This document shows, in pieces, positions 1 to 64,000 of a stretch of DNA of 64,000 bases. The stretch spans positions 33,034 to 97,033 of the forward strand of contig JAILGF010000075.1 of assembly GCA_024696945.1 (NCBI GenBank), read 5' to 3'. The stretch's first letter is position 1. Every line of letters begins with the position of its first letter. The position numbers and the translations under genes are program-made. The notes beneath the pieces were generated by a model. That model searched no databases. It was not told the origin of the DNA and was given only the letters and a program-made list of their open reading frames with translations. This DNA is from Lachnospiraceae bacterium (GTDB lineage Bacteria > Bacillota > Clostridia > Lachnospirales > Lachnospiraceae).

Positions 1-477
1 ATTGAAGCATGCAGATTGGCCGAAAAAGGAAAAGGGGCCGATGAGATAATTGAGAGTATTGAAGGGATTAAGAACAAGGTTCATTCCGACTTTATTGTTG
101 ACAATCTTGATTTCCTAGCCCGTGCAGGCCAGGTGAGCGCGAAGACTGCAAACATAGCTAAAGCTTTAATGGCGAGACCTGTATTGGGACTTAAAAAGGG
201 AAAGATGGGTGTCAACGGATTTTATTTAGGATCCCGCGAGAGAGCATGGAAGAAATATATCGATACGGTTTTGAAATCTCCTTCAAGGATAGATAAGAAG
301 ATCGCATTCGTTACATATGTAGGCCTGTCAAAACAGGATATGGAGTGGATCAGGGAAAGGATTGAAAGTAAGGTTAAATTCGAAGCCATCTATTTTAAAA
401 AGGCTTCTCCCGTTATCGCGGTGAACTGCGGTCCGGGTACCTTCGGCATTCTTACAAAGGATGCTGAGAGGGGTTGA
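1..477 (+). CDS. DegV family protein, C-terminal part (5' end truncated by window)
   Basis: Frame is open from base 1 (IEACRLAEKGKGAD...) to TGA at 477; 'FIVDNLDFLARAGQVSAKTA...LMARPVLGLKKGKMG' is DegV-like. Confidence 0.85.
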   Translation: MEACRLAEKGKGADEIIESIEGIKNKVHSDFIVDNLDFLARAGQVSAKTANIAKALMARPVLGLKKGKMGVNGFYLGSRERAWKKYIDTVLKSPSRIDKKIAFVTYVGLSKQDMEWIRERIESKVKFEAIYFKKASPVIAVNCGPGTFGILTKDAERG

Positions 478-1559
478 CCGATTTTAAAGATTTTATGGAA
501 AATATACAGGCTGTCTTAAAATCCAAAAGAAAAAAACTCATGGCCGTAACGATACTTTTTGTTCTCGTTATTGTCCTGGGTTTTATCTGCCTGTTTGTGG
601 GTTCTTCGCATATGTCATTTTCGGACTGTATTGATGCTCTTTTGGGAACGGGCAGTCCTGCTTCGGTGCGGATAATAAGGAATATCCGTATCCCGAGAGT
701 GCTTGCGGCGATAATAGCCGGTGCGGGTCTGTCGGTTTCGGGGCTTATCATGCAGACTAACCTTAACAATCCGATGGCAAGTCCGGCTACGCTGGGCGTA
801 TCTAATGCGGCTGTATTCGGAGCCAATCTTTCGATAATCGCTTTTGCGGGAGGGTTCCTTTCTACCGGGAATAATTTAAACAGCTTTTCCGTCGGAGCCA
901 ATCCGTATGCTACTTCTTTTATGGCTTTTGTCTTTTCAACGCTTTCCATAATTCTTATTTTAGGGCTATGCAGGCTCCGTTCGTTTAGACCCGGAGTGGT
1001 GGTATTGGCCGGGATCGCCATAGGCTCGATATGGACTGCCGCAACGACCATACTTCAGTTCTATGCCACGGATGTGGGATTGTCCGCAGCGGTTATATGG
1101 ACCTTCGGAGATCTGGGAAGAGCTACTTACAAAACGGATATTATAATGGCGGTAACAGTGGCTGTAGGAATTGTTTTTTTCATCTTGATGAGCTGGAAAT
1201 TCAATGCCCTTCTTTCAGGAGACGCAGCTGCATCCGGCATGGGTGTGAACGTAAACCGGTTAAGGTTTGTTTCCATGCTTTTGGCCTCCGTTATTACCGC
1301 GGTATGTGTATCATATCTGGGGATCATCGGATTTGTCGGGATCATCTGCCCGCATGTTGTTAAGAAGTTCCTGGGACAGGATCATCGGTTTACGATCCCG
1401 GCATGTGTGTTCGCAGGCAGTATACTGCTCTTGCTTGCCGATACCGTTTCAAGGAGCATGGGGAACGGTTCCGCGCTTCCCGTGGGTGCGATCACTTCGC
1501 TGCTGGGAGCACCCTTCTTCTTGATAATAATCCTCTTTAGGAAGGGGGACAGGGCATGA
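474..1559 (+). CDS. FecCD-family iron/siderophore-type ABC transporter permease (TTG start at 474, or ATG at 495)
   Basis: Multi-TM protein with FecCD signatures 'RIPRVLAAIIAGAGLSVSGLIMQTNLNNPMASPATLGVSNAA' and 'GIIGFVGIICPHVVKKFLGQDHR'. Confidence 0.93.
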   Translation: MTDFKDFMENIQAVLKSKRKKLMAVTILFVLVIVLGFICLFVGSSHMSFSDCIDALLGTGSPASVRIIRNIRIPRVLAAIIAGAGLSVSGLIMQTNLNNPMASPATLGVSNAAVFGANLSIIAFAGGFLSTGNNLNSFSVGANPYATSFMAFVFSTLSIILILGLCRLRSFRPGVVVLAGIAIGSIWTAATTILQFYATDVGLSAAVIWTFGDLGRATYKTDIIMAVTVAVGIVFFILMSWKFNALLSGDAAASGMGVNVNRLRFVSMLLASVITAVCVSYLGIIGFVGIICPHVVKKFLGQDHRFTIPACVFAGSILLLLADTVSRSMGNGSALPVGAITSLLGAPFFLIIILFRKGDRA

Positions 1560-2314
1560 TACTTGAGATAAAGGACTTGCGCTTCGGTTATTCCAAGAGA
1601 AGCCCCCTTGTGCTTGACGGCGTGAACCTTGAACTTGATAAAGGAGAGATTGGGGTATTGCTCGGGAAAAACGGCTCGGGCAAAACCACATTGTTTAAAA
1701 ATATATTGGGACTTGTGAAACCGGCTTCGGGGAATATTCTTTTTAAAGGGAAAGATCTCCTGAAGATCAAAGGGAATGAAAGAGCAAAGCATATTTCGTA
1801 TGTTCCGCAAAATGCCGAGTTTGGATCTTTAAGCGTATTTGATACCGTGCTTATGGGAAGGATGCCTTATTTCGGACTCCGTTCCGGCAGCAGCGACGAG
1901 GAAAAGACTGCCGAAATGCTAAAGGAGATGGGCATGGAGCACCTGGCATCGAGGAATGTTGAAGAGCTTTCGGGAGGCGAAAGACAGAAAACTGCTATAG
2001 CGAGAGCTCTTGTACAGGAGCCTGAATTCATGATATTCGATGAACCTACAGGAAATCTTGATATCGCAAATGAGCAGCTTATCCTGAAGGAAGCCGGAAG
2101 GGTCGCAAAGGAAAAAGGGATAGGGATACTTACTTCACTTCATGACATTAATCAGGCTCTTGCCGTAGGGGACAGGTTCTTCTTCTTAAAGAACGGAAGG
2201 ATCCTGTATTCCGGGGACAGCAGCATTGTATCGAAAGAGATAATCGAAGATGTTTTTGATGCCAAGGTAAACCTGATAGAACATGAAGGCAAAAAGGTAG
2301 TCTTAAATTACTGA
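1556..2314 (+). CDS. FepC/FecE-type ABC transporter ATP-binding protein
   Basis: Walker A GKNGSGKTT, signature LSGGERQ, Walker B FMIFDEPTGNLD; start overlaps permease stop (ATGA). Confidence 0.95.
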   Translation: MILEIKDLRFGYSKRSPLVLDGVNLELDKGEIGVLLGKNGSGKTTLFKNILGLVKPASGNILFKGKDLLKIKGNERAKHISYVPQNAEFGSLSVFDTVLMGRMPYFGLRSGSSDEEKTAEMLKEMGMEHLASRNVEELSGGERQKTAIARALVQEPEFMIFDEPTGNLDIANEQLILKEAGRVAKEKGIGILTSLHDINQALAVGDRFFFLKNGRILYSGDSSIVSKEIIEDVFDAKVNLIEHEGKKVVLNY

Positions 2315-2389
2315 AAAAAGAAATAGCCTTTTGGCAAGATTTATGATATATTAATTATTACTGCAGATTTTTTCAAGGAGGAAAAGGAG

Positions 2390-4102
2390 ATGGCGGATTG
2401 GATCGTTGTTGTTGATGATGATTCCACGAACTTAAAAATGGCCGGACGTATTCTTAGCAAGCATAATAAAAGAGTTACAGCCATGACTTCAGGGTATGCC
2501 CTTCTTGATTATATCAAAGGAAATATACCTGATATTATCCTGCTTGATATAAAGATGCCGGACATGGACGGCTTCGAGACTTTAAGAAAACTCAGGGCAC
2601 TCGAAAAAGAACTGAATATTAACGAGATACCGGTCATCTTCCTTACCGCGGATGAAGATGTCAGCACCGAGATGCGCGGTTTTGAGGTGGGAGTATCCGA
2701 TTATGTGAGAAAGCCCTTTGATCCGGAAATACTTGTTAAGAGAATAGATAATATCATAGGAAAACAGGAACAGATTCTTAAATTCCAGGAAGAGGCCACT
2801 ATAGATCAGCTGACCGGGCTTCTGAACAAGACGGCCACAAAAGATAAAATGACGGGTATCTGCGGCAGGATGTCGGGATACCTTATGATAATAGACCTTG
2901 ACAGCTTTAAGCTTGTAAACGATATTTACGGGCATTCGATGGGTGATGAGGTACTGAAGAGCTTTGCCGATATTTTAAGAAAATGTTTTTCCGAAGACTG
3001 TGTGATCGGAAGGATCGGAGGGGATGAGTTCCTGGCGTTTTCACCGGAAATTGACAGTGAGGATGACCTGAAACCTCTGACAGAAAGGCTCAATTCCAGC
3101 ATGACGGAAAAAGCAAAGCAGCTCATGGGGCAGGATATGACCATTCCGCTCGGAGTGTCAATGGGCGCGGCATTTATTTCCGGAAAGAATTCCGATTATG
3201 AGGAGCTCTTTAAGGCGGCAGACAAGGCACTTTATAATGTTAAGCAGAACGGAAAGCACGGCTGCGCCGTTTACAGCGCGGAATCCGAATACGAGGACGA
3301 GGTGATCATGAACCTGAAAACCATCAGCATGATCCTTTCGGAAAGAAATATACCGGACCGTGCGCTGCAGCTTGACAGGGAATCCTTTATATATGTTTAC
3401 CGGTTCCTAATAAGATACATAATGAGATATCGCAAAAAGGCGTGCAAGCTTCTTATCACACTGTCTGAGGGAAATGTGGGCGGAAACTTTGATGAGACCT
3501 GCGATATGTTCCTTACTCATGTGATGGACCACCTACGGAAGAGCGATATCGTTATGCAGTACCGCAAGAATCAGGTCTTTGTTTTCCTTACCGATATCAA
3601 GGAAGGAGCTGTTCTTCAGGTTATAGGAAATATTATCAATTCCTGGAACGAACAGAAGGAAGGAAGCCTTTCCATTACATATGAGTATGATTTTGTAAAG
3701 TTTGATGAGAACCCGGTTACCGAGGACAATGAACCACCGAGAGTTGCGGTTGTTGATGATGACAGCTCCAACCTGAAGCTTGCGGGACATATCTTAAGCA
3801 AATACAATATCCGCGTAACTGCGCTGAGGTCGGGAGAAGCGCTTCTGGAATTCCTTAAGAATAACAAACCCGATCTTATACTTCTCGATATAAAAATGCC
3901 GGGGATGGACGGTTTTGAAACCATGGAGAAGCTTAAGGCCATGGATGAGGACATTGCGGATATTCCGGTAGCGTTCTTAACGGCAGATGAGAATGCGGAA
4001 TCGGAGAAAAGGGGAGTTGAACTCGGAGCGGTCGATTTCATAAAGAAGCCCTTTATTCCCGAAGTATTGGTGATGCGCGTAAAGAGTATCTTAAGTAAAT
4101 GA
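2390..4102 (+). CDS. REC-GGDEF-REC response regulator/diguanylate cyclase
   Basis: Two receiver domains (DIILLDIKMPDMDGFE and DLILLDIKMPGMDGFE) flank a GGDEF domain with intact GGDEF motif (GRIGGDEFLAF). Confidence 0.93.
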   Translation: MADWIVVVDDDSTNLKMAGRILSKHNKRVTAMTSGYALLDYIKGNIPDIILLDIKMPDMDGFETLRKLRALEKELNINEIPVIFLTADEDVSTEMRGFEVGVSDYVRKPFDPEILVKRIDNIIGKQEQILKFQEEATIDQLTGLLNKTATKDKMTGICGRMSGYLMIIDLDSFKLVNDIYGHSMGDEVLKSFADILRKCFSEDCVIGRIGGDEFLAFSPEIDSEDDLKPLTERLNSSMTEKAKQLMGQDMTIPLGVSMGAAFISGKNSDYEELFKAADKALYNVKQNGKHGCAVYSAESEYEDEVIMNLKTISMILSERNIPDRALQLDRESFIYVYRFLIRYIMRYRKKACKLLITLSEGNVGGNFDETCDMFLTHVMDHLRKSDIVMQYRKNQVFVFLTDIKEGAVLQVIGNIINSWNEQKEGSLSITYEYDFVKFDENPVTEDNEPPRVAVVDDDSSNLKLAGHILSKYNIRVTALRSGEALLEFLKNNKPDLILLDIKMPGMDGFETMEKLKAMDEDIADIPVAFLTADENAESEKRGVELGAVDFIKKPFIPEVLVMRVKSILSK

Positions 4103-4108
4103 GAATTT

Positions 4109-4138
4109 CCTTGACACTGATTGTCAAGGTGATATAAT
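4109..4138 (+). promoter_or_regulatory. sigma-A-type promoter with 8-bp inverted repeat over the -35, upstream of iorA
   Basis: TTGACA (4111-4116), 16-bp spacer, TATAAT (4133-4138); CCTTGACA-CTGAT-TGTCAAGG at 4109-4129. Confidence 0.7.
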
Positions 4139-4174
4139 GGATTTTTAGTTAAAATGAATCGGAGGTTATCTTAC

Positions 4175-5908
4175 ATGGCAGAAAAGAAACTGATGTTGGG
4201 AAACGAGGCCATCGCACGCGGTGCTTATGAAGCAGGCGTTAAGGTTTCGGCCGCATATCCCGGTACTCCCAGCACCGAAATCAGCGAGAATATTGTAAAG
4301 TATGATGAAATCTATTGTGAGTGGTCACCCAATGAGAAGGTGGCTATGGAAGTTGCAATCGGAGCTTCGCTTGCAGGCGTAAGGTCACTTGCTTCAATGA
4401 AGCATGTCGGCGTAAACGTGGCTTCGGACCCTTTGTATACCGTAAGCTACATAGGTGTTACCGGCGGTCTTGTTATCGTGGCGGCGGACGATCCCGGAAT
4501 GTACAGCTCACAGAACGAGCAGGATTCACGTGCCGTTGCACGTGCAGCACATATCCCGGTCATCGAGCCTTCTGACAGTGCAGAAGCTAAGGAATTCATC
4601 AAGTTTGCATATGATATAAGCGAGAAGTACGATACTCCCGTTATGTTCAGGACTACCACACGTATTGCTCATTCACAGGGACTGGTTGAGCTCGAGGACA
4701 GATGCGAGCCCATTGATATCCCTTATGTTAAGAATGCCGCAAAGAATGTTATGATGCCCGGAAATGCCATTAAGCGCCACCCTGTTGTAGAGGCACGTGA
4801 AAAGCAGATGGCTATAGACGGTGCCGATTTCCCCATCAACAGGATAGAGATGAACGATACCAAGATAGGTGTTATTACTTCCGGTATCCCTTATCAGTAT
4901 GTTAAGGAAGCACTTCCCAATGCTTCTGTTCTGAAGCTGGGTTGCGTAAATCCGCTTCCTAAGCAGATGATCATTGACTTTGCAAAGAAGGTTGACAAGC
5001 TTTATATTATAGAAGAACTTGATCCCATTATTGAAGAGCAGGTTAAGTCATGGGGCGTTGAGTGTACGGGTAAGGAAATACTTACCATCCAGGGCGAATA
5101 CAGCACAAATATGCTGAAAAAAGCTATTTTGGGACAGGAACTTGACATTGAGGCCAAGGCTGATGTTCCCGTAAGACCTCCTATCCTTTGCCCGGGCTGC
5201 CCTCACAGAAGTACTTTCTTTACTTTAAACAAGTTAAAGATTCATGCAGCAGGCGATATCGGCTGTTATACCCTCGGTGCCGTTGCTCCTTTGAACGTGG
5301 TTGAGACCACTGTTTGTATGGGTTCTTCCATCTCCACGCTTCACGGAATGGAGAAGGCTAAGGGCAAGGACTATATCAAGGACTGGGTAGCAGTTATCGG
5401 TGATTCGACATTTATGCATACCGGTGTTAACTCTCTTATGAACATGTTCTATAACCAGGGTACCGGTACGGTTCTTATCCTCGACAATTCAACGACCGGT
5501 ATGACAGGACATCAGGACCATGCCGCAACAGGTAAGACTCTTAAGGGCGAGATCGTTCCTGCCATCGATATTTACAAGCTTTGCCATGACGGTATCGGAA
5601 TTGAGAATACAAGGATCGTTAATGCGTTTGATACAAAGGAACTTGAGAAGGCCATTAAGGAAGAGGTGGCAAGAGATGCTGTTTCGGTTATTATCGTTCA
5701 AGCTCCTTGTGCTCTTCTTAAGTCAAATAAGCCGAAGCCCGCGTTCCATATCGATACTGACAAATGTAAGCGCTGCTATATGTGCATGAAGCCCGCATGT
5801 CCCGCTATCACAAAGGCTGAGGACGGCACAGTTTCCATCAATGCTACTATGTGTAACGGCTGCGGTCTGTGCGAGGGGCAGTGTAAATTTGGAGCGATTT
5901 TGAGATAA
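4175..5908 (+). CDS. iorA: Indolepyruvate ferredoxin oxidoreductase alpha subunit
   Basis: ORF from 4154, ATG at 4175 preferred; TPP enzyme 'GDSTFMHTGVNSLMNM', C-terminal 2x[4Fe-4S] CxxCxxCxxxxCP clusters. Confidence 0.95.
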   Translation: MAEKKLMLGNEAIARGAYEAGVKVSAAYPGTPSTEISENIVKYDEIYCEWSPNEKVAMEVAIGASLAGVRSLASMKHVGVNVASDPLYTVSYIGVTGGLVIVAADDPGMYSSQNEQDSRAVARAAHIPVIEPSDSAEAKEFIKFAYDISEKYDTPVMFRTTTRIAHSQGLVELEDRCEPIDIPYVKNAAKNVMMPGNAIKRHPVVEAREKQMAIDGADFPINRIEMNDTKIGVITSGIPYQYVKEALPNASVLKLGCVNPLPKQMIIDFAKKVDKLYIIEELDPIIEEQVKSWGVECTGKEILTIQGEYSTNMLKKAILGQELDIEAKADVPVRPPILCPGCPHRSTFFTLNKLKIHAAGDIGCYTLGAVAPLNVVETTVCMGSSISTLHGMEKAKGKDYIKDWVAVIGDSTFMHTGVNSLMNMFYNQGTGTVLILDNSTTGMTGHQDHAATGKTLKGEIVPAIDIYKLCHDGIGIENTRIVNAFDTKELEKAIKEEVARDAVSVIIVQAPCALLKSNKPKPAFHIDTDKCKRCYMCMKPACPAITKAEDGTVSINATMCNGCGLCEGQCKFGAILR

Positions 5909-5918
5909 GGAGATATAT

Positions 5919-6488
5919 ATGGAAACGAAAAATATCATGATAGTCGGTGTCGGCGGACAGGGAACGCTTCTTACCAGCCGTATTCTCGGAGGTATTACGA
6001 TAAAGGCCGGGTATGATGTTAAGCTCAGTGAGGTTCACGGAATGGCTCAGAGAGGCGGAAGTGTTGTTACTTTTGTCCGTTACGGTGAGAAGGTTAACGA
6101 ACCTATAGTTGAGGAAGGACAGGCTGATGTCCTTATAGCATTTGAGAGGCTCGAGGCTTTAAGGTATGCACATTTCCTAAAGAAGGACGGAGTTCTGGTA
6201 GTAAACGATCAGAGGATCGATCCCATGCCTGTGGTAATCGGTGCCGCAAAGTATCCCGAAGGGATTATCGAGGGACTTGAGAAGAAGTATAAGGTATTAA
6301 AGGTCAATGCCATGGAAGAGGCTTTGAAGCTCGGAAATTCCAGGACATTTAATATTATTGTCCTCGGTATGGCAGCAAAGCATATGGACTTTAAAAAGGA
6401 GGATTGGCTCGAGGTTATTGAAAATACTGTGCCTCCTAAGACCATAGATATCAATAAGCAGGCTTTTGAAGTAGGATATTCTCTGTAA
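5919..6488 (+). CDS. iorB: Indolepyruvate ferredoxin oxidoreductase beta subunit
   Basis: 'IMIVGVGGQGTLLTSRILGGI...EVHGMAQRGGSVVTFVRYG' typical of IorB/POR-gamma; adjacent to iorA. Confidence 0.95.
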   Translation: METKNIMIVGVGGQGTLLTSRILGGITIKAGYDVKLSEVHGMAQRGGSVVTFVRYGEKVNEPIVEEGQADVLIAFERLEALRYAHFLKKDGVLVVNDQRIDPMPVVIGAAKYPEGIIEGLEKKYKVLKVNAMEEALKLGNSRTFNIIVLGMAAKHMDFKKEDWLEVIENTVPPKTIDINKQAFEVGYSL

Positions 6489-6495
6489 AAATAGT

Positions 6496-6524
6496 TTGAC
6501 AACTTTACTATTTTGGTGTATAAA
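6496..6524 (+). promoter_or_regulatory. sigma-A-type promoter for paaK
   Basis: TTGACA, 17-bp spacer, TATAAA. Confidence 0.6.
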
Positions 6525-6532
6525 AATAAATG

Positions 6533-6605
6533 GATCGATCAGAGGGACGGTTCTCTGATCGATTTTCAAAAATAAAAAATCAATCAGGGACCGTCCCTTT
6601 GATCG
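6533..6605. repeat. REPIN-like pair of inverted palindromic repeats
   Basis: 6533-6564 GATCGATCAGAGGGACGGTTCTCTGATCGATT and inverted variant 6578-6605 AATCAATCAGGGACCGTCCCTTTGATCGA. Confidence 0.75.
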
Positions 6606-6621
6606 ACGAAAGGATATTTCC

Positions 6622-7917
6622 ATGATCTGGAATGAAACCAAGGAATGCATGAGCCGTGATGAGATGAACCATCTCCAGAGCACAAGGCTTGTGAAGCAGG
6701 TAAATTATGTTTACCACAATGTGGAGTACTATCGGAAGAAGATGCAGGCAGCAGGTCTGGAACCGGGCGATATTACCGGTATTGAAGATATAACAAAGCT
6801 TCCTTTTACAACAAAGGACGATCTTAGAAATACATATCCCTGTGGTCTTTTTGCAGTTCCGAGGTCTGAGGTTGTCAGAATACATGCTTCTTCAGGTACA
6901 ACAGGAAAGGCAACCGTTGTAGGTTATACCAGACGTGATATTGAAGTCTGGTCCGAGTGTGTATCAAGAGTACTTGCCATGGCAGGCGTAGGAAAGAACG
7001 ATACGGTTCAGGTTTCTTACGGATACGGATTGTTTACCGGAGGACTCGGAGCTCATTACGGTGTTGAAAATGTCGGAGCTACCGTTGTTCCGCTTTCTAC
7101 AGGAAATACAAAGAAACAGCTTACCATGATGAAGGACCTTGGCGTTACTTCCATTATGTGTACTCCTTCATATCTTATGTATCTGACCGAATCCATAGAG
7201 GAGCAGGGAATCTTGGATGAGCTTCAGCTTAAATCTGCAGTATGCGGCGCAGAGCCCTGGACCGAGGAGATGAGGAACCAGATCGAATCCCGTCTGCACA
7301 TTAAAGCTCACGATATCTACGGACTCAGCGAGATCATGGGCCCCGGTGTTGCAGGTGACTGTGTATATCACAAGGGACTTCATATCAACGAGGACCATTT
7401 CCTTCCTGAGATCATTTCTGCTGAAACGCTTACTCCCATCGGAGACGGCGAGATCGGAGAATTGGTATTCACGACTCTTACCAAGGAAGCACTTCCTCTT
7501 ATCAGATATAGGACAAAGGACCTTACAAGCATCAACCACGGAAAGTGCGAATGCGGACGTACGACTGCAAGACTTTCCAGATTTGTGGGACGTTCGGATG
7601 ATATGCTCATTATCCGCGGCGTAAATGTGTTCCCTTCACAGGTTGAGGCTGCTCTTCTTGAAATGGGTGAGGTAAGTCCTAATTACCTGATGATAGTCGA
7701 TCGTGTAAATAACCTGGATACCTTGGAGGTTCTGGTTGAGGTTGACGAGAAGTTCTTCTCCGATGAGATCAAGGAACTCGAGAACCTTACCAAGAAGATC
7801 ACACATGTACTCCAGCAGGCACTTCTTATCCAGCCCAAGGTTAAGCTTGTTGAGCCGAAGACCTTGGAGAGGAGCGAAGGCAAGGCTAAGCGTGTAATCG
7901 ATAAGCGTAAATTATGA
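6622..7917 (+). CDS. paaK: Phenylacetate--CoA ligase (AMP-forming)
   Basis: 'IHASSGTTGKATVVGYTRRDIEVWSE', 'YGLSEIMGPGVAGDC' ; next to iorAB. Confidence 0.95.
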   Translation: MIWNETKECMSRDEMNHLQSTRLVKQVNYVYHNVEYYRKKMQAAGLEPGDITGIEDITKLPFTTKDDLRNTYPCGLFAVPRSEVVRIHASSGTTGKATVVGYTRRDIEVWSECVSRVLAMAGVGKNDTVQVSYGYGLFTGGLGAHYGVENVGATVVPLSTGNTKKQLTMMKDLGVTSIMCTPSYLMYLTESIEEQGILDELQLKSAVCGAEPWTEEMRNQIESRLHIKAHDIYGLSEIMGPGVAGDCVYHKGLHINEDHFLPEIISAETLTPIGDGEIGELVFTTLTKEALPLIRYRTKDLTSINHGKCECGRTTARLSRFVGRSDDMLIIRGVNVFPSQVEAALLEMGEVSPNYLMIVDRVNNLDTLEVLVEVDEKFFSDEIKELENLTKKITHVLQQALLIQPKVKLVEPKTLERSEGKAKRVIDKRKL

Positions 7918-7954
7918 TTAACGTAACGAATATAAATGTATCGGAGGTAACAAC

Positions 7955-8341
7955 ATGATCTTAAAACAATTATCGGTTTTTGTAGAAAATAAAGAAGGAA
8001 GAATGAAGGATATAACCCAGGTTTTAAAAGACAGTGGGATCAATATCAAAACTCTTTCTCTGGCAGATACCACAGAATACGGCATGCTGAGGCTTATCGT
8101 TTCGGATCCGGACCTTGCTAAGGCTAAGCTGAGAGAAGCAGGCTTCCCCGTAAGCATTACTGATGTTTTAGCAGTCAAAGCAGATGACCGTATCGGTTTC
8201 CTTCACGATATGCTCTGTAAGCTTGAGGGTAATATCTCGAGCATTGAATATATGTATACACTGCCTACCGAAGAGGGACCTGTGGTAATACTGAAGGTTG
8301 CCAATCCGTCAGAGGTTGAACAGGTTTTGGAGAATATTTAA
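7955..8341 (+). CDS. ACT-domain protein
   Basis: 'KQLSVFVENKEGRMKDITQVLKDSGINIKTLSLADT' ACT fold; two ACT-like halves; typical neighbour of ior/paaK. Confidence 0.88.
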   Translation: MILKQLSVFVENKEGRMKDITQVLKDSGINIKTLSLADTTEYGMLRLIVSDPDLAKAKLREAGFPVSITDVLAVKADDRIGFLHDMLCKLEGNISSIEYMYTLPTEEGPVVILKVANPSEVEQVLENI

Positions 8342-8366
8342 TAGTATTGATTTTTGATATTGAAAT

Positions 8367-8394
8367 GAGCCGGTTTATTGCCGGCTCTTTTTTT
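8367..8394 (+). terminator. Rho-independent terminator after ior-paaK-ACT operon
   Basis: GAGCCGG-TTTATTG-CCGGCTC followed by T7. Confidence 0.9.
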
Positions 8395-8478
8395 ACTGCT
8401 TGAGAAATGTCATTGCTGCAGATCCGAATGCTCTTTAAGGTGGAATTGTTAAAGAAAACAAAACTTACAAATTGTTAT

Positions 8479-8506
8479 TAAGTTTTTGCAATTATATACC
8501 GAAATA
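8479..8506 (+). promoter_or_regulatory. Possible sigma-28 (SigD)-type promoter
   Basis: TAAG-N16-CCGAAATA resembles TAAA-N14-16-CCGATAT; upstream of a gene next to flagellin. Confidence 0.35.
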
Positions 8507-8631
8507 TATAGTGCATGGATGCAATACATATATTCGACGGGAAACACAGGGACGTTCCGTATGGGCTTTAAGAAGGGGAAGGATATCGCTTGGGCCTTGA
8601 AGGAAATCCGTCGGCTTGAACGGAGAATAGC

Positions 8632-11600
8632 ATGCGTATAAATGATCTTATTAACAATATACAGAATACAAACAGCACCGGACTGAGGGTAAATGATGAT
8701 CTATCCTCAGTGGACGGTGCGTTTTTTAATAATAAAAACAGGACTTCATCTATAGGTGAGGGCAAGGGCGCCGCCGGTTTTATCAAGACCCTTGAGGGTA
8801 AAAGGGTTACGGGAAATACCTATACATTTAATGAAGCAAAAGGGATGACCGAAAAGGAAGGATTCGCAGAGAAACTGCTTAATTCCGTTAGTGTACCAGT
8901 AAATAATGACAAGGAACTTGTAAAAAACCTGACGGGAGATGATTACGAGGCTCTCGGTGAAGAGGGTATGTCGTTAGAGAAATTCGGTAAGGAAAGACTT
9001 GAAAGGGCTATAGAGCGTATCAAGGATAACCGTGAGTTCCACGAGAGCACGCTCGCCGAAAATGTTGAAAAGCAACAGGAATACAGGGAGTCAGTAGACA
9101 GAATGGCATTTCTTGCAAAGGCTGATTCGGGTTCTGAAAAGCTTATTGCAAAGATGCTGTATGAGGCTGATATTCCCGTAACGGAGGAAAATATAGCAGA
9201 GGTTAAAAGTGCAGCCGAGGTTGCACTGAGTACCGGAAAGCTTTCGGATTCTTCTGAGAGCTATCTTATAAAAAACAACCTGGAACCTACTATAGATAAC
9301 ATATATAAAGCTTCTCACAGCGGTGAGATGAGGCAGAATGCACTGGATGAGGCTTCATGGGAAAACCTTAAGGAAAAAGCCATGGAGATCGTTAGCGAAG
9401 CCGGTACAGACACCGAACAGGGTTTAAAAAACGCAAGGTGGCTTGTGGAACATGACCTTCCGGTTACTGTAGATAATATTCTTTATAAAGAAGAACTTGA
9501 TGCATACAATGCAAACGGAGTGAGTGAAAGCGAGCTTTTCAAGGCTGCTGTCCGCTCAATGCAGGATGGCAACAGTGCTAAGGATGGTGCTGTTATAGCC
9601 AGACTAAATGAAGCAACCGTAGCGATTGAAAAAGAAACGGAAGAACTGATCGGAAAGCTGTCCAATGTAGGAAACGAAGCAATTAAGCTTTCATTTATTG
9701 AAGGTGCTACCGAAGAAACCGTGACAGTGCGTGAGCTGGTTGAGGCACAGGAAAATATTGACGGGTTTGCTCAAAAAGGAGTTTCATCAGAGCTTTCAGC
9801 CGAGGAAGTAAATGTAAGGATAAGACTTGAAGAGGTAAGGATAAGTCTTAATGTTGAAGCGGGAAGACGTTTGATGGCTAACGGGATAGATATCCTTTCC
9901 GACAGCCTGATGAATGTGTCCGAGGGATTAAGGACACTGCAAAAAGGATTTTATTCAGATCTGTATAATGAAGTGGGAGCGGATACGAAGGGAATCTCGG
10001 AGATTTCTGCGGAAGAAGCCGCCGACATGGCTCTTGAAACCGAAAAATGCCTTGACAACATCAGTAATTCTCCTCTTGATTTTTACAAGGCCACGTTCAG
10101 CATAAGACATACCGTGACACTTGCCGAACTGTCTTCAAGCGGAGAACTGCTTATCAGGGAAACCGTAAGCGGAACCGATGGCTCGATAAGCGTAAATCCT
10201 TCTTCGATGCAGATGGCTCTTTCATCATACGAGAGCTCCTCTACAGAAGTAAGACGCGACCTTGGGGATTCTATCAAGAAAGCTTTTACCGGGAGCGTTG
10301 ACAGTCTTCTTTCATCAAACGGACTTGAGCTTACCGAAGGAAACCGCAGGGCAGTGAGGATACTTGGTTATAACAGCATGGAAATAACCGCTGAGAATAT
10401 CGAAGAGATCAAGTTTTATGATGCGAAGGTTACCGGTCTTATCGAAAGAATGACTCCGCCCGTTGTTATGACCATGATAAGGGACGGAATCAATCCTTTG
10501 GAAAGCACGATAGATGAGCTGGATGCAAAGGTTTCTTCCATATTAAATGAGCAGGGGAATTCCTTGGAGCAGAAATACAGTGAATTCCTGGTAAGGATGG
10601 AAGAAACGGGTTCGATAACCGCAAACGAGAGAAATGCATATATCGGGATTTACAGGTTATTGTATAATGTAGAAAAGGATGACGGCGCGGCCATCGGAAG
10701 TCTGTTAAATTCAGGAAGGGAGCTTACCTTCGGAAATCTTATGACGGAGGCAAGGACCAGGGTTACGGGTGTCGATCTGGCAGCAGACGATAATACCGGA
10801 ATCAGTTCTTCGCATTACACCAACTCCATTACGGATCAGATAAACAATGCGTTTAATTATCAGAGAGGGCTTGTACAGGATTCGCTGGGAGTTACGGATC
10901 CTTCAAGATGGGACAGGGCTCTTTCGGGAAAGAATTATCCTGATGTTACAATAGAAGAATTGCATGACGGGTTGTTTAACGGACAGCAGGGGCTTAACGG
11001 CACTTCGACCGGGACTGCAGATATAGAGGCATCGGTCGTAAAAGCGCAGGAAATAGTAAAGACCATGACGGCAAATACTCCTGCCTCTGCATTCCTTAAC
11101 AGCTTTGGAATAAAGGACAGCTTCAATAACAGGAAAGCGGCAGAAGATATACTGTCGGGCGGGAACAAGGAGGATTCGTCGATCTCCGTTACGGCAGATG
11201 AGCTGAATGACGGCCTTCTCAGCGGATCGAGATTCGATGAGCTTTTAGGCATTAAGACGAGAATGGCAAATACTCTTACCGGACAGGCCTTTAAAACTGC
11301 GATAACTGCACAGGCGGCAGCAGAGCTAAACGGTAGGGTTGAGAGAATCGAAATGCTCAAGGCCATGGCAGGCAAGGGACATTACAGAATGAATGTCAGT
11401 GATGGCAAAGAGACAAAGACGGTTAACCTGACTGTTATCAGAAATGAAGGGAATGCCGGAACGATATCCGTTGAGATACAGAAACAGGGTTATAATCTCC
11501 AGGCAGATCTGAATCTGGTGATGATGGACCAGAGATATAACGGTCCGGCTGTTTCAAGGGGAAACCTCTATATTTCTGAAAACACTGCGCAGGATGAGAG

Positions 11601-11862
11601 CATAACTGTTGGGGGAACGGCCGGAAGAAACGGCAGAGAACGTTCGGCTGCCTTTGACGGATATGTGGAAAATATTAAGTCGGCACTTGAAAATTCAGGT
11701 ATAAATGCCGATAATATAAATATAGTGGCCGGAAGCAGGAGCAGCGAGCAGTATGTTTCCTATCTGGCACAGGCGAGAAAAGAGAATACCAACAGGGAAG
11801 AGGCTGCAGATAACAGGGATAAGCTGTTTACCGTAGCGAAGGCAATCCTTTCGGCGTTTTGA
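8632..11862 (+). CDS. Large (1076 aa) uncharacterised repeat-containing protein upstream of flagellin; possibly the DUF6240-type family
   Basis: Long ORF with RBS; recurring 'xLPVTxDNIxK' segments (ADIPVTEENI, NLEPTIDNI, DLPVTVDNI, GLELTEGN); no signal peptide seen. Confidence 0.75.
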   Translation: MRINDLINNIQNTNSTGLRVNDDLSSVDGAFFNNKNRTSSIGEGKGAAGFIKTLEGKRVTGNTYTFNEAKGMTEKEGFAEKLLNSVSVPVNNDKELVKNLTGDDYEALGEEGMSLEKFGKERLERAIERIKDNREFHESTLAENVEKQQEYRESVDRMAFLAKADSGSEKLIAKMLYEADIPVTEENIAEVKSAAEVALSTGKLSDSSESYLIKNNLEPTIDNIYKASHSGEMRQNALDEASWENLKEKAMEIVSEAGTDTEQGLKNARWLVEHDLPVTVDNILYKEELDAYNANGVSESELFKAAVRSMQDGNSAKDGAVIARLNEATVAIEKETEELIGKLSNVGNEAIKLSFIEGATEETVTVRELVEAQENIDGFAQKGVSSELSAEEVNVRIRLEEVRISLNVEAGRRLMANGIDILSDSLMNVSEGLRTLQKGFYSDLYNEVGADTKGISEISAEEAADMALETEKCLDNISNSPLDFYKATFSIRHTVTLAELSSSGELLIRETVSGTDGSISVNPSSMQMALSSYESSSTEVRRDLGDSIKKAFTGSVDSLLSSNGLELTEGNRRAVRILGYNSMEITAENIEEIKFYDAKVTGLIERMTPPVVMTMIRDGINPLESTIDELDAKVSSILNEQGNSLEQKYSEFLVRMEETGSITANERNAYIGIYRLLYNVEKDDGAAIGSLLNSGRELTFGNLMTEARTRVTGVDLAADDNTGISSSHYTNSITDQINNAFNYQRGLVQDSLGVTDPSRWDRALSGKNYPDVTIEELHDGLFNGQQGLNGTSTGTADIEASVVKAQEIVKTMTANTPASAFLNSFGIKDSFNNRKAAEDILSGGNKEDSSISVTADELNDGLLSGSRFDELLGIKTRMANTLTGQAFKTAITAQAAAELNGRVERIEMLKAMAGKGHYRMNVSDGKETKTVNLTVIRNEGNAGTISVEIQKQGYNLQADLNLVMMDQRYNGPAVSRGNLYISENTAQDESITVGGTAGRNGRERSAAFDGYVENIKSALENSGINADNINIVAGSRSSEQYVSYLAQARKENTNREEAADNRDKLFTVAKAILSAF

Positions 11863-11877
11863 TAAAGGATAGTATAA

Positions 11878-11908
11878 CGGTACATACGTGTCGACCGACA
11901 CTGTGCCG
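11878..11908 (+). promoter_or_regulatory. Stable hairpin in flagellin 5' leader
   Basis: CGGTACA-tac-GTGTC-gacc-GACAC-TGTGCCG, not followed by a T tract. Confidence 0.5.
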
Positions 11909-11943
11909 GGTAATAGTAGACAGGCTTAGGATTGGAGGAGCAT

Positions 11944-13362
11944 ATGAGAATAAATCACAATATTTCGGCTTTACAGACAAATGTAAATATGAGAAGGACC
12001 GGTAATTCCCTTGACAAGGCTATGGAGAGGCTTTCTTCGGGCTACAAGATTAACAGAGCTTCGGATGATGCGGCAGGTATGGCTATTTCGAGAAAATTAA
12101 AAACACAGATTGCCGGACTAGAGCGTGCGTCGATGAACGGATCGGACGGTATTTCCGTTATCCAGACAGCAGAGGGTGCATTGAATGAGGTTACGTCTAT
12201 TCTTCAGAGATGCAGGGAGCTTTCGGTTCAGGCAGCAAATGATGTTAATACTGTGGATGACAAGGCTGCTATCCAGAAGGAGATAGATGCCTTGTTAGAT
12301 GAAGTAGATCGTATTTCGGAATCTACCGAATTCAATACCAAGAATCTTCTTAACGGAGATCTGGATAATAATGCATATACCGATAATACAAAGGTTGAAC
12401 TGTTATATAGCTCGGATACCGTTCAGGCTTCAAATCCGAATAAAGGGTACAAGATGACGGTTACAGCAGATCCCGAGCAGGCTAAGGTAACCGGGGCAGT
12501 GCTTTCAGGAACGGGCAAGATAGGTTATTCGGGAACTCTTACCATTAATGATATTTCTATAGAGATTGACGAGAATGATACTATGGAGGACTGCGCAAAG
12601 AGTATTTTTGAAAAATGCGATCTGCTGAAAATAGATTATAATAAGGATACGGGAGAGTATATAACAAGGGCATACGGAGCAAAACAGAAGATCAACATCA
12701 AATGTGATGATGACGATCTGAGAGGTGCATTGGGACTCCCTGTTTCAGCTTCTTCAGATGCAGGTACTCCAAATGCCGGTAAGGATGTCCAGGTTATCAT
12801 AGATAATTCCGATAACAGTGACTTTAAGGATGCTATCGCATCTACGGATGGAAAATATGTTACGGTGAAAGCTCCGAACGGGTTTGAAATGAAACTGCGT
12901 GTGGAACCCGAAACAGTGAAACCAGGAACAACTGGAACGAAGATAAATACTACTGTTCTTGATGCAGGTTCAATGTTTATCCAAGTCGGTGCAAATGAGG
13001 GACAGAATATTGAGGTTAAGTTGCCAAAGATAGATTCTGAAACTCTTGGAATAAAGTATGCCAATGTTATGAGCCACGAGGGCGCCGAGACAGCTATCTC
13101 ATTATTTGACAAAGCGGTTACCATGGTTTCTTCCATCAGGGCAAGACTCGGTGCTTATCAGAACAGACTTGAGCATACCATTGAGAATGTTGATACGGCA
13201 GCTCTTAACATGACCGAGGCAATGTCGAGAATATTCGACGCCGATATGGCTGAAGAAATGACAAACTTCACACAGCAGAACGTTCTTCAGCAGGCCGGTA
13301 CATCTATTTTAGCTCAGGCTAATGAAAGACCGCAGACAATCTTGAGCTTACTTAACGGCTGA
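11944..13362 (+). CDS. Flagellin
   Basis: N-term MRINHNISALQTNVNMRRTGNSLDKAMERLSSGYKINRASDDAAGMAISRKL and C-term DMAEEMTNFTQQNVLQQAGTSILAQANERPQTILSLLNG. Confidence 0.97.
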   Translation: MRINHNISALQTNVNMRRTGNSLDKAMERLSSGYKINRASDDAAGMAISRKLKTQIAGLERASMNGSDGISVIQTAEGALNEVTSILQRCRELSVQAANDVNTVDDKAAIQKEIDALLDEVDRISESTEFNTKNLLNGDLDNNAYTDNTKVELLYSSDTVQASNPNKGYKMTVTADPEQAKVTGAVLSGTGKIGYSGTLTINDISIEIDENDTMEDCAKSIFEKCDLLKIDYNKDTGEYITRAYGAKQKINIKCDDDDLRGALGLPVSASSDAGTPNAGKDVQVIIDNSDNSDFKDAIASTDGKYVTVKAPNGFEMKLRVEPETVKPGTTGTKINTTVLDAGSMFIQVGANEGQNIEVKLPKIDSETLGIKYANVMSHEGAETAISLFDKAVTMVSSIRARLGAYQNRLEHTIENVDTAALNMTEAMSRIFDADMAEEMTNFTQQNVLQQAGTSILAQANERPQTILSLLNG

Positions 13363-13388
13363 TGAGAATAGAGACAGGAGAAGGAATA

Positions 13389-13865
13389 ATGAATAAGGAA
13401 AAGCAGAAGGATTTTGCAAGGCGTGTGAGTCAGGCTAATAAGACGCAGCTTGTGGCCGTGACATTTGATATTATTGTTGAATATATAGATGAAGCCTGCA
13501 AAAAGCTTGAGACCGGCGATATCCCGGAGTACAGAACCGAACTTAAGTCTGCCCAAAGGTTTTTGAGTGAACTTATGAGCGCACTTGATTATAATTATCC
13601 TATAGCAATGGAGCTTTTAAGACTCTATGAGTACGTCCAAAGGGTATTGGTTGCAAGTGATGTTTCAGGAACGGACAAAGGGCTGGACTCAGCCAGAAAT
13701 GTCATGGCAAAGCTCGGTGCTTCATTTACGGAGATTTCAGCACAGGATGAGTCCGGTGCCGTTATGGAGAATACCCAGCAGATAGTTGCGGGGCTTACAT
13801 ACGGTAAGGGAACCTTGAATGAGGCGGATATGACTGCCGGTTCAAACCGTGGATTTTTGGCTTAA
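13389..13865 (+). CDS. FliS-like flagellar export chaperone
   Basis: 'ANKTQLVAVTFDIIVEYIDEACKKL' and position directly after flagellin; ATG at 13389 preferred over 13362. Confidence 0.7.
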   Translation: MNKEKQKDFARRVSQANKTQLVAVTFDIIVEYIDEACKKLETGDIPEYRTELKSAQRFLSELMSALDYNYPIAMELLRLYEYVQRVLVASDVSGTDKGLDSARNVMAKLGASFTEISAQDESGAVMENTQQIVAGLTYGKGTLNEADMTAGSNRGFLA

Positions 13866-13961
13866 TATGAATTAATCCCAGAGAATTGAGCTGGATGGTA
13901 CGAGTAAAGCGGAAAATCATAGGAATCCGAAGGATTTCTACAATAGAGGCAGGCTGTATTT

Positions 13962-14156
13962 ATGGATATATATGTAGGTGATAGACTAAAAATGAAGAAG
14001 CCGCATCCTTGCGGATCAAGTGAATGGGATGTGCTGAGAGTTGGAATAGATTTCAGGCTTAAGTGCTGTGGGTGCGGACATATGATAATGATTCCGAGAA
14101 AACAGGCTGAAAAGAATGTGAAAACTATTATAAAAGCTGAAATGAAGGATGATTAA
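13962..14156 (+). CDS. DUF951-type small protein
   Basis: 'VGDRLKMKKPHPCGSSEWDVLRVGIDFRLKCCGCGHMIMIPR'. Confidence 0.88.
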   Translation: MDIYVGDRLKMKKPHPCGSSEWDVLRVGIDFRLKCCGCGHMIMIPRKQAEKNVKTIIKAEMKDD

Positions 14157-14188
14157 AAAGGAATTCAGAAAAAATTAAAAAAAAGAAC

Positions 14189-14217
14189 TTGACAACGCTT
14201 GCAATTCATGATAGATT
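14189..14217 (+). promoter_or_regulatory. sigma-A-type promoter for rpmG-secE-nusG
   Basis: TTGACA (14189-14194), 17-bp spacer, TAGATT. Confidence 0.5.
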
Positions 14218-14315
14218 ATAAAGGCTGGCGACTCAGTTCTTTTTTTGATGTCGCAAAACACACCGCGGGCAAAATACCACATTGTTCGTGAGATTAAATT
14301 TAGGAGGTGGAAGTT

Positions 14316-14465
14316 GTGCGAGTAAAAATTACATTGGCATGTACAGAATGCAAGCAGCGTAATTACAACATGACGAAAGAAAAAAAGAATCATCCGGACA
14401 GGATGGAGACAAAGAAGTATTGCAGATTCTGTAAGAAGCATACGATGCACAAGGAAACCAAATAA
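14316..14465 (+). CDS. rpmG: 50S ribosomal protein L33 (49 aa, GTG start; absent from the ORF track)
   Basis: Manual translation [58 protein letters not shown]; upstream of secE. Confidence 0.95.
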
Positions 14466-14483
14466 CAGAAAGGAAGGTACACT

Positions 14484-14696
14484 ATGAGTGATGCAGCAGA
14501 TACTTCCAAGAAGAAAGGTTCATTTTTCAAGGGAGTTAAGGCAGAGTTCAAGAAGATTGCTTGGCCTGATAAGACCACGCTTGCAAAGGAATCAGCTGCC
14601 GTAGTTGTTATTTCTGTCATTTTGGGTGCTATTATCGCATTGGTTGATGCAGCTATCAAGTTTGGTCTTGGAGAGCTTTTGGGAAGAACACTTTAA
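14484..14696 (+). CDS. secE: Preprotein translocase subunit SecE
   Basis: 'FFKGVKAEFKKIAWPDKTTLAKES' plus one TM, next to nusG. Confidence 0.95.
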   Translation: MSDAADTSKKKGSFFKGVKAEFKKIAWPDKTTLAKESAAVVVISVILGAIIALVDAAIKFGLGELLGRTL

Positions 14697-14729
14697 GTTT
14701 AGGATCTTAGACAGATTGGAGTTTGAAGT

Positions 14730-15248
14730 ATGGCAGAAGCTAACTGGTATGTAGTTCATACCTATTCAGGGTATGAGAACAAAGTAAAAGCCAACATCGA
14801 GAAAACTATCGAGAACAGAGGACTTCAGGATCAGATACTTGAGGTTTCGGTACCGCTTCAGAACGTTGTCGAGATTAAGAACGGCGTTCGTAAGTCCGTA
14901 CAGAAGAAGATGTTTCCCGGATATGTGCTCTTAAACATGGTTATGAATGATGATACTTGGTACGTTGTTCGAAACACCAGAGGCGTTACCGGTTTCGTAG
15001 GACCCGGATCAAAGCCCGTTCCTTTGACTGAGGCTGAGATGAAGGCTATGGGTGTTGCCGATGAAGAGATCATGCTTGATTTCGAAGTTGGTGATACAGT
15101 GACCGTTATGTCAGGTGCCTGGGAGAATTATCAGGGAATCGTCAGATCGATCAACGAGAGCAAACAGACCGTTACGATCAGCATTGATGTATTTGGCAGA
15201 GAGACACCCGTTGAAATCGGTTTCACGGATGTCAGATCGGAAATGTAA
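14730..15248 (+). CDS. nusG: Transcription termination/antitermination factor NusG
   Basis: 'NWYVVHTYSGYENKVKANIEKTIENRGLQDQI...KMFPGYVLLNMVMNDDTWYVVRNTRGVTGFVG' plus KOW. Confidence 0.98.
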   Translation: MAEANWYVVHTYSGYENKVKANIEKTIENRGLQDQILEVSVPLQNVVEIKNGVRKSVQKKMFPGYVLLNMVMNDDTWYVVRNTRGVTGFVGPGSKPVPLTEAEMKAMGVADEEIMLDFEVGDTVTVMSGAWENYQGIVRSINESKQTVTISIDVFGRETPVEIGFTDVRSEM

Positions 15249-15289
15249 ATTAATTTATTAGCGTATGTTACGCAGAATCGAGGATTAAA

Positions 15290-15715
15290 ATGGCAAAGAA
15301 AGTTACAGGTTATATCAAATTACAGATTCCGGCTGGAAAGGCAACACCGGCACCTCCTGTAGGTCCCGCACTTGGCCAGCATGGTGTTAACATTGTTCAG
15401 TTTACTAAGGAGTTTAATGCAAGGACAGCAGATCAGGGCGATCTTATCATCCCCGTTGTCATCACTGTATATGCAGACAGAAGCTTCAGCTTCATTACAA
15501 AGACTCCTCCCGCAGCAGTGCTTTTGAAGAAGGCATGCAACTTAAAGACAGCTTCAGGTCAGCCTAACAAGAATAAGGTTGCTACCATCAAGCGTTCGGA
15601 AGTTCAGAAGATAGCTGAGAAGAAGATGCCCGATCTTAATGCAGCAAGCATTGAAGCAGCTACCAGCATGATCGCAGGTACCGCAAGAAGCATGGGAATC
15701 GTAGTTGAGGATTAA
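15290..15715 (+). CDS. rplK: 50S ribosomal protein L11
   Basis: '[43 protein letters not shown]'. Confidence 0.98.
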
Positions 15716-15737
15716 TTAAATAAAACACTACTAAGAA

Positions 15738-15767
15738 GTGGAAGGACGAAAAGTCCGATATTACCAC
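15738..15767 (+). promoter_or_regulatory. Putative L1-binding autoregulatory leader between rplK and rplA
   Basis: GTGG-AA-GGAC-GAAAA-GTCC-GATATT-ACCAC: two short helices with asymmetric GAU-containing internal loop. Confidence 0.5.
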
Positions 15768-15780
15768 ATGGAGGATAATA

Positions 15781-16479
15781 ATGAAAAGAGGAAAGAAATA
15801 TAACGAAGCAATTAAGCTTATAGATAAGACAGCACAGTATGATGTAAATGATGCATGTGCCCTTGTAAAGAAAACAGCAGTAGCAAAATTCGATGAGACA
15901 ATTGAAGCTCATTTCCGTATGGGTCTTGACGGACGTCATGCAGATCAGCAGATCCGTGGCGCAGTTGTACTTCCTCACGGAACCGGCAAGAAGGTTAGAG
16001 TTCTTGTATTCGCAAAGGGTCCCAAGGTTCAGGAGGCTGAGGCAGCAGGTGCTGATTACGTAGGCGGAGACGAGCTTATTCCTAAGATTCAGAATGACGG
16101 TTGGTTTGAGTTTGATGTAGTTGTTGCTACACCTGACATGATGGGTGTTGTTGGACGTTTAGGACGTGTTCTCGGACCTAAGGGCTTAATGCCCAACCCT
16201 AAGGCAGGAACAGTTACCATGGATGTAGCTAATGCAGTTAAGGATATTAAAGCAGGTAAGATCGAGTATCGTCTTGACAAGACAAATATCGTTCACTGCC
16301 CTATCGGAAAGAAGAGCTTCACAGAGGAACAGCTTTCTGAGAACCTTAGCACACTCATCGGAGCATTGATCAAGGCAAAGCCCGCAGCTGCAAAGGGTCA
16401 GTACATTAAGAGTGCTACCATTGCTTCTTCGATGGGCCCCGGAATCAAGCTCAATACTGCAAAGATAAACGCGCTTTAA
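15781..16479 (+). CDS. rplA: 50S ribosomal protein L1
   Basis: '[26 protein letters not shown]...[24 protein letters not shown]'. Confidence 0.98.
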
Positions 16480-16492
16480 TCTAAAAAATTAT

Positions 16493-16516
16493 ACCTGCCG
16501 TATGGCAGGTTTTTTG
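16493..16516 (+). terminator. Rho-independent terminator after rplA
   Basis: ACCTGCC-GTAT-GGCAGGT followed by T run. Confidence 0.88.
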
Positions 16517-16526
16517 TTATGTTCCA

Positions 16527-16579
16527 ACAAATATGCTTCGCATATTTGTCGCCGCGTCGAAGTGCTTCGCACATTCGAC
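16527..16579. repeat. Two adjacent TTC-loop hairpins between convergent rplA and alr
   Basis: ACAAATATGC-TTC-GCATATTTGT and GTCGAAGTGC-TTC-GCACATTCGAC (one bulge). Confidence 0.6.
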
Positions 16580-16582
16580 AGA

Positions 16583-17752
16583 TTACATCCTTAGCAGCAA
16601 CTCTCTGTCTATGAGTTTCCCATCTTCATAATAACTTCTTGGAACACGCTTGCTTACAGCACAGGTCAGTTCGTAAGGAATGGTCCCGGCTATCTCGGCC
16701 AGCTTTTCGATGGGATTCTTTGAACCGAAAATCTCTATCTCGGAACCGACTCCCACGCCCTGCATATTTGAAACATCGATCATGCACATATCCATGCAGA
16801 TTTTTCCGAGCTGCTTTGCGGGACCTGCTGTTGTCATAAGCGTGCATTTATTTGACAGAGACCTGAAAAATCCGTCCGCATAACCGTAAGGAAGCACTCC
16901 GACACGGGTTGTTCTGTCAGTTACGAATATTCCCCCGTAGCTGATGGCAGTGCCCGCAGGGTATGTTTTTATGGTACTGATCACGGTTTTTAGTGACATA
17001 ACGGGCTTTAGTCCCATTTTGATAGCGAATTCTCCGTATCCGTAAAGAAGAAGTCCCGGACGCACCATATCTAAATAAGTTTCAGGATATTCCGAAACCG
17101 CGCCGGTGTTTGCACAATGCTTAAGTTTGAATTTCTTACCGGACATGTATTCAACATGGTTAATTACATCTGTAAAGAGCTTGAACTGATGCTCGGTATA
17201 TTTCCTGCACTCCTCACCGGGCTCGTCGGATACTGCAAAGTGTGTAAATATGCCTTCTGCATCGAGTCCCAGCATATTGATGGCTTCGAGGATACCGTTT
17301 ATTCCGGTTTCAAAGAAGTCACCATTACAAAGGTATCCGAGCCTTGACATGCCTGTATCAACCTTGATATGTATCTTCAAGGTTTTACCGAGACATACGG
17401 CTTCTTCGGAATATTCGACTGCTTTGGCTTTACAGGTAACAGCCTGCGTAATGTTGTATTCTATCAGTCTGTCAACCTGCTCCTTTGGAGTATGGCCTAA
17501 TATAAGAATGGGCATTTTTATGTCATTCAGACGGAGTTCCATAGCCTCATCTATGCTGCTGACGGCAAGATACCCTGCTCCTTCTTTTTCAAGGGTTTTA
17601 GCCACATGAACCGCTCCGTGTCCGTATGCGTCGGCCTTTACCACACCTAAGAATTTTACGTTTTCACCTATTTTTTTCTTTATTGTCCTGTAATTGAATT
17701 TTAAAGCGTCGAGATCTATCTCGGCCCAGGTTCTTCTTAATGTTGATTCCAT
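16583..17752 (-). CDS. alr: Alanine racemase
   Basis: 'RTWAEIDLDALKFNYRTIKK...GVVKADAYGHGAVHVAKTL' PLP-lysine region. Confidence 0.97.
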   Translation of the reverse strand: MESTLRRTWAEIDLDALKFNYRTIKKKIGENVKFLGVVKADAYGHGAVHVAKTLEKEGAGYLAVSSIDEAMELRLNDIKMPILILGHTPKEQVDRLIEYNITQAVTCKAKAVEYSEEAVCLGKTLKIHIKVDTGMSRLGYLCNGDFFETGINGILEAINMLGLDAEGIFTHFAVSDEPGEECRKYTEHQFKLFTDVINHVEYMSGKKFKLKHCANTGAVSEYPETYLDMVRPGLLLYGYGEFAIKMGLKPVMSLKTVISTIKTYPAGTAISYGGIFVTDRTTRVGVLPYGYADGFFRSLSNKCTLMTTAGPAKQLGKICMDMCMIDVSNMQGVGVGSEIEIFGSKNPIEKLAEIAGTIPYELTCAVSKRVPRSYYEDGKLIDRELLLRM

Positions 17753-17897
17753 GATTGCTCCTGAAAAATATTTTTAACATAAGAATTATAACATTTCCGC
17801 CATTATTCTGCAATAAGATAAAAAGAATTTGAAATTTTCAGAAATGTATGCTACAATATGCTTGGAGAAATATATCATTTTCAAGGGAGGTGGCATT

Positions 17898-18257
17898 ATG
17901 ACATATGAACAGATTGTTGAAATGGTTAGAAAAGTGTTTGAATATGCCGATGCCAGGAACATCTATGAGCATATCGCCTTTCAGGTGAATGTCACGGGCG
18001 AGGGTGAAGGGATTTTTTACTTTGAGGTGGCCGACAGACAGTGTGTTATCGAGCCTTATGATTATTATGACAGAGACGGACTTATCACTACTACCGCAAA
18101 AGTGCTTTCGGACATATGCTATAAGAAATGTACCATGAGAAGCTGTATCGAGAGTGGTAAAATGCGGTTTGAAGGAGATGTGAGAAAACTGGAGCTCTGC
18201 CTTGGAAACATTACGCTTACATATCTGAAGGATAAAAAGAAAAATACAGGGGATTGA
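17898..18257 (+). CDS. Small SCP2-sterol-binding-like protein
   Basis: ORF from 17829; ATG at 17898 has RBS (GGGAGG); pattern '..TTAKVLSDICYKKCTMRSCIESGKMRFEGDVRKL' resembles SCP2 folds. Confidence 0.5.
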   Translation: MTYEQIVEMVRKVFEYADARNIYEHIAFQVNVTGEGEGIFYFEVADRQCVIEPYDYYDRDGLITTTAKVLSDICYKKCTMRSCIESGKMRFEGDVRKLELCLGNITLTYLKDKKKNTGD

Positions 18258-18258
18258 A

Positions 18259-20589
18259 ATGAAAGACGATTTTATGAGCAGCGGCTCGGGGAGCAGGAAT
18301 TATACCGCAGATGAAATAGACAGAGCCAGAAAGATGCAGAAGAAAAACGGCGGTACTCTGATGGACAACCTGGCTAAGCTTACCGGTCGCGGAATGCCTT
18401 CTACTACAAGTATGGCAGACCTTACCAGTATGTACAGGAAGGCCAATCAGGAGCTTAGTTCTTTTATTGAGGCTGACAGCAAGAGAAAGAAAGAGGCCGA
18501 AGCCAAGAATGATGCCGTTCGCCAGCAGCTTATGGAAAACCAGGAGAAGCTTAATAAGGCTCTGGACAGTTATACAAATACCCTGAAAGAGGATTTTGGA
18601 ATCGAGCCTCAGCAGGATAATTCCTGGATGAACGATTTCGGTATTCCTTCAGGCCAGAACAGTACAGGTGTTTCCGGAGGAGCTTCGGGTCAGGGTAATC
18701 TGGGTGCGGTAGAAGGTAATGGTCAGACCGGCGCAGGTCTTCAGGGGACTTATGCTACTGACAATGCTTACGGGACTGCACAACCCGGAACCCAGCAGGC
18801 CGCAAAGACAGAAGAGGAACTGGCATCCACAAGAGAAGTAAACCTTGAGAAATTTAACGGTCTTGCCGATGAGATAAATAAAACGGTTTTCGGGCAGGAG
18901 GAGTTCGTAAAGAAGCTTGTTATAGCTTTTAAACGTCCGCTCGTAATGCCTCCCGAGAATCCCAAGGCGCTAAATACAATCCTTCTTACCGGGAAAAAGG
19001 ATACCGGTAAGCATTTTGCATTGACTGAGATAGCAAAAGAACTGAACAAGCGTGGAATTCTTCGCAATTCGGATATCCGTGTGCTTGATCTTGGCTTATA
19101 TACCGACGCTTCCATGGAGAAGCTTTTCCTTCAGGATATTTTCTCGGCACTCTCATGTAATTCGAGGATTGTTCTGTTTGAGAATTTTGAGAACTGTCAT
19201 CCGTCATTCCTTTCACATATTTCCTCGCTTGTGATCGACGGAAGATTCCAGCTTTCAGAGCGCTATATATTCCAGAAGGGTCAGCTTGTAAACGTACAGA
19301 ATTCACTTGCAAGCGAAGCCGTGAGCGCATTCACCGCCAACGGAAAGTATCTGATCTTCATTACCGAAAAGACTCTTGATAAATGCGCAGGCATCATGGG
19401 CGCTCCGTTCATCAATGCACTTGGGGATGTATGTACAACAAAAGAGCTTGAGGCTATCGCCATCAGAAAGATAGCTGAAGGTGAGCTGGAAGACTTAAAG
19501 AACAAGGCTGCTAATCGTTTCTTCTTTAAGCTTGACTTTGATGAAGGCTTCTTGGACTACAGCGTTTCGAGGTCAGAGCGTCAGGCAGGCTTACGTGGGG
19601 TACAGGATTTTTATGATTCCGTATTACAGGCGCTCGCACAGGCAAAGCTTGAAGGTGATTATCCTAAGGATGCAGCATTAAAGCTTGGTGTGGCAGAGGG
19701 AAGGATTAATGCAAAATACGACGAGGAACTGATCGATCTGTCGGCACTTCTTCCCGAAGGATTCCGTGGCGAGATTGAAGAGATCAAGAAGGAAATGGAT
19801 GCCATTGTCGGTCTTGCAAAGGTTAAGGAATACGTATTCAGCCTCGAAGAGTATTATAAAGTTCAGAAGCGCAGGCAGGAAGAGGGCTTGAAGACCAGTG
19901 AGGTCAGCAAGCACATGATCTTTACCGGAAGTCCAGGAACAGGAAAAACGACTATTGCAAGGATCATAAGCAAGTATCTGAAGGCTATCGGAGTCCTTAC
20001 CGGAGGACAGCTCGTTGAAGTATCAAGAGCTGACCTTGTGGGACGTTATGTAGGACATACGGCACCTCTTACAAACCAGGTTATTTCTTCCGCTATAGGC
20101 GGCGTGCTCTTTATTGATGAGGCGTACAGCTTATACAGGGGTAAGGATGACAGCTTTGGCTTAGAGGCTATCGATACTCTGGTTAAGGGAATCGAGGATA
20201 ACAGGGAGAACCTGATAGTTATCCTTGCCGGTTATTCCAACGAGATGCAGGAATTCTTGACGAGTAACTCGGGACTTAAGTCACGTTTCCCGAATGTCAT
20301 CAACTTCCCGGATTATACCGGAGAGGAACTTTTAAAGATCGCTAAGTCAATAGCCAAATCAAAGGGTTATACTATCGATGAAGGCGCTGATCCTGCACTT
20401 ACAACATATTTCAATGCAGTTCAGATGGTGAGGGCTGCGGATGCAGGCAACGGCAGACTTGCAAGGAATAAGATAGAAGAGGCGATACTTAACCAGTCAA
20501 AGAGGCTGGTAGCTGAACCGAATGCAGAGTTGTCAGTGCTCATGTCGGAAGATTTTGATCTGAATGACGTAATGAGTGATGAAAAATAA
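18259..20589 (+). CDS. Tandem AAA ATPase, C-terminal CbxX/CfxQ-type
   Basis: C-terminal AAA: Walker A TGSPGTGKTT, Walker B VLFIDEAYSL; upstream degenerate AAA (LLTGKKDTGKHFA, IVLFENFEN); disordered N-terminal Gly/Gln/Ser-rich region. Confidence 0.85.
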   Translation: MKDDFMSSGSGSRNYTADEIDRARKMQKKNGGTLMDNLAKLTGRGMPSTTSMADLTSMYRKANQELSSFIEADSKRKKEAEAKNDAVRQQLMENQEKLNKALDSYTNTLKEDFGIEPQQDNSWMNDFGIPSGQNSTGVSGGASGQGNLGAVEGNGQTGAGLQGTYATDNAYGTAQPGTQQAAKTEEELASTREVNLEKFNGLADEINKTVFGQEEFVKKLVIAFKRPLVMPPENPKALNTILLTGKKDTGKHFALTEIAKELNKRGILRNSDIRVLDLGLYTDASMEKLFLQDIFSALSCNSRIVLFENFENCHPSFLSHISSLVIDGRFQLSERYIFQKGQLVNVQNSLASEAVSAFTANGKYLIFITEKTLDKCAGIMGAPFINALGDVCTTKELEAIAIRKIAEGELEDLKNKAANRFFFKLDFDEGFLDYSVSRSERQAGLRGVQDFYDSVLQALAQAKLEGDYPKDAALKLGVAEGRINAKYDEELIDLSALLPEGFRGEIEEIKKEMDAIVGLAKVKEYVFSLEEYYKVQKRRQEEGLKTSEVSKHMIFTGSPGTGKTTIARIISKYLKAIGVLTGGQLVEVSRADLVGRYVGHTAPLTNQVISSAIGGVLFIDEAYSLYRGKDDSFGLEAIDTLVKGIEDNRENLIVILAGYSNEMQEFLTSNSGLKSRFPNVINFPDYTGEELLKIAKSIAKSKGYTIDEGADPALTTYFNAVQMVRAADAGNGRLARNKIEEAILNQSKRLVAEPNAELSVLMSEDFDLNDVMSDEK

Positions 20590-20603
20590 TATAGCAAAAT
20601 GAA

Positions 20604-20645
20604 GATATCCCCCACCTTTTAGCGAAGGTGGGGAATATCCTTTTT
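20604..20645 (+). terminator. Terminator-like hairpin between AAA ATPase and LRR gene
   Basis: GATATCCCCCACCTT-TTAGCG-AAGGTGGGGAATATC + TTTTT. Confidence 0.75.
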
Positions 20646-20663
20646 AGTCGGAGGGCTGATATA

Positions 20664-23468
20664 ATGAAAGCAAAAAGGCTTATATGTCTGTTTTTATCAG
20701 TATTAATGGTCATAGGTGTTTTAAACATGGATTATAGTCCGGTGAATGCTGCTTCAAAAAAGAAAAAGGTTGAGTTCAGCGTCAAAACCGTGAATGACGG
20801 GCTGGATTTAAAGTTTACCATCGAGGAATATCCCGGAGCTGAATACTATAATATTGTATTATGCGGTAGGGAGAATGCATATTCTCCTTATCTTGATAAT
20901 AAAGATAAGGATATTTCACTTATTATCGCAAAGGTAAAAGCAGATTCCGGAAAGACTGTCTATACGATGAACGGACTTACAAAAGGTAAGTACACTTTTT
21001 ATGTTGAGGCTATGGAGCCTGAAGACACATATTATGAGGATAACGTAAAAAGTGAAAAGAAGACGGTTACTGTTAAGGCTCCTGCAATCTCTGAAAGGGG
21101 CGAGGTCAAGTATGATTTCTCTAAAACCAAGATCGGAGAGGTCATTACTTTTGGTGCTTACGAGCAGGACGGAGATCTTTCGAATGGGAAAGAGCCTATT
21201 GAATGGATCGTCCTTTCTAAGGATAAGAATGAGATGTTGGTACTAAGTAAATATGCGCTTGATTATCTCCCTTTCCATGTACGAGAATATTACGGGGAGG
21301 ATGAGACTGACAAATGCTTTACCACTTGGGCTAGCTGCTCGATCCGTGATTTCCTGAACAATGTTTTTTATGATGAGGCATTTACTAAGGGAGAGAAGAA
21401 GCTAGTAAAAACGAATACCATTAAAACTACTGTGGATTTTGAATGGAGAAAGAAAGAAACGAAAACTACAAAAGATAATGTTTTCCTGCTTTCTTCCAAG
21501 GATCTTACAAGTAAATCCTATGGATTCGCCAAGGAAAGAACTCTTGAAGATATAAACCGCAGATGTTCGTATACTGCTTACGCCATACTTCAGAAAGAGT
21601 TTAACAGGGATCATCGATATAGTGGCGCGGGCATTTCTGATTACCGGACGGAAGATGGTGATGAAGCCATTGAATGGATGCTCAGGGATCTTTGGATGGA
21701 GGAACAGTTTCTTAATATTGTCAGAGAGAATGGAACGATTACGTTTTCTAATTTTAAAGAACATTTTAAAATCGGATACGGATACGCTGTAAGACCCGCC
21801 ATCCTGATAGATATGAGCTCTTTTAAGATTAAGGAAGTTGAAAGTGTTCGGAAAGATGCTAATGCCGAAAATAAAAAGAAGATTAAGATCAATAAAAAGA
21901 ATTTCCCTTATGAGGAGTTTAGGGATTATATCAGCGAAGAATTTGACAAAAATGAAGATGGCTGGCTAAGCGAGAAGGAAATGAATTCGGTTGAAAATAT
22001 TTCTTTTTCGGGTGGGTACTATGATTATGACAGTATAAGTAAGAAGAACAGATTTAAGGGGATAGAATTATTCAAAAATCTTAGGACTCTGTCTATTACT
22101 AATGCCACTATAAAGAAAATCGATCTCAGCAATATTAAAACACTTGAAAAACTGACTATACGTATTAATGAAAAAAACAGCAGTATTGATATTAGCGGAT
22201 GTTCTAATCTAAAAGAACTGTCGCTTACTAATTATGGAGGTTCATACGGTTATTATAATAAGAATGCTTCTCTTAAACAGATTAAGTTAATCGGTGATTC
22301 CTCTTTGGAAAAAGTCTCTATCAAAAATGTAAAAATTAAGACAGTAAACTTGCCGGAGAGTAATAATATAGTATCACTTACACTGTCAGATCTGCAGCTT
22401 TCAGAATTGAACCTCGGTAATAATACTGCATTGCAGAGTTTTATCTGTAACGGAAACAATTTAAAGGTCCTTGACGTCAGCAAAAATACGGACCTGACCT
22501 CCTTGGATTGTTCCGGTAATAAGCTTTCAGAACTCGATCTGAGCAATAATACTATGATAACCGATCTGAACTGCCAACAGAATGAATTGTCAAAACTTGA
22601 TCTGAGCAGGAATTTGAAGCTGATTTATCTGAACTGTTCCGAAAATAAATTATCGGAACTTGACTTCGGTACTAACACTGTTCTGGAAGAGTTAAACTGT
22701 TCAGAAAATGCATTATCAGCGTTAGATCTAAACAGTAGTAATCTTAATAAATTGGATTGTTCCCTTAATCAGTTACAGGTACTGAATTTGAAAAAGTCCG
22801 GATCTCTAAAAGAACTGAATTGCTACGGAAATCAGCTTTCAGATATAGATATTAGTAAAAATACAGCGTTGATGGATTTAAACTGTGCAGACAATAAACT
22901 GACAACAATAGATATAAGTAACAATCCGGTTCTCGAAATATTAGATTGTTCTTACAATCAGATTGTCAGATTGGATGTCAGCAGTAGTAAGTCACTGACC
23001 GAACTTGCTTGCATGGATAACAGTATGGAATCTATAAAATTATGTAAAGGGCTTACACTACTTGATTGTAGTAAGAACCAGCTTACAGATGTAGATGTTA
23101 GTGCAATAGTTGGTTTACAAGTTTTGAACTGTTCAGTTAATAAACTATCTTCTATAGATGTCAGCCGAAATACTGATCTGTGTGATCTGTTCTGTAGAAA
23201 TAATGAATTAACTAAATTGGATATTAGCAAGAATAAAAATCTTGGCGTATTGAATTGCTCATATAACAGGCTTAAAGAGCTTGATCTTACTAAGAATACT
23301 GAATTGACGGGATTGGATTGCGGATATAATGAGCTTACGGAATTGAATACCAGTAAAAATAAAGAATTATCCTGGTTATACTGTAGCGGCAATAAGATTA
23401 AAGAATTAGATCTGCATAATAATTATATACAAGATGGTGATTGGGAAAATGATATTGTAGTTAAGTGA
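20664..23468 (+). CDS. Secreted leucine-rich-repeat protein with DUF6273-like and EF-hand-like segments
   Basis: Signal peptide MKAKRLICLFLSVLMVIGVLNMDYSPVNAA; 'EWIVLSKDKNEMLVLSKYALD'; EF-hand-like DKNEDGWLSEKE; ~21-aa repeats 'LDCSGNKLSELDLSNNT'. Confidence 0.9.
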   Translation: MKAKRLICLFLSVLMVIGVLNMDYSPVNAASKKKKVEFSVKTVNDGLDLKFTIEEYPGAEYYNIVLCGRENAYSPYLDNKDKDISLIIAKVKADSGKTVYTMNGLTKGKYTFYVEAMEPEDTYYEDNVKSEKKTVTVKAPAISERGEVKYDFSKTKIGEVITFGAYEQDGDLSNGKEPIEWIVLSKDKNEMLVLSKYALDYLPFHVREYYGEDETDKCFTTWASCSIRDFLNNVFYDEAFTKGEKKLVKTNTIKTTVDFEWRKKETKTTKDNVFLLSSKDLTSKSYGFAKERTLEDINRRCSYTAYAILQKEFNRDHRYSGAGISDYRTEDGDEAIEWMLRDLWMEEQFLNIVRENGTITFSNFKEHFKIGYGYAVRPAILIDMSSFKIKEVESVRKDANAENKKKIKINKKNFPYEEFRDYISEEFDKNEDGWLSEKEMNSVENISFSGGYYDYDSISKKNRFKGIELFKNLRTLSITNATIKKIDLSNIKTLEKLTIRINEKNSSIDISGCSNLKELSLTNYGGSYGYYNKNASLKQIKLIGDSSLEKVSIKNVKIKTVNLPESNNIVSLTLSDLQLSELNLGNNTALQSFICNGNNLKVLDVSKNTDLTSLDCSGNKLSELDLSNNTMITDLNCQQNELSKLDLSRNLKLIYLNCSENKLSELDFGTNTVLEELNCSENALSALDLNSSNLNKLDCSLNQLQVLNLKKSGSLKELNCYGNQLSDIDISKNTALMDLNCADNKLTTIDISNNPVLEILDCSYNQIVRLDVSSSKSLTELACMDNSMESIKLCKGLTLLDCSKNQLTDVDVSAIVGLQVLNCSVNKLSSIDVSRNTDLCDLFCRNNELTKLDISKNKNLGVLNCSYNRLKELDLTKNTELTGLDCGYNELTELNTSKNKELSWLYCSGNKIKELDLHNNYIQDGDWENDIVVK
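22395..23430 (+). repeat. Coding tandem LRR array (~63-bp units)
   Basis: Repeated LxxLDCSxNxLxxLDLSxNTxL units in translation. Confidence 0.85.
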
Positions 23469-23506
23469 TAAGAAGCCGATACAAGTAAATTTCATTTTTT
23501 ATTTAT

Positions 23507-23535
23507 TTGACATATCCCCAGCTTTCGTGTATTAT
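23507..23535 (+). promoter_or_regulatory. sigma-A-type promoter
   Basis: TTGACA, 17-bp spacer, TATTAT upstream of DUF1858 gene. Confidence 0.6.
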
Positions 23536-23570
23536 AGTGGAGACCTAAAAAAGAAAGGCAGGAAGAAAAA

Positions 23571-23774
23571 ATGATTACAAAAGATATTACTATCGGTGAG
23601 CTCTTAAAGCAGGCTCCGGATGTTGCTCCGATCCTTATGAGTGCAGGTATGCATTGCTTAGGATGCCCCGCTTCACAGGCAGAGTCCATTGAGGACGCAG
23701 CTATGGTTCACGGTCTTAATGTGGACGAGCTTATGGCTGAGATCAACGATTTCTTGGCAAAGAATCCCGCTTGA
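23571..23774 (+). CDS. DUF1858-type small protein
   Basis: '[59 protein letters not shown]'. Confidence 0.92.
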
Positions 23775-23796
23775 TGCAGGACATTTAACAAAACCG

Positions 23797-23843
23797 AAAA
23801 GTCCTATGATAATGCAACTTATGCTTTTATCATGGGGCTTTTT
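23797..23843 (+). terminator. Rho-independent terminator
   Basis: AAAAGTCCTATGATAA...TTATCATGGGGCTTTTT. Confidence 0.7.
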
Positions 23844-23891
23844 ATGTTATTATAAAGCTGTACAGATAATCCAACAGGGAAGGGATACGAG

Positions 23892-26270
23892 ATGCCCAAG
23901 CAGAAACCCGAAAAGAAAAAAAGGAGTAAAGTAGGAAGGATCATAAGAAAGAGCCTTCTTATTTTGCTGTTGGTTATTTTGGCTGCTGTCCTTGTGCTCG
24001 GAGTAATCTTCTACAATAAATACGGGAAAAGAATACTGGAACTGAAGAAGGAAGCTCAGAAAATAGCTGCAAATTCGAAAAGGGATGATTTCAGGGCGAG
24101 TGAGACCTCTATCTGCTATTTTTCTGACGGAAGCGTGATGTCGGTGCTTAAGGGCGAGAAGGATGTTTATTATCTTTCGTATGAGGCCATTCCAAAGTAC
24201 TGTATTGATTCCCTCCTTGCTACGGAGGACAGGAAGTTTTTTGAACATGCGGGTTATGATGTTTATGCAATAATCCGTGCCGCTAAGGCTTATCTTGATA
24301 ACGAGGGAGAGATAAGACAGGGCGGAAGCACAATAACGCAGCAGCTGGCAAGGACCATTTATCTTTCAAATGAGAAGACGGTTGAAAGAAAGGTAAAGGA
24401 GATATTCCTGGCCGCCAACCTGGAGAAGAAATATACAAAATCAGAGATCCTGGAGTTTTATCTTAACAATATATATTTTGCGAACGGTTATTACGGGATA
24501 CAGGCGGCTTCGTACGGATATTTCGGAAAGCCCGCAGGAGAACTGTCGTTATCGGAAGCGGCTTTCTTGTGCGGTATACCGAACAGTCCCTCGGATTACA
24601 ATCCGGTGAAAAGATTTGACAATACAATGCTCCGCAGGGATTCCGTCTTAAAACAGATGAGGGAGAACGGGTACATTTCCAAGGACGAGTACGAAAAAGC
24701 AATTTCCGAAACAATAACCCTTAACCGGAGCAGCCGCGAGAAAAAGAATTATGCGGAAACATTCACCTATTATTGTGCGGTAAGGATGCTGATGAAGCAG
24801 GAGGGCTTTGTTTTAAGGAATGATTTTACCTCAGACAGGGATAAGGATGAGTATGAGGACTTATATGAGGAGGAATACTATAGGGTTAAGAGAAGCCTAT
24901 ATACCAAAGGATATCGTATCTATACGTCACTGAATCCCGAAAAGCAGGAACTGTTGCAGCAGGCAGTGGATGAAGGCTTAGCTGAATTTGACGAGAAGCA
25001 GGAGAACGGCATTTATGCCCTTCAGGCAAGTGCCGTTTGTATAGATAATGACACCGGATATGTGACCGCCATAATAGGAGGACGTGAACAGGAATCTGAG
25101 GGTTATACATTAAACCGTGCGTTCCAGAGCCCGAGACAGCCGGGAAGCTCCATTAAGCCATTGGTGGTTTATACTCCCGCTTTTGAGAGGGGATATTATC
25201 CCGATACAAAGGTTCTGGACGAGAAGTTTGAAGGGGGACCGCGCAATTCCGGCGGAGTTTATTCGGGCGAGATCGACATAAGGTATGCGGTCTCGGTTTC
25301 AAAGAATACGATCGCATGGAAGCTGTTTGAGGAGCTTACTCCCAAGATCGGGCTTTTGTATTTAAAGAGAATGGGGTTTGGTCATCTGGTACAGAGCGAC
25401 TATGTTCCGGCAGCGTCTCTTGGAGGACTTACTTACGGGACTACGGCACTGGAGATGGCAGGAGCCTATGCGACCATATGCAATGACGGCATATACAGAG
25501 AGCCCACCTGCATTATGAGAATTTCGGATGCGGACGGTGAGACCGTTGCTGGCGGATACGGAAATGAGAATGATAGGGTAAGGACCTACGAGGCAAATGC
25601 TTCGAGGATGATGACTGACGTGCTGAAAACGGTTATGACCTCGGGAACCGGCAGAAGGCTTGCCATAGAGGGCATTACAAGTGCAGGCAAAACGGGAACC
25701 ACAGAGAATCAGCGTGACGGCTGGTTTGTCGGATTTACAAAATACTATACCACCGCTGTCTGGGTTGGATACGATTATCCGAGGGAAATGAAGGAACTTA
25801 TGGGAAATACGTATCCCGGCTATATCTGGCAGGCATATATGACGGAGATACATAAGGGACTTCAGGACAAGGACTTTACGCCGTATACCGACAACAGGAC
25901 ACCTGAGGAGAAGGGTGAAACGGACGAGCCGGAAGCGGATGAAAATATGTATGTCTTTAACGGAAACGGAACGGAAGATGGCGGAACATATGCAGGAGAG
26001 GATGCCGGTACGGGACTGTCAGGAAGGCTGCTGTTTATAGGCGAGGACGGCAGCAGGATAATCCTTTCCGACGAGGTTTCGGAGGAGGCCGATACAGACC
26101 GTGAAGGAAAGCCGGTCTATTATGATGATGAGGGCAACAGATATCTGTTTGATGAGAAGGGAAGAAAGGTAGAGGTCCGAGCGGACGGATATCCCGAAGG
26201 CTATGCATTGCCCGGAAGCTGGACGTTATATGACCATGAAGGAAACCCCGTTATGAGAAAGACGGAGTGA
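23892..26270 (+). CDS. Penicillin-binding protein 1A-type transglycosylase/transpeptidase
   Basis: GT51 'ATEDRKFFEHAGYDVYAIIRA...RQGGSTITQQLAR' and transpeptidase 'SPRQPGSSIKPLVVYTPA', 'SAGKTGTTENQRDGWFVG'. Confidence 0.96.
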   Translation: MPKQKPEKKKRSKVGRIIRKSLLILLLVILAAVLVLGVIFYNKYGKRILELKKEAQKIAANSKRDDFRASETSICYFSDGSVMSVLKGEKDVYYLSYEAIPKYCIDSLLATEDRKFFEHAGYDVYAIIRAAKAYLDNEGEIRQGGSTITQQLARTIYLSNEKTVERKVKEIFLAANLEKKYTKSEILEFYLNNIYFANGYYGIQAASYGYFGKPAGELSLSEAAFLCGIPNSPSDYNPVKRFDNTMLRRDSVLKQMRENGYISKDEYEKAISETITLNRSSREKKNYAETFTYYCAVRMLMKQEGFVLRNDFTSDRDKDEYEDLYEEEYYRVKRSLYTKGYRIYTSLNPEKQELLQQAVDEGLAEFDEKQENGIYALQASAVCIDNDTGYVTAIIGGREQESEGYTLNRAFQSPRQPGSSIKPLVVYTPAFERGYYPDTKVLDEKFEGGPRNSGGVYSGEIDIRYAVSVSKNTIAWKLFEELTPKIGLLYLKRMGFGHLVQSDYVPAASLGGLTYGTTALEMAGAYATICNDGIYREPTCIMRISDADGETVAGGYGNENDRVRTYEANASRMMTDVLKTVMTSGTGRRLAIEGITSAGKTGTTENQRDGWFVGFTKYYTTAVWVGYDYPREMKELMGNTYPGYIWQAYMTEIHKGLQDKDFTPYTDNRTPEEKGETDEPEADENMYVFNGNGTEDGGTYAGEDAGTGLSGRLLFIGEDGSRIILSDEVSEEADTDREGKPVYYDDEGNRYLFDEKGRKVEVRADGYPEGYALPGSWTLYDHEGNPVMRKTE

Positions 26271-26364
26271 AAGAGTAGGGAAGTGTACCCTGTATAAGAA
26301 TTGATTGCATTTTGGAAAACGATAGTTTATAATGAAAAAAAATCAACCGGAGAGGTCTTGAAAT

Positions 26365-29214
26365 ATGGAAAATGAAAATATAAATACAAATCAGGCAGCT
26401 GAGACTGTGGTGACCCAAGCGGAAACGCCTGTGGCAGAGACAGTGCAAAAGCCTGAGGCGGTCCAAAAGCCGGCAGCTGAGTCAGGGAAGGGCAAACAGA
26501 AGAAGAGCCACAAGGGTTTAAAGATTGCCCTTATAGTGATACTGGCGATAATCGTGCTTGCAGGAGCATTTTTTGCCTACGTTTATTCCACACAGAAGGA
26601 GTATGTACTGAATAAGTGGGCGCTGATGACGAAGGACGATACCGGATATTTCAGGTACGTTATGGACAGGAATATTGAGAAGGTTGAGAATTCGTTTGTC
26701 GAGCATAAGGAGAAAGCCGGTAACGTGGAAATTCCCGAAGAGTGGACCGCAAACGGAAGCCTTAAGGTTACTTTGGATGCGACCTTGGGAAGACTGTTCC
26801 TTGCACAGTCATTTGCGGGGTTTAAGGATGTAGGCGCAAAGTATACGGTTTCCGTAGACAAAAATAAAAATCTATCATTGTATCTCATACCGTTTTATAA
26901 GAACGTGGATCTGCTGGAAGTAGCGGGAATGGCAAATATCAAGGATCGAAAGATATATGCATCTATCCCAAGCTACAGAAAAGAGGTTGTTGATCTTTCG
27001 GCAGTACTTGATCAATATTCGGAGCAGATCGACGCGATAGAGAAAAAATTCGGTGATAATATTGACCCCGATAAATTAAAGCAGCAGTTTGAAACCCTAA
27101 AGAATAAGTTCGACAAGGACGAAATCGACAGGCTTATCCATATAGCGTATGACAAGGTTGAAAGTGCCGAGCTTGCGAAGGATGTAAAAGTTACTGTCAA
27201 TGGGATGGAGAAGGAACTTAATGTTCTTTCGTGCAAGCTTTCAAAGCAGGAGTGTATAGATCTTGTAAAGGCATATGTTAATGAGCTTGAGATCAACATT
27301 CTTACCCTTATCCCCGATCTTTCGGGAATGGATCTTTCGGGAATAGAAGGTCTTGACAAGATCAACGTTTCGGATCTGCTGAACATAAAGAAGAAAATAA
27401 CAGAGCTGAAGGACGATCTTTACAAGAAGATGGAGGAAGCCAATCTTTCAGCGGATTTAAGCTTCTATGTTGATGCGAAGGGGGATATCCAAGGCGGAGC
27501 GATCAAGGTTTCATACAATGAGACCAAGGTGAAGATCGATTGTCTGAAAGCTGTTGAAAAAGAAAACGAGAACAAGGCACAGTACGGAATAGACGTTACC
27601 CTTAACGGCATGAAGCTTGCAAGTATCATATGCAATACCGAGAAATCAGACGGAAAGTGTACTTTTGATGCCACAGTTAAACCCGGAGCGATGATAGAAG
27701 CAGTGGTAAAGGGCGGAAGCAGTTATGTTCTGACAGCAAAGGGAAGCTTTACCGATATGTCTTCCGGTACAAGTGAGATCGATCTTGAGGCGGTGCTTAA
27801 CGGAAGCGACGGAGAACTGGCAAGCATTTATTTAAAGAACAGCTTCTCAAGCGGGCACAAGGATCTTCTGGATACCTCAGAGGATAACGTTATAGACATA
27901 ATGGAGCTTCCGGATTCGGATTATATTGATCTTGGTGCACTGCTAAAGCCCATTCTTGATAACGTTGATAAGATAAATGATGAGGGTCTCAACAACTTCC
28001 TTGCAGAATTCATGCAGAACACGCTGGGCCTTAAACAGATGGATGTTCCCGGACTTAAGACCATGGTCAACAGTGGACTTATAAGCGCCGGAAATTCGGT
28101 GGTTAAGGACAGACTGAGAAAGTTCCTTGGGATTGAACCTCCGTACGATTATTCGTCACTGAGCGAAAAAGCAAAGGAGAACGAAGGAATCTATCTTTAT
28201 TCCTGGGATAACCTAAAGGATGTGCCTCTCACGGCCGCAGCCGGAAATCTGACCTTTAAGGTTTATGACTATTTTGACAGACCGGATGAATTTAATCCCG
28301 ATATAGAGGATGAAAAGGTTAAATTCCTTGCACAGCATGCAGACAGGAGCTTTGAACGGCCTGCAGAGGACGGCGAGTTCATTGAGATGGGAGACAAGAT
28401 CGTGTTTGACGTTGCTCCTCTTATCGGTTCTTCGGTTATTGACAGTTACACTTACTACGATCAGAAGACCACGCTCGGAAATTATGATTATGGCGCAGGG
28501 ATTGATGACAAGCTTGTCGGTATAAAGAAAGGTCAGACGATCGACTTAGAGCTTACGCTTGATGATCGGTTCGGAGCTTTTGCAGGTTATACCGGAACCT
28601 TCAGGATAACGGTTAAGGATATCACAAAGGTTAAGATGCCTGAGTGGACAGAAGAGTTCATTGTGGGACAGCTAGGTTACGAGTCTGTTGAAGCTTTAGA
28701 GCAGGAGCTTATTGATAAAGCCCGCGAGGAATACGAGTCACAGACAGAGCAGTATAAGCCCGAGAGCGAGGATATAATGGCTAAGCTTATGGATGCAGTT
28801 GTTCTAACTGTGGATCTAAACGCTTGCGATAGCGAAGCTCTTGAGGCTGCAAGAACCTATGATAAAGCATTTAAGAGTTCCTACGGATCGGCTCTCATGG
28901 ATATCCTGAAGGCAGCAGGATTACCGATGGATTCCATTTCAAAGATCATGGGTACAGATACAAGGATCGATGAATACGGTGTCCGCAGAAGGATAGTCGA
29001 TGCGGTTGTCGCTTATAATTTCGATCTGACAGTCAGTCAGGCAGAGTATGATAATTTTATGAGCGTTATGGCAAACAATCTCGGATACAGTGAATCTGCA
29101 GCATTTATCGAGGCTGTTGAGAACAAGTACGGAAAGCGTCTTTTCGTTGATACCATAATCGATATTAAGGTACAGCAAAAGCTTTATTCGATGGCAGAGA
29201 TAGATTGGGAATAG
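26365..29214 (+). CDS. Membrane-anchored protein with C-terminal trigger-factor-like (FKBP + TF C-terminal) region
   Basis: TM helix GLKIALIVILAIIVLAGAFFAYVYS near N-terminus; C-terminal 'GIDDKLVGIKKGQTIDLELTLDDRFGAFAGYTGTFRITVKDITKVKMPEWTEEFI' followed by helical TF-C-like region. Confidence 0.75.
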   Translation: MENENINTNQAAETVVTQAETPVAETVQKPEAVQKPAAESGKGKQKKSHKGLKIALIVILAIIVLAGAFFAYVYSTQKEYVLNKWALMTKDDTGYFRYVMDRNIEKVENSFVEHKEKAGNVEIPEEWTANGSLKVTLDATLGRLFLAQSFAGFKDVGAKYTVSVDKNKNLSLYLIPFYKNVDLLEVAGMANIKDRKIYASIPSYRKEVVDLSAVLDQYSEQIDAIEKKFGDNIDPDKLKQQFETLKNKFDKDEIDRLIHIAYDKVESAELAKDVKVTVNGMEKELNVLSCKLSKQECIDLVKAYVNELEINILTLIPDLSGMDLSGIEGLDKINVSDLLNIKKKITELKDDLYKKMEEANLSADLSFYVDAKGDIQGGAIKVSYNETKVKIDCLKAVEKENENKAQYGIDVTLNGMKLASIICNTEKSDGKCTFDATVKPGAMIEAVVKGGSSYVLTAKGSFTDMSSGTSEIDLEAVLNGSDGELASIYLKNSFSSGHKDLLDTSEDNVIDIMELPDSDYIDLGALLKPILDNVDKINDEGLNNFLAEFMQNTLGLKQMDVPGLKTMVNSGLISAGNSVVKDRLRKFLGIEPPYDYSSLSEKAKENEGIYLYSWDNLKDVPLTAAAGNLTFKVYDYFDRPDEFNPDIEDEKVKFLAQHADRSFERPAEDGEFIEMGDKIVFDVAPLIGSSVIDSYTYYDQKTTLGNYDYGAGIDDKLVGIKKGQTIDLELTLDDRFGAFAGYTGTFRITVKDITKVKMPEWTEEFIVGQLGYESVEALEQELIDKAREEYESQTEQYKPESEDIMAKLMDAVVLTVDLNACDSEALEAARTYDKAFKSSYGSALMDILKAAGLPMDSISKIMGTDTRIDEYGVRRRIVDAVVAYNFDLTVSQAEYDNFMSVMANNLGYSESAAFIEAVENKYGKRLFVDTIIDIKVQQKLYSMAEIDWE

Positions 29215-29224
29215 TTCATAAAGA

Positions 29225-29253
29225 AAAAAGCTCCTTGATGAAGGAGCTTTTTT
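29225..29253. terminator. Bidirectional-type rho-independent terminator
   Basis: AAAAAAGCTCCTT-GATG-AAGGAGCTTTTTT. Confidence 0.88.
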
Positions 29254-29293
29254 CTATGAGGGTTAATATATCGAACATTGTGATAATCTGCCG

Positions 29294-29325
29294 AATCAAT
29301 CGGAGAACCGTCCCTCTGATCGATT
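29294..29325. repeat. Third copy of the GGGACGGTTCTC palindromic repeat
   Basis: AATCAATCGGAGAACCGTCCCTCTGATCGATT, near reverse complement of 6533-6564. Confidence 0.75.
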
Positions 29326-30022
29326 ATTTGGATGCCTGACGGAGTGCATAACGCACTGCCATGTCACTGATAGGTTTTTTGTATAACAGCAGGCTTATGA
29401 TATATCCGATGATAGCTCCAACGATCAAAATAGCTAAGGATACTATTATCAGCAGCAGAGGGCTGTTATCGGCACCGATCAGATTTTCGCTTATTCTTAT
29501 GAATATTTCGGTTCTGGCGCTGAATCCCAGGATACCGATTACGGTAAGGGCTATAAATACGATGGATAATATATATGACCTATAAGAAAATGCCATATAT
29601 ATGAAAAAGATGAATAACCAGACTGCCATAAAAAGTATAGTGCTGTAAGCCCTAGGGTATGGTACATTATTAGCCTCCAAAAATTCGGGAGTGACCTTTA
29701 TCAGCCTTATGGCCACATATATTGCGAAAACTATAAAGCTGGTGATGAATGTGATCAAAATGGGACCTGTTACCTGGAGCTTTTTCTTCATAGGTGAAGT
29801 CTGTACCATCTTTGAAACGGTGGTGGAAAATACCAGCTGATAGAAATACATTCCTGTCAGTGCAAGATAAAGTGCAGCAAGTGAATATGATGAACCGCTG
29901 TCGCTAAAACCTATGACCTCAAAAAGTATACCAAATATGAAAAATAGCACAGCCAGAACAAGTATCATCTTAAACTGAAGGGCATATCGCATCATTTTTA
30001 TATATTTAACTAAGTCTTTCAT
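29324..30022 (-). CDS. ABC transporter membrane protein
   Basis: Polytopic protein, co-directional with ABC ATPase and GntR regulator. Confidence 0.65.
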   Translation of the reverse strand: MKDLVKYIKMMRYALQFKMILVLAVLFFIFGILFEVIGFSDSGSSYSLAALYLALTGMYFYQLVFSTTVSKMVQTSPMKKKLQVTGPILITFITSFIVFAIYVAIRLIKVTPEFLEANNVPYPRAYSTILFMAVWLFIFFIYMAFSYRSYILSIVFIALTVIGILGFSARTEIFIRISENLIGADNSPLLLIIVSLAILIVGAIIGYIISLLLYKKPISDMAVRYALRQASK

Positions 30023-30053
30023 ATGGATTTTATCTCCTTTTTATAAGATCCGA

Positions 30054-30719
30054 TCAGGTATCCGAGAAGCTTGAAGTGTAACCTTTAACACAATCCTTGT
30101 ATAAAATAATTCCGACAACAATGTTTATTGCTTCGATTATTGCGAATGATATAAGTGCAGCGATTGCAAAGCTGCTTATATGTTCAGGCAATAAAAAGCT
30201 GTAGATTACAAGAAGTATGGTGGAGAACATGGAACAGATATAACATACAGCTATCTGAACCGCTATAGTGAGCACGATCCTTCTGGAGATGATCAGGGTG
30301 AGGTTTGTGGTAAGCCCTGATATCGGGATATATATAAGCAGCAGAAGAATTGAATCGAAAAATGTTTCACTGTCTATATAGTAGATAATCTCTGCCAGGA
30401 GATATCCCAAGTATGCCAGTACTATGCATCCCTGCTTTATCCAAAGGTCTGTCTTAACAGCGGTTTTAAAAAGGTTCAACCCCTTGGATGAAGATTTAAT
30501 GAACTGCATGCTCTTTTGTTTTCTTGAACTGGTTCCCGAAAATGCGAAGTAATCAAGGAAAACCAATACCAGAGGCATGCCGGCTGAGATTATAACAACC
30601 CAGACGGAACCCATATAAACATCTGCCAGAAAGCCCAGCACCATAAATCCGAGACATATTACACAATGAAGAATACGGTAGCCTAGGGACGTAAAGGCTA
30701 AATAAGGTGTTTTTTTCAT
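30054..30719 (-). CDS. ABC transporter membrane protein
   Basis: Polytopic protein in the same operon. Confidence 0.6.
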   Translation of the reverse strand: MKKTPYLAFTSLGYRILHCVICLGFMVLGFLADVYMGSVWVVIISAGMPLVLVFLDYFAFSGTSSRKQKSMQFIKSSSKGLNLFKTAVKTDLWIKQGCIVLAYLGYLLAEIIYYIDSETFFDSILLLLIYIPISGLTTNLTLIISRRIVLTIAVQIAVCYICSMFSTILLVIYSFLLPEHISSFAIAALISFAIIEAINIVVGIILYKDCVKGYTSSFSDT

Positions 30720-30734
30720 TTTACGTACCCTTTC

Positions 30735-31634
30735 TTATTTGATAAGTGAGTTCTTTTTCATTACAGCAACACTGATCTTGAAAAGTGAAGGTGTCTCAGT
30801 CACTATATCGAGACCTGCAAGCTTGTCGAGATTTTCTGAGAGGCACATACCTTCAAAACCGTAATTGGACTGTGACATGGTGTAGAGAATGGGACGTACT
30901 TTTTCGATATCCTCTTTCTCTCCCTTTACAACAATGTATTTTTCTTTGAGATCCTCTACAAAACCCTGCTCTACGATCTTACCCTGCTCCATGATAATGG
31001 CGTAATCTGTGACATTTTCCATATCTGAGATGTTGTGGGTGGAGAAGAATACGCTCTTGTTTTCTCCCGAGTTAATGTATTCACGGATGAGCTCACAGAG
31101 CTTATCGCGCATCAGGGGATCAAGAGGGGATGCAGGCTCGTCCATTATGAGAAGGTCGGTATCCCTTGCCAGTACTCCTGCCAACATGAGCTTGGTCTTG
31201 GTACCGTCTGAAAGAGCCTGAACTTTTTTATGCTTGTCAAAGTCTGCCGGACCAAAGATAGCCAGGTCATTGCAGAGACGCTTAAACTTATCATGATCGA
31301 ATCTGTCAAAGATGAGAGAGGAGATATCTTCTATCTGACCGACTGTCCAGCTTGGAAGATAGTAGTTGTCGGTACCGGTATAACCTATACGTTCTTTTAC
31401 ATCAGGATTGCTGTCAAGATCCTTTTCGCTATATTTTCCGAAGTAGTTGATGTTTCCTTCATAGTCTAAGCGGATGCCTGTCAGGATATTGAGCAGGGTG
31501 GTTTTTCCTGCGCCGTTTTCTCCGATAAGAGCTGTTGCAAAGCCCTTGGGCAGCTTGAATTCCGGTATGTCAAGGGTAAAGTTCTTGAATTTCTTGATTA
31601 TGTTCCTTGCTTCGATTACATTGTTCTGATCCAT
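30735..31634 (-). CDS. ABC transporter ATP-binding protein (YtrB/BcrA-like)
   Basis: Walker A GENGAGKTT; LSDGTKTKLMLAG; LLIMDEPASPLDP. Confidence 0.93.
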   Translation of the reverse strand: MDQNNVIEARNIIKKFKNFTLDIPEFKLPKGFATALIGENGAGKTTLLNILTGIRLDYEGNINYFGKYSEKDLDSNPDVKERIGYTGTDNYYLPSWTVGQIEDISSLIFDRFDHDKFKRLCNDLAIFGPADFDKHKKVQALSDGTKTKLMLAGVLARDTDLLIMDEPASPLDPLMRDKLCELIREYINSGENKSVFFSTHNISDMENVTDYAIIMEQGKIVEQGFVEDLKEKYIVVKGEKEDIEKVRPILYTMSQSNYGFEGMCLSENLDKLAGLDIVTETPSLFKISVAVMKKNSLIK

Positions 31635-31670
31635 GATGATCTCCTTTTTTGTTTTGTCATCCTTTTTATA

Positions 31671-32042
31671 TTATACTTCCATACTCAGCAGTGTCTTAAG
31701 TGTAGCCAGCAGTTCTTCGTTGCTCATGCCTGCAATCTTGGCTGCATCTATGGCGCTGACCAGCGAATCTTCCACTTTCCTTAAATGCTGTTCGCGGAGC
31801 ATTTCGGAGTCCTGGGCGTTCACGTAGAAGCCTTTGCCCTGCGAAGCGGTGACCAATCCCTCGGCTTCGAGCTGTTCGTAAGCCTTCATGGTCGTAATTA
31901 CGCTTATCCTTAAGTCCTTTGCAAGCTCTCTTATGGAGGGAAGGAATTCACCCTGCTTAAATTTCCCGGCAAGTATATCCGTCCGGAACGAGTCTGCGAT
32001 CTGTTTATAAATTGGAATTCCGTTTGTTTGGGATATTTTCAA
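31671..32042 (-). CDS. GntR-family (YtrA-type) transcriptional regulator
   Basis: 'GIPIYKQIADSFRTDILAGKFKQGEFLPSIRELAKDLRISVITTMKAYEQLEAEGLVTASQGKGFYV' wHTH. Confidence 0.95.
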   Translation of the reverse strand: MKISQTNGIPIYKQIADSFRTDILAGKFKQGEFLPSIRELAKDLRISVITTMKAYEQLEAEGLVTASQGKGFYVNAQDSEMLREQHLRKVEDSLVSAIDAAKIAGMSNEELLATLKTLLSMEV

Positions 32043-32082
32043 AGAAACACCTCCTATTACTCAGTTAACTGTTTATGTGTTA

Positions 32083-32111
32083 TATATACACCTATTACAG
32101 TTGAATGTCAA
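32083..32111 (-). promoter_or_regulatory. Promoter of GntR-ABC operon with overlapping inverted repeats
   Basis: Minus strand TTGACA-17-TATATA; AACTGT...ACAGTT and GTGT...ACAC half-sites around the -10. Confidence 0.6.
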
Positions 32112-32252
32112 GTAGTTTTTTATATTTTTTTATAAAATTTTTGTCTTTTGGTATGCCAGAGAATGAAAGTTGCGGAAATACACGGAGTATGATATATTAT
32201 AAACGTAGCCTTTTACCGTTATTATCGTTTGGGGGATTCCCCGTTATGAGGA

Positions 32253-34199
32253 ATGATTATGGTTGAATATCGTAAAGTTATCGCTGTTTGCGGCGTTTGG
32301 CTCCATGAAGAGAAGGAGTACAGTTTTATAAGTGAGCTTAACAGGATATGCCTGGATAAGGGGTATGTAGCCATGGCATTTAATTTCTCTATTGATTCGA
32401 TGAACGTAGAGGAAGACATAATGCGCGAAAAGAAGCTGATGGAGCTGATGGAGCATCTGGACTGTGCGGCCGTTATTGTTATGGGTGAGACTATAAAAAG
32501 CGATATAATGGTCGACTTTATCAAAAAGACGGTAAAGGTCATGGGCGTACCGGCATTTGCACTGGAACGTCATATTGACGGTCTGATAAATATATCCCAG
32601 GAGTTCGGAGAGGGCTTTAAGAATATAGTAAAACATGTGGTGGAACACCACGGATGCCGCAAGGTCGATATGATCGCCGGAATAAAGGATAATGAATTCT
32701 CGGAGGACAGGATAAGGGCCTATAAGGAGGTACTCGAAGAAAATGGGATACCTTTTGAGGAAAAAAGGCTGAAATACGGAGAGTTCTGGGATATTCCCGC
32801 AAGGAACGCCACACGTCAGTTCCTGGAGGAAAGCGGAGTACCGGATGCAATAGTATGTGCCAATGATTCAATGGCCATTGCATGCTGCGCAACACTCAGG
32901 GAAGAGGGCTTGAGGGTTCCCGAGGACGTTTTGGTTACAGGATTTGACGGTATAGGCAGCGGTAAGATCAACTATCCGTCAATTTCAACAGTCGAGCCGG
33001 ATAATGAAAGCGAGATACTGCTTATTTTTGATATCATGGAAAAACTGGAGAAGGGTGAACCGGTCGATACCGACAGTACTTACCATGTACATTACAGGGT
33101 AAAGGTCAACCAGTCCTGCGGCTGCGGGAAAAACGATGACAAACAGACCATAGATACACTTGGAAGCCTTGCATTGTCGCTGAATGACAGAAAATGGCAT
33201 ATGATGGCGTTGAATAAGCTGCTGCTTTATTCAAACGAAATGAAAAGGCTGTCGGACATGACTCCGTTCTTGGCTGATTGTGTAGGCCTTTGGTCCCAGA
33301 ATCTGTATTTTGTTGCTATTTATGAGCAGTTTGTGGCCGGTTCGGATAATGACGGAAGTACGGTAGCATACGTTCCGGAGGATTCCTGCGTTACTATGAT
33401 GCGGTTCCAGGATTTTAAAAATATCGAGGATCCGACTCCTTTTAAGGAAGAGATCATCATGCCGGATATGAAGGAGATATTCAGAAAAGATAAGAATTAC
33501 GATATGTTCATGGTAAGACTCGTACAGACACAGTCGGCACTTTACGGGTATGTTCTGGAGGGATTCAGAAACGTTGATGAGAGATGTCTGAGACGCTGCG
33601 AGGAATTCGGTCTGTTTTTATCCACTGCCATTAGTGCGGTTTTAAAGAACCGGAAGCTGATACAGCTGAACGATAAGCTTCGGCTTATAAATAAGGAAAT
33701 GGAACGTGTTTCGGTTCTTGATTATCTGACGGAGCTCTATAACCGGAGGGGCTTTTACGATGAACTGTACAAGCTGGTTAATTCTCCGGACAATAACGGA
33801 AAGTATCTAACCTTCTTTTCTATAGATATGGACGGTTTAAAGCAGATAAACGATACCTACGGGCATAACGAGGGCGATTTTGCTTTAAAGACTTTGGCGG
33901 CAGCCATAAAGAATTTCGCCGTAAGAAACGGGATATGTGCGAGATACGGCGGAGACGAGTTCGTGAGTGCCATTATCACCGAACAGGAGACAGCGTTTAC
34001 GGCTGATATTGTAAGACAGCGTTTTGATGCCACCTTTAAAAAGAGCAGGGAACTGGCTGCAAAGCCTTTTGTAATAAGCGCCAGCGTAGGAGGCAGATGC
34101 GGCCTTATAAACGAAAATCTTAATCTGGAGGAGCTTATGAGGCTTGCCGATGAGGAGATGTATAAGGACAAGATGGCCAGAAGAAAAGAGCGGAAATAG
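32253..34199 (+). CDS. LacI/PurR-type ligand-binding domain fused to GGDEF diguanylate cyclase
   Basis: LacI-type sensor sequence 'PDAIVCANDSMAIACCATLREEGLRVPEDVLVTGFDGI', no HTH, TM or signal peptide evident; GGDEF 'CARYGGDEFVSAI'. Confidence 0.88.
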   Translation: MIMVEYRKVIAVCGVWLHEEKEYSFISELNRICLDKGYVAMAFNFSIDSMNVEEDIMREKKLMELMEHLDCAAVIVMGETIKSDIMVDFIKKTVKVMGVPAFALERHIDGLINISQEFGEGFKNIVKHVVEHHGCRKVDMIAGIKDNEFSEDRIRAYKEVLEENGIPFEEKRLKYGEFWDIPARNATRQFLEESGVPDAIVCANDSMAIACCATLREEGLRVPEDVLVTGFDGIGSGKINYPSISTVEPDNESEILLIFDIMEKLEKGEPVDTDSTYHVHYRVKVNQSCGCGKNDDKQTIDTLGSLALSLNDRKWHMMALNKLLLYSNEMKRLSDMTPFLADCVGLWSQNLYFVAIYEQFVAGSDNDGSTVAYVPEDSCVTMMRFQDFKNIEDPTPFKEEIIMPDMKEIFRKDKNYDMFMVRLVQTQSALYGYVLEGFRNVDERCLRRCEEFGLFLSTAISAVLKNRKLIQLNDKLRLINKEMERVSVLDYLTELYNRRGFYDELYKLVNSPDNNGKYLTFFSIDMDGLKQINDTYGHNEGDFALKTLAAAIKNFAVRNGICARYGGDEFVSAIITEQETAFTADIVRQRFDATFKKSRELAAKPFVISASVGGRCGLINENLNLEELMRLADEEMYKDKMARRKERK

Positions 34200-34321
34200 C
34201 GTTGGGTTAAGGTTATTTCTAAAAATGCCGATATATATGGTGAGAATCTATGCCCAAAAATAATCAGGTGGGCAGATATTTGCAGTTTTGTAATATCGTA
34301 AGATAGGGAGAAGGCAGGAAA

Positions 34322-36604
34322 ATGAGAGTAGAATATGCGATCATATTTTCAATACTCTGTATAATCCTGACAGTCTGTACCATAACGGCTATGCAGCAGA
34401 GAAGGAGCAAAGCCATAGGTGGGGCTGTTGCCTTTTTTGTGTGCTCGCTTCTTCCTCCGGTTACAGGAAACCTTATTATTGTCTGCACACAGAACAGATA
34501 TGTTGCTGAAGTGGGGTATTATGTATACTTCCTCGGAATGGATGTTATGGTTTATTCTCTGCTGAGGCTGACCTTTAGCTATTGCAGGATCTCATGGCAT
34601 AATAAAACCGTAAAGTATATTGTTTATTCGCTTTTTGCGATAGATGTTTTACAGTATGCTTTAAACCCTTACCTGAGACAGGCCTTCGATACCGAACCGC
34701 TCATAGTTGAAAACGAAACCTACTATAAGCTGGTTCCTTTCACCGGACAGCTGTACCATCGTATACTTGATTACGGAGTTTTCTTCTTTGTTTTGGGAGT
34801 TTTCTTTATAAAAATGATCAGATCGATCCGTATAAACAGGGAACGGTATTCGGTTATATTTTTATCGTTGGTTGTAGGCGGAGTCTGGGAAACATTTTAT
34901 ATATTTTCCGGGACGCCGATAGACCGTTCAATGATAGGCTTTGTTGTTATCGGATTGCTCGTATATTACTTTGCACTTTTTTACCGTCCGATGCGTCTTT
35001 TGGACAGTATGCTTGCAAACATGACCTCGGAATTGCCCGAAGCATTGTATTTCTTTGATAATAACGGGCTGTGCATCTGGGCAAACAGACCCGGAACTGA
35101 ACTTGCAGCTATTTCGGAGGAGGATTATTCAAAGGCTGAGGTTAAGCTGACCGAGCTTTTCGGAGAACTTGATCTTGAAAAGAATGAGTGGACTTCAAAC
35201 AAGACACTTAAAACGGATGAAGAGACCAGATATTATGTTATCGAAAAGCATGCTATACCCTATTCTGATAAGAAGGATGCCGGATCTTTTTTAAGCATCC
35301 GGGACAATACCGAGGAGCACCTGACCTTACAGAAGGAAATGCACAATGCAACTCATGACAGCCTTACCGATCTTTATACAAAGGATTATTTTCTTAAAAA
35401 GACGGAGGAGCTGCTTAAATCCGATAATGACACGCATTATGTTGCAGTATATGCCAATGTCAATAATTTCAAACTGATAAATGATATTTTCGGTACGGCA
35501 TTCGGTGATCACTGCTTAAAGGTTATTGCAGATAAGATACGTGAGATAGCTCCCGAAGGATGTGTATATGGACGCATGGTGGGTGATACCTTTGGAATGT
35601 GCATTCCTGCCGACAGCTTTGATGACGCCGAGATAGAGAGCGCTTTGGGACATTTTAAGGTAAGCGACGGGAAAGTCGATCATACGGTGCTCATCCATAT
35701 AGGTATTTATTTCATACCTGATAAGACAATAGATGTATCGCTTATGTTTGACAGGGCGAGGATGGCGGTCAATACAATAAAGAACGACTATCAGATATTC
35801 CTTTCATATTATGATGAGGCCATGAGGAATCAGGTATTGTGGGATCAGCACATTTCATCGCAGCTGAGCGAAGCGATAGAGGAACGGCAGATAGTTCCTT
35901 ATCTCCAGCCGATTGTAAATACCGACGGAAAGCCGGTGGGGGCGGAGGCACTTGTCAGGTGGATACATCCTCAGCTCGGTTTCCTTTCACCCGCAAAGTT
36001 TGTTCCGGTCTTTGAGAAGAACGGTATGATAGCTGAAGTAGATAGGTACATGTGGAGAAGTGCCTGTGAGATACTTGCAAAATGGAAGGAAGAGGGGAAG
36101 GACCTGTTTATCTCTATTAATATATCTCCGAAGGATTTCTACTTCATGGACGTGGTTTCGGTTATTAAGAATTATACCGATAAATACGGAGTAGATCACA
36201 GCAGACTGCGGATAGAGATCACTGAATCCGTAATGATTGATGACAACAGATACAGGATGAAGATACTGAATGAGTTCAGGGAGTCGGGATTCATTGTGGA
36301 AATAGACGATTTCGGAAGCGGTTACTCATCACTGAATATGCTTAAGGATATGCCTGTAGATATCATAAAAATAGACATGGGATTCCTTAACCAGTCACAG
36401 GAAAATGACAGAGCGGCTAAAATCCTTCACAACATTATAAATATGAATTCGGATCTGGGCATAATCTCTCTTACTGAGGGAGTGGAGACCGTTGAGCAGT
36501 ACAGGATGCTTTCGGATATGGGCTGCCGACTGTTCCAAGGGTATCATTTCGCCAAGCCCATGCCGGTGGAAGAATTTGAAGGCTGGGTTGCAAATTCGAA
36601 TTGA
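34322..36604 (+). CDS. Membrane 7TM-PAS-GGDEF(degenerate)-EAL protein, likely c-di-GMP phosphodiesterase
   Basis: N-terminal multi-TM region; degenerate motif GRMVGDTFGM; EAL domain 'GAEALVRWIHPQLG', 'IDDFGSGYSSLNMLKDMPVDIIKID'. Confidence 0.92.
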   Translation: MRVEYAIIFSILCIILTVCTITAMQQRRSKAIGGAVAFFVCSLLPPVTGNLIIVCTQNRYVAEVGYYVYFLGMDVMVYSLLRLTFSYCRISWHNKTVKYIVYSLFAIDVLQYALNPYLRQAFDTEPLIVENETYYKLVPFTGQLYHRILDYGVFFFVLGVFFIKMIRSIRINRERYSVIFLSLVVGGVWETFYIFSGTPIDRSMIGFVVIGLLVYYFALFYRPMRLLDSMLANMTSELPEALYFFDNNGLCIWANRPGTELAAISEEDYSKAEVKLTELFGELDLEKNEWTSNKTLKTDEETRYYVIEKHAIPYSDKKDAGSFLSIRDNTEEHLTLQKEMHNATHDSLTDLYTKDYFLKKTEELLKSDNDTHYVAVYANVNNFKLINDIFGTAFGDHCLKVIADKIREIAPEGCVYGRMVGDTFGMCIPADSFDDAEIESALGHFKVSDGKVDHTVLIHIGIYFIPDKTIDVSLMFDRARMAVNTIKNDYQIFLSYYDEAMRNQVLWDQHISSQLSEAIEERQIVPYLQPIVNTDGKPVGAEALVRWIHPQLGFLSPAKFVPVFEKNGMIAEVDRYMWRSACEILAKWKEEGKDLFISINISPKDFYFMDVVSVIKNYTDKYGVDHSRLRIEITESVMIDDNRYRMKILNEFRESGFIVEIDDFGSGYSSLNMLKDMPVDIIKIDMGFLNQSQENDRAAKILHNIINMNSDLGIISLTEGVETVEQYRMLSDMGCRLFQGYHFAKPMPVEEFEGWVANSN

Positions 36605-36629
36605 CTGTGCAGAAAAAATCTGATATACT
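36601..36629 (+). promoter_or_regulatory. sigma-A-type promoter for rpiB, overlapping upstream stop codon
   Basis: TTGACT-17-TATACT. Confidence 0.55.
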
Positions 36630-36697
36630 TCTCATCGATGAAGAGGCAGGCATATCACCGATAGGAATAAAAATTTGTAATGCCTGCGGAAAGGAAT

Positions 36698-37129
36698 ATG
36701 ACAATGATAGCAGTTGGAAGCGATCATGCAGGATATGCATTAAAACAGGTGGTTATGGCACATCTGAAGGAAAGAGGAGAGGAGTTTAAGGATTACGGTA
36801 CATACACCGAGGCATCCTGCGACTACCCCGATTTTGCGGAGGAGGTCAGCCAGGCCATTATAAAGGGAGAGGCAGACAAGGGCATCCTTATCTGCGGTAC
36901 GGGAATAGGTATTTCCATCGCAGCAAACAGGCATAGGGAAATAAGAGCAGCACTCTGCGGTGACTGCTTCAGCGCCGAGGCTACACGCCAGCACAATGAT
37001 GCAAATGTTCTGGCTATGGGTGCAAGAGTAGTTGCTGACGGACTTGCATTAAAGATTGTTGACACGTTCCTTGATACTCCGTTTTCCAACGGAGCAAATC
37101 ATGTGAGAAGAATCTCGAAGTTGTCATAA
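36698..37129 (+). CDS. rpiB: Ribose 5-phosphate isomerase B
   Basis: 'IAVGSDHAGYALKQVVMAHLKERG...GILICGTGIGISIAANRHREIRAALC'; ATG 36698 or 36704. Confidence 0.95.
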   Translation: MTMIAVGSDHAGYALKQVVMAHLKERGEEFKDYGTYTEASCDYPDFAEEVSQAIIKGEADKGILICGTGIGISIAANRHREIRAALCGDCFSAEATRQHNDANVLAMGARVVADGLALKIVDTFLDTPFSNGANHVRRISKLS

Positions 37130-37147
37130 ACTATAATATCATCCCTT

Positions 37148-37210
37148 GTCATAAGATTTCAGCCAAAGGCTGACGGAACCTTGTGACTTTGGAGCAAATG
37201 TGAAGCTTGG
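37148..37210 (+). ncRNA. Candidate structured RNA/repeat element, copy 1
   Basis: GTCATAAG-att-TCAGCC-AAA-GGCTGA-CGGAAC-CTTGTGAC; shares architecture with 56415-56452. Confidence 0.5.
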
Positions 37211-37218
37211 TAATAAAA

Positions 37219-38322
37219 ATGAAAACAATAATTCAAAAGATAGATGCCACTAACATGGCATCTTCTGATTTTAAAGAGGCAGCTGAGCTGCTGAGGAACG
37301 GAAAGCTTGTGGCTTTCCCTACCGAAACGGTATACGGACTTGGCGGAAACGCATACGACAGCACTGCATCGGCAAGAATTTATGCGGCAAAGGGAAGACC
37401 TTCGGATAATCCGCTGATAGTGCATATTTCCTGCTTTGATGAGATACTGCCATTGGTGGAGGCTGTACCTCAAAATGCAAGAGTACTGGCAGACAGGTTC
37501 TGGCCGGGGCCGCTTACCATGATATTAAATAAATCCGACAGGATACCGAAGGAAACGACGGGAGGGCTTGATACCGTGGCAATCCGCATGCCTTCGCACC
37601 CTATAGCAAACAGGCTGATAAAGGAGGCAGGCATACCTATCGCAGCTCCGAGTGCAAACGCATCCGGGCGGCCGAGTACCACTAAGGCAGAGCACGTTAT
37701 AGAAGATCTCGACGGCAGGATCGACATGATAATTGACGGAGGTTCTTCGGACATAGGTCTGGAATCAACCATAGTCGACCTGACTGTAGAACCGGCACTT
37801 ATATTAAGACCGGGTTATATTACTATAGAAATGCTTAGGGAGGTAATTCCCGATATCGAGTATGATAAGGCGGTATTAAAAAGAATGCGGGATGACAGCA
37901 TAGTTGCAAAGGCTCCCGGAATGAAGTACAGACATTATGCTCCAAAGGGAGAGCTTACCATATTCGAAGGGGATACGGATGCTGTATCGAAAGCAATAGG
38001 AAAAGCTGCAGAAGAGAAGCTTAGATCCGGATATTCTGTAGGTATTTTAACAAGTGATGAGCTTGCCGGAAGTTATGAAGATTTAAAGAAATACGTAACA
38101 GAGGGAAAGAAGCCTCATGAGAATGGGGCATTATATATAAAGGATATCGGTTCGCGCGAAAATGAGGCGGAAATAGCCGCCGGTCTGTTTGATGCATTAA
38201 GATATTTTGATGAAGTAGGAGCAGAGTTTATTTACGCCGAGGCATTTAATGACGGAGGCTTAGGTCAGGCGATCATGAACCGCCTTATGAAGGCGGCGGG
38301 ATATCATGTGATCACCTTATAA
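37219..38322 (+). CDS. L-threonylcarbamoyladenylate synthase (Sua5/YwlC type)
   Basis: 'LLRNGKLVAFPTETVYGLGGNAYDSTASARIYAAKGRPSDNPLIVHI' plus C-terminal Sua5 domain. Confidence 0.95.
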   Translation: MKTIIQKIDATNMASSDFKEAAELLRNGKLVAFPTETVYGLGGNAYDSTASARIYAAKGRPSDNPLIVHISCFDEILPLVEAVPQNARVLADRFWPGPLTMILNKSDRIPKETTGGLDTVAIRMPSHPIANRLIKEAGIPIAAPSANASGRPSTTKAEHVIEDLDGRIDMIIDGGSSDIGLESTIVDLTVEPALILRPGYITIEMLREVIPDIEYDKAVLKRMRDDSIVAKAPGMKYRHYAPKGELTIFEGDTDAVSKAIGKAAEEKLRSGYSVGILTSDELAGSYEDLKKYVTEGKKPHENGALYIKDIGSRENEAEIAAGLFDALRYFDEVGAEFIYAEAFNDGGLGQAIMNRLMKAAGYHVITL

Positions 38323-38325
38323 AAG

Positions 38326-38814
38326 CTATGAACAAATGACATTTTCTATCACAGCCTGTAATCTGTCAAAACGGCCACGGTATATGGTCGTAAGAAGCTC
38401 GTTCATGGAACGGAGTCCTTTTAACAGCTGTTCTTCGGTGATAAGGTTCTGTTCGCGGGCATCGGCTGCTTCGTCGCAGTCGAGAACCTTGATGTTCCCG
38501 TTGGGATATACAACTACGTCAAAGAGAAGGTCTTCATAGGTGAAGGAGTTTTCTTCTTCATTAATGATACAGTCGATTATATCACAATACCAATACTTAA
38601 TGTTTCCGGAACAGTCAAGGAATTTGCTGACCTTCCAGCCTTTATCGATAAAATATGCGGAAACTCCGCTTGCAAAATCAGTCCTGGGATTTAAGGTCTT
38701 CCAGCTTGTAATAAGCAGGTTGTCCTCAAATTTCAGGATTTTGTCGTCTGTAAGGTTTGTGAATTCATCGGGGATAAATCTGCGTCTGTATAAATGAAGA
38801 TTTTCTGTATTCAT
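38326..38814 (-). CDS. DUF402-type protein
   Basis: 'LYRRRFIPDEFTNLTDD...YWYCDIIDC...YEDLLFDVVVYPNGNIKVLDCDEAADA'. Confidence 0.85.
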   Translation of the reverse strand: MNTENLHLYRRRFIPDEFTNLTDDKILKFEDNLLITSWKTLNPRTDFASGVSAYFIDKGWKVSKFLDCSGNIKYWYCDIIDCIINEEENSFTYEDLLFDVVVYPNGNIKVLDCDEAADAREQNLITEEQLLKGLRSMNELLTTIYRGRFDRLQAVIENVICS

Positions 38815-38844
38815 GATAAACCTCCTTGTTTCTCTGACAACTAT

Positions 38845-38878
38845 CCCCCAAGGCTAAGCAGTGGCTTTGCCTTGAGGG
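38845..38878. repeat. Hairpin downstream of LRR/BspA-like gene
   Basis: CCCCCAAGGC...GCCTTGAGGG. Confidence 0.6.
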
Positions 38879-38890
38879 AAGCAATGGAAA

Positions 38891-40981
38891 TTATTTAACT
38901 TTAACTTTAACCTTGAACTTCTTTGAAGTGGATTTCTTTCCGTTCTTGATGGTACATGTAACGGTAATCGTGCAGGTACCCTTCTTCTTGGCTTTTATTT
39001 CGCCTGTCTTGGAATTTACCGAAGCAATTTTCTTCTTGGAAGACTTGAAGCTTACTTTACATTCGGTATTGTTTCCTAAAATGAGCTTCGATACGGCATT
39101 TAAGCCTGCAGGCATCTCTGCAGTAATAACTGTTGTATTGCCCTTCTTTAATTCAACCTCATCCGTAACATAGATCATGCTTAAGAGATCTTTTACGGAA
39201 TCCCTTAAAGTATACTGATAAAGCACGGGATCATAATCATATAACTCGCCCCAATATTTAAACTCTTCATTACATGCCTGTATGTACTCTGCAACGGGAG
39301 TATCGGCATATATCTTTGCGGAACCGAATGATAAGTCGGGATCAAATTCCTCGATAGTAGAAGGGAAGATTACTTCTGGACTGATAATGGTCTCGTTTTC
39401 ATAATTATCATCGTAGAAGTAACGTTTTGCAACGGTGTAATAGTTAAGAGAGATAACTCCTTCGGGAATATCGATCTTCTCCAGTGCACCGGGAACATCT
39501 ATAAGGGCTGTCATTTCCTTGTCATAAACACAGTTCTTGTAAGATGCAAGAAATTCGTTGGCAGGATCTACGGTAACCTTTTTAAGAGCGGGAGCGTAAG
39601 CCAGCATGGGGTTGTATATATAACCTACGCTTGCAGGTATCGAAATAGAAGTCAGATTCTTGCATGTCTTAAGGTTCAGGTCAAGCCACATTACACCTTC
39701 GGGGATGTCAAGGGTTTTGATCTTGGAACCCATGAATACATTAGGTGCAATGAATACTGTGTCCGGATTGAATTTGCAGGTGGTTTTATCCTTGGGATAA
39801 TATACTAAGGTTGCAATGTTCGATTCATATCTCTTTCCGTTTTCATCTGCAGCGTAAGTATAGATACCGCCTTCATATTCCGACAAGGAATCGGTCTCTT
39901 TTTCCAAAGAAACCTTTCCCTTAAATCCTGTAAAAGCATCGAAGTCGATATATCTTACGGTTTCGGGTATTACAATCTCTGCTTTGGGATTGAATCCGCC
40001 GATGCAGTAGCCCTGCATTGTGATAAGGTTCTTGGAAAGTGTGAGCTTCTCAATCTTATCGCCGCCGTCAAAAGCATACCATCCGAGCTGCTCTACGGTA
40101 TCGGGAAGATTTATTTCCCTTGTATTGTAATAGTTTCCGGAAAGACCGAGGTTGCTTATATAAGTGGTTCCCTCGGCTACATTAATGGTTTTTTTGGTAA
40201 GATCGATGGCTTCAAGAGACTTAATGGGCTCTTCGGTCACATAATCAACGTAGTCAAGGTAGAGACCTCCGTCCTGGATGTAATAACCGTTTTTATTATT
40301 TTTAATAGTTATCTTGTCAAAATCGACATTGGACAGATAAGGAATTGCATTTTCGGGAATCTCTACGTTTTCAATCTTGGGAAGATCGACCAGAGATACA
40401 TAGTCAAGATTCTTATTAAGTTTAACAGAACTTAAACTGCTGTTGTTATAAAGATAAAGATCCTCAAGCTCCGTACCCGAAGCATCGAGCGACTTCAGCT
40501 TATCAGCAGAGGCAATGCTCAGCCATCCCTTTATTTTGCCCAGCTTAACATCTTCAAGCATGGGAAGATTTGAGAGCTCATAGGAGTTGTAATCACCGTC
40601 AGCTTTAATCTTTGACATGTCGAGCTCTTTGAGGTTCGTTGCATAAGAAATATAGAGACTGGTAACTGTTGACGGGAGAACAAGCTTCTCCATGGATTCT
40701 ACACAGACGGTTACACTTGTTACACCTTCGGGAACAGTAAGACTTTTGAAAGTGCCGTTCCAAATGGAAACACCGGTAATACCGGCATCGGACGGGATGA
40801 CTACGTCTTCATCGTCACCGTAATAACCGTAAACATATGTGCCTTCATCCCAGACCTGATAGTCAAATTCCGACAGTTCCTGTGCAAATGCGGATACCGC
40901 AGGTGCTTGGAAGACAAGAATCTGGACAGCAAGTGCCAGTGAAAGCACAAAAGCTATCGCTTTCTTTAATGATCTTTTCAT
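38891..40981 (-). CDS. Secreted BspA-like (LRR_5) surface protein with C-terminal Ig-like segment
   Basis: Signal peptide; 'VIPSDAGITGVSIWNGTFKSLTVPEGVTSVT' repeats; C-terminal 'KKIASVNSKTGEIKAKKKGTCTITVTCT' Big_2-like. Confidence 0.9.
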   Translation of the reverse strand: MKRSLKKAIAFVLSLALAVQILVFQAPAVSAFAQELSEFDYQVWDEGTYVYGYYGDDEDVVIPSDAGITGVSIWNGTFKSLTVPEGVTSVTVCVESMEKLVLPSTVTSLYISYATNLKELDMSKIKADGDYNSYELSNLPMLEDVKLGKIKGWLSIASADKLKSLDASGTELEDLYLYNNSSLSSVKLNKNLDYVSLVDLPKIENVEIPENAIPYLSNVDFDKITIKNNKNGYYIQDGGLYLDYVDYVTEEPIKSLEAIDLTKKTINVAEGTTYISNLGLSGNYYNTREINLPDTVEQLGWYAFDGGDKIEKLTLSKNLITMQGYCIGGFNPKAEIVIPETVRYIDFDAFTGFKGKVSLEKETDSLSEYEGGIYTYAADENGKRYESNIATLVYYPKDKTTCKFNPDTVFIAPNVFMGSKIKTLDIPEGVMWLDLNLKTCKNLTSISIPASVGYIYNPMLAYAPALKKVTVDPANEFLASYKNCVYDKEMTALIDVPGALEKIDIPEGVISLNYYTVAKRYFYDDNYENETIISPEVIFPSTIEEFDPDLSFGSAKIYADTPVAEYIQACNEEFKYWGELYDYDPVLYQYTLRDSVKDLLSMIYVTDEVELKKGNTTVITAEMPAGLNAVSKLILGNNTECKVSFKSSKKKIASVNSKTGEIKAKKKGTCTITVTCTIKNGKKSTSKKFKVKVKVK

Positions 40982-41003
40982 TTTCCTTGTAAACCCTCCT
41001 TTT

Positions 41004-41405
41004 TTATTTTACTATACTTAAACGAACTAGGGCACGCTTCAGTTTTGCTTCCGCGATGCGCTGATCACGTTCGTTAAGGTCAGGATTTTTAAGACGTTCT
41101 TCAGCTCTTTCCTTAGCAGAGAGGGCACGTTGTTCGTCTATGTCCTCCTTCCATTCCCAGGTGGTGGCGAGCAGATGACAGGTACCGTCCATAACGGATA
41201 ACATGCCGCCGATGCAGGCAGCATATCTGGTCGTACCATCCTCGAGACGGATGTAGGCTTCTCCCATACCAAGAGCAGTGCAGAAATTACAGTGGCCGGC
41301 AAGCACTGCCATGTCACCTGTGACGGTTCTGCACTTAACTCTTTCTATTTCACCGGAATAGATGAGTCCGTCCGGTGTAGCAATCTGGATAGGGAATGTA
41401 TTCAT
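41004..41405 (-). CDS. atpC: F-type ATP synthase subunit epsilon
   Basis: 'IQIATPDGLIYSGEIERVKCRTVTGDMAVLAGHCNFCTALGMG'. Confidence 0.96.
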   Translation of the reverse strand: MNTFPIQIATPDGLIYSGEIERVKCRTVTGDMAVLAGHCNFCTALGMGEAYIRLEDGTTRYAACIGGMLSVMDGTCHLLATTWEWKEDIDEQRALSAKERAEERLKNPDLNERDQRIAEAKLKRALVRLSIVK

Positions 41406-41420
41406 GTAAAATACCTCTTA

Positions 41421-42824
<1,404 letters not shown>

Positions 42825-42845
42825 CTATCTCATGATTTTATTGAA

Positions 42846-42894
42846 CACCTCATCAGTCAGCCTGCGGCTGACAGCTTCCCCTCGAGGGGAAGCC
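42846..42894. repeat. Double-hairpin interspersed repeat between atpG and atpD
   Basis: CACCTCATCAGTCAGCC-TGC-GGCTGACAG-CTTCCCCTCGAGGGGAAG. Confidence 0.75.
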
Positions 42895-42954
42895 TTTTGA
42901 CGGGGATATTATCTGTTATTCCGGGGAGCATTGGCTCCGAAGAATTTTTGAGGA

Positions 42955-43872
42955 TCACAGTCCCTCGGCACCACCGACGATCTCAGTGATCTCCTGGGTA
43001 ATGCTTGCCTGACGTGCACGGTTGTAATGGAGGTTAAGTTTTTCTATCATTTCCTCTGCATTACTTGTTGCGGCATCCATGGCGGTACGGCGGGCAGCCT
43101 GTTCGCTGGCTACCGAGTCACATATCGCACCGTAGATAACTCCCGCTAAGTACTCGGGAACTATGGTATTGAACACCTCTGTGCTGTCGGGCTCATAAAG
43201 GATTATATTTTTCACTCCGCTGCCGGAGCCTGCATTATCCGTACTGCTTTCAGCAGCGTTGGAATTGCCTGCTTTTTTAGCACTGCCGATCTTCCCATGC
43301 TTTATATCTGCGAGCGGGAGAGTGGCAACGGCGTGCGGAACCTGTGACAATATATTTATAAATTCAGTGTAAACGAGTGAAACACAGCCAAACGTACCTT
43401 TTTTGTACTCTTCACATACAAGATTGGAGATCGCAAAGCTGTCTGCAACGGCTATGGGAGCTATCTCACCGAAGGCTTCGGTAAGTATTTCCGCATTCCT
43501 ATGTTTAAAATACTCAACAGCTTTCTTGCCGATAGGAAGTACGGAATATTCCTTGCCTTGTGCGTCGGCTTCAAAGCACTTAAAGAGGTTTGAGTTGTAT
43601 CCGCCGGCCAAGCCTCTGTCACCTGCTATTACTATGTAGCAGACCTTTTCGTTTACATTGTCCTTGGCATATATCGATGAAAAATCGGTGTTGCTGTTTG
43701 CGATATTTACCAGGGTGCTGTACAGTTCATCGAAATACGGACGGCATCTCTCCGAACGTTCCTTTGCCCTGCGCAGCTTGGAGGATGCGACGAGTTCCAT
43801 TGCTTTGGTAATCTGCATCGTGCTCTGCACACTTTTGATGCGCAGCTTTACTGCCTTCATGCTACCGGCCAT
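42955..43872 (-). CDS. atpG: F-type ATP synthase subunit gamma
   Basis: 'MKAVKLRIKSVQSTMQITKAMELVASSKLRRAKE'. Confidence 0.98.
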   Translation of the reverse strand: MAGSMKAVKLRIKSVQSTMQITKAMELVASSKLRRAKERSERCRPYFDELYSTLVNIANSNTDFSSIYAKDNVNEKVCYIVIAGDRGLAGGYNSNLFKCFEADAQGKEYSVLPIGKKAVEYFKHRNAEILTEAFGEIAPIAVADSFAISNLVCEEYKKGTFGCVSLVYTEFINILSQVPHAVATLPLADIKHGKIGSAKKAGNSNAAESSTDNAGSGSGVKNIILYEPDSTEVFNTIVPEYLAGVIYGAICDSVASEQAARRTAMDAATSNAEEMIEKLNLHYNRARQASITQEITEIVGGAEGL

Positions 43873-43892
43873 GTTGCTTCCTCCTTCAAAAT

Positions 43893-45413
43893 TTATTTAC
43901 TGCTTAAAAATTGTTTTGTATATGCCTCAAGGGCTGACTTAAGATTGTTTTCGGTCTCTTCTTCAAGCTTTCCGGTCTCTTTTATAGCCTGCATAGCTGA
44001 ATTACCGTCGGCGTTTGTCTCAAGGAATGTATAAAGACCGGCTTCGTATTCCTTGATATCCTCAACCTCAACTTCGGTCAGCATGTTTTTGATAACCGCA
44101 TAGATGATGGCTATCTGCTTTTCAACAGGAACGGGAGAGTTCTGAGACTGCTTAAGAACTTCCACGATACGGGCACCCTGATCGAGACGTGCCTTGGTAT
44201 CAGCATCGAGGTCGGAACCGAACTGTGCGAAGCCCTGGAGCTCTCTGTACTGGGAGTAAACCAGCTTCAAGGTACCGGCAACCTTCTTCATGGCCTTTAT
44301 CTGTGCATTACCACCAACACGGGATACGGAGATACCGGGGTTAACTGCTGGCATAACGCCTGAGTGGAAAAGCTCGGTCTCAAGGAATATCTGTCCGTCT
44401 GTGATCGAAATTACGTTGGTAGGTATGTATGCCGAAACGTCGCCTGCCTGAGTTTCGATAACGGGAAGGGCGGTAAGCGATCCGCCGCCGTGTTCTTTAT
44501 CAAGCTTTGCGGCACGCTCTAAGAGTCTTGAATGGAGATAGAATACGTCTCCGGGGTACGCTTCACGTCCGGGTGGACGACGGATAAGCAGTGAGAGTGC
44601 TCTGTAAGCTACAGCATGCTTACTTAAGTCATCGTATATACAGAGAACATGCTTGCCCTTGTACATGAAATACTCACCCATAGCGCAGCCCGAATAAGGT
44701 GCTATGAACTGCAGGGGGCTTGCCTCGGAAGCGGTAGCGGCTACGATGATGGTGTAGTCCATTGCACCGTTCTTCTGAAGATTTTCAACAAGGTTGGCAA
44801 CTGTGGAACGCTTCTGGCCTATGGCTACATAGATACAGATAACGTCCTTGCCCTTCTGGTTTATAATGGTATCGGTAGCGATAGTGGTTTTTCCTGTCTG
44901 ACGGTCGCCGATGATAAGCTCACGCTGGCCACGTCCGATGGGGATCATGGAGTCGATAGCTTTGATACCGGTCTGAAGCGGCTCAAATACCGACTGACGC
45001 TCACAGATACCGGGTGCGGGGGACTCAATGGCCCTGAACTCTGTGGTGGCTATGGGACCTGCGCCGTCTATGGGCTGTCCTAAGGCGTTAACGACACGCC
45101 CTATCATAGCTTCTCCGACAGGAACAGATACGACCTTACCCGTACGCTTTACCGTCTGTCCTTCACCGATACTGTCTCCCGAGCCGAACAATACGATGGA
45201 AACACTGTTTTCTTCGAGATTCTGGGCCATACCGAAGCTGCCGTCTTCGAACTCTAAGAGCTCGCCTGCCATGCAGTTGATAAGACCGCTGGCCCTTGCG
45301 ATACCGTCACCTACGTTAAGTACGGTACCGGTTTCGTTCTGGCGTATCGTGTTTTCATAGTACTTTATCTGACTACGGATGACCTGGGATATTTCTTCGG
45401 GTTTTAATTGCAT
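43893..45413 (-). CDS. atpA: F-type ATP synthase subunit alpha
   Basis: '[31 protein letters not shown]'. Confidence 0.99.
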
Positions 45414-45454
45414 AATTCCATTCCATCCTTTTTGAAATTGTTTATATATCTAAC

Positions 45455-45480
45455 GTCTGCGAAGCAGACTGATGAGGTGC
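45455..45480. repeat. Partial inverted copy of the CACCTCATCAGTC hairpin repeat between atpH and atpA
   Basis: GTCTGC-GAA-GCAGAC-TGATGAGGTG = reverse complement of CACCTCATCA-GTCTGC-TTC-GCAGAC. Confidence 0.65.
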
Positions 45481-45488
45481 ATGCCTTA

Positions 45489-46028
45489 TCACATCACAAC
45501 CTCATCCAGTTTCCTCTTGATTCCGGAAAGTCGTCCGGATACGGTTCCGTCAAGCAGTTTTCCGTCTAGCTCGACCTTGATCCCCGCAAGAACCTTGGGG
45601 TCAATCTTGGCAGTAATGGTAATCTTCTTACCGCTCATTGCGGAAAGCTTGGATTTAAGCGCATTTATCTGGCTGTCGGTAAGTGCTACGGCACTGGTGA
45701 CCACAGCCTCAGAAATATTGTGGTCTGCATTGTAGCGCTTTGTGAAAATCTCGCAGCATCCCTCGTATTCGCCGAGTAATCCGCGCTCACAGAGCAGCTT
45801 TATGAAGGAGACCAGATATTTCTCACAGGAAGCTCCGAAGGCCTTATCTATAAGGCTGAGACGCTCAGCCTTCTTTATGGAAGGCTCAGAAAGCAGACGT
45901 ATATAATCGGGATTATCCCTTAATATCTGCTTGATGGCGAGCATCTGCTCCTGTATGGAGTCCGTGAGTTTTTCTTCTGCAGCGAGGTCGTACAGACTGC
46001 TGCCATATACTCTGGAACGTTCAGTCAT
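45489..46028 (-). CDS. atpH: F-type ATP synthase subunit delta
   Basis: 'YGSSLYDLAAEEKLTDSIQEQMLAIKQIL...' and operon position. Confidence 0.95.
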   Translation of the reverse strand: MTERSRVYGSSLYDLAAEEKLTDSIQEQMLAIKQILRDNPDYIRLLSEPSIKKAERLSLIDKAFGASCEKYLVSFIKLLCERGLLGEYEGCCEIFTKRYNADHNISEAVVTSAVALTDSQINALKSKLSAMSGKKITITAKIDPKVLAGIKVELDGKLLDGTVSGRLSGIKRKLDEVVM

Positions 46029-46040
46029 CTGTACACTCCT

Positions 46041-46562
46041 TTATGCGTTGCCAACATTGCTTATATATTCATCGATAAGCCTGGTATGATCTTTTTCACT
46101 GATCTCACGTTCGATAACCTTTCCTGCTATTTCCATAGCCATGCTTCCGATCTCATCCTTGAGTTCGTTGACCGCCTTACGTCTCTCCTGAGCGATATCG
46201 GCCTCTGCCTTCTGCCTGATCGCAGTGGCTTCCTGATTAGCGGCCTTTAAGAGCTCATCGCTCTTGGCGGTGGCATTTTTCTGGGCTGCGGCAAGAAGCT
46301 CGTTAGCCTTTTCCTTAGCCTCGAGCATGTTCTGCTCGTATTCGGCTTTGATGGCAGCGGCTTCTTCTTTAGCCTCCTTGGCTTCTCTTATATCGGCATC
46401 GGCTTTAGCCTGGCGCTTTGCCAATATTTCCCTTACGGGCTTAAAGAGAAACTTCTTGATAAGAAGCATCTGGATAAAAAGGTTACAGATCTGAGCTATT
46501 AAGGTCCAGTTGATCGTTACCAGATCCTGTGTGGCAGTTTCTGTTAAGAACATTGGATTCAT
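46041..46562 (-). CDS. atpF: F-type ATP synthase subunit b
   Basis: N-terminal TM and long charged helix 'FKPVREILAKRQAKADADIREAKEAKEEA'. Confidence 0.96.
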   Translation of the reverse strand: MNPMFLTETATQDLVTINWTLIAQICNLFIQMLLIKKFLFKPVREILAKRQAKADADIREAKEAKEEAAAIKAEYEQNMLEAKEKANELLAAAQKNATAKSDELLKAANQEATAIRQKAEADIAQERRKAVNELKDEIGSMAMEIAGKVIEREISEKDHTRLIDEYISNVGNA

Positions 46563-46605
46563 AGTTTATAACCTCCTTATAAGTGCAAGCTGTATCAACC
46601 TATTA

Positions 46606-46935
<330 letters not shown>

Positions 46936-46951
46936 TTATTCTGACTTTATC

Positions 46952-47012
46952 TGTCATTCTGAGCGAAGCGAAGAATCTTAAAATCCTTCCTGCTGTTGCA
47001 CTCCGGATGACA
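46952..47012. repeat. Interspersed repeat with terminal inverted ends between atpB and atpE
   Basis: TGTCATTCTGAGCGAAGCGAAGAATCT...CTCCGGATGACA; this sequence class is familiar from many bacterial genomes. Confidence 0.75.
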
Positions 47013-47019
47013 TATGGGG

Positions 47020-47787
47020 TCATCCCTCTGCTGCATTCGAAATATATTTCGTTGTCAGCATGCAGAAGATGAATGCCTGCATTACGCCGGAGAACCAGTC
47101 AAAGTAGACCGAAAGCACGGCAGGTATTCCGACATCTAAGAACGGGATCCCCGAGAGAACATCACCGATGACACCGGGAAGCAGTCCGAACAGAGCGGCA
47201 CTTGCGGCAGCCAAGGCTGCATAGATCAGCGAGTTGATAACAAGACCGGATAGGATGTTGCCGAAATGACGGCAGGCCATACCTATGGGAGTTGCCAGCT
47301 CTGACAGTACGTTGAACGGTGTCATTACTGCTATGGGCTCGGTATAACCCTTAAGGTAACCGCCGAATCCGCTCGCCTTGATCTTCTGGTGAGTGATCAT
47401 TATAAAGACCACTATAGCCCATGCGGCTTCCGTATTGAGGTCTGCCGTAGGGCTTCTTACCCCCAGGAGACCGATAAGATTTGAAAAAATACTTGTAGCG
47501 AACAGTGCCGTGACGAAGGGGATAAAGCCTTTAAACTTTTCACCCATGTTACCGATAGTAAAGTTGTCGGCAAGCTCTACGAGCCACTCAGCTACAGCCT
47601 GGCGTTTGCTGATCTTCTCAACCTTCAGGTTATGCGTAAGGAAAATACATAAGCCTGTTATGATGAGCATTACGATCCAGCTTATCAGCATGGTTTCGTT
47701 TATTTCAATCTTTCCGCCAAGCAAAGGGACTTCAAAAGGAAGATCGATGGTCCAGTACACTTTAGGACCGACAATGTTAATGTCCAT
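47020..47787 (-). CDS. atpB: F-type ATP synthase subunit a
   Basis: Polytopic; 'YTEPIAVMTPFNVLSELATPIGMACRHFGNILSG'. Confidence 0.97.
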   Translation of the reverse strand: MDINIVGPKVYWTIDLPFEVPLLGGKIEINETMLISWIVMLIITGLCIFLTHNLKVEKISKRQAVAEWLVELADNFTIGNMGEKFKGFIPFVTALFATSIFSNLIGLLGVRSPTADLNTEAAWAIVVFIMITHQKIKASGFGGYLKGYTEPIAVMTPFNVLSELATPIGMACRHFGNILSGLVINSLIYAALAAASAALFGLLPGVIGDVLSGIPFLDVGIPAVLSVYFDWFSGVMQAFIFCMLTTKYISNAAEG

Positions 47788-47812
47788 TTTTTATCTGCTC
47801 CACCTCCTTCTT

Positions 47813-48304
47813 CTAGTTTTTCTTAAATATGATAGAACCGATCTTGATCCCGAGTGAAGGGAAGAGAAGCGGTACTATGCCTGAAATGTAATTAAAACAC
47901 GGTACGAGTATCGCAATGACTATCCATGCGACCTGCATCAGATAACGGTAGGTATAACTGAGCTTCATCCTGTTGCGCGCCCTGTCGGGGTTAGTGTCTG
48001 AAGCAACCTTCTGTACCGTAAGCCCCATCAGAAGGAAATTTAGGAAGGCGACACCGCCGCCGCCTATTCCGCCAAGGGCTATTTTCCAATACTCGAATTC
48101 TGCGTTGTTCTTAATTTCGGGAAAAATGCACATGATAAGGAAAAATATACCGAACATGATACATAAACCCACTATTATATATAGGAAAATATTCTTTAAT
48201 TCTTTTTTCAGAGCGGGGGATATTTTCTTTTGGGGTTCGCCTCCGGTCATAACTTCCGGACTTTTTACCTCTTCGTTCATTAAAACTCCTAAATAAGATA
48301 CCAA
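47813..48304 (-). CDS. AtpI-like membrane protein
   Basis: Four predicted TM helices, upstream of atpB; 'RARNRMKLSYTYRYLMQVAWIVIAI'. Confidence 0.65.
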   Translation of the reverse strand: MVSYLGVLMNEEVKSPEVMTGGEPQKKISPALKKELKNIFLYIIVGLCIMFGIFFLIMCIFPEIKNNAEFEYWKIALGGIGGGGVAFLNFLLMGLTVQKVASDTNPDRARNRMKLSYTYRYLMQVAWIVIAILVPCFNYISGIVPLLFPSLGIKIGSIIFKKN

Positions 48305-48325
48305 AGTATTTGGTATGAGTTTATT

Positions 48326-48610
48326 TTACAGGTGTTTGTTAAAGGACACCTTCTTTTTGTCGTCGTCTTTTTTGTTCTTCTTTGTCTCGGACAAATAGAA
48401 TTTGTATCCTGACATAAATGCTCCGCCTATTCCGAGGATAAGACCGGGGATGAATACCCATTCACCGACTCCGAGGTTGTTGGTCAAAAACCAGCAGGCG
48501 AGGACGCAGAGTATGATCGGGATGATGATGTTCAATCCCAGCTGTCCGAGCATTGATATATTTTTTAATATGTAGGAAAAGTTTTTCAATTTATATATCC
48601 TCAAAGACAA
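48326..48610 (-). CDS. AtpZ/AtpI-like small membrane protein
   Basis: Two TM helices with 'GLILGIGGAFMSGYKFY', first gene of atp operon. Confidence 0.65.
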   Translation of the reverse strand: MSLRIYKLKNFSYILKNISMLGQLGLNIIIPIILCVLACWFLTNNLGVGEWVFIPGLILGIGGAFMSGYKFYLSETKKNKKDDDKKKVSFNKHL

Positions 48611-48981
48611 AAAAGCCCAACAATAATCTATATTATCATAGCATACTTCTGTTTTTTTTTCAAGGAGGAGTTATAATTAAATTTATTTTGCCAATCCTTG
48701 ATGAAAATTTACTTAATCTGCAGCGTATAATAAATCGTTTAATGGTAATAAAGGGCTTTACAATGGCGGATTATATGCTTTTATAGGCCCTTGGTTAAGA
48801 TAATACATGGAAAAAACCGTGATAATTTTGCATAAACGTTGATATTTTAAGGAATAAATGGTTATATATTTTAAATGTATTAAATTGTACCAAAAATAAT
48901 AAAATGTATTTTATCTTATAAAAAATCCACAAAAAAGATCGGATAGGGTATAATTCATAGGGCAGTTTTTTAAAATTTCTA

Positions 48982-49010
48982 TTGACAAAATATAAAAAAA
49001 GTCTTAAAAT
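48982..49010 (+). promoter_or_regulatory. sigma-A-type promoter of sugar ABC operon
   Basis: TTGACA-17-TAAAAT. Confidence 0.6.
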
Positions 49011-49067
49011 GCTAGTAAAAGTTATAAATCGTTTTAGTCTAAGTTGTCCGGAAAGGTTGGATTTATC

Positions 49068-50021
49068 ATGGGAAAAGCAAAGAAAGAAATGGACCTTTTG
49101 ACGGTATCAGCATTAAAAAAGAAAAGAAAAGGAAAGATAGAATTCCTTTACATACTTCCGTTTGTTCTGCTGGTAGCCGTATTTTCATACTACCCGTTAT
49201 GGGGCTGGATATATGCTTTCTTTGATTATAAACCGCCGGCTCCTTTGGAAATGAAAAATTTTGTGGGACTTAAGTGGTTCAAGTACATGATAGATGATCC
49301 CGTTAAGGTTAAGGAAGTCCTGGGAGTTATCAGAAATACTTTTGCAATGAGCGGTATAAGCTTGCTGTTCTCATGGTTCCCGATGATCTTTGCGGTATTC
49401 CTTAATGAGATCAAATGTGTACCCTTTAAGAAGTTCGTACAGACTGTTACAACCCTGCCGAACTTCATAAGCTGGATATTGGTATATTCGGTAGCATTTT
49501 CGGTTCTTTCGAGTACCGGTGCCGTAAACCAGATCCTTCAGAGTTTAGGAGTATTAGACAAACCCAAGCTTTTCCTTCAGTCTTCGGATCACGTTTATTT
49601 TACCCAGTGGCTATGGCTTACCTGGAAGAACGCCGGATGGGCAGCTATCATGTATATTGCGGCCATTACCGGTATAGATGAAGAATTAAATGAGGCGGCC
49701 AGGATCGACGGTGCGTCGCGAATGCAGATCATACGGCATATCACACTCCCGAGTATCCTTCCTACCTATTTTGTGCTTTTGATGCTGAACATCGCGAATT
49801 TCCTGTCAAACGGAATGGAGCAGTACCTGATGTTCTATAACGCATTCAATAAGGAAAGGATCCGAGTTCTGGATCTGTATGTTTACCAGTTGGCGTTTGG
49901 CGGTACAGGACTATATTCATTGTCTACTGCTATCAGTATTCTTAAGAGCGTGGTAAGTGTGACACTTCTTGCAGTTACAAATAAGGTGTCAAAACTTATC
50001 AGAGGCGAAGGATTTATTTAA
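49068..50021 (+). CDS. LplB-like carbohydrate ABC transporter permease
   Basis: EAA loop 'ELNEAARIDGASRMQIIRHITLPSILPTY'; ORF extends to 49044 but ATG 49068 has RBS. Confidence 0.93.
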   Translation: MGKAKKEMDLLTVSALKKKRKGKIEFLYILPFVLLVAVFSYYPLWGWIYAFFDYKPPAPLEMKNFVGLKWFKYMIDDPVKVKEVLGVIRNTFAMSGISLLFSWFPMIFAVFLNEIKCVPFKKFVQTVTTLPNFISWILVYSVAFSVLSSTGAVNQILQSLGVLDKPKLFLQSSDHVYFTQWLWLTWKNAGWAAIMYIAAITGIDEELNEAARIDGASRMQIIRHITLPSILPTYFVLLMLNIANFLSNGMEQYLMFYNAFNKERIRVLDLYVYQLAFGGTGLYSLSTAISILKSVVSVTLLAVTNKVSKLIRGEGFI

Positions 50022-50062
50022 TGCACGGCTTATGGAATAAGCCGCGCAGTCAGTCTGCGTGA

Positions 50063-50104
50063 TATGTCCGGTTTCGAAGAAACCGAGACCGGTAACGCAG
50101 CAGT
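50063..50104 (+). ncRNA. Candidate hairpin element TATGTCCG...GGTAACGnAGCAGT, copy A
   Basis: TATGTC-CGGTTTC-GAA-GAAACCG-AGACCGGTAACGCAGCAGT; matches 56477-56519 outside a covarying stem. Confidence 0.5.
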
Positions 50105-50161
50105 TAAATAATTGAAAACCCGTAACGGAGTGGAGGGTTTTCTACATTAGGAGAGAATACT

Positions 50162-51178
50162 ATGGCAGACAATAATATGATACAGGAGCCCGTCATGCAT
50201 ATCGATGATGATGCTCCGAAGAAAAAAGAACTGTCCGAGAGACAGCTTGAAAAATTAGCCGCAAAGCGTAAAGGACCAAAATATAAAACCAGTCTTGGTG
50301 ACAAGCTTATCAGTGTTATTACCTATATAGTATATTCGTTCTTTGCATTTGTGTGCGTATACCCGGTATATTATATTTTTATCAACACCATAAGCAGCAA
50401 TGATTTAAGCCAACGTGGAAAGATACTGTTTTACCCGCAGGAGGTACATTTTAATAACTACAAACAGGTTATGAAATTGCCCGGCCTGTTACATGCTTTT
50501 GAGATATCACTTTTAAGAACAGTTATCGGAACGATATTCACAGTTATAACAGCAGCTTTCCTTGGGTATATGTTTACCAGAGAGACTCTGTGGAAGAAAA
50601 AGCTCTGGTACCGCTTTATCGTTGCAACAATGTACTTTAATGCCGGTATTATTCCTTGGTACCTGACAATGAATAATCTGGGCCTGATCAATAATTTCTG
50701 GGTATATATACTGCCCATGATGGTTCAGCCGTTCTACATCGTACTGTGCAAGACCTTCGTTGAGAGTGTTCCCAAGGAACTTCAGGAGGCAGCGGAGATA
50801 GACGGAGCCGGAACATTAAGGATTTTCTGGAGCATTATACGACCGGTTATAAAGCCCATTCTTGCTACTATAGCAGTTTTCGCGGCAGTAAACCAGTGGA
50901 ATGCTTTCCAGGATACACTGCTTCTTGTTACAGACGACAAGCTGCATACCTTACAGTATAAGCTATGGAATTACATCAATTCCGCAAGCTCACTAAAAGC
51001 CGCTATAAGCAGTGTGGGAAGCTCGGCATCCGCACAGCAGGCACTTGCCCAATCGGCAACCACAACCTCGGTACGTATGACGGTTACCATAATAGTTATC
51101 ACACCTATCATATTGGTATATCCGTTCTTCCAGAGGTACTTTACAAAGGGTATTATGATCGGAGCGGTTAAAGGCTGA
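50162..51178 (+). CDS. LplC/YtcP-like carbohydrate ABC transporter permease
   Basis: 'ELQEAAEIDGAGTLRIFWSIIRPVIKPILATIAVF' EAA loop. Confidence 0.93.
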   Translation: MADNNMIQEPVMHIDDDAPKKKELSERQLEKLAAKRKGPKYKTSLGDKLISVITYIVYSFFAFVCVYPVYYIFINTISSNDLSQRGKILFYPQEVHFNNYKQVMKLPGLLHAFEISLLRTVIGTIFTVITAAFLGYMFTRETLWKKKLWYRFIVATMYFNAGIIPWYLTMNNLGLINNFWVYILPMMVQPFYIVLCKTFVESVPKELQEAAEIDGAGTLRIFWSIIRPVIKPILATIAVFAAVNQWNAFQDTLLLVTDDKLHTLQYKLWNYINSASSLKAAISSVGSSASAQQALAQSATTTSVRMTVTIIVITPIILVYPFFQRYFTKGIMIGAVKG

Positions 51179-51235
51179 CGATTATTTACCATATAACCTG
51201 TAGCAATAGCTACACACATTTTATAGGAGGTATTT

Positions 51236-53044
51236 ATGAAAAAAGTAATTGCTTTGTTGCTGTCACTCGTTCTCGTGATCGGCTGTCTTTCAGCTTGTAC
51301 AAGTAACGATAACAATAATAACAGCACAAACACTCCCGGGACTGATTCTAACACAACAAACAACACCAACAACACTGATAACAATCAGACCCAGACAGAT
51401 CCCGGAACATCTACAACAGTAGATAATTCTTCATCCCAGAAGGAACTGCTTACTATCGAAATCTACGATAAGGCAGCTAACTATCAGGGAACACAGACAG
51501 GTTGGTTCGCTCAGGTTGTTAAAGAGAGATTTAACATCGAGCTCAACATCATCGCTCCTCAGGTAGCAGGTGATGCTATTTACCAGACCAGAGTATCAGC
51601 AGGTAACCTTGGCGACATCGTTATCCTTGACCAAAATGAGTTCACAGACTGCTTAGCACAGGGACTTATCAAGGATATCACAAATGAGTACAACAACACC
51701 AAGTACCTCAAGGAATTTGATGATCAGATCATGACATTCAACAACGGTATCCCCGGAAATACATCCGGAAAAGTATACGGCTTCCCTACAGAGATGACCA
51801 ATACTTCACCTAAGGATCGTTCAGAGGATACTATCTACTCAAGCCCTATGCTTCGTTGGGACCTTTATCAGGAGCTCGGCGCACCTGAGATCAAGGACCT
51901 TGACGGACTTCTTGATGTATTAAAGCAGATGAAAGACAAGCATCCTCAGACTGAAGACGGTCTTGACTGCTATCCTTTCGTTCTTTGGGGCGATTGGGAC
52001 AACAACGACAACATGCTCGGTATTGCTAACGTAGTTCAGCTTACTACCTGGTATGGTGACAAGATTAAGGAATCAGCTATCCTTCAGAAGGATGGAACAT
52101 TTACCCCCGTTACAGATAAGAACGGTTCTTACTACAAGATGCTTAAATTCCTCAACAAGGGCTACCAGATGGGCCTTGTAGATCCTGACTCAGCTACTGA
52201 GGACTGGAATATTGTTTGGGGTAAGATGTGTGCAGGTCAGATGTATCTTATGTGGTACAGCTGGCAGGTAGGCGCTTGGAACTCACAGGACAGAATTAAC
52301 AACGGTACAGCTTATATCTTCGTTCCCGTTATGGATCAGACATACTACGCAGATGCAGACGCTTACTACGGAAGCGGACGTATCTGGGGTGTAGGCAGCG
52401 GCGTTAAAGGCGAGAAGTACACCAGAATTATGGAATTCCTTGACTGGTATGCAAGCCCTGAGGCACTTCAGTTCCAGCATGCAGGAATCGAAGGCTTCAA
52501 CTATCGTAAACTTGCTAACGGCAAGTATGAGTCAATCCCTGAGAACGACAGTGCAGATGCAGAGAACAAGGAAATCACAGGTGTTCCTTACTCAGGCGGT
52601 TACAATGATGGTAACAACAAGATCAACCAGTGGATCGTTGGTGCTATTTCTACCAACCCTCTTACCGGTGAGTCATACGCTAAGTCATACTGGCAGAGCT
52701 ACAAGGATGCAACAAGCGGCAAGACCAAGCAGGAATGGGCTGCAAGATTTGGTGCATCTGAGCCTGTAGAGTGGATGAAGAAGAACGGCAAGCTCCTTGT
52801 TAGCCCTAACGTATCTATTACACTTCCTTCCGATACAGTTGATATCGAAGCTAAGCGTAGTCTGTGCAAGCAGGAGATCAAGGATTCTTCATGGCTTATG
52901 ATCTATGCAGAAGACGATGCTACATTTGATGCTCTTTGGGATAATATGGTTAGCAACCTTAACGCATATGGATTCCAGGATCTTTACGCATTCGACGTAG
53001 AGAGAGCTAAACTTGAGAAGGCAGCAAAGGACGCAGTTAAATAA
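51236..53044 (+). CDS. LplA-like extracellular solute-binding lipoprotein
   Basis: Lipobox LVIGCLSACTS, N/T-rich linker, solute-binding body. Confidence 0.93.
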   Translation: MKKVIALLLSLVLVIGCLSACTSNDNNNNSTNTPGTDSNTTNNTNNTDNNQTQTDPGTSTTVDNSSSQKELLTIEIYDKAANYQGTQTGWFAQVVKERFNIELNIIAPQVAGDAIYQTRVSAGNLGDIVILDQNEFTDCLAQGLIKDITNEYNNTKYLKEFDDQIMTFNNGIPGNTSGKVYGFPTEMTNTSPKDRSEDTIYSSPMLRWDLYQELGAPEIKDLDGLLDVLKQMKDKHPQTEDGLDCYPFVLWGDWDNNDNMLGIANVVQLTTWYGDKIKESAILQKDGTFTPVTDKNGSYYKMLKFLNKGYQMGLVDPDSATEDWNIVWGKMCAGQMYLMWYSWQVGAWNSQDRINNGTAYIFVPVMDQTYYADADAYYGSGRIWGVGSGVKGEKYTRIMEFLDWYASPEALQFQHAGIEGFNYRKLANGKYESIPENDSADAENKEITGVPYSGGYNDGNNKINQWIVGAISTNPLTGESYAKSYWQSYKDATSGKTKQEWAARFGASEPVEWMKKNGKLLVSPNVSITLPSDTVDIEAKRSLCKQEIKDSSWLMIYAEDDATFDALWDNMVSNLNAYGFQDLYAFDVERAKLEKAAKDAVK

Positions 53045-53066
53045 GTTTGTTTCACTCCTCATTTTT

Positions 53067-53105
53067 GCAGGGTCCCTTGATCTAATGGGGATCCTGCATT
53101 TTTCA
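53067..53105 (+). terminator. Rho-independent terminator
   Basis: GCAGGGTCCC...GGGGATCCTGC + ATTTTTC. Confidence 0.75.
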
Positions 53106-53213
53106 ATATAATACCGATGTATTACAAGATACTCTGTTGTTTTGATCGGATAATAAGGCATAATGTAAATAGAATAAGGATAGGTTGTAGTGTAAGAGAG
53201 GAAGGTAAGAGAA

Positions 53214-54269
53214 ATGGTCAGCTTGAAGGATATAGCAAAAATGTGTAATGTGTCTCCGAGTACGGTCTCAAATGTTCTTAACGGAAAGAGCAGCATGAGC
53301 GATCAGGTAAAGCAGCGCGTACTTGAGGCAGTAAGGGAGACAGGTTACCAGCCGAATTATTATGCCAGAAATATGAGGACCAACAAGTCCGGGACTATCG
53401 GAATTATAGTTGAGGATCTTTGCCAGTTCAGCTCACCCTTCATTGTGGAGATGATACTGGAATACCTTGAGCAGAAGGGGTACCGTCCGATCCTAATGAA
53501 CCTCAGAATGTATCATAAGCTGAAGAATACAAATATTGAGGACGAGGATACCCTCTGTTCGATCTTAGAGCCGGTCATCCAGCAGATGGATGCGGTTAAG
53601 GTCGAAGGCATTATATATGTGGCTGCTCACTGCAGGATGCTTAAAAAAGTACCGAAGCTTGTCAGCAAGATAAATAACAAGATAGTTTATACTTATGCGT
53701 ATGCCGATGCAAGAGAAAGCAAAAGCATAATAATCGACGATGAAACCGGTGCTAAGGATGTGATAGAATATATCATCTCTAAGGGACATAAGAAAATAGG
53801 CATCATTGCAGGTACTGCCGACAATTTCCATACCATAGCCCGTATAAAGGGCTGCCAGCAGGCATTGTTTAATGCCGGACTACTGTTTAACCCCGATCTT
53901 CTTCTGTACGGCGAGTGGGATATGAAGAGCGGCTATGAGCGTGCAAAGCAGCTCTTGGACAAGGGGATCACAGCTCTCTGGTGCATGAACGACCGTATGG
54001 CTTCGGGAGCATACGGAGCAGCAAGGGAGATGGGACTTGAGGTAGGAAAGGATATCTCGATAGTAGGATTTGATAACCATGAGCTGAGCCGAAGCCTTTA
54101 TCCTCAGCTTACCACCTTGGAGCTTCCGCTATACACGATCGGATACTGCGCAGCACAGGCACTGGTCGAGGAATTAAATAATTCCGATAAGGAAAACAGC
54201 GACATTCAGCCCATGAAATGCAAGGGAAGACTTATAGTCAGAGACTCCGTGTGTGATTTGACAAAATAA
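53214..54269 (+). CDS. LacI-family transcriptional regulator
   Basis: 'VSLKDIAKMCNVSPSTVSNVLNGKSSMSDQVKQRVLEAVRETGYQPNYYARNM'. Confidence 0.97.
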   Translation: MVSLKDIAKMCNVSPSTVSNVLNGKSSMSDQVKQRVLEAVRETGYQPNYYARNMRTNKSGTIGIIVEDLCQFSSPFIVEMILEYLEQKGYRPILMNLRMYHKLKNTNIEDEDTLCSILEPVIQQMDAVKVEGIIYVAAHCRMLKKVPKLVSKINNKIVYTYAYADARESKSIIIDDETGAKDVIEYIISKGHKKIGIIAGTADNFHTIARIKGCQQALFNAGLLFNPDLLLYGEWDMKSGYERAKQLLDKGITALWCMNDRMASGAYGAAREMGLEVGKDISIVGFDNHELSRSLYPQLTTLELPLYTIGYCAAQALVEELNNSDKENSDIQPMKCKGRLIVRDSVCDLTK

Positions 54270-54286
54270 GAAAATTTTAGTATAAT
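54258..54286 (+). promoter_or_regulatory. Perfect consensus sigma-A promoter
   Basis: TTGACA (54258-54263), exactly 17 bp, TATAAT (54281-54286). Confidence 0.85.
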
Positions 54287-54288
54287 GT

Positions 54289-54328
54289 GATACGGTTGTG
54301 GATTACTCGAACCGTATCATTTTTTTTA
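54289..54328 (+). terminator. Rho-independent terminator of lacI gene
   Basis: GATACGGTT...AACCGTATC + A + T8. Confidence 0.85.
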
Positions 54329-54356
54329 CTGCAGATAAGAATTTTACGGAGTATAT

Positions 54357-56411
54357 ATGCTTAAAAACAAAAAGATCAGGCCATTTATGAGATTTATTCT
54401 TGCATGGCCTTTGTATATGGTCATCCTGCTTATCATAATGAACGTTTACGTTTATTTTTTGGATGTTAACGCAGGAAAGATCGTAACCGTATTTGTCCTG
54501 GTGTATATTGCAGGAGTTGTGGTAATAGTCCTGCTAAAGCGCGGACAGATTAACGAGCAGCTGGCAAAGTTCGGTGCAAACTTTGGACAGGTACAGAAGA
54601 TCCTGATAAAGGAAATGGGAGTACCGTATGCGCTCCTTGACAGCGACGGAAGACTATTGTCAGCGAACAATGAATTCACTGAACTATGTAAGGATAAGAT
54701 CAGACTTAAGGTAAATATCGGACAGATATTTACCGAACTTACCAAAAACACCCTTCCGGTCGATAATGATGTTTCTGTGGTACATGTATCGCTGGATGAA
54801 AAGCGATTCCGTGCAGAACTGAAGAACATTTATGTGGATGATGCCGATTGGAATGAAGAAAAAAAGAGCATTGTCGAGAGCCAGGAAAACGTTCTGATTT
54901 CTGTTTTCTTCTATGATGAGACGGAAATCCTCGAACTGCAGAAATATTTAAAGGATAGACAATTAGTTGTAGCGCTCCTTTATATCGATAACTATGAAGA
55001 GGCTTTGGAGAGCATCGACGAGGTAAGACGTTCCCTCTTAAGCGCTCTGATAGACAGAAAGATAAACAAATATTTCCAGGATTATTCAGCACTGCTTAAA
55101 AAGATAGAGAAGGATAAATACCTTATTGTTTTCCAGAACAAGTTCCTTGAGGAACTGAAAACCGGAAGATTTTCAATCCTTGATGAAATACGTGACGTCA
55201 ATATCGGAAACGAAATGGCAGTCACCATAAGTATGGGAATAGGAACCGGAATAGATTCTTATACCGACAGCTATGAAGCAGCCCACGCAGCCATCGATCT
55301 TGCGCTTGGCCGCGGCGGAGACCAGGTAGTCATAAAGGATAAAACCGATTTCCTGTATTACGGCGGAAAGAGCGCCTCTGTGGGCAAGAGTACCAGAGTT
55401 AAAGCCAGAGTTAAGGCTCAGTCCTTCAGAGAGATCGTTGAAGAAAAAGAGAAGGTTATCATCATGGGGCATTCTATGCCTGATGCGGATGCTTTCGGTG
55501 CTGCAGTCGGTGTATACAGGATTGTACGCGATCTCGGGAAAAAAGCATTTATCATTCTTAACAACGTAACCGATTCTATTTCAATAATTGTCGACAGATT
55601 CAAGACTGACCAGAATTCGGCGGAATATGCCGATATGATCATCAGTTCCGATCAGGCCATGCAGATGTATGATGACACTACGGTTCTTGTTATCGTGGAC
55701 GTAAACAGGGCAAATTATACGGAGTGTCCCGAACTGCTTGATATGGCTAAGACAAAGGTGCTTTTCGACCATCACCGTCAGACCTCGGATTCTATAAATG
55801 ACGCAGTTCTTTCTTATATAGAACCGTATGTTTCGTCTGCCTGTGAGATGGTAGCCGAAATGCTCCAATATGTCGGTGACGGTATTAAACTGAGGAGTGT
55901 CGAAGCGGAAGCTATGTATTCCGGAATCATGATAGATACAAATAACTTCCTGACCAAGACAGGTGTCAGAACATTTGAGGCAGCAGCTTTCCTTAAAAGA
56001 TGCGGAGCGGATGTTACACGTATCAGAAAAGCCTTCCGTACCGATATGGATGAGTATATTGCCAAGGCACGTGCGGTTGCCACATCAGAGGTATATCTTG
56101 AAGGCTTCGTGCTGGCTGACTGTGCACCCGAATCGGTCGGATCGCCCACAGTTCTCGGAGCACAGGTTGCAAATGAGCTGATGGATATAAGCGGAATAAA
56201 GGCCAGCTTTGTATTCACCGAATACAATAACCAGATCTATATCAGCGCCCGTTCGATCGACGAAGTAAATGTACAGGTTGTTATGGAAAAGCTTGGCGGC
56301 GGCGGCCACATGAGTGTAGCCGGTGCTCAGCTCTCCGGCTGTACCAGGGAAGAAGCAAAGAAGAGAGTGCGTGAAGTATTAAAAGAAATGGTAGATAATA
56401 ATGAAATCTGA
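54357..56411 (+). CDS. gdpP: GdpP-type c-di-AMP phosphodiesterase (TM-PAS-degenerate GGDEF-DHH/DHHA1)
   Basis: 'IIMGHSMPDADAFGAAVGVYR', 'VLFDHHRQTSDSI', 'GGGGHMSVAGAQL'; upstream of rplI-dnaB. Confidence 0.95.
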   Translation: MLKNKKIRPFMRFILAWPLYMVILLIIMNVYVYFLDVNAGKIVTVFVLVYIAGVVVIVLLKRGQINEQLAKFGANFGQVQKILIKEMGVPYALLDSDGRLLSANNEFTELCKDKIRLKVNIGQIFTELTKNTLPVDNDVSVVHVSLDEKRFRAELKNIYVDDADWNEEKKSIVESQENVLISVFFYDETEILELQKYLKDRQLVVALLYIDNYEEALESIDEVRRSLLSALIDRKINKYFQDYSALLKKIEKDKYLIVFQNKFLEELKTGRFSILDEIRDVNIGNEMAVTISMGIGTGIDSYTDSYEAAHAAIDLALGRGGDQVVIKDKTDFLYYGGKSASVGKSTRVKARVKAQSFREIVEEKEKVIIMGHSMPDADAFGAAVGVYRIVRDLGKKAFIILNNVTDSISIIVDRFKTDQNSAEYADMIISSDQAMQMYDDTTVLVIVDVNRANYTECPELLDMAKTKVLFDHHRQTSDSINDAVLSYIEPYVSSACEMVAEMLQYVGDGIKLRSVEAEAMYSGIMIDTNNFLTKTGVRTFEAAAFLKRCGADVTRIRKAFRTDMDEYIAKARAVATSEVYLEGFVLADCAPESVGSPTVLGAQVANELMDISGIKASFVFTEYNNQIYISARSIDEVNVQVVMEKLGGGGHMSVAGAQLSGCTREEAKKRVREVLKEMVDNNEI

Positions 56412-56414
56412 TAT

Positions 56415-56452
56415 GTCATAAGGTGTCACCGAAGGTGACGGAACCTTGTGAC
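56415..56452 (+). ncRNA. Candidate structured RNA/repeat element, copy 2
   Basis: GTCATAAGG-T-GTCACC-GAA-GGTGAC-GGAA-CCTTGTGAC. Confidence 0.5.
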
Positions 56453-56476
56453 GCGGGCCCAAGGAGGAGCTTGCTG

Positions 56477-56519
56477 TATGTCCGTTCCCGTTAGGGAACG
56501 AGACTGGTAACGAAGCAGT
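56477..56519 (+). ncRNA. Candidate hairpin element TATGTCCG...GGTAACGnAGCAGT, copy B
   Basis: TATGTC-CGTTCCC-GTTA-GGGAACG-AGACTGGTAACGAAGCAGT. Confidence 0.5.
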
Positions 56520-56589
56520 GGGAAGATGCCTTAGGTCGCAGGTCCATCCCGAAGGGATGAGGTATTTTAAAGAAAGAGGTACATACACA

Positions 56590-57036
56590 ATGCAAGTAAT
56601 TTTATTACAGGACGTAAATAAATTAGGTAAGAAGGGTGATGTCGTTAAGGTAAATGACGGCTATGCCAGAAACTTTATTTTGCCCAAGAAGCTTGGTGTC
56701 GAGGCTACCGATAAGAACCTCAAGGATCTTGCTATACAGAAGGCAGAAGAAGAGAAGAGACAGCAGGAGATATATCAGGAAGCCATAGTACTCGGCGAAG
56801 AACTTAAGAAGAAGAACGTAAAGCTCTCTATTAAGGGCGGAGAAGGCGGAAAAACCTTTGGCTCCATAACTGCTAAAGAAATCGCATCAGGCTTGCAGGA
56901 ACAGACCGGTATTGAAATAGATAAGAAGAAACTTGTTCTTGCCGATCCGATAAAGAGTGCGGGCTCATATAAAGTAGGTGTAAAGCTTCACCCTAAGGTT
57001 ACAGTAGATCTGAAGGTGGATGTTGAGCTGACCTGA
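56590..57036 (+). CDS. rplI: 50S ribosomal protein L9
   Basis: 'MQVILLQDVNKLGKKGDVVKVNDGYARNFILPKKLGVEA'; ATG 56590. Confidence 0.97.
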   Translation: MQVILLQDVNKLGKKGDVVKVNDGYARNFILPKKLGVEATDKNLKDLAIQKAEEEKRQQEIYQEAIVLGEELKKKNVKLSIKGGEGGKTFGSITAKEIASGLQEQTGIEIDKKKLVLADPIKSAGSYKVGVKLHPKVTVDLKVDVELT

Positions 57037-57070
57037 TAAACAGCCGGAAACTTTATACTATAATCAATCG

Positions 57071-57112
57071 GACGGAATCTGTTTTCAAATCCGGAAAGCA
57101 GATCCGTCTTGT
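57071..57112 (+). terminator. Probable terminator after rplI
   Basis: GACGGAATCTG...CAGATCCGTC + T-rich. Confidence 0.5.
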
Positions 57113-57163
57113 GTTTCATTTACAGAGTATTATATATAGGAAGAAACACGATCAGGGGGATAC

Positions 57164-58495
57164 ATGGAAGAAAATGTTATAAAAAGAACACAGCCAAATG
57201 ATGCTATGGCAGAGCAGGCGGTTGTCGGGGCAATGATAAATGACAACGAAGTCATACCTGTTGCTGCGGAGCTGGTTTCACCAGAGGATTTTTACCAGCC
57301 CAGGTATGCAAGGCTTTTTGATACGATAGTCAGGATGAACGAGGAAAGCCTGCCGGTGGATATCCTGACACTGAGCGATAAACTGAGGGAACTCGGAGTA
57401 CCTGAGGATGAATCAGATATTAAGAACCTAAGAAGTCTGACACAATCCGTTCCCACATCGGCGAATATCAAGTATTATGCAAAGATCGTATCAAAGAAAG
57501 CAACCTTAAGGAAGCTCATAAAGGCAGCCGATGAGATCGCAAACGAGTGTTATGACGACGGTTCGACCGTTGAAAGTATATTGGAGAATAGCGAGAAGCT
57601 GATATACGACATATCCCAGAAGCGCAGAAGCAATGATTACGTCAGTATAAAGGATACGGTAATGCAGGTCCTGATAACTATCGAAGCTGCTTCAAAGAAA
57701 CAGGGAGCGGTTACCGGAATCCCTACCGGATATTATGACCTTGATTACAAAACCGCAGGCTTTCATGAATCAGACTTGCTGCTTTTAGCTGCACGTCCTT
57801 CCATGGGAAAGACGGCACTGGCTCTAAATATCGCGGAACATGTCATTTTAAAGGAAAGAGTTCCTACCGTCTTTTTTAGCTTGGAAATGTCAAGGGAACA
57901 GCTGGTTAATCGTCTTATATCCATGAATTCGAGAGTAAACGCACAGGCAATCCGTACGGGAACTCTGAAGCCTGATGAATGGGGAAAGCTCGTACAGAGC
58001 GCAAGGGAACTTGGCGAATCAACACTTATAATAGATGACACTCCCGGAATATCCGTCAGGGAAATGAGGTCAAAATGCAGAAAACTGAAGATGGATAAGG
58101 GACTTGGTTTTATAATAATCGACTATCTTCAGCTTATGACAGCCGGTGGACGTGCTTCGGAATCAAGACAGCAGGAGATTTCGGAAATATCAAGATCCTT
58201 AAAGGCACTGGCAAGGGAAATAAAATGTCCGGTGCTTGCACTTTCGCAGCTCTCACGTGATGTAGAGAAGAGGGACAACAAGAGACCTCAGCTTTCGGAC
58301 CTGAGAGAGTCGGGAGCCATAGAACAGGATGCCGATGTAGTAATGTTCATCTACAGGGACGAATATTACAACAAGGAATCCGAGGAAAAAGGCGTTGCCG
58401 AGATTATTATAGGCAAACAGCGTAACGGTCCCACCGGCACCATAAAGCTCGGTGCGCAGCTCGAATTCTCGCGCTTTGTAAATCTGGCAAAATAA
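57164..58495 (+). CDS. dnaB: Replicative DNA helicase
   Basis: 'PNDAMAEQAVVGAMINDNE...LLLLAARPSMGKTALALNIAEH...DYLQLM'. Confidence 0.98.
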   Translation: MEENVIKRTQPNDAMAEQAVVGAMINDNEVIPVAAELVSPEDFYQPRYARLFDTIVRMNEESLPVDILTLSDKLRELGVPEDESDIKNLRSLTQSVPTSANIKYYAKIVSKKATLRKLIKAADEIANECYDDGSTVESILENSEKLIYDISQKRRSNDYVSIKDTVMQVLITIEAASKKQGAVTGIPTGYYDLDYKTAGFHESDLLLLAARPSMGKTALALNIAEHVILKERVPTVFFSLEMSREQLVNRLISMNSRVNAQAIRTGTLKPDEWGKLVQSARELGESTLIIDDTPGISVREMRSKCRKLKMDKGLGFIIIDYLQLMTAGGRASESRQQEISEISRSLKALAREIKCPVLALSQLSRDVEKRDNKRPQLSDLRESGAIEQDADVVMFIYRDEYYNKESEEKGVAEIIIGKQRNGPTGTIKLGAQLEFSRFVNLAK

Positions 58496-58497
58496 TT

Positions 58498-58534
58498 AAA
58501 CGGATCTTCGGTCAATACGGAGATCCGTTTTTTC
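58498..58534 (+). terminator. Rho-independent terminator after dnaB
   Basis: AAACGGATCT...AGATCCGTTTTTT. Confidence 0.88.
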
Positions 58535-58554
58535 TAACAATTATGTTAGAGTGC

Positions 58555-58583
58555 TTGTAATTTATCAAATTTCTCTATATACT
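58555..58583 (+). promoter_or_regulatory. Promoter of RiPP-like cluster
   Basis: TTGTAA, 17-bp spacer, TATACT. Confidence 0.55.
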
Positions 58584-58646
58584 AAAAAATGGTCACTTAT
58601 AAATACCGATTTATACAACTTTATCATATAAAATCAGGGAGAACCC

Positions 58647-60497
58647 GTGGAAGATTTTAACATTGAACTTGCAGGCATTCCTTTTAAGGTCAGATGCAGG
58701 TATGGAAAAAACAGAGCTTTTTTTGAAGGCTACTTTACTGAGAAAGAGCCATACTTTACAATTGAACCTACCGATGAGGATATTGCATTTGCCGAGGACG
58801 GGTTTAAACGATTGAACGAAACCGAAGGCTTTCCTCAGGAAGAATATGACGATTGCTTTCTTGAGAATAACGCAATCCATATCCTGGCAATCGATAAACT
58901 GATAGAATATAACGTGCTTATGCTGCACGGGTCGGCTCTTGCAATGGATGGACAAGGCATTATCTTTACCGCAAAGAGCGGAACAGGAAAGAGCACTCAT
59001 GCTAAGCTTTGGAGAGAACTGTTTGGTTCTCGGGTTCAGATGATCAACGACGATAAGCCAATGATCCGCGTTGATGAGATGAAGGCTTACGGTACACCTT
59101 GGAACGGGAAGCATAACCTGAGTACCAATACCTCGGTACCGATCAAAGCAATAGTTAAAATAGAGAGGGCTAAAAAGAACCGGATAAATCCGATCGGCGT
59201 TAAAGAGGCTATGGACCTGTTAATGAAGCAGGTTCAGATATCTAACGATCCGGATAAAGTTGTACTTGCTCTGGAACTCTATGCAAGAGTGATTGAAAAT
59301 GTTAAGTTTTACAAACTCGGATGCAATATGGATCCGGAAGCGGCACGTGTAGCGTGGGAAGAACTGATAGGCCCCCGGAATGCATTCGAATATCTTGATA
59401 CCTTGCGTTCACAGAATACGAAGCAGCGTTATAGCAAGGTAATGGATTACATCGAGACAAAAGCAAGAAAAATGGGAGTGCCGTTAGTCGGTCAATTTGA
59501 ATTAACACCCTTATGCAACCTTGATTGCAAGATGTGTTATGTTCATCTTTCAGGGGACAGACTGCGGGGACAGAAGCTTTTATCTACAGAACAGTGGAAA
59601 GACCTAATGAAGCAGGCCTTTTCTGCAGGGATGATGGATGCTGTACTTACCGGAGGCGAGTGCCTTACATATCCGGGATTTGATGAGCTTTATCTTTACC
59701 TTCAAAGCCTTGGGATACAAAGTACTGTGATGACCAACGGTGTGTTACTGGATGAAAAGAGGCTGGATTTCTTTAGGGAACATCCGTCGGCATGGATACA
59801 GGTAACCCTGTATGGAAACAGTGAAGATGCATACGAACGTGTTACGGGACACAGAGTGTTCAATAAGGTTCTCAGTAATCTGAAAAAGGTAAAAGAATAC
59901 GGTTTTCCTCTTTCCATAAATATTACTCCGAACTCTATTCTGGGTGAGGATATCTTTGAAACGATACGCCTTGCAAGAAGCCTGACAGACGATATAATCA
60001 TATCTACATCGTTATTTACTCTGCCTGGCGAGGAGTGGCGTCTTGACGGACTGACAAAGCTTGATGATGAGTTTATAGCACGGATTTTAAGGTTTGATAA
60101 GGAACTTAGAGGAAAGAAGATCCGCGAAATTCCCGAGAATGAACTTCCTGAGCCCGGGGGACCGAAAAATGCATGCACAGAATGCGGGTTGGAATGCGGC
60201 GGCGGAAGATCGAATTTCGTGCTGGATTGGAAGGGCAGCTTACGTATCTGCAACAGACTGGAGACGAAGAGCTTTCCGATGGATGACGGATTCTTAAAAA
60301 GTTGGAAAGAGATCAACCGGATTGCAAACAACTGGCCGAGAGTTACGGAATGTAAAGGATGTGCATACGAAAAAGTCTGTGATAATTGTGCCGCAAAGCT
60401 TGCACAATACGCAGAACCGGGTGAATACCCTAAAGACTATTGCAGAAGAACAAAGTTCCTGGTGAGCAGGGGAGTGCTTCCTCCACCGGAATGCTAA
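58647..60497 (+). CDS. Fused HPr-kinase-like P-loop domain + radical SAM/SPASM protein (GTG start)
   Basis: N-term 'LMLHGSALAMDGQGIIFTAKSGTGKSTHAKLW...MINDDKPMIRV'; rSAM 'TPLCNLDCKMCYVHL' (CxxxCxxC); SPASM-like Cys array 'CTECGLECGGG...CNR...CKGCAYEKVCDNC...YC'. Confidence 0.92.
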   Translation: MEDFNIELAGIPFKVRCRYGKNRAFFEGYFTEKEPYFTIEPTDEDIAFAEDGFKRLNETEGFPQEEYDDCFLENNAIHILAIDKLIEYNVLMLHGSALAMDGQGIIFTAKSGTGKSTHAKLWRELFGSRVQMINDDKPMIRVDEMKAYGTPWNGKHNLSTNTSVPIKAIVKIERAKKNRINPIGVKEAMDLLMKQVQISNDPDKVVLALELYARVIENVKFYKLGCNMDPEAARVAWEELIGPRNAFEYLDTLRSQNTKQRYSKVMDYIETKARKMGVPLVGQFELTPLCNLDCKMCYVHLSGDRLRGQKLLSTEQWKDLMKQAFSAGMMDAVLTGGECLTYPGFDELYLYLQSLGIQSTVMTNGVLLDEKRLDFFREHPSAWIQVTLYGNSEDAYERVTGHRVFNKVLSNLKKVKEYGFPLSINITPNSILGEDIFETIRLARSLTDDIIISTSLFTLPGEEWRLDGLTKLDDEFIARILRFDKELRGKKIREIPENELPEPGGPKNACTECGLECGGGRSNFVLDWKGSLRICNRLETKSFPMDDGFLKSWKEINRIANNWPRVTECKGCAYEKVCDNCAAKLAQYAEPGEYPKDYCRRTKFLVSRGVLPPPEC

Positions 60498-60559
60498 AGG
60501 TTATAACATGTATGATAATACATGATTAACAATAAATATTTTTTATAGGAGGTAAGAAG

Positions 60560-60760
60560 ATGAAAAAGGAGTATACCGCACCGAAGATCGAGAAGCTTGA
60601 CTTTGATGAGACAGCTACTACTGCTGTTATTTCTTCAATTACACAGCAGCCGGTTATCGAAGATGACAACGACGATGATGATGGAGAGGGCGAGTCCGAC
60701 GGCAAGAAAGGCGATAAAGGAAAAGAAAAGCCCGGTAAAAAGAACGGCTGTAAGAAATAA
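60560..60760 (+). CDS. Candidate RiPP precursor peptide (66 aa)
   Basis: Strong RBS (TAGGAGGTAAGAAG-ATG); YTAPKI leader-like motif; sits between rSAM and PqqD-like genes. Confidence 0.72.
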   Translation: MKKEYTAPKIEKLDFDETATTAVISSITQQPVIEDDNDDDDGEGESDGKKGDKGKEKPGKKNGCKK

Positions 60761-60796
60761 TAGCATTTCTTGAAAGAAATTAACGGAGAAAGAAAA

Positions 60797-61063
60797 GTGA
60801 AAGCATGTAATGGTTTTATCCTCAGAAATATTGTTGGTGAATATATGCTTGTTCCCACTGGCGAAAGAATGAAAAGCTTTAACGGTACTATGATGCTGAA
60901 CGAGCTTGCGGCTTTTGTATGGGAACAGCTGCAGAGCCCAAAGTCCGAAAGCGAACTGCTCAATGCGGTGCTTGCGGAATACGATATTGATGAAGAAACT
61001 GCTTCAGCGGATCTTATGACACTCCTTAAGAAGTTTCAGGGTCTCGGTATTATTGAAGATTAA
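60797..61063 (+). CDS. PqqD-family RRE protein (88 aa, GTG start at 60797)
   Basis: 'MKACNGFILRNIVGEYMLVPTGERMKSFNGTMMLNELAAFVWEQL' typical PqqD; GGAG RBS 8 nt upstream of GTG; track start 60770 (TTG) less likely. Confidence 0.88.
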   Translation: MKACNGFILRNIVGEYMLVPTGERMKSFNGTMMLNELAAFVWEQLQSPKSESELLNAVLAEYDIDEETASADLMTLLKKFQGLGIIED

Positions 61064-61080
61064 TTGGCGATAGTCTTCAC

Positions 61081-61118
61081 AAAAAAATCCCTTGGATCTC
61101 TCCAAGGGATTTTTTATT
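61081..61118. terminator. Bidirectional terminator between PqqD gene and ferredoxin gene
   Basis: AAAAAAATCCCTTGGA-TCTC-TCCAAGGGATTTTTT. Confidence 0.9.
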
Positions 61119-61137
61119 TGTTAGTTTTGTGCATTAA

Positions 61138-61308
61138 TTATGCCTGCTGAGGTGCACCTACGGGACAGGTCTCTGCGCAAGCGCCGCAATCTACACAAGC
61201 GTCTGCATTGATCTCGTACTTGCCATCGCCTTCTGCAATAGCACCTGCGGGACAACCCTCTGCACATGCGCCACACATGATGCAGTCTTCACTGATCTTA
61301 TAAGCCAT
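61138..61308 (-). CDS. 2[4Fe-4S] ferredoxin (56 aa; absent from the ORF track)
   Basis: Reverse-strand translation MAYKISEDCIMCGACAEGCPAGAIAEGDGKYEINADACVDCGACAETCPVGAPQQA; RBS AGGAGG. Confidence 0.96.
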   Translation of the reverse strand: MAYKISEDCIMCGACAEGCPAGAIAEGDGKYEINADACVDCGACAETCPVGAPQQA

Positions 61309-61421
61309 TTCTTAAATCCTCCTTTATAATATAGCATATCGCCTAAAAGCATCATATAACATAAAAACAAAAAATACAAGTAAAAAATTAATTAAAATAA
61401 AAAAATTTTTTTAAAAAATGC

Positions 61422-61450
61422 TTGCAATTTAAAAAAATCTATGTTAGTAT
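61422..61450 (+). promoter_or_regulatory. Promoter of S10 ribosomal protein operon
   Basis: TTGCAA, 17-bp spacer, TAGTAT. Confidence 0.6.
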
Positions 61451-61456
61451 ATTTCC

Positions 61457-61728
61457 TGCTGTGAGTTGATAGCGTAGAAGCGTGAGGTTGCTGCAGCGTA
61501 AAAACTGCAGGTTTTTCCGTGGAGCGAATGTCAAGTTTACAAAACTGACGACAAGTCACTGTACAATTGAATTTCTGCCGCGAGCAGATAAACCGTGAGT
61601 AAATCACTGTTTTTCAGCCGGGTCGGACCCGGTATTTAATTTGAGAAGGACATGAAACACACGGGTGAGTGTACAGTCGCCGCTTGTTGTACTTTCCCAA
61701 AAAGTGCGAAAAGGAGGAGACTTTTTTT
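61457..61728 (+). promoter_or_regulatory. Long structured S10-operon leader
   Basis: ~270 nt untranslated, with hairpins such as CCGGGTCGGACCCGG and CTGCAG...CTGCAG. Confidence 0.5.
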
Positions 61729-62040
61729 ATGGCAAATCAGGTAATGAGAATCACACTTAAGGCTTATGATCATCAGTTAATCGATGCATCTGCAGCAAAG
61801 ATCGTTGAGACTGTTAAGAAGACAGGTTCTAAGGTCAGCGGTCCTGTTCCGCTTCCTACTAAGAAGGAAGTTGTTACAATTCTTCGTGCTGTTCACAAGT
61901 ACAAGGATTCAAGAGAGCAGTTTGAGCAGAGAACTCATAAGAGACTTATCGATATCATCACACCTACCCCTAAGACAGTCGATGCATTATCAAGACTCGA
62001 GATGCCTGCAGGTGTATATATCGACATCAAGATGAAATAA
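61729..62040 (+). CDS. rpsJ: 30S ribosomal protein S10
   Basis: '[47 protein letters not shown]'; ATG 61729. Confidence 0.98.
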
Positions 62041-62144
62041 TTTCATCACCCACATTACAAACTTTGATAGTAATCCTTTCAGGTTTATATAGGAAAGAAA
62101 CGCACCGGGGCAACCCAACCCGGAAAACAGACTCCTGTACAACC

Positions 62145-62229
62145 ATCTAGTATGAACATACCTAATAAAAAGGAATGTTCCGCTGTAGATTACTATCTAG
62201 TATGAATGCATATGCATTCCGCTGTAGAT
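62145..62229 (+). ncRNA. Tandem pair of related hairpins in rpsJ-rplC intergenic region
   Basis: ATCTAGTAT-GAACAT...ATGTTC-CGCTGTAGAT and ATCTAGTAT-GAATGCAT-ATGCATTC-CGCTGTAGAT. Confidence 0.65.
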
Positions 62230-62246
62230 TAACAAGGAGGAAAAAC

Positions 62247-62882
62247 ATGAAGAAAGCAATTTTGGCTCAGAAGATCGGTATGACACAGATCTTCAGCGAG
62301 AACGGTGTTTTAACACCCGTCACAGTTCTCGAAGCCGGCTCCTGCGTAGTAACCCAGGTTAAGACAAAGGAAAACGACGGCTACGAGGCAGTTCAGGTTG
62401 GCTTCGGCGAGATCAGAGAGAATCTTGTAAACAAGCCCAAGAAGGGACACTTCGCAAAAGCAGGTGTTTCATCCAGAAGATATCTTAGAGAGTTTAAGTT
62501 TGAAAACGCTTCCGAGTATTCTTTAGGACAGGAAATCAAAGTTGACATTTTCGCAGTAGGCGACAAGATCGATGCTACGGGAATATCAAAGGGAAAAGGA
62601 TTCCAGGGTGCTATCAAGCGGCACGGATTATCCCGCGGACCTATGAAGCATGGTTCAAAGTACCACAGACATGCAGGTTCAAACGGTGCTGCTACATCTC
62701 CCGGTAGAGTATTCAAGGGAAAGCACATGCCCGGACAGACAGGTAACGTAAAGGTAACAGTTCAGAACCTCGAAATAGTAAGAATTGATGCAGAGAAAAA
62801 CGTTATCCTTGTAAAGGGTGCAGTACCCGGACCCAAGAAGGCACTGATCGTTCTGAAAGAAACAGTAAAGAAAGCAAACTAA
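62247..62882 (+). CDS. rplC: 50S ribosomal protein L3
   Basis: '[31 protein letters not shown]'; ATG 62247. Confidence 0.98.
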
Positions 62883-62909
62883 ACGCTTTAAGAAAGGAGG
62901 TTACTTCAA

Positions 62910-63530
62910 ATGGCAACAGTTAAAGTTTACAATATGGAAGGCGCTGAAGTTGGCACATTAGAGCTTAATGACGAAGTATTCGGCGTTGATGTAAATACAC
63001 ATGTTATGCATATGGCTGTAATATCACAGCTGGCAAATAAGCGCCAGGGCACACAGAGCGCAAAGACACGTGCAGAAGTACGTGGCGGCGGAAGAAAGCC
63101 TTGGAGACAGAAGGGAACCGGTCACGCAAGACAGGGTTCGACAAGATCACCCCAGTGGAAGGGTGGCGGAGTTGTATTCGCTCCGAAGCCCAGAGATTAC
63201 TCCTTCAAGATGAACCGCAAGGAGAAGGCTCTCGCAATCAAGTCAGCTCTTACTTCAAGAGTACTTGAGAGCAAGTTCTATGTAATTGATTCACTTGCAT
63301 TTGATGATATCAAGACAAAGAAGATGGTTAACGTTCTTGATAACCTTAATGTAGATAAGGCTTTGGTAGTACTTGACAAGAAGGATGAGAACGTAATCCT
63401 TTCAACAAGAAACCTTCCCAATGCTACAACCGTTACATCAAACGCACTTAACGTTTTTGATATCCTTAAGTATGACAAGATGATCATCACAAAGGATGCT
63501 GTAGCTCAGATCGAGGAGGTGTACGCATAA
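62910..63530 (+). CDS. rplD: 50S ribosomal protein L4
   Basis: 'RGGGRKPWRQKGTGHARQGSTRSPQWKGGGVVFAPKPRDY'. Confidence 0.98.
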   Translation: MATVKVYNMEGAEVGTLELNDEVFGVDVNTHVMHMAVISQLANKRQGTQSAKTRAEVRGGGRKPWRQKGTGHARQGSTRSPQWKGGGVVFAPKPRDYSFKMNRKEKALAIKSALTSRVLESKFYVIDSLAFDDIKTKKMVNVLDNLNVDKALVVLDKKDENVILSTRNLPNATTVTSNALNVFDILKYDKMIITKDAVAQIEEVYA

Positions 63531-63820
63531 TGGCAGACCTTAAATACTATGACGTACTCTTAAAGCCCATCGTAACAGAGAAAAGCATGGCTATGCAGGC
63601 TGATAAGAAGTATACATTTTCAGTAAATACCGATGCTACCAAGTCACAGATCAAGGAAGCTGTTGAGAAGATGTTCAAGGACGTAAAGGTTGAGAAAGTC
63701 AACACAATGAACCTTGACGGAAAGCTTCGCCGCAGAGGAAATACAGTCGGCAGAAGATCTGAAGTAAAGAAGGCAATCGTTCAGCTTACAGCTGACAGTG
63801 CAGACATCGATCTGTTCTAA
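63530..63820 (+). CDS. rplW: 50S ribosomal protein L23
   Basis: 'DVLLKPIVTEKSMAMQADKKYTFSVNTDATKSQIKEAVEKMF'. Confidence 0.98.
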   Translation: MADLKYYDVLLKPIVTEKSMAMQADKKYTFSVNTDATKSQIKEAVEKMFKDVKVEKVNTMNLDGKLRRRGNTVGRRSEVKKAIVQLTADSADIDLF

Positions 63821-63903
63821 TTAATGTCGTTAACGCAACGCGTTGATGACAGTCGGATAAATATAGGAAGCAGCAAGCTTCCTGATAAAAAAGGAGAATA
63901 AAA

Positions 63904-64000
63904 ATGGGAATCAGAAAATATAACCCCTATACACCCTCCAGAAGAAATATGACAGGATATGATTTCCAGGAGATCACAAAGACAGTTCCCGAGAAATCAC
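63904..64000 (+). CDS. rplB: 50S ribosomal protein L2 (truncated by window end)
   Basis: '[32 protein letters not shown]' N-terminus of L2. Confidence 0.97.

Follow-up and report, generated by a model that had tools for sequence, protein, structure and literature searches.

A fusion of an HprK-like kinase and a radical SAM/SPASM enzyme in an apparently undescribed type of RiPP cluster from a Lachnospiraceae bacterium

Closest described systems

The closest described system is that of the linear polyphosphorylated peptides (LPP; Popov et al. 2026, PMC13381572), in which a YxxPx[V/I] leader, a discrete RRE and an HprK-like kinase are accompanied by a SipW-like peptidase and an MsbA-like ABC exporter, and a conserved serine lies about 18-21 residues after the leader tyrosine. 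Another is that of the paeninodin-like lasso peptides, whose clusters also contain an HprK-like kinase, a PqqD-type RRE and a similar leader motif, along with a B2 peptidase and a macrolactam cyclase. Motifs of the Y-x-x-P-x-[VILM] type are bound by both lasso and LPP RREs, and a split between W and Y in the leader separates the two pathways (PMC13381572). A third kind of relative is formed by the radical SAM/SPASM maturases, such as SkfB, SuiB, PqqE and AlbA.

Here, a window of 64,000 nucleotides from a Lachnospiraceae gut bacterium (GCA_024696945.1, contig JAILGF010000075.1) was analysed, and all coordinates are positions in this window unless a different locus is named. It holds a unit that shares with LPP the YxxPx[V/I] leader, the discrete RRE, the HprK-like kinase and the conserved serine, but has in addition a radical SAM/SPASM enzyme fused to the kinase. 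Unlike LPP clusters, the unit has no peptidase or transporter gene; the SipW-like peptidase and the MsbA-like exporter are, however, present in many relatives in which kinase and radical SAM enzyme are split, and on another contig of the same genome (C133). The full LPP motif YxxPxVLxHQxIxFETxxS is unmatched as well, the common elements being limited to YxxPx[V/I] and to F.ET in a shifted position. With respect to lasso clusters, the unit is without the B2 peptidase and the cyclase, both of which are on C133, and its leader reads YxxP, whereas the lasso precursor of the same genome has WxxP. As the full LPP motif, a local peptidase, an exporter and a cyclase were all looked for and found absent, the locus was assigned neither to LPP nor to lasso peptides.

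The combination of an HprK-like kinase with a radical SAM enzyme in a RiPP setting was absent from the searchable full text, though subscription papers and supplements may differ. The literature match that pairs HPr kinase, radical SAM and RiPP names HPr kinase in lasso clusters only, and radical SAM is never mentioned in the main text of the LPP paper (PMC13381572). Thus, the locus is apparently new: an LPP-like kinase/RRE cluster type that includes a radical SAM/SPASM enzyme, here with a rare kinase-radical SAM fusion.

Organisation of the unit

The unit consists of three genes on the forward strand, in the order fused enzyme, precursor peptide and RRE, followed by a terminator. The fused gene (58647..60497) is one uninterrupted ORF of 616 aa; it starts with GTG, preceded by the plausible ribosome-binding site AGGGAGA, and has no internal stop. 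Its product joins an HprK/PEPCK-type P-loop kinase domain (aa 1-242; 58647..59372) to a radical SAM/SPASM domain (aa 263-616; 59433..60494). The single polypeptide that had been proposed in a preliminary description of this DNA was thus borne out at exactly these positions, and the motifs quoted there are present, namely GSALAMDGQGIIFTAKSGTGKSTHAKLW (aa 95-122), MINDDKPMIRV (aa 132-142) and CNLDCKMC (aa 290-297). The promoter-like site upstream (58555-58583) is a consensus match of a kind not more frequent than expected by chance. The two genes downstream were no part of the preliminary description. The second gene (60560..60760, forward strand) has an AGGAGGT site and encodes a precursor-like peptide of 66 aa. 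It is followed by the PqqD-type RRE (60770..61063, forward strand; PF05402, 58.4 bits against a cut-off of 23.4), whose likely start is the GTG at 60797; the resulting 88 aa equal the length of its homologues in the related loci L002 and L004. An intrinsic-terminator-like hairpin with a 15-pair stem and a T-run (61082..61115, forward strand) ends the unit. No NCBIfam equivalog scored above cut-off for the fused enzyme or the RRE.

The flanks are housekeeping genes: a DnaB-type helicase gene, identified by reading the sequence, lies before the unit, and ribosomal protein genes lie after it, with an S10-Clostridia ribosomal protein leader at 61467-61554 (Rfam RF03136, 80.7 bits). A mobile origin was rejected, as the plasmid and phage matches were weak and covered single domains only. 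A gene for a small two-cluster [4Fe-4S] ferredoxin (61138-61308, minus strand) is oriented towards the unit. Because it is on the opposite strand and absent among the genes read beside the fused loci L001-L003, it was dropped as a candidate electron donor.

Relatives were collected from 84,980 genomes by a pattern scan, whose matches were confirmed with tblastn, and by whole-genome searches; since the scan is limited to close relatives, fusions at a greater distance may have escaped it. Three distinct fused genes were found: that of the window, L001 (same genus, 70% identity) and L002/L003 (another genus of the same family, 61%). The count of fused against split architectures, which the preliminary description had suggested, gave these 3 among 72 homologues of the radical SAM domain, together with 53 that have an HprK gene on their own strand and at most 5 kb away. 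For the remaining 16, no such HprK was seen; 14 of them are near a contig or locus edge, and 2 have no edge nearby.

Taken together, these genes probably form a compact unit for RiPP maturation, in which the discrete RRE would bind the YxxPx[VI] motif of the leader and hand the precursor over to a bifunctional enzyme that would make two modifications. The N-terminal domain, using ATP, would phosphorylate a conserved serine after the leader (S26, perhaps S25), and the C-terminal domain would carry out a radical modification within the C-terminal core, in whichever order the two reactions may occur. Leader removal and export would fall to a peptidase and a transporter encoded elsewhere, for which contig C133 offers candidates.

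Radical SAM domain and its putative substrate

The radical SAM assignment is clear from Pfam (PF04055, 76.6 bits against a cut-off of 29.5), and the structural matches of the C-terminal part are the SPASM RiPP maturases SkfB, SuiB and PqqE, and also anSME. As in these maturases and AlbA, the CxxxCxxC cluster-binding motif is present (C290, C294, C297; 59514..59537, forward strand), with its three cysteines invariant in 71 homologues. The preliminary description had also claimed a full SPASM cysteine array, and the set is indeed complete: C517, C535, C569, C572, C578, C581 and C599 (aa 517-599; 60195..60443, forward strand) are invariant in 69-71 homologues. The SPASM motif is CX2CX5CX3C, CX3C being usual between the fifth and sixth cysteines; the fusion has CX2C there. 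Where the known maturases carry an N-terminal RRE, the fusion has the kinase.

The precursor has a leader homologous to those of L001, L002, L004 (a split relative) and L108 (a kinase with no adjacent radical SAM gene). It contains the RRE-binding motif YTAPKI, Ser25-Ser26 and a tail ending in NGCKK, and the precursors of related loci carry Y-x-x-P-x-[VILM]. Of 43 precursors, 36 have a serine between positions +18 and +21 from the Tyr (25 of the 43 at +19, the commonest position), as against 23-47% in four other four-residue windows; the 43 were picked by the leader motif and not by serine, though as related sequences they are not independent. LppK phosphorylates S3 of the LPP core, which is Tyr+18 when counted from the numbering of the paper (PMC13381572). 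S26 itself is invariant in the five aligned precursors.

At the other end, L001, L002 and L004 share the core GxGRGxGGGCDxxPxHxNxRTFSxGRNSxC, whose final cysteine is the very C-terminus. L108 keeps ILSSTG and has no such core. As this locus without radical SAM retains the serine motif and not the core, the simplest and most likely reading of the alignments is that the serine is the kinase site and the core is the radical SAM site. The conserved serine could instead belong to a leader-cleavage site. The core was also sought outside radical SAM clusters, in 397 genomes of the bacterial family, where four weak matches in unrelated genes look like chance.

The window precursor is without most of this core and has a single cysteine in a Lys/Gly/Asp-rich tail; the radical SAM chemistry is, therefore, the weakest point of the proposal for this strain. 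The radical SAM half may have lost a good substrate here, the precursor having diverged or decayed, so that only an LPP-like phosphorylated linear peptide would be made. This reading is rather unlikely, although it is the strongest of the alternatives. It draws on the retention of S26 without GGGCDxxPxHxNxRTFSxGRNSxC, and on the failure to find another core-bearing precursor when the genome was searched with the precursors of the window and of L001. Nevertheless, the radical SAM and SPASM cysteines are all intact, the dN of the radical SAM domain against L001 matches the low value of the kinase domain (dS being saturated), and the NGC of the tail is still aligned to the SGC with which the other precursors end.

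Kinase domain

The preliminary description had called the N-terminal domain HprK-like. In Pfam, Hpr_kinase_C reached 15.8 bits, under the cut-off of 33.3, and Hpr_kinase_N gave no match; therefore, the name would not be acceptable from a family search alone. A profile search of PDB sequences returned only weak matches around the P-loop of PEPCK and HprK. It was the AlphaFold model of the domain alone (pLDDT 94.9, pTM 0.90) that upheld the description: all matches among the 50 listed by Foldseek are PEPCK or HprK/P (PEPCK, E 5e-7; HprK/P 1kkm, E 4e-5), with modest TM-scores of at most 0.53 among the matches listed. Thus, judging by the model, the domain has the HprK/PEPCK fold, and it is structure and not sequence family that settles this. 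Its alignment with stand-alone kinases extends from end to end. In the full-length model, the domains are confident (pLDDT 92.3) and their arrangement is uncertain (pTM 0.65), residues 241-260 having a pLDDT of about 60.

Like HPr kinase/phosphorylase and PEPCK, the domain combines the P-loop kinase fold with a histidine before the P-loop and a DD/GD motif; it differs from HPr kinase/phosphorylase in the Pfam results above and in its RiPP-type operon. The active-site stretch (58926..59054, forward strand) comprises H94, the P-loop SGTGKST (aa 111-117) and D136, and H94, G114, K115 and D136 are conserved without exception across the 93 kinase homologues. Position 135 is Asp in 44 of the homologues and Gly in 48. 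The Gly at this first DD position in about half of them, together with the Pfam score, would suit a domain that only binds ATP, as a docking or regulatory module for the radical SAM enzyme, with the peptide not phosphorylated. Such a role is improbable, since no homologue departs from the P-loop Lys, the His or the second Asp, L108 has the kinase alone with a precursor, and LppK, also HprK-like, is a proven peptide kinase (PMC13381572). For the window and L001, dN/dS of the kinase domain is 0.09.

Other RiPP loci of the genome

Contig C133 carries a lasso-type cluster (L114, 7504-17805) with B2, a WxxP precursor, an HprK-like kinase, a cyclase, an RRE, an ABC exporter and a two-component system. 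It is adjoined by a SipW-like peptidase (14898-15362 of that locus) and by a protein of 459 aa in which an RRE at the N-terminus precedes an HprK-like domain at the C-terminus. Its lasso precursor reads WETP where that of the window reads YTAP. As no SipW-like peptidase or exporter was found beside the fused genes, those of C133 are candidates that may serve the window unit in trans. On contig C228, a radical SAM/SPASM relative (L082, 1099-2502) is accompanied by two short ORFs that resemble precursors and end in repeated NTNAC...SC..GHCVK..YA.DP, and no HprK was seen there; this is perhaps another RiPP family.

Given that L114 and L082 are further RiPP loci of this genome, with RREs and kinases, each domain of the fusion might have a peptide of its own, one of the two being encoded elsewhere in the genome. 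The chance of this is small: searches of the genome with the window and L001 precursors gave no second related precursor, and in split clusters the leaders serve both enzymes within one locus.

Fused and split relatives

The nearest split homologues align end to end with the fused protein. In the split relative L004, the kinase ends ...AAKVAWEGM and the radical SAM protein starts ...GDEYLDMLRRQN, whereas the fusion counterpart reads ...AARVAWEELIGPRNAFEYLDTLRSQN. In the fusion, two genes that usually lie side by side are joined head to tail. It recurs in L001/L105 and in L002/L003/L086/L087, that is, with an identical junction in two further species (61-70% identity), so that a single frameshift or an assembly error is excluded as the cause. 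Although the window genome is a draft of 232 contigs, an artefact joining two genes can be set aside, as L001 and L002 come from other assemblies.

The fused radical SAM domains form one clade in their tree (100/99). In the kinase tree, L107 and L108, sister loci without radical SAM, fall into one group with the window and L001 (100/97); hence, either the radical SAM half was lost there or the fusion arose more than once. Loss is favoured on these trees, since a single fusion accounts for that of the radical SAM domain. A lasso-cyclase-like gene stands beside the fused gene of L001 and also beside the stand-alone L107; in L001 it is part of a stretch directly upstream of the fused gene (1163-4831 of that locus), with a lasso-type HprK and two precursor-like ORFs.

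In split clusters, HprK often carries an RRE fusion instead, and a SipW-like peptidase and an ABC exporter are often added, so that these clusters resemble LPP clusters plus a radical SAM enzyme. Homologues of the peptidase were counted in 41 of 74 radical SAM loci and of the exporter in 23, short and repeated loci distorting both counts. Compact cassettes of radical SAM, RRE and HprK genes in Prevotella and relatives (Bacteroidota; L064-L080), with short precursors TYEKPTVQKVEFDFKTRIAASGC...C, are probably a large sub-family.

It had been suggested that fusing the two activities implies sequential or coupled action on one substrate. A shared peptide is plausible, given the adjacent precursor and RRE genes and the co-encoding of both enzymes in the 53 split clusters. 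That the fusion itself implies coupling found no support: the precursor of L004, the closest split locus, has the core of the fused L001 and L002, so the chemistry does not need the fusion, and in L107 and L108 the kinase occurs without radical SAM. A coupled scheme, in which phosphoserine would gate the radical step or serve as a reactive group in it, for example in a phosphorylation-dependent crosslink to a downstream Cys, is a long shot; if true, the fused enzyme would carry out a two-step reaction of which no example is known among RiPPs.

Significance

In related bacteria, the kinase and the radical SAM enzyme are almost always separate proteins of adjacent genes, so that the fusion indicates a branch of RiPP pathways that has apparently gone undescribed. 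The cluster class, made up of an HprK-like kinase, an RRE and a radical SAM enzyme, often with a SipW-like peptidase, extends over Bacillota, Bacteroidota and Coriobacteriia, with many members from ruminant guts. Within it, the fusion offers a single-protein system in which point mutations can probe the order and the coupling of phosphorylation and radical chemistry.

Follow-up and report, generated by a model that had tools for sequence, protein, structure and literature searches.

A Three-Gene Cassette Encoding an HPrK-like Kinase-Radical SAM Fusion, a Candidate RiPP Precursor, and a Discrete RRE in a Rumen Lachnospiraceae Bacterium

Organization of the Cassette

The 64,000-nucleotide stretch of DNA analyzed here (hereafter the window) belongs to a rumen bacterium of the family Lachnospiraceae with a 3.9 Mb genome that is 86% complete. 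It contains a cassette of three genes on the forward strand (Table 1), encoding a 616-aa fusion of an HPr kinase (HPrK)-like domain with a radical SAM (rSAM)/SPASM domain, a 66-aa peptide, and an 88-aa discrete RRE of the PqqD family. The peptide gene begins 62 bp past the stop of the fusion gene and ends 36 bp ahead of the RRE gene. Since the flanking genes are ordinary (dnaB upstream, ferredoxin and the S10 ribosomal operon downstream), the cassette is considered to consist of these three genes. Neither a leader peptidase, a cyclase, an exporter, nor an immunity gene was found adjacent to it, and a promoter scan of the cassette gave no more sites than shuffled sequences. An S10-Clostridia ribosomal protein leader (Rfam RF03136, 80.7 bits) is located at 61467-61554, upstream of the ribosomal protein genes.

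Table 1. Coordinates and basis of the features of the cassette (window positions)
Feature	Coordinates	Strand	Basis
HPrK-like kinase domain, residues 1-250 of the 616-aa fusion, GTG start	58647..59396	+	fold search and NCBIfam
Walker A AKSGTGKS of the kinase domain	58971..58994	+	35 homologues
Asn-Asp-Asp, residues 134-136 of the kinase domain	59046..59054	+	N134, D135, D136 invariant in 35 homologues
rSAM/SPASM domain, about residues 270-616, stop included	59454..60497	+	Pfam Radical_SAM 3.4e-21
rSAM cluster motif CNLDCKMC (C290, C294, C297; CxxxCxxC)	59514..59537	+	
SPASM first motif C517-x12-G-x4-C535	60195..60251	+	
SPASM second motif C569-x2-C572-x5-C578-x2-C581	60351..60389	+	
Shine-Dalgarno AGGAGG of the peptide gene	60547..60552	+	seven bases before ATG
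Precursor peptide gene, 66 aa	60560..60760	+	sequence, profile match, codon comparison, Shine-Dalgarno
Y5-T-A-P8-K-I10, predicted RRE-binding motif	60572..60589	+	five aligned precursors
Val-Ile-Ser-Ser, residues 23-26, predicted leader cleavage and phosphorylation site	60626..60637	+	prediction
Acidic block, residues 33-46	60656..60697	+	9 D/E, zero K/R
Gly/Lys block, residues 47-66	60698..60757	+	9 K/R, 3 D/E
Cys64, sole Cys of the peptide, proposed rSAM target	60749..60751	+	target predicted
Discrete RRE (PqqD family), 88 aa, GTG start	60797..61063	+	Pfam PqqD 6.8e-16
RRE Asn35, equivalent of LppB N33 (fixes leader Pro)	60899..60901	+	alignment to LppB
RRE Asp72, equivalent of LppB D70 (hydrogen-bonds leader Tyr)	61010..61012	+	alignment to LppB
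Terminator-like hairpin ending the cassette	61082..61115	+	15 pairs, T tail

The Kinase-rSAM Fusion Enzyme

The assignment of the kinase domain was decided by a fold search with its AF2 model (pLDDT 93), in which the 47 PDB matches at E<=1e-3 were without exception PEPCK or HPr kinase structures; the TM-scores were modest, up to about 0.5, and the domain is therefore regarded as a superfamily member and not as a close HPrK. Its NCBIfam matches are weak (ScmC, 2.5e-5; HprK_rel_B, 1.4e-4; HprK_rel_A, 3.5e-4; hpr-ser, 1.3e-3), and a PDB sequence search with the kinase profile returned only weak PEPCK matches. Within the Walker A motif, S111, G112, G114, K115, and S116 are invariant in 35 homologues. 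The likewise invariant Asn-Asp-Asp is presumably the equivalent of the Ala-Asp-Asp of HPr kinases. In the rSAM/SPASM half, the nearest PDB folds are SkfB, PqqE, BlsE, and SuiB, with SkfB ranking best by both structure and sequence. Comparison of the fusion with that of a relative from the same genus (L031) gave a dN of 0.21 and a saturated dS of about 3.8, indicating purifying selection.

Reality and Composition of the Peptide Gene

The peptide reads exactly as described in the original prediction, including the succession of an acidic and a basic block. It contains three Ser residues (Ser25, Ser26, and Ser46), and its only aromatic residues, Tyr5 and Phe15, both lie in the leader. Searches of Pfam and NCBIfam with the peptide found no family. 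Several observations confirm that this ORF is more than a chance reading frame. The window has 97 ORFs of 60-90 aa, and GGAGG precedes the first start codon by 4-18 nt in this one alone. A profile built from four peptides of other genomes, with the window peptide left out, matched this ORF alone in its 3.9 Mb genome (E=1.1e-5), and in about 780 genomes from the same family and class, only two other matches were equally good, both of them true relatives. Leader codons 1-18, compared with those of the nearest relative, include 7 identical, 7 synonymous, and 4 non-synonymous ones. In addition, gene order is kept: fusion, peptide, and RRE follow one another in three other genomes (L031, L075, and L076), of which L075 and L076 are two near-identical assemblies with identical peptides and enzymes. 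Frame conservation, the test on which the original prediction had staked itself, was thus run, and both the frame and the cassette proved to be conserved in relatives.

In a MAFFT alignment of five precursors, Y5, P8, K9, E11, K12, and F15 of the leader are invariant, and the window VISS segment aligns with ILSS, ILTS, ILAS, and ILTS of the relatives, with S26 invariant. The low-complexity polyampholyte C-terminus might suggest an ordinary charged structural or regulatory protein placed between the enzymes by chance, a reading that is contradicted by a leader conserved next to the same enzymes, by synteny, and by the profile match, and that we regard as extremely improbable.

Relatives and Evolution of the Fusion

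Full fusions were found in L031/L089 (same genus, 70%) and in L075/L090 and L076/L091 (62%). The HPrK-rSAM fusions named in the original prediction form a small group, of which three distinct members were found, and most relatives have the kinase and rSAM as separate genes or lack the rSAM. In L092 and L121 (Blautia), kinase and rSAM genes are separate neighbors in clusters of kinase, RRE1, rSAM, peptide, RRE2, TraX, and ABC parts, so that one RRE follows the kinase and the other the peptide; a signal-peptidase-like gene is present in L092. The TraX-like protein is encoded right after RRE2 (L092 8783-9529, Pfam TraX 4.7e-39; L121 8959-9687), and acylation could be a third modification of the L092/L121 product. 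The fusion-bearing and split-cluster relatives are metagenome-assembled genomes.

Because the rSAM tree groups the three fusions (100/99) with L092 and L121 as their sister (91/96), the fusion may have arisen only once, and loss of the first RRE would have accompanied it. Among the 80 closest kinase loci, an rSAM gene lies within 4 kb in 7, versus an SpI-like ORF (by a crude pattern) in 53, which puts the rSAM branch in the minority within a wider population resembling the linear polyphosphorylated peptide (LPP) systems. A small match in G558 (L194), where a short YxxP ORF is absent, was taken as noise.

Several further loci were encountered. In L089, a second precursor-like ORF (MKKWTNAEVIELDVTETSCGGFYWWPWKPSKPKF...; 5634-5831) has an AsnB-like cyclase gene on one side and the fusion gene on the other, so that a lasso-type locus directly adjoins the kinase-rSAM cassette in that genome. 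Lachnospiraceae also contain a second HPrK+rSAM group, which is more divergent and has precursors of 88-146 aa, located in L037 (4237-4569 and 18028-18324), L046 (4206-4472), L077 (6007-6276), L078 (5841-6140), L079 (6400-6840), and L082 (2161-2430). These precursors always end in [FY]xS (LFAS, LFNS, AFNS, AFSS, VFAS, YFQS, YFSS), and several of their loci lie directly downstream of a very large secreted-protein gene; by analogy with paeninodin, the C-terminal Ser could be the kinase target. Short YxxP-leader precursors with leader ends of [IM]xTSG or LMSG occur in L185, L188, L189, L190, and similar loci, adjoining secreted proteins, ABC transporters, or NTP-transferase-like genes and with no close rSAM. 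There are probably many unannotated LPP-like systems of this type in Lachnospiraceae.

A Conserved Core and Its Shortened Version in the Window

The core of the relatives, GD(V/I/K)GRGRG(R/H)GGGCD..P.H...RTFS.GRNS.C, is nearly invariant even though synonymous divergence is saturated (GDVGRGRGRGGGCDGVPYHRNARTFSSGRNSGC in L031, GDVGRGRGRGGGCDGVPYHRNQRTFSSGRNSGC in L092, GDIGRGRGRGGGCDGVPYHRTARTFSSGRNSGC in L121, and GDKGRGRGHGGGCDHIPEHSNARTFSNGRNSNC in L075), while the linker ahead of it varies in length and sequence. L092 and L121 differ over 33 core codons by 20 synonymous and 3 non-synonymous changes, and L031 and L092 by 16 synonymous and 1 non-synonymous changes; this synonymous excess reflects strong selection on the core protein.

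In the window peptide, the leader and the (V/I/L)(T/A/S)S site are kept, as are Gly-Cys and, in diverged form, a Gly/basic stretch. It stops two residues past Gly-Cys, so that the last ~20 core residues are lost, and the relatives compared share no C-terminus with it. Its match to the profile (A4) covers positions 2-55 of 75, comprising the leader, VISS, and the start of the core. By eye, GDKGKEKPGKKNGC, of the form GDKG(K/R)x(K/R)...GC, can tentatively be matched to GDKGRGRGHGG-GC, the first half of the core, with Arg replaced by Lys; the MAFFT gaps fall elsewhere, and the low-complexity C-terminus makes the core register uncertain. The single Cys and the lack of aromatics after the leader, both noted originally, hold for the window member but not for its relatives, whose conserved core has two Cys, Tyr/His, and Phe. 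The short window core is derived, because the full core is present in L031, its sister fusion, as well as in L075, the outer one, and the suggestion that an odd core calls for a different rSAM chemistry loses its footing: a derived, shortened core is no evidence for a separate chemistry.

The window peptide may thus be a degraded or re-purposed substrate, the most conserved part of the core being lost. It could even be a relic, i.e., a decaying precursor that is no longer matured after the lineage lost the true core. The canonical core is present in L031 and L075 and absent here, and a profile search revealed no second precursor with such a core in the window's genome, which is 86% complete, so that one could be missed. 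However, the strong ribosome-binding site, the open frame, the constraint on the leader, and the intact, constrained enzyme and RRE genes make such decay unlikely. A frameshift was also considered, and the other two frames at 60560-60800 bear no resemblance to CDGVPYHRNARTF.

Probable Leader Recognition by the RRE

Linear polyphosphorylated peptides were described from the lpp cluster of Paenibacillus alginolyticus (Popov et al. 2026, PMC13381572), where LppB grips the leader Tyr by D70 and the leader Pro by N33. PbaB1, a Trp-type paeninodin RRE, has Q79 and G42 at the matching positions, and changing Q79 to Asp and G42 to Asn raised the binding of a Tyr leader (PMC13381572). The window RRE aligns with LppB (9x8z) without gaps, placing N35 and D72 at the positions of N33 and D70; the same Asn/Asp pair is present in the second RREs of L031, L075, L092, and L121. 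Since the YxxPxI leader is paired with an RRE of this type, docking of the leader is well supported by sequence, in keeping with the original prediction of a RiPP-type precursor with an RRE-binding leader.

Elsewhere in the same genome (contig C133; L184 2046-10865), a lasso-type locus encodes a Trp-type leader (MKSWETPDM), an HPrK, an AsnB-like cyclase, an RRE lacking both the Asn and the Asp, and an ABC transporter. Also encoded there are an SpI-like peptidase and a 459-aa protein that combines a PqqD domain with a kinase-like region. The rule of Popov et al. on Tyr- versus Trp-leader/RRE pairing appears to be followed inside one genome, and this is the best evidence for docking.

The leader had originally been likened to those of lasso peptides; the LPP system is the closer precedent. 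A kinase, an RRE, and a [Y/W]xxP leader are indeed shared with paeninodin-like lasso peptides, whereas the window leader and RRE are of the Tyr and not the Trp type, and membership of the cassette in the lasso class was rejected since the AsnB-like cyclase and B2 protease are absent and the lasso-type locus has its own precursor. Processing in trans by the cyclase of the C133 locus, which the YxxP leader, the RRE, and the presence of that cyclase in the genome would allow, is very unlikely given that locus's own Trp-type leader and pairless RRE, the absence of a cyclase or B2 protease near the window cassette, and a core that is not lasso-like.

Comparison with Known Systems

By analogy, the window system would work like an LPP system with an added radical enzyme. 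Its leader (Y5TAP8KI10) fits [Y/W]xxPx[L/V/I/F/A], its discrete RRE has the Tyr/Pro-binding Asp and Asn, its core would be linear, with no cyclase, and its kinase is HPrK-like by fold and motifs, although distant from known HPr kinases. Where relatives have kinase and rSAM as separate genes, the clusters are LPP-like, with MsbA-like ABC parts in L092 and L121 and an SpI-like peptidase in L092. On the other hand, an rSAM/SPASM enzyme is added and, in the window, fused to the kinase, and the core is nearly invariant among the relatives of the window peptide. Moreover, the window leader YTAPKIEKLDFDETATT is off the spacing of the full LPP consensus, YxxPxVLxHQxIxFETxxS (PMC13381572), and lacks HQ, the cassette has no SpI leader peptidase, and no NTP transferase or MsbA-like exporter lies beside it. 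Because the peptidase, transferase, exporter, and full leader consensus are absent in the window, the system is set apart from LPP proper.

The SynChlorMet (Scm) cassette has the same three kinds of components (ScmC, ScmD of the PqqD type, and the rSAM proteins ScmE/ScmF). ScmC may itself be HPrK-like, because it is the best NCBIfam match of the kinase domain (2.5e-5). However, the Scm models score far under their cut-offs (23.8/125, 14.2/100, and 46.2/400) in a comparison that covered ScmC, ScmD, and ScmE/ScmF. We know of no kinase-rSAM fusion in a SynChlorMet cassette, and a literature search found no open paper on this system. The fold and cluster motifs are those of the rSAM/SPASM RiPP maturases SkfB, PqqE, and SuiB, whereas the window enzyme differs in its substrate core and its N-terminal kinase domain. 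An rSAM/SPASM maturase is likewise shared with sactipeptides and ranthipeptides, but the window core has only one Cys.

Proposed Maturation Pathway

Taken together, the 66-aa peptide is most probably (probability about 0.7) a RiPP precursor that docks on the RRE and is modified by the fusion enzyme, with phosphorylation predicted at Ser25/26 and radical chemistry near Cys64. The YxxPxI leader would be bound by the RRE from the gene immediately downstream, which would hand the peptide over to the 616-aa enzyme from the gene immediately upstream. The kinase domain would most likely phosphorylate Ser25/Ser26 in V-I-S-S, as LppK does on Ser3 of the LPP core, and the rSAM domain would most likely modify the Gly-Cys (Cys64) at the end of the Gly/basic stretch, a Cys thioether being the first guess for the product. 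Since the cassette has no peptidase, leader cleavage would occur in trans, with an SpI-like peptidase from another locus of the genome cutting near VISS; one such gene lies at C133 inside the lasso-type locus. Export of the product is likewise presumed.

Regarding the kinase target, LppK accepts Ser and refuses Thr at its site in its own substrate (PMC13381572), leaving Ser25, Ser26, and Ser46 as candidates. Of the Thr/Ser targets proposed originally, Ser25/26 therefore hold up, Ser26 being aligned in all relatives, while the Thr residues of TATT are less likely. Two precursors of the window's genus, encoded with a kinase gene but no rSAM (L033 and L034), share ILSSTGE with L031 and lack the GRGRG core, which was seen only where an rSAM is present. 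The kinase/cleavage segment can consequently be separated from the rSAM segment, and the putative site of kinase action and cleavage is placed in (I/V)(L/I)(T/A/S)S, that of rSAM action in the Gly/basic-Cys core. Gly-Cys is common to all five core-family precursors, and Cys also occurs in both L032 precursors and in that of L110; it is the only core side chain typical of known rSAM RiPP chemistry that these five share. The precursor at L150, whose rSAM is the most divergent of the group, lacks Cys, and the case for Cys as a target in every member is the weaker for it.

A product that is only phosphorylated, as in LPP, would arise if the peptide served the kinase half and the rSAM half were inactive on it. 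This fits the loss of the conserved post-Cys half, which co-occurs with rSAM, and the similar leaders of the L033 and L034 precursors; with all rSAM and SPASM motifs intact and the fusion under purifying selection, it seems quite unlikely, and the doubly modified precursor is preferred.

Biological Implications

No description of a natural kinase-rSAM fusion acting on a RiPP, or of its core, was found in the open-licence literature, and the window peptide appears to belong to a doubly modified kind not described before in bacteria. More broadly, the chances seem evenly balanced that it represents a RiPP class in which one bifunctional HPrK-like kinase-rSAM/SPASM protein equips one RRE-presented linear peptide with a Ser phosphate as well as a radical modification, most members having a nearly invariant GRGRGRGGGCDGVPYHRNARTFSSGRNSGC-type core and making one conserved product. 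The cassette links the new LPP family to rSAM maturation, and with three genes, three Ser, and one Cys, it offers an unusually simple test of phosphorylation-radical coupling on one peptide. The nearly invariant core suggests a housekeeping, signaling, or surface role and no diversifying antibiotic, and such constancy among relatives speaks for one fixed function within gut Clostridia as opposed to a diversifying toxin.
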